Shown piece after piece: positions 1-20,486 of a stretch of DNA of 20,486 bases. A program made the translations under genes and the position numbers. Where the stretch lies: the IMG/VR virus record IMGVR_UViG_3300009081_000051, positions 1 to 20,486 of that record. One strand, given 5' to 3'. The stretch is from a virus. Positions within the stretch are counted from its first letter, which is position 1. Every line of letters begins with the position of its first letter. The notes beneath the pieces were generated by a model. That model made no database searches. It had not been told where the DNA came from and worked only from the letters and a program-made list of their open reading frames with translations.

Positions 1-1
1 A

Positions 2-775
2 GGCGGCTTTGTAGAGTTAACAGCAGAACGGGCAGCTTCTATTCTGGGTCAAGGTAGTGCTATCCATGAAAATGCTCGTAAGCTTAAAGCTGAAAAAGCA
101 GATTTTGAAGAGTATGAATCGAAACGCAAGAGTGAACTTGATGGTTTGCAGATAGGGTTGGAGTTAACAATCGTTCCTCAGTTGCAGACTGCTGCTGATG
201 AGCTAGTTACCATCCAACAATATAACCAGCAATGGCAGCAAATCTATCAGAACACGACTGATCCTGCTCAAAAGAGCCAAGCTGAAGCAGCAATGCGACA
301 GAATGCTCAATTGATTGAAGAAAAGTCTGAGTTCATTAAGGCGAATCGGCCTAAGGTTGAACAGTTTTATCAGCATCGTTCTGCGATGGTCCAAGAAACC
401 TTGGAGAAAGCCAGACAGTCGTTTACTGATAAAGAGTTGAGCAATAAGGCTGTCTTTTCCGAGATTCGTGAGAAGCTTGGCAAGGACTGGAAAGGTGCAA
501 ACAGTACGTTTGTTCCTGGTGTGCCAAACATTGATTTGGTTTCCAGTGATGAATTTCTGTTGGGTCTGATTCGGGATGGAATGAAGTTCCGAGAAGGGCC
601 TAAGGTCAAGAATGCTGGTGGATCTCTAGCTGCTGCTAGTCGTCCAGTTGCAAAGGCCAAAACCGCTCCAGATAACGAGATGGAAAAACTTCAAAAGCAA
701 GCTAAGTCCGGCGATAAGAATGCAGCACGCGATCTTTTAGCAACCATGCTTGCAGCAAACAAACGCAAGCGTTAA
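2..775 (+). CDS. Capsid scaffolding-like protein (5' end outside window)
   Basis: The frame is open from base 2, so this is the last 257 residues of a longer protein; the first candidate start inside the window, a TTG at 146, has no reason to be the true start. The product is hydrophilic, mainly helical by composition, rich in Gln, Lys, Glu and Ala, with a long coiled-coil-like stretch (about residues 20-140 of the visible part). It ends in a short basic tail (KRKR). A charged helical protein with a basic C-terminus directly before the major capsid gene is what scaffolding proteins look like in short-tailed phages, where the basic end contacts the coat protein. Role is inferred from position and composition; no diagnostic motif is visible. 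The stop codon lies 13 bases before the capsid ATG. A prohead core or internal protein is the main alternative. Confidence 0.55.
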   Translation, partial: GGFVELTAERAASILGQGSAIHENARKLKAEKADFEEYESKRKSELDGLQIGLELTIVPQLQTAADELVTIQQYNQQWQQIYQNTTDPAQKSQAEAAMRQNAQLIEEKSEFIKANRPKVEQFYQHRSAMVQETLEKARQSFTDKELSNKAVFSEIREKLGKDWKGANSTFVPGVPNIDLVSSDEFLLGLIRDGMKFREGPKVKNAGGSLAAASRPVAKAKTAPDNEMEKLQKQAKSGDKNAARDLLATMLAANKRKR

Positions 776-777
776 AC

Positions 778-782
778 AGGAG
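778..782 (+). promoter_or_regulatory. Ribosome binding site that fixes the capsid gene start
   Basis: AGGAG lies six bases before the ATG at 789. It selects this start over an in-frame TTG at 750, which would overlap the upstream gene and add 13 residues of poor quality. Confidence 0.8.
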
Positions 783-788
783 TTTCAA

Positions 789-1946
789 ATGGCTACCATC
801 ACCTCTGCAAACCTCGGTAACGGCAACGGCTCGTATACCACCGACATCGTGGTCAAAGACCTCGATATGACTGTCTCTAACTATGTTAAAGACCGTACCC
901 CCCTGACCAACATGGCTATGTCCAAAAAGCGCAAAGTCAATTCGACTCTGCACATCTGGCCTGTTGACTTCTATCGCACCCCAGCCTTGAACGCCAAGCT
1001 GGAAGGCGCTGCTGTTGCTGCATCGCAAGCTGCTGACAACACCCGTGCTAACTGCGGTAACTACACACAGATCTTTACCACCGTCATTGGTGCTACAGGT
1101 ACTGCCCGTGCTGTTGAGCAAGCTGGTGGCGATCCACAAGCCTACCAAGAAGTCAAGCAATTGACTGAGATCATGTTTGACGTTGAACTTCAGATGGTTC
1201 GTGCCGATGGCGCTTCTATCAAGTACAGCGGCCAAGCTGCTACTCAAGGTGCATCGCCAAACAACGGTCGCCGTTTCGGTTCGCTGTACTCGTTCGCTGG
1301 TACACGTTCGGGCAACGAGACAGATGGCACTGCTGTGTTGAACTTGGCTACCAGCGATGGTAACGATGTGACTTCTGCCACTGCAACCAACCAGCCTTTC
1401 AACGGCCTGTTGTCCAATGCTGGCCTGGGTTACTTCACCTTCTCGTCTGGCGTGACGCTGCAGCAATTCAGCCCATTCCTGTACAAGCAATTGGTTACCA
1501 CTGCTGAACAGCGTTTCAATGCCAAGATTACGAACATGGTTGTCCCCACTTCCATGCGTACTCACATCTCGGACATGATGCCTACCAGCCGTTCGATCAA
1601 CCGTTTTAACCCTGCTGACAAGGGCGACACGATTGGTACTTACGAAGGTGACTTCAACTACACCTACCAGATCGATGACTCTTGGGTTATGGACTCGACA
1701 GGCGCAGACAACACTTCTGCCCTGTTCCTGAACCCTGACGTTATCCAGTGGGGTAGCTTGCGTGAACTGGGTCCAAACAACGAAGTGTTCAGTTCTGCTG
1801 ACGCTTCTTTGGACCAGTACATCATGGAAGGTACACTGATTGTTCGTAACCCAGCAGGTGTTGCTGTGTTGGCTAACATCAGCCCAACTGGTGCAGCTGT
1901 GACTGCTCCTCGTCCATCCGCTCAGTGCCAGCGTTACTTGGCCTGA
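789..1946 (+). CDS. Major capsid protein, SU10/DUF5309 type (HK97 fold)
   Basis: This 385-residue protein forms the icosahedral shell. The N-terminal part has the pattern of the DUF5309 (SU10-like) capsid family: a D-R-T-P-L segment near residue 35, then a TLHIWPVD stretch (a W-x-x-D core) and an LEGA segment near residues 70-80. A central region follows in which helical runs rich in Glu and Gln precede the beta-rich P-domain. There is no N-terminal extension resembling the HK97 delta domain, which fits the use of a separate scaffold upstream. Codon choice (many CTG, AAC, GAC, TTC, GGC) looks more biased than in neighbouring genes, as expected for the most abundant virion protein. Strong SD, and two hairpins immediately downstream. 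Family call is confident; fold is family knowledge. Confidence 0.88.
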   Translation: MATITSANLGNGNGSYTTDIVVKDLDMTVSNYVKDRTPLTNMAMSKKRKVNSTLHIWPVDFYRTPALNAKLEGAAVAASQAADNTRANCGNYTQIFTTVIGATGTARAVEQAGGDPQAYQEVKQLTEIMFDVELQMVRADGASIKYSGQAATQGASPNNGRRFGSLYSFAGTRSGNETDGTAVLNLATSDGNDVTSATATNQPFNGLLSNAGLGYFTFSSGVTLQQFSPFLYKQLVTTAEQRFNAKITNMVVPTSMRTHISDMMPTSRSINRFNPADKGDTIGTYEGDFNYTYQIDDSWVMDSTGADNTSALFLNPDVIQWGSLRELGPNNEVFSSADASLDQYIMEGTLIVRNPAGVAVLANISPTGAAVTAPRPSAQCQRYLA

Positions 1947-1949
1947 TTT

Positions 1950-1968
1950 AAGCCCTCCGGGGCTTTTC
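1950..1968 (+). terminator. Terminator-like hairpin 1 after the capsid gene
   Basis: AAGCCC (1950-1955), loop TCCG, GGGCTT (1960-1965) form a perfect six-base-pair stem followed by a short T run. It begins four bases after the capsid stop codon. The U-tract is short, so termination is probably partial, or the hairpin protects the 3' end of a processed capsid mRNA. Confidence 0.65.
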
Positions 1969-1970
1969 TG

Positions 1971-1995
1971 AAGGGACTCCGAAAGGGGTTCCTTT
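1971..1995 (+). terminator. Terminator-like hairpin 2 after the capsid gene (GAAA tetraloop)
   Basis: AAGGGACTCC (1971-1980) pairs with GGGGTTCCTT (1985-1994) over ten positions with two G-U wobbles, closed by a GAAA (GNRA) tetraloop at 1981-1984. It starts three bases after the T run of the first hairpin and has almost no U-tract of its own. This suggests an attenuating or mRNA-stabilising element more than a strict terminator. Confidence 0.55.
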
Positions 1996-2015
1996 GGTAA
2001 AGCATGGAGAAAGCA

Positions 2016-2510
2016 ATGAACGATGATGAAGTAAAAGTTAACGAAGAATACTATTCAAAGGGTATTCTTGAAGCTGGCGTTGATGGTGTATTCCGTCACA
2101 ACGACAAACTCTTTAATGAGGTCAAGTCTGGTACTTGGTCACAAACTTTCAAAACCGACAATATCAACTACAAGGTAGGTGCTATTGATGGCAATCGATA
2201 TGTTCAATACGAACAAAAAAACGTAGAGAACGTAAGAGAGTTTTGCAAACAGCAGCGTGAGTTTTACAAGGTTCACGGCACTGACAATCCATTCTTTGCT
2301 GGTACTGCTCACATGATGCAGCTACCCAAATGTTTTGCCCATGAGATCAGTTCCAAGTGGTTTAACAACCGTCCTTGGGAGTTGATTAAGCAAGAAAAGA
2401 AGGACAAGATTTTGTTCTATGCAATCGTCAACGAGTATTACTCTGATTTCGTTTGCCACCCTAGCGGAAAGATCCCTATTCCGTATAATCCTGCAATACC
2501 GACCAAATAA
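2016..2510 (+). CDS. Unknown protein between capsid and adaptor genes
   Basis: I do not recognise a family in this 164-residue product. It is soluble, mixed-charge and rich in aromatic residues (many Tyr, Phe and Trp), with no signal peptide or membrane segment. Three Cys are scattered and do not form a metal-binding pair. The C-terminal third reads as a compact domain (EISSKWF, then NRPWELI, then FVCHP). The start at 2016 is preferred because GGAGA at 2006-2010 sits at good spacing before it; an in-frame ATG at 2004 would add four residues and overlap the SD. It is the first gene after the capsid hairpins and ends nine bases before the adaptor gene. Its place in the head region allows a minor capsid or decoration role, but nothing in the sequence shows that. 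Confidence 0.75.
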   Translation: MNDDEVKVNEEYYSKGILEAGVDGVFRHNDKLFNEVKSGTWSQTFKTDNINYKVGAIDGNRYVQYEQKNVENVREFCKQQREFYKVHGTDNPFFAGTAHMMQLPKCFAHEISSKWFNNRPWELIKQEKKDKILFYAIVNEYYSDFVCHPSGKIPIPYNPAIPTK

Positions 2511-2519
2511 GGACAATCC

Positions 2520-3503
2520 ATGTCGCTCTTTATTCAATCCGCTAATACGTTGGTTAGTCGTATAGCTCAGTGGGTAGGAGCGATTCCTTCTGCATTGTCC
2601 ATCACTGCATCTGCCTACAACACCACAACCTCGGTCATCACCACATCGGCTTCTGCTGCATCTAGCATTGTCCCTGGTGACTTTATTGGTGTGAGCACCA
2701 TGCTCCCATTTACTGCTGTTCTTAGCGTAAGCGGCACATCAGTAACAGTCAGTGACCCAGATGGTGTTTGGGATAACCTGACGTTCCCAACAGCAATCTT
2801 GAAGCTTCCATCTCAGTCAACTGCTGAGATCATGGCAAGCATTCAGTTGTGTGAGTTGAAGATGCGAACGATTGAGCTTCCTGCTTTGCGTTCAAACCCC
2901 TACGATGATGCCACTCCATCTGTTTTGATTACAGATGCCAAAGGGATGTCTCCAATCCCTGCAGACATGGTTTTCCCTATTCTGTTCTTCCAAGAAAGTC
3001 AGCCTAGCAACCAGCAGTATGAAGGCACTAACCTTGGTCCTTGGATTGTGTATGACCGTGTTGGTGACCGAGAGATCATTCGGCGCAGGATGATTGATCA
3101 GTTGTACATCCGTCCATTTGGTGTGCCAAGGGTTATCAGGGCTTCTTTCTCTGAGGTTGGTCCTAACTACGTGTTTACGCCAAACCCTGGTGAGAACGTC
3201 ATCATCAAGGCGTATTACCAAAAGACATTCCCATTCTTGTTCAGCCCTACTGGTGACGCAACAAACCCTATTGTTCAAAGCAACGGGATCTTGGCTTCAT
3301 TCCCAGAGGGTTATATGTACGGCACATTGCAAGCGTACTATGACAAGAACAAAAACACAGAGGAAGCACAGAAGTGGCTTGCTCGATTTGATGATTCGTA
3401 TGGTCTGATTGAAGATCAGAACTATCGTGGAAAATGGCGCGGTGGAGACCAGCACCTAACAAGCGAATTTCAACCCCGCAATTACCGCTACAGCTTCAAA
3501 TAG
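2520..3503 (+). CDS. Head-tail adaptor-like protein (T7 gp11 / P22 gp4 role)
   Basis: The 327-residue product has an N-terminal helix, a Thr/Ser/Ala/Val-rich beta region (about residues 25-95) and a longer mixed domain. The C-terminus (FPEGYMYG, then AYYDKN, then a helix ending WLARFDDSYG) matches the pattern of phage adaptor proteins of the gp11/gp4-like group, where a helix near residue 270 is followed by one carrying W and Y. In that family a ring of adaptors binds the portal and connects it to the tail nozzle. Position two genes after the capsid and upstream of a nozzle-like gene agrees. Start ATG follows GGAC at 2511-2514, a weak SD. A tRNA D-arm-like string lies inside the N-terminal coding part (2556-2581) and is judged coincidental. 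Assignment rests on position plus a faint pattern. Confidence 0.6.
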   Translation: MSLFIQSANTLVSRIAQWVGAIPSALSITASAYNTTTSVITTSASAASSIVPGDFIGVSTMLPFTAVLSVSGTSVTVSDPDGVWDNLTFPTAILKLPSQSTAEIMASIQLCELKMRTIELPALRSNPYDDATPSVLITDAKGMSPIPADMVFPILFFQESQPSNQQYEGTNLGPWIVYDRVGDREIIRRRMIDQLYIRPFGVPRVIRASFSEVGPNYVFTPNPGENVIIKAYYQKTFPFLFSPTGDATNPIVQSNGILASFPEGYMYGTLQAYYDKNKNTEEAQKWLARFDDSYGLIEDQNYRGKWRGGDQHLTSEFQPRNYRYSFK

Positions 3504-3504
3504 T

Positions 3505-4077
3505 ATGCATTACACATATTGCCATATTTCTGAAAGTACAAATCAAATCTTTTACTACGGTAAAGGAGCAAGAGAGCGTGCTTATACAAAAAATTGCAGA
3601 AATAAAAAATGGCATGAAGTTGCAAAAGATGGCTACAAAATAGAAATTCTTGCTTATTGGCCTACTCATGAAGAGGCTTTAGAGCATGAAAAATTGCTGA
3701 TCTTATGTGGCAGAGATTTAAAACAGCCACTAGTCAACATGACGGCTGGAGGTCAAGGGGTTTCTGGATCAAAACATTGGCTTGGCAAAAAACACAAACC
3801 AGAGTCATTGGCAAAAATGAGCGCCTCTCAAAAAGGCACAAAACGCAGAAAAAGCATTAAATTTAGTCTTGCAAATACTGGAACAGAAAATCCAAATTGG
3901 AAAGGCGTCTGGATTACTCCAGATGGCATTTTTGATACCTGCCGTGAAGCCGCAGAACACCATAAAATTGACACAAGGACAGTCCGCGCTCGTTGCAAAG
4001 GCTATAAAGAAAAACTGGTCAATTTTGTAAAAACTTACCCGCCAAAAGAAGGCTGGTCTTTTAAGTCAAAGGAATAA
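3505..4077 (+). CDS. Free-standing GIY-YIG homing endonuclease with NUMOD DNA-binding motifs
   Basis: The 190-residue product begins with a degenerate GIY-YIG nuclease domain: YTY at residues 3-5, FYYGKG at 16-21 (YIG equivalent), conserved Arg at 23/25, and a helix EEALEHEKLL whose Glu62 fits the catalytic metal-binding glutamate. Residues 76-85 (L-x-N-x-T-x-G-G-x-G) are typical of phage GIY-YIG homing enzymes. A NUMOD3-like motif follows (GKKHKPES to SQKG, about 94-111), then a C-terminal NUMOD1/IENR1-like helix-turn-helix segment (WITPDG, CREAAE, VRARCKG, about 138-170) for target DNA recognition. It starts two bases after the adaptor stop with no clear SD, is more A-rich than its neighbours, and its last codons supply the SD of the next gene. 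It probably cleaves an intron-less or HEG-less homologue nearby to spread itself. Confidence 0.85.
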   Translation: MHYTYCHISESTNQIFYYGKGARERAYTKNCRNKKWHEVAKDGYKIEILAYWPTHEEALEHEKLLILCGRDLKQPLVNMTAGGQGVSGSKHWLGKKHKPESLAKMSASQKGTKRRKSIKFSLANTGTENPNWKGVWITPDGIFDTCREAAEHHKIDTRTVRARCKGYKEKLVNFVKTYPPKEGWSFKSKE

Positions 4078-4079
4078 AC

Positions 4080-7000
4080 ATGGCAACAGGTAGCCTTTAC
4101 GGATCTTCATCAGAATCCACTGGTTTGTATGGCATTGGTGCTGCTTCTGGCGGTACTTATTTTGAATGGTTCATCTTTCAAGATTCAGCAACTGCTCCTG
4201 CAACTCCTACAGGGGGTTCTTGGAGCTTTACAAACAACACTGGTACAGCACCTAGTGGTTGGGTGGTATCTCCTCCTCCAGCCCCTGTAAACCAAGTGTG
4301 GGTTTCTATTGCTGTTGTTGATTCTCGCAATGCAACTACGCTTACATGGTCAGTACCAGGATTGATGACAGGCTCTGGCTTGCCTATCCTTACAGGTGCT
4401 GGTGTACCTTCTTCTGGAACTGGTTTGAATGGTCAGTTGTATATCAACACCAGTACAACTCCTCAAAGCCTGTACAACAAGCAATCAGGGGCTTGGGTCC
4501 AACTGACAGGATCTAACCTTGTTGACCTTGTAAACAACCAAACCATTGGTGGCGTTAAGACCTTCAGCGAAACAATCCAAGGCAGCATTTCTGGCACTGC
4601 TGGTAACGTATCTGGTACTGTTGCTGTCGCCAATGGCGGTACAGGTGCTACAACTGCTGCTGATGCTCGCACAAACCTTGGCCTTGGCACTATTGCCACA
4701 CAAGCTGCAAGCAACGTAGCAATCACTGGTGGCTCAATTACTGGCATTACTGACTTAGCTATTGCTGATGGTGGTACAGGGGCTTCTACAGCCGCTAATG
4801 CACGTATAAACCTTGGTGCTGTTGGTTTGACTGACACACAGACACTGACAAACAAGTCAATCAGCGGATCTGCTAACACCCTGACCAACATTCCTAACTC
4901 TGCCCTGGTAAACGACAGCGTTAACGTCAACGGTGTGGATCTGACCCTTGGTGCTGTTCAGTTGTTGGGCCCTGATTGGATTTTGCCTTCTTACGCAGGT
5001 AATGCAGGTAAAGTTCTGGCCTTGAACCCTTCTGCAAGTGATGTAGAGTGGATTTCTGCTGGTGGTGTTGGTACTGTTACTAGTGTTGATGTATCTGGTG
5101 GCACAACTGGTTTGACAACATTTGGTGGTCCTATTACGGCTGCAGGAACTATTACCCTAGGTGGCACATTGAGCCTCCTTAACGGTGGTACAGGTCAAAC
5201 AACAGCTAATGCTGCCTTTAATGCTCTTGTGCCTTTGCAAACAGGTAACAGCGGCAAGTACCTGACAACAAACGGCACTGATACATCGTGGGCTGCTAAC
5301 CCCTTGGGAACAGTAACTTCTGTTAGCGGTACAGGTACTGTTAGCGGCCTGACATTGACTGGTACTGTCACTACCTCGGGCAACTTGACTTTGGGTGGTA
5401 CGCTTAATTTGTCTGCTCCTCCTGCTATTGGTGGCACAACACCTAATACAGGTGTTTTTACCAATTTAACTGTCAATGACAACACCATTCTTGGCAGCAG
5501 CAACTCTGATACTGTAAGTTTCAACGCTCGTGTCAATTCAGACATTGATCCTTCTACCAATAACGCATATGACCTTGGTAGAAATGCTCATGCTTGGCGT
5601 AATCTGTATTTGACAGGTACAGCCAACATTGCTGCTTTGACCACCTCCAGCACAGTGACGTTGAACGGCGGCACAGCCAACGGCGTTTCTTTCCTGAATG
5701 CTTCCAAAGTCCTGACCACTGGGTCTGCGCTAGTCTTTGATTCTGCTGACCGCTTGATTGTTGGTGCGGGTTCTGCGGCTATTGGCAATCGTATTGAAGT
5801 TGTGGGAGTTAGCTCTGGTGGTGCTATTTCAATTCGTGGTCGTGCATCAGATGCGCTTGGCTACCTTGGTTGGCACGCCAACGCTGCCGCCACAGAATAC
5901 GCAAGGATTTCCTCAGATAATACTTCATCGCTATGGTTCGACACTGGCGGCTCCGAAAGAATGCGCCTGACCAGCACAGGTCTGGGTATTGGGACGAGTT
6001 CGCCTACCGGGAGGCTGACCGTTCTTCGCAACTTAACTGGCGCAACCGACTTCAGCACAGAACAAATTTCTGTTTTTAACAGCGCAACTGGTGCAACGGG
6101 GAATCAAGCCACTATCGGTTTTCACTTGAACAATGCGGATTGGGGGCCATCAACTACGTACGCCCGTATTTCAGCAGTTTCGGAAAACGGCACAACTGGC
6201 GCAACAGCGTTAGCTTTTGGCACGGCTACAAATGGTTCTTTAGCAACCCCCGCAGAACGGATGCGTCTCGACGCCTCCGGCAACCTCGGTATTGGGACGA
6301 GTTCGCCCACAAAAAAACTTCATGTTGTTGGCGGTGATGCGACAGGGTTTTTGCTTGACAACGGTGGGCAGCAATTTACTCAATTGTTGCTTCAGCGAAA
6401 CGGAACAGCAAATACTGGCGGCGACATTCTTGTTGACGGTACAAACAGTACCTTTAGCCTCCGCAGTTTGCTTGTTGGCCCGATGACTTTTAACACTGCT
6501 GCAACAACAGGCAACGCAGTGGAGCGCATGAGGATCGACTCCTCCGGCAACCTCGGTATTGGCACTACAAGTCCTACTGCCAGACTTAGTGTGGCTGGAA
6601 ACATAGAAACTGTTGCATCCGCTAATAGATATTTAAAAGCATCTGGTTGGATTTCAAATCAAGTTGGACAAGACTCGGATTTTGGTGCTACTGATGTTGG
6701 GATAGTTGCAAAAACGGGAGTAAATCTTTGTTTCATTACTGGCAATGGTTCTACTGGTAATGGTAATGAACGCGCCCGTATCGACTCCAGCGGTAACTTG
6801 CTGGTGGGGAAAACTGCTACTGGTGATACAACGGTCGGCTTTGAAGTTCAACCTGTCGGCACAATTGTTGTTTACCGTGATGGTGGCCCGGCTGGTATTT
6901 TTGGAAGAAGCAATGATGGCGAGTTAGTTCGTTTTAACCGTGGGGGATTTGGTGATGTTGGCTCAATTGATGTCACGACAACTTCAACCTCTTACAACAC

Positions 7001-7313
7001 CTCCTCCGACTACCGCCTGAAGAACACCATTGCCCCAATGACAGGCGCATTGGCAAAGGTGGCATTGCTCAAGCCTTGCACATACAAGTGGAACGCTGAT
7101 GGCTCTGACGGTGAAGGCTTCATTGCTCACGAACTTGCTGAAGTTGTGCCTCAGTGCGTAACAGGCGAGAAAGACGCAGTGGACGCTGAAGGCAAGCCAC
7201 AGTACCAAGGCATTGACACCAGCTTCTTAGTGGCTACATTGACAGCGGCTATCCAAGAGCAGCAAGCCATCATCAACTCACTCAAGGCACGTTTGGATGC
7301 CGCCAATCTTTAA
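4080..7313 (+). CDS. Tail fibre with C-terminal peptidase S74 chaperone
   Basis: This 1077-residue protein is a trimeric-fibre candidate. A Gly/Ser-rich N-terminus (1-25) is followed by a compact module (27-96) related to the repeated modules of the 1179-residue fibre downstream. A Thr/Gly/Ala/Asn-rich beta shaft comes next, with three GGTG-x-T/S-T-A repeats (near residues 187, 232 and 369) like those of other phage fibres. Four ERMR/GIGT repeats occur between residues 626 and 922. The last 102 residues are an intramolecular chaperone (S74) starting SDYRLK, with the Ser976/Lys981 pair known from endosialidases to drive self-cleavage. GFIAHEL follows, and a terminal coiled coil (EQQAIINSLKARLD) that would hold the trimer during folding. 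Strong SD AAGGAA ten bases upstream. It most likely binds a cell-surface polysaccharide or protein, but no enzyme domain is visible. Confidence 0.88.
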   Translation: MATGSLYGSSSESTGLYGIGAASGGTYFEWFIFQDSATAPATPTGGSWSFTNNTGTAPSGWVVSPPPAPVNQVWVSIAVVDSRNATTLTWSVPGLMTGSGLPILTGAGVPSSGTGLNGQLYINTSTTPQSLYNKQSGAWVQLTGSNLVDLVNNQTIGGVKTFSETIQGSISGTAGNVSGTVAVANGGTGATTAADARTNLGLGTIATQAASNVAITGGSITGITDLAIADGGTGASTAANARINLGAVGLTDTQTLTNKSISGSANTLTNIPNSALVNDSVNVNGVDLTLGAVQLLGPDWILPSYAGNAGKVLALNPSASDVEWISAGGVGTVTSVDVSGGTTGLTTFGGPITAAGTITLGGTLSLLNGGTGQTTANAAFNALVPLQTGNSGKYLTTNGTDTSWAANPLGTVTSVSGTGTVSGLTLTGTVTTSGNLTLGGTLNLSAPPAIGGTTPNTGVFTNLTVNDNTILGSSNSDTVSFNARVNSDIDPSTNNAYDLGRNAHAWRNLYLTGTANIAALTTSSTVTLNGGTANGVSFLNASKVLTTGSALVFDSADRLIVGAGSAAIGNRIEVVGVSSGGAISIRGRASDALGYLGWHANAAATEYARISSDNTSSLWFDTGGSERMRLTSTGLGIGTSSPTGRLTVLRNLTGATDFSTEQISVFNSATGATGNQATIGFHLNNADWGPSTTYARISAVSENGTTGATALAFGTATNGSLATPAERMRLDASGNLGIGTSSPTKKLHVVGGDATGFLLDNGGQQFTQLLLQRNGTANTGGDILVDGTNSTFSLRSLLVGPMTFNTAATTGNAVERMRIDSSGNLGIGTTSPTARLSVAGNIETVASANRYLKASGWISNQVGQDSDFGATDVGIVAKTGVNLCFITGNGSTGNGNERARIDSSGNLLVGKTATGDTTVGFEVQPVGTIVVYRDGGPAGIFGRSNDGELVRFNRGGFGDVGSIDVTTTSTSYNTSSDYRLKNTIAPMTGALAKVALLKPCTYKWNADGSDGEGFIAHELAEVVPQCVTGEKDAVDAEGKPQYQGIDTSFLVATLTAAIQEQQAIINSLKARLDAANL
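4158..4367 (+). repeat. Fibre module shared with the 1179-residue fibre
   Basis: Residues 27-96 of the S74 fibre have the same layout as the five modules at 10463-11893: an aromatic start (WFIFQD), P-T-G spacing, a W-x-F segment, a conserved SGWVVSPP turn, a hydrophobic strand (QVWVSIAVVD) and a closing TLTWS strand. Similarity is seen at protein level only; the DNA has diverged. Confidence 0.6.
5955..6845 (+). repeat. Four ERMR...GIGT repeats in the S74 fibre
   Basis: Copies start at 5955, 6255, 6522 and 6768 (Glu626, 726, 815 and 897). Each reads E-R-M/A-R, six residues, GNLGIGT or a variant, SPT, then a short beta strand (LTV, LHV or LSV). Copies 1 and 2 share a 20-base identical run ending in GAGTTCGCC, and copies 2 and 3 share a run around CCGGCAACCTCGG. 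The fourth copy has decayed (LLVGKTATG). Such repeats cap beta-helical segments in many phage fibres, and the DNA identity gives sites for recombination. Confidence 0.8.
7005..7313 (+). other. Peptidase S74 / intramolecular chaperone domain
   Basis: The domain begins at Ser976 (TCC at 7005) in SDYRLKN, the expected autocleavage site, and Lys981 would complete the catalytic dyad. In characterised members (endosialidases, T5 L-shaped fibre) the released chaperone trimerises the fibre and is then lost, so the mature fibre here would end at residue 975. Confidence 0.85.
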
Positions 7314-7332
7314 CCCCCGAAAGGAAATCATC

Positions 7333-7629
7333 ATGACCACCACTTGGACAATCACCCAAACCAACTACGAAGTCTCCAATGGCTTCATCACGACCGCCCA
7401 TTGGACAGCTTCTGCTGTTGACGGAGACTACACAGCCTCCATCTATTCAACCTGCTCATGGGCTGATGGCAGTCCTACGATTCCCTACAACCAAGTCACC
7501 GAAGCAGAAGTTTTGCAATGGTGTTGGGACAGCGGTGTTGACAAAGATGCCACCGAAGCTGCTCTGGCTCAGAACATTGAGTTGCAGAAGAACCCTGTGA
7601 CAGCTACAGGTACGCCTTGGAGTGCCTGA
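7333..7629 (+). CDS. Small fibre-associated phage protein (DUF7936-like)
   Basis: A 98-residue soluble protein with an N-terminal beta-rich half (TWTITQTNYE, then TTAHWTAS) and a helical C-terminal half containing VLQWCWDSGVDK and ending near a PW pair. The layout recalls small proteins often found directly after fibre genes in phages (DUF7936-like); I recognise this from memory of the pattern and could not search. The start at 7333 is chosen for the AAGGAA SD at 7321-7326. An upstream in-frame ATG at 7297 would overlap the fibre gene and pass through the SD. It sits between the S74 fibre and the nozzle-like gene, with its stop overlapping the next ATG (TGATG). A fibre assembly factor or minor tail component is possible; role unknown. 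Confidence 0.75.
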   Translation: MTTTWTITQTNYEVSNGFITTAHWTASAVDGDYTASIYSTCSWADGSPTIPYNQVTEAEVLQWCWDSGVDKDATEAALAQNIELQKNPVTATGTPWSA

Positions 7630-9242
7630 TGTCTGATTACCAAAGAATCCGAACACCATTTATAGGCGTGTCCTTCACCCCGGACGTTCCTAGTAATGCG
7701 CTGGGTACAAATGAATATAACAGTGGGCTTAACGTAGAGACTGATGTTCGTGGTATTAAAAAGATCTTTGGTGAACAAGAGATTCTGAGTGTCATCCCTA
7801 ACGAGCCTATCTTCATGGAAGGTGGGTATCGTTCTGAAGCTCAATGGGTTTACATCGTTGCCACCAGAGACTCTTCTAGTCAGGGTAGGTGGTACATGCT
7901 TACCTCTTCTGGTATCAGCAACATCACCCCCGGTGTTGGTGCAAACCCAAGTGTTTCCCTTGCTGGATACGCTGCTGATCTAAACATCACTGTTTCTGTA
8001 GTCGGTGGTGTTTTCTTCATTAACGATACATTGAACAACCCAATGTATTTCTTGCCAACATCAACCGAGATTGTCTATTCGGCAGATGCAGGATGGAATT
8101 ACGAGCCTGGAGTTACCAAGACAACTGCAGAGTTTGTCAGAAACTTCTGCTCTCCAAACGTAGGCAACATTCTGATTGCTGGCAACATCACTAAAGTTAG
8201 TGGTGGCATCACAACCAACTATCCGACAACTGTACGTTGGTCACAAGCATTTGGTTTGACTGGTTACCCTGAAACATGGGAGCCGACTCTTTCAAACGTT
8301 GCTAACGAACAAGAAGTTCCTGTTCGTGGACCATTGGTTGATGGCTTTGTTTTTGGTGGCAACTTCTACGCTTGTTCCTATTGGGATACAGTAGTTTTCT
8401 CTCCAATCAATTACCAGAACTCCACAGCACCAGTATTTGGTGTTCGTTTGTTTAATCAGGGTCGTGGGTTGATCAACAACAACTGCTGGTCAAACGCAGA
8501 CACACATGTCTACGGTGTAGATGCTCGTGATATCTGGATGTTTGATGGCTCAAGCTTCCAATCCTTGGGCAACCAAAAGGTCAAGAATTACTTTTACAGT
8601 AACCTAAGTACAACTTACTCTGACCGTATCTTTATGGTCAACAACACTCAAAAGAACCAGATCGAGATTTACTATCCTGACCTGACTTCTACTGGTTACT
8701 GCAACAAGATGCTGTCGTACCGCTATGACTTGCAGATCTGGAATGCTCCTAAAGACATTGCAAATGCTTGCATGGGTGCTGAAGGCCCTCAGTTCATCTC
8801 AGGATCGTTCAAGAAGGCATCTCGTGTGGTTACCTATGCCCGTGGTGGTGTAGCTAATCAGAAGCTGGTTCAGACCAACATTGGCAACTCGTTTATCAAT
8901 TCAGCACCAATTCCTGCTTTGTTTGAACGCAACAACATTGTTTTGCAATCAGATAAAGGTCCGATTCCTTACAGTTCTAAAGTGTACACACACAGACTGT
9001 TGCCTGAGATCTCTGGTACTGGTGCTATCAACATTTCTGTGGGTGGTGCTAACTCTACTGCTCAAGCACCGACATACGGTCAATCAGGAATTACATCAAT
9101 TGACACTAACAGCCCTTGGGTAACAACTCAGCAAAATGCTGTTCGTACAGTATCTGTCAAGGTTGAATCTAATGATGCAACTGACACATGGAACTTAACA
9201 GCGTTAAACTGGCAAGCAACCATTGTTGAGGACGCTTTCTAA
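7629..9242 (+). CDS. Tail nozzle-like protein (T7 gp12 / P22 gp10 role)
   Basis: The 537-residue protein is beta-rich with no membrane segment. Repeated short blades contain a strand, a G/N turn and an aromatic (for example SEAQWVYIVAT near residue 65, GGVFFINDTLNNP near 130, THVYGVDARDIWMFDG near 300, NQIEIYYP near 345). This is the blade-like pattern of beta-propeller nozzle or tail-stabilisation proteins that close the tip of short tails. The N-terminal LNVETDVRGIKK and the SLGNQKVKNYF segment also fit that group. The C-terminal 100 residues (Ser/Thr/Asn-rich) look like a separate beta domain. The start at 7629 is set by GGAG at 7619-7622 and the TGATG overlap; a TTG 12 bases upstream is less likely. 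A general tail or baseplate beta protein is the alternative. Confidence 0.5.
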   Translation: MSDYQRIRTPFIGVSFTPDVPSNALGTNEYNSGLNVETDVRGIKKIFGEQEILSVIPNEPIFMEGGYRSEAQWVYIVATRDSSSQGRWYMLTSSGISNITPGVGANPSVSLAGYAADLNITVSVVGGVFFINDTLNNPMYFLPTSTEIVYSADAGWNYEPGVTKTTAEFVRNFCSPNVGNILIAGNITKVSGGITTNYPTTVRWSQAFGLTGYPETWEPTLSNVANEQEVPVRGPLVDGFVFGGNFYACSYWDTVVFSPINYQNSTAPVFGVRLFNQGRGLINNNCWSNADTHVYGVDARDIWMFDGSSFQSLGNQKVKNYFYSNLSTTYSDRIFMVNNTQKNQIEIYYPDLTSTGYCNKMLSYRYDLQIWNAPKDIANACMGAEGPQFISGSFKKASRVVTYARGGVANQKLVQTNIGNSFINSAPIPALFERNNIVLQSDKGPIPYSSKVYTHRLLPEISGTGAINISVGGANSTAQAPTYGQSGITSIDTNSPWVTTQQNAVRTVSVKVESNDATDTWNLTALNWQATIVEDAF

Positions 9243-12200
9243 TGCCATTCGCACTTGATTCAAGCCCAAGCACTTCAGAAATTTCTGAGGCAATTAACTA
9301 TTTGCTTGGAAATTTTGGGGCCAACATATCTGCTGATCCCAATACAGGCCAAGTTATTGGGCCTACTGGTCAAGTGTCTGGTTACTTGTACAAATACATG
9401 GCAGTTAAGTATGCCGACAGTTTTGATGGCTCTGTTGACTTCAGCAACAGTCCAACAAACCGTCTGTACTTTGGACTCCGCAATAACAACGATCCTGCTG
9501 AATCAAGTAATCCTGCTGATTACATTTGGTATGAAGCTGCTGGTGGTTTTGGTGTAACTAAATCTCTTTGGTATGTAAGCACTGGTGGTAGGCAGATTCA
9601 GTTTGAGGTTTCTGTTACTGCTCCTGATGCTGGTTGGCTTGTGGATCCTGGATCTTCTATTGACTTGGATGTGGTTACCTCTGGCAACATCCCTGTCATT
9701 GCAGAAGCTTTTGTTCCTTACTTCACGCCAAACACATTGCAGGTTCCTAGAACTGGAACCCCTTTAGCACCTGTTTTTACGAACATTACGCCAACAATGT
9801 ATGCAACAGACGCTGGTGCTGTTGTTCCTTTTGTTGATGCTCAGACAGATACTGCTGTTAACTTTGTTAATGGCACATGGCGTATTGGTAACAGTTCAAT
9901 AACTGGCTACGCTGACATCTCCAAAACCAACATCACCATTGGAGATCCAACTGATGCTGGTGATTATGCTCAGTGGCCTAATCCAACTGCAATGTCAGCA
10001 AGCCCTGCTTACATTACCGTTCCTGTTCGTTACAAAAACAACTCAGGTGTTGTTGCCCAAGCTGGTGTTGCTACTGTTCAACTGGTATTTACTGACCCTG
10101 GTCCTGCTGGTGCTGATGGCACTGATGGCACTGATGGCACTAACGGTAGCCCCGGACCAACTTTAGACATTACTGGCTTTACTGCGTTTGCTCAAAATGC
10201 TGGTGGTGCTTTTACTCCAGCAAATGCAACTTTGTCTGCTGTCATAGCAAACATCACATCTCCAACATACAGTTGGACGATTTCTGGTGCAACTCCAACC
10301 AGTTCAACAGCGTCTTCAGTTGTTATCACGCCAACATCATCGTCTACTGGCGTTACCGTCACTTTGACTGTCAATGGATCAAATCTAACTTCTCCATTGT
10401 CCAAGCAGGTAATCTTGCCTGTTGTCTACGATGGTGCTGCTGGTAGTGCTGGTGCAAACGGATTGATGTCTGCTTTCCCGACCATCTACATTTGGACAGG
10501 ATCGTCAGTACCTCCTACAAGGCCCTCAACCACTTCTACCTACACTTGGTCTACTGGTGCATATACAGCGCCTTCTGGGTGGTCTACAGAGGCCCCTAGC
10601 AACACTACCCCGGGCAACTTTTTGTGGAGCATTACTGTTCCATTAAACGTATCTGCCACCACAACAACGTCCACATTGGATTGGACAAATACAGCAAACC
10701 CAATTCGTGCTATTGCTTACAACGGTACAGATGGTATTAATGGAACAGATGGAACCAATGGTTTGAACGGAACCAGAACAGCAATTCTGGATGTTTACCA
10801 ATGGGGTGCAACACCTCCAACTTCCTTTCCTTCTGGCACATCTACGTATACGTGGGCAACAGGACAATTTACCGCTCCTGCAGTATTGAATGGATGGAGT
10901 TTGTCTCCACCAACACCTGTACTTGGTCAGAATTTGTACATTGCTCGTCAGATCTTTTCTGACACAAATACATCTGCCACCTCTTCTATCACCTGGACTG
11001 TTGCTACTTCAACGCCAATATCTGCTGCTGGTGTTGATGGACAAAATGGAGCAAGAACTGCCTACCTTGAGGTTTATCAATGGGCAGCAACTACCCCCAC
11101 TACGTTTCCATCTGGAACCTCAACATATACATGGGCTGATGGAGCTTTTACAGCACCAGAAACGCCTAATTCTTGGTCCTTAACTCCCGGTGCGGCTACT
11201 CCCGGTTACACCTTGTATGCTTGTTCTGTCAGCTATTCAGATACAAACACTTCTGCAACATCTACAGTAACTTGGAGCACCAATACTGCTTTTGTTGTTG
11301 GCTTTGCTGGTAACAACGGCAACAATGGAAGCGATGGAACTAACGGCACAAGGACTGCAATTCTTGAGATGTACATATGGTCAGCATCAGCACCGACTGT
11401 ATTTCCATCAGGAAACTCTACATACACATGGGCAACAGGTCAGTTCACAACTCCCGGTGTTGCTAACGGGTGGAGCATCATTCCTCAAGCAGCAATCCTT
11501 GGGGAAACCTTATGGGTGGCTCGAGTTATCTATGCTGATACCAACGTCACTGCGACAACAAGCATCATATGGAATGCCACTGTTGCATATGCCATATCTG
11601 CTGCTGGTGTTGATGGTAGTGATGGAACCAACGGAGCAAACGGAAGCAGAACGGCTTTTCTTGAGTTGTATCAGTGGGCAGCAGTTCTTCCTACTGCTTT
11701 TCCTGCTGGCAACTCTACGTATACATGGGCTGACGGATCATTTACTGCCCCAACAGCATTGAATGGATGGTCCTTAACTCCCGGTTCGTCTACGCCTGGA
11801 TACTTCCTGTTTGCTTGCTCTGTCCGCTATACAGACAACCTAACAACATCAACGTCTACAGTTACTTGGAACACAAGCAACGCATACGTTATTGGAGCAT
11901 CAGGCAACAACGGAACAAACGGTACAAACGGATCTAATGGTGCTGCTACCTATGTGATTACTCGTACTGCCAACGACAGTTCTGCCCCAACCAATGCAGA
12001 GGTCAGTGCTTTGCTTGGCCGTAATCCTGTTGCTGGTGACATTTGTACTGTGTCGTACAACTCTTCCAACAATGCTGTTGTGTATCGATATACAACTGCT
12101 TGGGTTTTGTTTCAGACGTACATCACTGGTAGCTTGATTGTCCAGAATACGATTACTGGCGACAAGATTTCTGCTAATACGATTACAGGAACAAACATTG

Positions 12201-12781
12201 CAGCTACAACAATTACTGCTGCAAACATTGCCGCCAATACAATTACTTCAAGTCAGATTGCTGCCGGAACAATTACAGCAACTCAAATTGCTGCTGCAAC
12301 CATTTCGGCCGCAAATATGGCCGCAAACAGCATTACTGCTGGCAATGCTGCGATTGCTGATGCTGCAATTACAACCGCAAAAATTGGTGTGGCACAAATT
12401 GATACTTTAAGAATTGGACTTAATCAGGTTTCTTTTACAGACGCTGCAGCATCCAGTGGAAACGATGCCTCAGTAACAGTAAACATGGTAACTGGCGAAA
12501 CTGCTTTTGTTTCAGGCATATGCAACAACTCACCAGACTACGATGCACCTGTTTGGACCAGATTACATTACGTAAAACTAGGCAGCACCACTTTATCAAG
12601 CCAAACAATTTCTTCAAACTTGACTCAAGCTGGATTTAGACAATCTTTTCCAAGCACAAATATTTCAATTGAACACGTTGCTACATATACTGGCGCCCAT
12701 ACTTTTTCTGCGGGTTACTCTGGAGGAGGAGCATTTGCTGGCGGCGCAACATCAGTGGTTGTTATTGGATTAAAAAGATGA
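9242..12781 (+). CDS. Large modular fibre / host-recognition protein with collagen-like linkers
   Basis: This 1179-residue protein is built of clear parts. Residues 1-285 are N-terminal beta domains, with LYFGLRNNND and DYIWYEA near residue 90. A collagen-like linker of six G-X-Y triplets (287-305) leads to an Ig-like domain (about 306-397; PTYSWTISG, VTVTLTVNGS). Five related modules of 83-87 residues (408-884) are joined by G-X-Y linkers rich in Asn, Asp and Thr instead of Pro. A further domain (901-965) is followed by decapeptide repeats (970-1040) of the T-I-T-x-x-x-I-A-A-x type seen in the stalks of lambda-J-like and other tip proteins. A 120-residue tip ends it. No signal peptide or enzyme motif. 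All features suggest a long trimeric fibre whose tip contacts the host. Its ATG overlaps the preceding stop (TAATG). Confidence 0.8.
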   Translation: MPFALDSSPSTSEISEAINYLLGNFGANISADPNTGQVIGPTGQVSGYLYKYMAVKYADSFDGSVDFSNSPTNRLYFGLRNNNDPAESSNPADYIWYEAAGGFGVTKSLWYVSTGGRQIQFEVSVTAPDAGWLVDPGSSIDLDVVTSGNIPVIAEAFVPYFTPNTLQVPRTGTPLAPVFTNITPTMYATDAGAVVPFVDAQTDTAVNFVNGTWRIGNSSITGYADISKTNITIGDPTDAGDYAQWPNPTAMSASPAYITVPVRYKNNSGVVAQAGVATVQLVFTDPGPAGADGTDGTDGTNGSPGPTLDITGFTAFAQNAGGAFTPANATLSAVIANITSPTYSWTISGATPTSSTASSVVITPTSSSTGVTVTLTVNGSNLTSPLSKQVILPVVYDGAAGSAGANGLMSAFPTIYIWTGSSVPPTRPSTTSTYTWSTGAYTAPSGWSTEAPSNTTPGNFLWSITVPLNVSATTTTSTLDWTNTANPIRAIAYNGTDGINGTDGTNGLNGTRTAILDVYQWGATPPTSFPSGTSTYTWATGQFTAPAVLNGWSLSPPTPVLGQNLYIARQIFSDTNTSATSSITWTVATSTPISAAGVDGQNGARTAYLEVYQWAATTPTTFPSGTSTYTWADGAFTAPETPNSWSLTPGAATPGYTLYACSVSYSDTNTSATSTVTWSTNTAFVVGFAGNNGNNGSDGTNGTRTAILEMYIWSASAPTVFPSGNSTYTWATGQFTTPGVANGWSIIPQAAILGETLWVARVIYADTNVTATTSIIWNATVAYAISAAGVDGSDGTNGANGSRTAFLELYQWAAVLPTAFPAGNSTYTWADGSFTAPTALNGWSLTPGSSTPGYFLFACSVRYTDNLTTSTSTVTWNTSNAYVIGASGNNGTNGTNGSNGAATYVITRTANDSSAPTNAEVSALLGRNPVAGDICTVSYNSSNNAVVYRYTTAWVLFQTYITGSLIVQNTITGDKISANTITGTNIAATTITAANIAANTITSSQIAAGTITATQIAAATISAANMAANSITAGNAAIADAAITTAKIGVAQIDTLRIGLNQVSFTDAAASSGNDASVTVNMVTGETAFVSGICNNSPDYDAPVWTRLHYVKLGSTTLSSQTISSNLTQAGFRQSFPSTNISIEHVATYTGAHTFSAGYSGGGAFAGGATSVVVIGLKR
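10100..10156 (+). repeat. Collagen-like G-X-Y linker 1
   Basis: Residues 287-305 give six uninterrupted G-X-Y triplets (GPA, GAD, GTD, GTD, GTN, GSP) plus a final Gly. Further linkers of the same kind lie at 10433-10462, 10724-10771, 11030-11050, 11300-11347, 11606-11644 and 11894-11941, each between modules. Such triplets can form a collagen-type triple helix in trimeric phage fibres. Confidence 0.75.
10115..10141 (+). repeat. Perfect 3 x 9-base tandem repeat in linker 1
   Basis: GATGGCACT is repeated three times without mismatch, encoding D-G-T three times. Gain or loss of a unit keeps the reading frame and changes the linker by exactly one G-X-Y triplet. Confidence 0.9.
10463..11893 (+). 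repeat. Five tandem fibre modules in an A'-A-B-A-B order
   Basis: Modules lie at 10463-10723, 10772-11029, 11051-11299, 11348-11605 and 11645-11893. All share an aromatic start (Y-x-W), a P-x-x-F-P-S/A-G turn in copies 2-5, STYTW, a GWS or SWS turn and a T-x-T-W closing strand. Copies 2 and 4 (86 residues) share a LG-x-x-L-x-x-AR strand and end in ISAAGVDG. Copies 3 and 5 (83 residues) share TPGY-x-L-x-ACSV and end in a GNNG linker. The last four are therefore a duplicated two-module block. Confidence 0.8.
12149..12358 (+). repeat. Decapeptide (30-base) stalk repeats
   Basis: From Thr970, six clear ten-residue units follow the form T-I-T/S-x-x-x-I/M-x-A-x (TITGDKISAN, TITGTNIAAT and so on), with at least one decayed unit after them. 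The Ile spacing fits a beta-helical or trimeric stalk before the tip domain. The DNA shows the same 30-base rhythm but with scattered third-base changes. Confidence 0.85.
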
Positions 12782-13188
12782 AATTCACCATTTACAATAA
12801 AACTTCTGGAAAAATTAATATGTCTGGCTCATGCCAAGACATAAATCTTCAATCATTTTCAAGTGACGAAGATATTCTTGCGCTTGCTTCAAATTGTGAA
12901 AGTCAGTATGTACAAGATGGAGCTATATTTGATATTCCTCCAAAGCCAGAAGGTTTTTATGTTTTTGACTATGAACTAAAACAATGGATATTAGATTCTG
13001 TTGCAGCCAAATCTTCAGTAAAGTCAAAAAGACAAGCTTTGCTTTATTCTTCAGACTGGACTCAACTTCCTGATGTGCCACTCAACACAAAGCAAGCATG
13101 GATTGAATACCGCCAACAGTTGCGAGACATTACCTCACAATCAGGCTATCCATTTAATGTCATCTGGCCTACACCACCACAAGGATAA
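12778..13188 (+). CDS. Tail fibre / tail assembly chaperone-like protein
   Basis: The 136-residue product has an N-terminal beta part (FTIYNKTSGKI), a central linker (PPKPEGFYVFDYE) and a C-terminal helical segment that fits the phage tail assembly chaperone pattern: KRQALLYSSDWTQLPDVPL, then AWIEYRQQLRD, then a Pro-rich end IWPTPPQ. This R/L-x-SDWTQ, W-x-x-YRQ-x-LRD, WP signature is characteristic of proteins coded right behind fibre genes. They are thought to help fibre folding or attachment. Its ATG overlaps the stop of the large fibre (ATGA), so the two are translationally coupled, and the partner is most likely that fibre tip. The 5' part is noticeably more A/T-rich than the rest of the window, as is the adjoining fibre tip, which suggests the pair could be exchanged together. 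Confidence 0.8.
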   Translation: MKFTIYNKTSGKINMSGSCQDINLQSFSSDEDILALASNCESQYVQDGAIFDIPPKPEGFYVFDYELKQWILDSVAAKSSVKSKRQALLYSSDWTQLPDVPLNTKQAWIEYRQQLRDITSQSGYPFNVIWPTPPQG

Positions 13189-13191
13189 ATC

Positions 13192-13581
13192 ATGGGATCA
13201 CCAATTTCACAAGTGGCATCATCTACACAACCTCAGGGCAAAGGTGGGTTTCAAGCTCCACGGCCTCGTCAAGACGGTTTAGACCAGAACGCTATTAATG
13301 CAGACCCGCAGGGGTTTAATGAGTGGCAGCAAGCCGCTCAAGCTTCTGGCTCATATAACTCTGGCTCTTCCAATCAGAGCATGATGATGAGCCCTGCTGT
13401 ACAACCCACAGGTCAATTTGAAACTCGACAGGGTAAAGGTGGCAGCGTCACTTACCCAGGTCAAGGTGGTCAGCCTAGGATGGGTCAACCAAACATGTAT
13501 CCAAATACTGTTGGACAGTGGGATAATGCGTCTATTCAACCTCAGCAGTCACGTAATCGTGGCGGGAAAGGCAAGGGCTAA
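13192..13581 (+). CDS. Low-complexity Gln/Gly/Ser/Pro-rich protein
   Basis: A 129-residue protein of strongly biased composition with no predicted hydrophobic core. Short GKGG or GKGKG motifs occur near residues 16, 81 and at the C-terminus. A central Met run (MMMS) and SGSYNSGSSNQS look disordered. AAGGATAAATC before the ATG is a good SD context, overlapping the stop of the previous gene. The next protein also begins GGGKG, so this pair may share a binding property or descend from one gene. It sits at the head of a block of five Ala/Gln/Pro-rich proteins. I cannot assign a function; a disordered virion or internal protein is the simplest guess. Confidence 0.65.
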   Translation: MGSPISQVASSTQPQGKGGFQAPRPRQDGLDQNAINADPQGFNEWQQAAQASGSYNSGSSNQSMMMSPAVQPTGQFETRQGKGGSVTYPGQGGQPRMGQPNMYPNTVGQWDNASIQPQQSRNRGGKGKG

Positions 13582-13585
13582 TCAT

Positions 13586-14290
13586 ATGGGTGGCGGTAAA
13601 GGTAGTTCCCAATCAGCACCAGTTGTAACCGAAGAGCAGAAACAGCTATTACGGGCACAAACTGGTTTTCTTACTCAACAAGCATTTCCTGCTTACCAGA
13701 AAACACTGGGCATGGCGGGTGATGTTTATGGACAAGTAAATCCTGCTACAACCACTGCTGCTCAAACGGCAATGAATGTTGCTGGTCGTGCTGGTCAATT
13801 GCAAGAGGCCGGTGGTGCTCAGTCGTATGTGCAAGGTCTTGAGGGTCTAACCAACCTGTTTAGCCCTGAGTACAAGCAAGAGCAAATCCAAGCATCGTTG
13901 CAACCTGCTCGTGAAGAGATTCGTGAGCAAATGGGCCAACAAGCTGCTATGTTTGGTGGTGCTGGTGGCATGGGTTCATCCCGTCAAGCATTGGCTTCTC
14001 GCAACCTTGCAAGCCTTGGTGAACAGCGTTTGGGCTCTGTTGCTGCTCAAACCTCTGCTGGCATTGAAAGCCAACGTCAAAGGGCTTCTGAGTCTTTGTT
14101 GGGTGCTGGTCAAAGTGGTTTGTCTGCTGCTCAACAATCTGCTGCAAGTCGTATTGGATTTGCTGGTGCTCCACAGGATGTGTTGTCCAAGTACGCATCG
14201 ATCATCTACGGTACACCACAAGCATCTACAACCCCAAGCTTCCAAGGAACTCAGGGTCAACGTACAAGCAGCAAGGGCTTTGGCTTTTAA
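13586..14290 (+). CDS. Internal virion / ejection-like protein (Ala/Gln/Gly-rich, helical)
   Basis: The 234-residue product starts GGGKGSSQSAPVVT, then forms long helices rich in Ala, Gln, Leu and Arg. Features are a central Gly-rich hinge (GGAGGMGSSRQALA, near residues 130-145) and an IIYGTP segment near the end. This arrangement (short Gly/Ser start, amphipathic helices, a G-x-G-G-x-G-S-S-R-x-A hinge, then small-residue helices) is often seen in internal or DNA-ejection proteins of short-tailed phages. Function is inferred. The ATG at 13586 is preferred; an in-frame TTG at 13418 would run back through the previous gene and adds an unrelated composition. It ends nine bases before the next ATG. 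Confidence 0.55.
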   Translation: MGGGKGSSQSAPVVTEEQKQLLRAQTGFLTQQAFPAYQKTLGMAGDVYGQVNPATTTAAQTAMNVAGRAGQLQEAGGAQSYVQGLEGLTNLFSPEYKQEQIQASLQPAREEIREQMGQQAAMFGGAGGMGSSRQALASRNLASLGEQRLGSVAAQTSAGIESQRQRASESLLGAGQSGLSAAQQSAASRIGFAGAPQDVLSKYASIIYGTPQASTTPSFQGTQGQRTSSKGFGF

Positions 14291-14299
14291 GGGGCAATC

Positions 14300-14833
14300 A
14301 TGAACACAAAAGACACGCCATTTGCCGAAAGTTTTGGAAATTATGGCGATCCTCGCAGGTACATGAATAGCCAATCTCCTGCCAAAAAAATTCAAGCAGC
14401 AGTTGCAAAAATTAAAAACAGCCCATTAGCAAATTTGGCTGGAATTATGTTGGCTGGTAGCGGAGGTTCTTCACCTAGCCCAATTCCTGCTCCTGCTTTG
14501 GGCCAAGGCGTTTCTGTTCCTGCTGCGCCTTCAATTGGCGTTAATGCAAATATTCCCGGTGCAGTAGCTCCTAGGTCTACTCCAATGCCCCAAGCTGCTC
14601 CAAGCGTAATGCCAATACAAGATCTTGACGGCGATGGTCAGGTTGATGATTTTTGGGGTGTTAAATCAAGCAGCCCTCAATCATCCCTACAAAACCCAAC
14701 TGATTTCAATCCATTGGCTCCTGATACAAGCAATCAAGTTACTTTGACAGGTAATGAATATCAGCAGATTCCAGGCTTTGGAAGCGCTCAAGATAAATCA
14801 GGAAAATTAATGAAACTTATGGGAATGGGATAA
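14300..14833 (+). CDS. Unknown virion-like protein with a DxDxDG loop
   Basis: A 177-residue protein: an N-terminal basic helical part (PAKKIQAAVAKIKN), a weakly hydrophobic Gly/Ala stretch (about 41-56), a Pro/Ala/Ser linker (57-105), then DLDGDGQVDDFW at residues 108-119. That segment has the D-x-D-x-D-G-x-x-D spacing of calcium-binding EF-hand, dockerin or thrombospondin type 3 loops, although the twelfth position is Trp instead of Asp/Glu. The C-terminus (SGKLMKLMGMG) is short and Met-rich. SD AGGGG at 14289-14293. It lies in the row of possible internal proteins. No family recognised; metal binding is a possibility only. Confidence 0.6.
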   Translation: MNTKDTPFAESFGNYGDPRRYMNSQSPAKKIQAAVAKIKNSPLANLAGIMLAGSGGSSPSPIPAPALGQGVSVPAAPSIGVNANIPGAVAPRSTPMPQAAPSVMPIQDLDGDGQVDDFWGVKSSSPQSSLQNPTDFNPLAPDTSNQVTLTGNEYQQIPGFGSAQDKSGKLMKLMGMG

Positions 14834-14838
14834 ACATC

Positions 14839-16458
14839 ATGCAAGACACAATGTACCCTGTTGCTCCAGTTCAAGTTCAAACTGGTGCTGTTGCTCCTCC
14901 TGACATAAACAATCCCGAGCCTGTAGGTGGTGCAGTTTCGCCCGTTACAGCAAAGACTTTTGATGTGGCATCTATGTATGAAGATGCTGCATCTAATGGT
15001 GATCCTGTTTCTATGTACTCTTTGACAAGTCGAGTCAAAGGAACTGAGCTTGAGCCTGTTGTTAAACGGTCTGCTGAAATCATGCAACGGAACTTGGATG
15101 AATTCCAAAAGGACATCAAGCCAGTAATGGACAAGGGTGGTCCTGGAACTCCAGAAGGCCGTATTGCTGTCGGCAAGACCATTGATTACATGGCTGACAA
15201 ACCTCAGAAGATGAGGGCGTTTGTTGAGTTATTGCTTGGCAATCCTAATTGGCGCACGTTTGTTACTGGTGGAACTGAAACAAAAAAAATTGTTTATGAC
15301 GTTCAAAGCGGAAGTCCAATTGAGAAAACAATAAATGAATTGGGCACAGTCATCAAAGCTGTAGATGCCAACACAGGTCAACCGCTGACTCGCGCAGAAG
15401 TTGCTGCTCGTGGAGGAGTTGTTAATTCCTTGCAAGAGGCAATTGGCTATCAACAGAAAAAAGACATAGCCAAGTTCAACACTGAAGCATTTAACAAAGC
15501 TAACCTAGCCACCGCTGATTATTTTGCTAAGGCTCCAGAGCTTAAAGAGATGTATGGCGAGTTGCGTCAACGACTGCAAAACCTTTCTGGTGCTGATCTT
15601 AGTGAAGAGCAGCGTAAAGCTATTGGCACTTTTACAAACAGATCTCTTGGATACTCGCAAACAGTATCCGAGGGATTGAATGCTTTGCGCCAAAAGGTGG
15701 ACAACAAAAATGTTTCTTTGGGTCAAGCACAGCAAACATCATTGAATACTGTTCTTGAATCTCTTGGAATGAGAATTGGTGCAGATGGATCTGTGGTTAA
15801 AAAATCTGGTGAAGCAGTAACCAAGAATGACTTGGACCAAGCTCAAAACAGTCTGACAAGCGGAACTCAGTTTGACAGAAACTTTGCCCAATCTAAACAA
15901 GACTTCATTCAATCTGAAGTGTTTAAAGGTTTAGGTGAATCTGAGATGAAAAACCTTGGCCGTGTTTTGGACATCCAGCAAATGGTTGAGAAAACTCAAC
16001 TTGAACTTTCTGCCAAGCACGGTAATCTGCCTTTCTTGGTAAACCCAAAAAGCTATCAGCTTGGTGACGAGTTTGTGCGTGGTGAAGCTTTGGCTTTGAT
16101 CGGTGAGTTCAACCAAGACGCTACACAAGCATTTGCTAACTGGCGTAAGGCGCAACTTGCTAGGTATCCCAAGTCTCAGGTTCCTACTGCTGGTGAGCTT
16201 GAAAGTGCTTTTGCCCGTACAGATGCTTTCCGTGAATTGCGTCAACAGTTTGCTGACAGAAACCGTGAAATCTTGCGTAGACCAGCACAGAGCCGTCCAT
16301 CAACAGGAGAAACACCTGCTGAATTCAGATCTATTGGTCTTGGTGAAACACCTAAAGAGCAGCCGAAATCTATCCGTGGTCGCTCTTTGAAGAACCCTGA
16401 GATCAAGTCTAAAGGGCCATCAGCCCGTGATTTGGCTAAACAATTTGGCGGGAGATAA
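14839..16458 (+). CDS. Large helical internal virion-like protein
   Basis: The 539-residue protein has a Pro/Val-rich start (1-45), then a long helical body rich in Gln, Glu, Lys and Ala without membrane segments or signal peptide, and a basic disordered tail (SIRGRSLKNPEIKSKGP, near 510-525). It is the longest of the five-gene block between the fibre genes and the lysis genes, where short-tailed phages usually code for internal core or ejection proteins. I looked for the lytic transglycosylase pattern often fused to such proteins (catalytic E-S-x-x-x-x-x-A-x-S) and did not find it. Family not recognised; the role is inferred from size, composition and place. Start ATG lies five bases after the previous stop; SD is weak (GGGA at 14829-14832). 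Confidence 0.6.
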   Translation: MQDTMYPVAPVQVQTGAVAPPDINNPEPVGGAVSPVTAKTFDVASMYEDAASNGDPVSMYSLTSRVKGTELEPVVKRSAEIMQRNLDEFQKDIKPVMDKGGPGTPEGRIAVGKTIDYMADKPQKMRAFVELLLGNPNWRTFVTGGTETKKIVYDVQSGSPIEKTINELGTVIKAVDANTGQPLTRAEVAARGGVVNSLQEAIGYQQKKDIAKFNTEAFNKANLATADYFAKAPELKEMYGELRQRLQNLSGADLSEEQRKAIGTFTNRSLGYSQTVSEGLNALRQKVDNKNVSLGQAQQTSLNTVLESLGMRIGADGSVVKKSGEAVTKNDLDQAQNSLTSGTQFDRNFAQSKQDFIQSEVFKGLGESEMKNLGRVLDIQQMVEKTQLELSAKHGNLPFLVNPKSYQLGDEFVRGEALALIGEFNQDATQAFANWRKAQLARYPKSQVPTAGELESAFARTDAFRELRQQFADRNREILRRPAQSRPSTGETPAEFRSIGLGETPKEQPKSIRGRSLKNPEIKSKGPSARDLAKQFGGR

Positions 16459-16460
16459 CA

Positions 16461-17822
16461 ATGGCAGCATTTGATGTTGAGGGATATCGCAAAGCAGCTA
16501 CTGCTGCTGGCATTCCTGAATCTGAGATTGAAAACGAGATCAAGTTTCAAACCAGTGACCCTGCAAAAGCAGATCCCTTTGAAAAAGATGAGGGTGGCTT
16601 TAAGCTTGGGTCATTGGAGCAGATCCAAGAACGTCTTGGCAATGATTGGTGGCATCTTCCTGCTGGCCTAGCTGCTATTGGTGCTGGTATCTATGGCGCT
16701 AGTCAATTGATGGGAAGAAGTAATACACCTCCGTCTTCTGGGGGTCTTGGGTTGCGTATTGACCCAACAATGGATGTTTTACCAGTTGCACAACAAGCAC
16801 CACAACCTGTTGCTCAACCAGATCGTTTACAGCAAGCACAGCAAATTATTGAGGCCAACAAGCAATTAGGACTAGGTAGCAAGCCTGTACCTCCTACAGC
16901 CCCTACTATGCCGCCAACTGTTGCTGACATGGACGCTGCTTTTAAAACAGCCCCTGTAGCCCCTCCTGAGGCTATTTCAACACCTATTACAGCAGCACCT
17001 GTAGACGCTCCTGCACCAACACCTACTGCTGGACCTGGCTCTCCTGTGACAAGTATCGTCAACGATACCGTCAAAGAACTGATTCAGGAAACTCCTAATC
17101 AATCTGCTCCACAAGCTTCACCACAGCCTGTTGCACCTCCTCAGGAACTGCTTACAGGTACTGGTAAACCTGCCTTTGCTGGCATGGGTCCAGAAGCAGC
17201 ATTGAACAAAAAAGGTGAGCCTAAATTCAAGCCTGACTATGCTGACATCAATCAAGTGCCAAGGGGCTTTGCTTTTGTTCCTGGCGCTCAATACATTGAC
17301 ACTCCCCGTCAAAACATTGGTCAAGCTGAATACACCAAGGCATACACAGATCGTCTTTTCCCGCTGACAAACGAGTTGGCTATCCAAGAGTCTAAGGACA
17401 TCAACAAATTGTTGGGCAGGGCTACTCGTGCTGAAACCAAAGCTGCTGGTTTGCCACCTGCTGAACTGACTCCCGGTATCACTAAGAAGACCAGCGCTGG
17501 CACTAAGCCTGTACGGGTTGCTGGCACTCTAGGTGCTCTGATTGCCATCCCTGACCTTGCTAAGGCAGAGACTGCTGATCAACGTGGTGCGGCATTAACT
17601 AACTTACTTGAAGCTGTTATGCCCCCAGGATTTACCATGTCTTCTGCTGGTGAAGGCTCTACTCTCACACCTGAGCAAATGCAATATCAGCAAAATGCCA
17701 TGTTGTTGGGCAGTCCCTATGCCCAGACAGAGATTGCCAAGAAGCGTAGACAAGCACTTGAATATGCCGCTAAAGTCGGTGGTGGTCGTGGCCTGACTCC
17801 TGCATCTGCTTACCCGAGGTAA
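16461..17822 (+). CDS. Internal virion-like protein with Pro-rich linker and hydrophobic helix
   Basis: The 453-residue product has a short N-terminal helical domain, then WWHLPAGLAAIGAGIYGASQ near residues 63-82, hydrophobic enough to insert into a membrane. A long Pro/Ala/Thr/Gln-rich flexible linker follows (about 90-235), then a C-terminal domain with another Ala/Gly/Leu-rich stretch (VAGTLGALIAIPDLA). Mixing membrane-active helices with long linkers is typical of proteins ejected with phage DNA, so an ejection role is reasonable but unproven. SD GGGAG at 16450-16454. Only two bases separate it from both neighbours, so it is expressed between the internal-protein block and the lysis cassette. 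No enzyme motif seen. Confidence 0.6.
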   Translation: MAAFDVEGYRKAATAAGIPESEIENEIKFQTSDPAKADPFEKDEGGFKLGSLEQIQERLGNDWWHLPAGLAAIGAGIYGASQLMGRSNTPPSSGGLGLRIDPTMDVLPVAQQAPQPVAQPDRLQQAQQIIEANKQLGLGSKPVPPTAPTMPPTVADMDAAFKTAPVAPPEAISTPITAAPVDAPAPTPTAGPGSPVTSIVNDTVKELIQETPNQSAPQASPQPVAPPQELLTGTGKPAFAGMGPEAALNKKGEPKFKPDYADINQVPRGFAFVPGAQYIDTPRQNIGQAEYTKAYTDRLFPLTNELAIQESKDINKLLGRATRAETKAAGLPPAELTPGITKKTSAGTKPVRVAGTLGALIAIPDLAKAETADQRGAALTNLLEAVMPPGFTMSSAGEGSTLTPEQMQYQQNAMLLGSPYAQTEIAKKRRQALEYAAKVGGGRGLTPASAYPR

Positions 17823-17824
17823 TC

Positions 17825-18058
17825 ATGGAAAAAGAAGTATCCCATGCTGAGATCTACTCTCGCCTTATTCTTGTCGAACAGAAAGTTGACCGTATTGACC
17901 AGAACACTCAAGGTGTCGTGGCTGCGTTTCAGGCAGCATCTGGTGCTTTTCTAGTCCTTGAGACACTTGGCAAACTTGCCAAACCCATTTTGTATGTAGG
18001 TGGGGTATGTGTTGCTGTTGCCATTTACTGGCAAACATTTAAAGACCAATTCAAATGA
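17825..18058 (+). CDS. Small one-TM holin-like protein
   Basis: A 77-residue protein with an N-terminal amphipathic/coiled-coil part (HAEIYSRLILVEQKVDRIDQNT), a moderately hydrophobic middle (VAAFQAASGAFLVLETLGKL) and a clear membrane segment (ILYVGGVCVAVAIYW, about 55-69), ending in a short charged tail. This layout resembles XhlA-type holin partners and other small lysis proteins. As the first gene of a run of membrane proteins ending in lysozyme, a holin or holin-regulator role is likely. SD GAGGT precedes the ATG. Its stop overlaps the next ATG (ATGA). Which of the four membrane proteins is the real holin cannot be decided from sequence alone. Confidence 0.65.
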   Translation: MEKEVSHAEIYSRLILVEQKVDRIDQNTQGVVAAFQAASGAFLVLETLGKLAKPILYVGGVCVAVAIYWQTFKDQFK

Positions 18059-18153
18059 AAGACTGGGCCGTCAGTTTCATCGCTGCGGCCCTTATTGTTG
18101 GTCTTGTCATTTGGTGCGTCAAAGTTTTAATCTGGGTTTTTTATGTTGGCTGA
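18055..18153 (+). CDS. 32-residue membrane peptide in the lysis cassette
   Basis: ATG at 18055 overlaps the stop of the preceding gene (ATGA), and the frame runs 32 codons to TGA at 18151-18153. The peptide is MKDW, then a single continuous hydrophobic helix with Ala, Ile, Val, Leu and Trp through to FYVG, with one Cys in the middle and almost no soluble part. The last 11 bases overlap the start of the next gene. No independent SD is needed if translation restarts at the overlap. Hydrophobicity, start-stop overlap at one end, overlap at the other, and position among lysis genes make it a credible gene that length cut-offs would miss. It could be a small holin or antiholin; function is not shown. 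Confidence 0.6.
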   Translation: MKDWAVSFIAAALIVGLVIWCVKVLIWVFYVG

Positions 18154-18574
18154 ACTTGCTGTTTGCAACGCTGCGTTTGCTGTCATCAAAGAAACCGTCC
18201 AAAACGGCGGCGACATCATGGCTGCTGGTCAGAAGTTGTTTGACTTTTTCGACAACAAGAACGCTATTCAAAAAAAGGCCAACAGCGGCAACGACATGGA
18301 AGCGTTTGCAGCCCTTGAGCAGATCAAAAACAACGAGGCCGAACTCAAACGCATGATGGTGTATCACGGCAGGGCTGGCCTTTGGGATGACTGGCTCAAG
18401 TTCCAGAAAGAAGCCAAGCAACGGCGTGAGGCTGAAGAAAAGGCTGAGTTCCGCAGGAAGGCTGCACGTAAAGCAAAGATTTGGCTCACCCTCATGTGGG
18501 GTCTGATTGTCTCGCTGTTAGGTGTTCTCATGACCATCGGCCTTTGGGTCGTGTCGCAATTGAAAGGAAAGTAA
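18143..18574 (+). CDS. Coiled-coil protein with C-terminal membrane anchor
   Basis: The 143-residue product begins with a small helical part (LAELAVCNAAFAVIKETVQNG), then a charged helical stretch (EQIKNNEAELKRMMVYHG, GLWDDWLKFQ) and a strongly charged coiled coil (KEAKQRREAEEKAEFRRKAARK, 92-113). It ends in one membrane helix (about 115-137, LTLMWGLIVSLLGVLMTIGLWV) and a short basic tail. The HGRAGLWDDW-type motif is familiar from uncharacterised proteins of aquatic phages. The soluble part would face the cytoplasm, which argues against an inner-membrane spanin (whose coiled coil must be periplasmic). Role unknown; a lysis regulator is possible given its place. It begins inside the preceding 32-codon gene and is directly followed by the holin candidate (TAAATG). 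Confidence 0.7.
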   Translation: MLAELAVCNAAFAVIKETVQNGGDIMAAGQKLFDFFDNKNAIQKKANSGNDMEAFAALEQIKNNEAELKRMMVYHGRAGLWDDWLKFQKEAKQRREAEEKAEFRRKAARKAKIWLTLMWGLIVSLLGVLMTIGLWVVSQLKGK

Positions 18575-19099
18575 ATGCTGTCTCTCATCTCAACCCTTGG
18601 AGGTCTGCTGATCTCAGGCTTGCCCAAGCTGCTGGAGTACTTTCAAAACAAGGCCGACCAAAAGCACGAACTGGCATTGGCACAAATTCAGACTGAGCGT
18701 GAGTTGCAGATGGCCGCTGCTGGCTTTGCCGCCCAAGCCCGTGTCGAGGAAATCCGCACTGAGCAAGTCGCTATGCAGACCCAAGCGCAGATGGCCGAAG
18801 CCGAATCTGAGATGGTCAAAGGCGCTCAGGACCACGACAAGGCAGTGCTTGCCAAGGCATCTACGTGGGTTGCCAACTACGTGGGTACTGTCCGTCCAAC
18901 AGTGACTTACATTTTCGTTGCTGAACTGGTGGCGATTAACGCCTTCCTGTGCTACTACCTGTGGAACAACCCCGGTCTGATTACCAGCATGGATGACGTA
19001 ATGCGTTACATTGATATCATCTTTAGCCCTGATGAGATGGCTATGCTTGGTGGAATTTTGGGCTACTGGTTTGGGTCAAGAGGCTGGAGCAAGAAGTGA
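18575..19099 (+). CDS. Holin candidate, 3-TM gene-transfer-agent-like type
   Basis: The 174-residue protein starts with a hydrophobic or amphipathic helix (LISTLGGLLISGLPKLLEYF), followed by a long Gln/Glu/Ala coiled coil (about 25-90). A TVRPTVTYIFVAELVAINAFL membrane segment (about 104-126) and a second hydrophobic helix ending ILGYWFGSRGWSKK follow. The RP-x-x-T-Y/W start of the membrane segment and the terminal FG-x-RG-x-x-K are the recognisable pattern of the 'holin of 3TMs' family found in gene transfer agents and many phages. Such a protein would form lesions that release the lysozyme, which has no export signal. SD AAAGGAAAG lies before the ATG. Its stop overlaps the lysozyme GTG (GTGA). 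The long internal coiled coil is larger than I would expect for a simple holin. Confidence 0.6.
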   Translation: MLSLISTLGGLLISGLPKLLEYFQNKADQKHELALAQIQTERELQMAAAGFAAQARVEEIRTEQVAMQTQAQMAEAESEMVKGAQDHDKAVLAKASTWVANYVGTVRPTVTYIFVAELVAINAFLCYYLWNNPGLITSMDDVMRYIDIIFSPDEMAMLGGILGYWFGSRGWSKK

Positions 19100-19602
19100 A
19101 ACTGTCCAAAGCTGGCGCAGACCTGATGCACCGCTTTGAGGGGTGCAGAAACAAACCATACCTTTGCCCGGCGCAAATTTGGACGGTCGGTTTTGGAGAG
19201 GTTTTATATCAAGACCAGATCCGCCTACCTGTTGTCCGCAAAGAAGGTTACACGGGCATGATTCGAAAAGAGTATCCACTGCGTCAGGAGGACAGCCGTG
19301 TCTGGTCAAAGGAAGAAATCAATCAGTTATTCGACCGCAGCATTGCTCATTTTGAACGTGGTGTTCTACGACTTGTTCCCGGCTGTGTTGGCCGTCAAGG
19401 CAGCTTTGACGCTCTTGTCTCTATATCCTTCAATTTCGGACTAGGCAACCTCCAACGCTCTACTATCCGTATGAGGGCTAATAGAGGCGATTGGGAGGGT
19501 GCTGCGGAGGCTTTCCGAGTTTGGGTAAAGGGAGGCGGGAAAGTCTTGCCCGGACTCGTTAAAAGGCGGGAGGCAGAGATTGCCCTATTTCTTCAAGAGT
19601 GA
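19096..19602 (+). CDS. Endolysin, lysozyme of GH24 family
   Basis: The 168-residue enzyme cleaves peptidoglycan between N-acetylmuramic acid and N-acetylglucosamine. The catalytic triad follows the GH24 spacing E-8-D/C-5-T: Glu15, Cys24 and Thr30, so Cys replaces the usual Asp, a variant known in this family. GFGEV follows where G-x-G-H is common. An extra segment (LYQDQIRLP to EYPLRQED, about 38-65) lies before the conserved helical lobe (FNFGLGNLQRST, then LVKRREAEIALFL). There is no signal peptide or SAR anchor, so it should wait in the cytoplasm for holin lesions. Start is GTG, overlapping the stop of the holin candidate (GTGA). The 3' end overlaps the convergent Cys-rich gene by 18 bases. 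Confidence 0.88.
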   Translation: MKLSKAGADLMHRFEGCRNKPYLCPAQIWTVGFGEVLYQDQIRLPVVRKEGYTGMIRKEYPLRQEDSRVWSKEEINQLFDRSIAHFERGVLRLVPGCVGRQGSFDALVSISFNFGLGNLQRSTIRMRANRGDWEGAAEAFRVWVKGGGKVLPGLVKRREAEIALFLQE

Positions 19603-19773
19603 AATTGGCATATAGCAGCAAGCCTCTGATGTACTAGACTCAACACTGACAAAAGACTGACCGTAAGGATTGTTCACTTGTTCAGGGTGATGAAACCATC
19701 TGCGGCAGTTCTTGCAGTGTGAGTCTGGTAGCTCTGGCTGACATCTTGAGTAATCAAACGGCAGGGTGTTCAT
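19585..19773 (-). CDS. Small Cys-rich protein, convergent with lysozyme
   Basis: A 62-residue protein with Cys at 11, 20, 23, 52 and 53. The C-x(8)-C-x-x-C group, with His19, His28 and His29 near it, could bind zinc. No family recognised. The start at 19773 is well supported: GGAG eight bases before the ATG, and the gene begins within the last codons of the DUF3310 gene, so the two are coupled. The stop lies 18 bases inside the lysozyme gene on the other strand. Reading in this frame makes a sensible composition across the full length, and it fills what would otherwise be an empty junction. Function unknown; small DNA-binding or regulatory roles are typical for such proteins but not shown here. 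Confidence 0.65.
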   Translation of the reverse strand: MNTLPFDYSRCQPELPDSHCKNCRRWFHHPEQVNNPYGQSFVSVESSTSEACCYMPISLLKK

Positions 19774-19996
19774 TTTTGTACTCCAGTTCCAAAAGCAGTT
19801 CTAGGTAATGGATTGCTTTCTTGATGTCGGCAGCACCATTCTTTTCTTTGTGGCGGGTAACGTACTTGATGACGTTGCCTTCACAAAACCCTAAATCATT
19901 TGCATGGATGTAGACAATGGGCTGGATGCCTTTGTCTTTGTAGTGGTTGCCTGATACTTGTTTATCAAGTGCAGATACTGAAACAGTAAATGGCAT
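19754..19996 (-). CDS. DUF3310 family protein
   Basis: The 80-residue product carries the DUF3310 signature: SGNHYKDKGIQPI near residue 15, then FCEGNVIKYVTRHKEKNG, then DIKKAIHYLELLLE. This small domain is widespread in phages, usually beside nucleotide-metabolism genes; some members are fused to or annotated with nucleotide kinase-like proteins, but the biochemical role is not settled. The ATG overlaps the stop of the MazG-like gene (TAATG), with AAGGAG upstream inside that gene. Pairing with MazG in one transcription unit suggests a shared role in nucleotide pools (inference). Confidence 0.88.
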   Translation of the reverse strand: MPFTVSVSALDKQVSGNHYKDKGIQPIVYIHANDLGFCEGNVIKYVTRHKEKNGAADIKKAIHYLELLLELEYKNEHPAV

Positions 19997-20313
19997 TACG
20001 ACTCCTTTACAAACTGACCGTCTTTGTTCATGTAGCCCTTGCGATTTTCAATGACCTTAAATGCCTGATAAAAGCACTGGCGCACATCCAGATCAGTCAA
20101 GACACCCACATTGACTAGTGTGACCATAACGTCACCAATAGCGTCAGCAATTTCAGCCTTGTCATCCTTGGCAATTGCTACCAACAACTCACAGGCTTCT
20201 TCAACGGTCTTGCTGGCTTGGCCTAGTGCTGTGCCATTTTCATAGATGCCACGAGCCTCAGCCCATTGCATGACCTGAAACTCTGTCATGCCAAACGATT
20301 GTGTTTCTTTCAT
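19996..20313 (-). CDS. mazG: MazG-like nucleotide pyrophosphohydrolase
   Basis: The 105-residue protein has the MazG-type metal-binding pattern: EEACE at residues 38-42 (E-E-x-x-E), then EIADAIGD at 54-61 (E-x-x-D), followed by a hydrophobic helix (VMVTLVNVG). The closing RKGYMNKDGQFVKES is typical of phage MazG proteins. Such all-alpha enzymes hydrolyse nucleoside triphosphates to monophosphate and pyrophosphate with Mg2+. In phages they are thought to adjust (d)NTP pools or alarmone signalling. It is a single-domain protein, shorter than bacterial two-domain MazG. The start at 20313 is chosen for AAGGAG five bases upstream; extending to 20448 would overlap the neighbouring gene in another frame. 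Its stop overlaps the DUF3310 start. Confidence 0.85.
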   Translation of the reverse strand: MKETQSFGMTEFQVMQWAEARGIYENGTALGQASKTVEEACELLVAIAKDDKAEIADAIGDVMVTLVNVGVLTDLDVRQCFYQAFKVIENRKGYMNKDGQFVKES

Positions 20314-20315
20314 GC

Positions 20316-20486
20316 TTACTCCTTGCTGATCATCCAAACACGCAGACCATAATCTTCCTTGCGGGTAGAAATTATCTTGGTTGGGTACTTCTTTTTTACA
20401 GCATTGATCTGTGCCCGAATGTAGCCAATCTTTTTGTTGTCGGTACAAGGGATGAAGAACGAATCACCTGACTCCATTTCGTCAAA
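20316..20486 (-). CDS. Small phage protein with GDSFF / TR / RVW motifs (5' end outside window)
   Basis: The frame is open from the window edge for 56 codons to TAA at 20316-20318. Visible motifs are MESGDSFFIPC, then IRAQINAVKKKYP, then STRKEDYGLRVWMISKE. The G-D-S-F-F start, a helix, and a closing T-R-x-x-x-x-G-x-R-V-W are familiar from small uncharacterised phage proteins (DUF7303-like, from memory). The Met at codon 4 could be the true start, or the gene may continue beyond the edge. Its last codons (AAG GAG TAA) contain the SD of the MazG-like gene, which begins two bases after its stop, so the two are translated in series. This gene is easily missed because the window cuts it. Confidence 0.7.
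   Translation of the reverse strand, partial: FDEMESGDSFFIPCTDNKKIGYIRAQINAVKKKYPTKIISTRKEDYGLRVWMISKE
20319..20324 (-). promoter_or_regulatory. Ribosome binding site that fixes the MazG start
   Basis: On the minus strand AAGGAG ends five bases before the ATG at 20313 and lies within the last codons of the upstream gene. It selects the 105-residue form of MazG over a 150-residue reading from 20448. Confidence 0.8.

Follow-up and report, generated by a model that had tools for sequence, protein, structure and literature searches.

A tail fibre encoded in a 20,486-nucleotide stretch of virus DNA, referred to here as the window, contains two copies of an ordered pair of small beta domains, A followed by B. 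We regard it as fairly probable that the fibre has an expandable, probably trimeric shaft, in which zero to three A-B cassettes set the reach between anchor and tip, and that the cassette is gained, lost, and exchanged as a unit. The evidence comes from the arrangement of the modules, the composition of their linkers, the number of pairs in related fibres, and a single insertion-deletion difference from a close relative.

Organization of the fibre gene

The segments of the fibre are listed in Table 1. The N-terminal domain is probably the virion-proximal end, and attachment to the virion would occur through it. Its predicted structure has a pLDDT of 81.8 and is Ig-like at residues of about 156–285; a fold search with this domain returned nothing beyond generic Ig-like matches. 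The stretch between the first Gly-X-Y run and module M1 was also judged by eye to be Ig-like. A preliminary description placed an ABAB array at 10772-11893. This span corresponds to residues 511–884, which are modules 2–5 of the fibre (A1 to B2), and the array is present there. The linkers follow module type as had been described, with GVDG after modules 2 and 4, and a GNNG-containing linker after modules 3 and 5.

Table 1 Segments of the fibre gene in the window.
Feature	Position	Strand	Basis or remark
Fibre gene, 1179 aa	9242..12781	+	Open reading frame; Pfam PB4_spike 29.1 bits vs cut-off 27
N-terminal domain, aa 1-285	9242..10096	+	Alignments; family-wide, 51-96% identity
Gly-X-Y run ahead of Ig-like stretch	10100..10162	+	Read from sequence
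Module M1, aa 409-494, own module type	10466..10723	+	Profile labels, tree
Gly-X-Y linker M1-A1	10724..10774	+	
Module A1, 86 aa	10775..11032	+	
Gly-X-Y linker A1-B1, short	11033..11053	+	
Module B1, 86 aa	11054..11311	+	
Gly-X-Y linker B1-A2	11312..11350	+	
Module A2, 86 aa	11351..11608	+	
Gly-X-Y linker A2-B2	11609..11647	+	
Module B2, 86 aa	11648..11905	+	
Gly-X-Y linker 3' of B2	11906..11941	+	Contains 11920/11921 site of 585-base difference to L002
Conserved post-array domain (AATYVITR...)	11942..12166	+	Probable counterpart, by colinear alignment, of decoration domain 2 on the T5 pb4 spike
NTIT-type repeats, then C-terminal tip unlike relatives' tips	12140..12781	+	Repeats by eye

Two module types form an ordered pair

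The claim that modules of the same type resemble each other more than their neighbours holds clearly in the window for the B modules, and for the A modules it comes to a tie at the protein level. The protein identity of B1 and B2 is 67% (54/81), and that of A1 and A2 is 58.3% (49/84), practically equal to the 58.0% (47/81) shared by A1 and its neighbour B1. The other comparisons across types give 51% (modules 3 and 4), 49% (4 and 5), and 48% (2 and 5), and at the DNA level A1 is 62% identical to A2 versus 58% to B1. Judged from the window alone, the ABAB signal is thin, and at the level of sequence it is the relatives that settle the two-type pattern. Over 54 pairs from the window and the relatives listed, mean identities are 0.618 for A-A and 0.633 for B-B, above the A-B means of 0.540 between fibres and 0.550 within one pair, so the existence of two module types is confirmed. 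Residues that distinguish the types are concentrated at module columns 56–60 and 31.

The order of the pair has been evaluated by a comparison of modules that does not use type labels, although the fibres entering it were chosen by profile score. In 48 non-redundant fibres with exactly two adjacent modules, the nearest relative of 90 of the 96 modules occupies the same position; 2000 rounds of random swapping gave 47.9 such modules on average and never more than 71. Therefore, A and B are old, position-specific types that form an ordered A-B cassette. Distances among A modules are correlated with those among B modules across pairs (Mantel r 0.715, computed without the window and L002), and none of 2000 permutations reached this value.

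Module M1 had been regarded as the divergent remainder of an earlier duplication of a single module. Its protein identity to modules 2–5 of the window is 39–44%. It forms a separate long-branch type in the module tree (100% support) and is labelled by profile in nearly all members of the N-terminal family among the best 80 of 155 hits, including fibres that have no A-B pair. Since M1 is a type of its own and occurs even in the absence of A-B pairs, it did not remain behind from the formation of the array.

Viral contigs were searched with the array (six loci), an alignment of pairs (best 80 of 248 matches), A alone (60 of 60 matches used), and B alone (best 80 of 180). Because a query made from the A1 pair is biased towards loci with A-B, the single-module searches and a search with the N-terminal domain described below were added. 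Module-based matches were grouped into 72 non-redundant fibres among the matches listed, and types were assigned by profile HMMs. The training set of 16 modules per type overlaps in part with the counted sets. These fibres contain 61 A modules, 47 of which are directly followed by B and four by a module of ambiguous type. The remaining ten precede another A (2), a weak module (1), a module at a distance of over 60 residues (2), or none (5, one of them at an end). In the sample found with A alone (47 fibres), B follows 41 of 53 A modules and an unclear module follows three. An A module without a directly following B occurs in L087, L148, L096, L065, L122, L138, and L217. B without A is common among the matches listed (L051, L073, L086, L199, L216, and L218). 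More than one pair is present only in the window lineage, L003, and L069 among the matches listed for the 72-fibre set. Outside the window's family, L072, L082, and L086 have tandem B-like modules with long NGT linkers and no A; L072 has weak matches to tail proteins.

The cassette is not confined to one site or one kind of protein. It is located after M1 in the window, ahead of an Ig-like stretch in L003, and within the protein of L006. The cassette-bearing protein of L006 has matches to tail fibre and tail spike families, and that of L069 matches central tail fibre J. A match among viral structures bears the name tip attachment protein J (67% identity).

Apparent change of fibre length by whole A-B pairs

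A sample independent of the modules was obtained with the N-terminal domain as the query. The best 80 of 155 hits, together with the window and L007, gave 62 non-redundant fibres. The numbers of A and B modules in the 60 fibres that are intact at the 3' end (best 80 of 155) are 0/0 in 46, 1/1 in eight, 2/2 in two, 3/3 in two, 2/0 in one, and 0/1 in one. The equality is broken by L292, in which two modules scored as A, and L297, with a single B; both are weak N-terminal matches outside the main family. In all 56 full-length fibres with good N-terminal matches (best 80 of 155), the number of A modules equals that of B modules, with no pair in 44, one in eight, two in two, and three in two.

The N-terminal tree was calculated without six of the 62 fibres, which are truncated 3' or have weak N-terminal matches. 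The distribution of pair presence on this tree requires ten changes, compared with a mean of 11.0 for shuffled labels. Pair presence thus needs about as many changes as expected from shuffled labels, which indicates that cassettes have been gained and lost repeatedly. One clade (100/99 support) includes all four states: L222 has no pair, L223 one, the window two, and L220 and L221 three. The distance from M1 to the conserved post-array domain in this clade is 106, 301, 493, and 688 residues, respectively, in steps of 195, 192, and 195 residues. Lengthening in two-module steps had been suggested as one consequence of the array, and the presence of zero, one, two, or three A-B pairs among relatives agrees with it: fibres appear to grow or shrink by two domains at a time. 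As read from these alignments, the unit that is gained or lost is the ordered A-B pair of about 195 residues.

Linkers and predicted structure of the modules

Glycine occupies every third residue in 46 of 47 A-B linkers among the matches listed, and linker lengths increase by threes. The median number of glycine triplets per linker is three within a pair, four before A, and five after B. The window protein scores 21.7 bits against the Pfam family Collagen (PF01391), below the gathering cut-off of 27.2. A collagen-like triple helix connecting trimeric domains would need glycines in register, and from this we infer a trimer.

An AlphaFold single-chain model of the pair has a mean pLDDT of 91.6 and a pTM of 0.49, and is weak only at linker residues 88–91. 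In the model, A and B are each a firm small beta domain, and the model does not define their relative orientation. The structure alignment was made without L002 and the divergent pairs of L058, L074, L079, and L211. The best solved match to the module model in VIA-align 2 is the straight fibre of phage DT57C, with a middling Z score of 6.7, and the next best reaches 2.5. Ig- and FnIII-like structures, of the cytokine-receptor type, match with Z scores of only 2.1–2.5. Foldseek returned no match to the PDB at an E value of 0.001 or better.

A 585-base difference from a close relative

The DNA of the window and L002 aligns with a single gap at 11920/11921, where L002 has 585 additional bases that are exactly its third A-B pair. 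Identity is mostly about 85–97% per 60-base block on both flanks of the gap, and the alignment ends beyond about 12200, in the tip. The junction lies inside a Gly-X-Y linker, in which the start of the L002 linker after B2 is joined to the end of its linker after B3, and inspection revealed shared sequence at the join. L001 likewise has a third pair at the same place as L002. The pairs of the window and L002 are 0.95 and 0.93 identical in DNA, and those of L001 are further off (0.83–0.86). At the N-terminus, by contrast, L001 and L002 are closest to each other (0.944). Because the N-terminus and the pairs give different closest relatives, the three sequences are mosaic. Since the window is nearest to L002 in its pairs and L001 also has the third pair, the simplest interpretation is that the window lost it. 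The window fibre most likely lost a third cassette that is still present in its two closest relatives, the direction of the change being deduced from three mosaic sequences. The contigs are metagenomic, and the join within the linker could in principle be chimeric.

The likely route of such changes would be recombination inside the repetitive linkers, for which the join between the window and L002 provides one clean junction.

Proposed function of the shaft

In the proposed shaft, neighbouring beta domains would be connected by short collagen-like Gly-X-Y linkers forming triple helices. The number of cassettes, from zero to three, would change the reach between the N-terminal anchor domain and an exchangeable tip. 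The modules may double as surface decoration, as do the small domains of the T5 pb4 spike. A more far-reaching formulation is finely balanced and leans slightly towards doubt: that an obligate two-domain A-B cassette spreads horizontally among phages that are otherwise different, in their tail fibres and their tail-tip proteins, and in one fibre family serves as a length ruler that changes in whole steps of about 195 residues, never in half steps, through recombination in the outer collagen-like linkers.

Receptor binding in phages usually resides in the C-terminal tip of the fibre, and divergence of the tip is its usual sign. The tips of 12 relatives are 18–32% identical to that of the window over 96–145 aligned residues, and their N-termini are 68–96% identical. 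Such divergence beside conserved N-termini is, on comparison of these proteins, tip swapping.

The modules could instead be mainly glycan- or receptor-binding units, the number of which tunes avidity or specificity rather than reach. For the tandem BACON domains of phage tails, one study (PMC6949934) put forward binding to the cell surface. The modules are small beta domains as well, and the restriction of type differences mainly to a few columns would suit such a role. Nevertheless, the modules have no above-chance match to carbohydrate-binding families in Pfam, NCBIfam, or PHROGs, and the fast-changing, unrelated part of the fibre is the tip, the usual place of receptor binding. We consider a primary binding role possible but unlikely.

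The modularity of fibres is known; step-wise change of length by a defined unit of two different domains is a testable and countable trait. With its four pair-number states, one clade supplies a natural series in which an effect of reach on infection could be told apart from that of the tip.

Origin of the two pairs in the window

The preliminary description explained ABAB as the duplication of a pair within the fibre, and the comparisons lend this no support in the form proposed. The single pairs of L043 and L014 each match pair 1 of the window at 77% identity, and for pair 2 the identity to pair 2 of L003 is 69%, whereas the two pairs of the window share only 59% (A) and 66% (B). In the pair tree, pair 2 groups with pair 2 of L003 (99/90), the third pair of L001 and L002 joins that of L014, its only one (98/84), and pair 1 of the window is nearest to L034 and L047, with weak support (81/65). 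By the AU test, neither the grouping of pairs 1 and 2 (p 0.408) nor that of pairs 1, 2, and 3 of the window, L001, and L002 (p 0.289) is rejected.

Local tandem duplication, in which an ancestral fibre copied its own A-B pair to give first ABAB and later ABABAB, with divergence of the copies, is therefore compatible with both AU tests, and the restriction of multiple pairs to three lineages among the matches listed also speaks for it. Against it, each pair of the window is nearer to pairs of other phages than to its partner, and the tree joins the second and third pairs to those of L003 and L014. Because the pairs are closer to those of other phages, exchange with loss is preferred, and local duplication appears rather improbable, although the AU test rejects neither clade. 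An old duplication followed by differential loss is possible. On sequence comparison, the A-then-B cassette of about 195 residues is old and has been gained, lost, and swapped as a unit among phage tail proteins.

Similarity of A modules, and of B modules, across phages could also result from positional constraint imposed by the flanking context rather than from common descent as a pair. The strong position-specificity of the types would be expected from this; however, A and B distances co-vary across fibres, and the cassette occupies differing sites and proteins, so we consider such constraint very improbable. It is harder still to credit that short-read assembly collapsed or duplicated the modules: the loci are nearly all metagenomic contigs and the modules are repeats, but the pairs of one fibre differ at about one-quarter to one-half of their residues, too divergent for collapse to come easily, and the two-pair and three-pair states recur in independent contigs.

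Similarity to T5 pb4 and to other known systems

The fold of the modules and the C-terminal neighbourhood of the array resemble the central fibre pb4 of phage T5, as judged from the models and alignments. The module model aligns with residues 480–552 of the DT57C fibre (T5/DT57C pb4, PDB 8HRE) with an rmsd of 2.9 over 68 residues. The window protein matches the PB4_spike profile (PF24168) with 29.1 and 28.9 bits, against a gathering cut-off of 27, over B2 and the next domain; the match covers just positions 156–308 of the 315 in the profile, its later half. The last B module, the Gly-X-Y linker, and the next domain can be aligned in the same order with pb4 of T5 and DT57C (hhalign E 5.2e-5, probability 67%, one comparison). 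A profile of the pair alignment has no significant match to pb4 (E 0.15, probability 0.4%). The spike of T5 bears two small globular domains on long linkers, according to passages of its structural description (PMC10038345). Where the window has M1 and two A-B pairs, just one module of this kind is present in T5 and DT57C, and the window fibre may be read as bearing an expanded version of the first decoration domain of the T5 pb4 spike. The two differ elsewhere: the N-terminal region of the window fibre is unlike that of pb4, and the window phage has a capsid and adaptor of the SU10 type. No pb3-type hub gene was identified within the window. A and B are candidates for a new domain family whose fold is akin to that of the decoration domain in T5 pb4.

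Among the cases found, the nearest studied one is the BACON array of crAssphage. The tail proteins of crAss-like phages contain tandem beta domains of this family, the number of which varies by lineage through duplication and horizontal transfer, and in the prototypical crAssphage lineage the array grew by duplications of single domains, as stated in passages of PMC6949934. By contrast, the unit in the window is an ordered pair of two types. The change in whole pairs thereby differs from the growth by single domains published there. The BACON family is absent from the Pfam matches of 12 A-B pairs at E values of up to 1. Repeat proteins can expand by several domains at once, with a unit of two the commonest overall, in a study whose relevant part concerns mostly eukaryotic proteins and local duplication (PMC1553488); compared with the units described there, the A-B unit additionally moves between different phage tail proteins. 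Domains of receptor-binding proteins are exchanged between the tail proteins of distant phages (passages of PMC10684548), and a counted two-type cassette, as in the window's family, is not described in those passages.

The A-B pair has no match above chance in Pfam, NCBIfam, PHROGs, or the sequences of the PDB. A tblastn search with the module found none in annotated phages, and searches of plasmids and species genomes found none; a second genome scan returned one contig with the module (L091). These near-empty searches indicate that genomes with a name hardly ever contain the module. A keyword search of the open-access literature gave no recognised account of the A-B cassette, which does not imply its absence from print. 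Fibre modularity, arrays of domains, and repeat units of several domains are already known; the variation on them seen here is an ordered cassette of two types that changes by whole pairs.

Other genes in the window and its relatives

Between the gene of the SU10-type adaptor and the first fibre gene, an open reading frame at 3505-4077 has a NUMOD3 motif (23.1 bits against a cut-off of 20.4) and is probably a homing endonuclease insertion. A second fibre gene (4080-7313) encodes a C-terminal Peptidase_S74 intramolecular chaperone. Residues 21–100 of this second fibre have 24–31% aligned identity to the modules; this candidate for a distant module copy was set aside because it is seen in the alignment only and is absent from the profile search at E 1e-4. 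In L007 (MW202484.1), a capsid protein match lies at 7976-9127 on the + strand, where the record annotates a hypothetical gene at 7955-9004 on the - strand, and the segment 7955-9130 is a probable misannotation. At the end of the window, the - strand at 19754-20448 carries a DUF3310 gene and a gene of a MazG/PRA-PH-like pyrophosphohydrolase.
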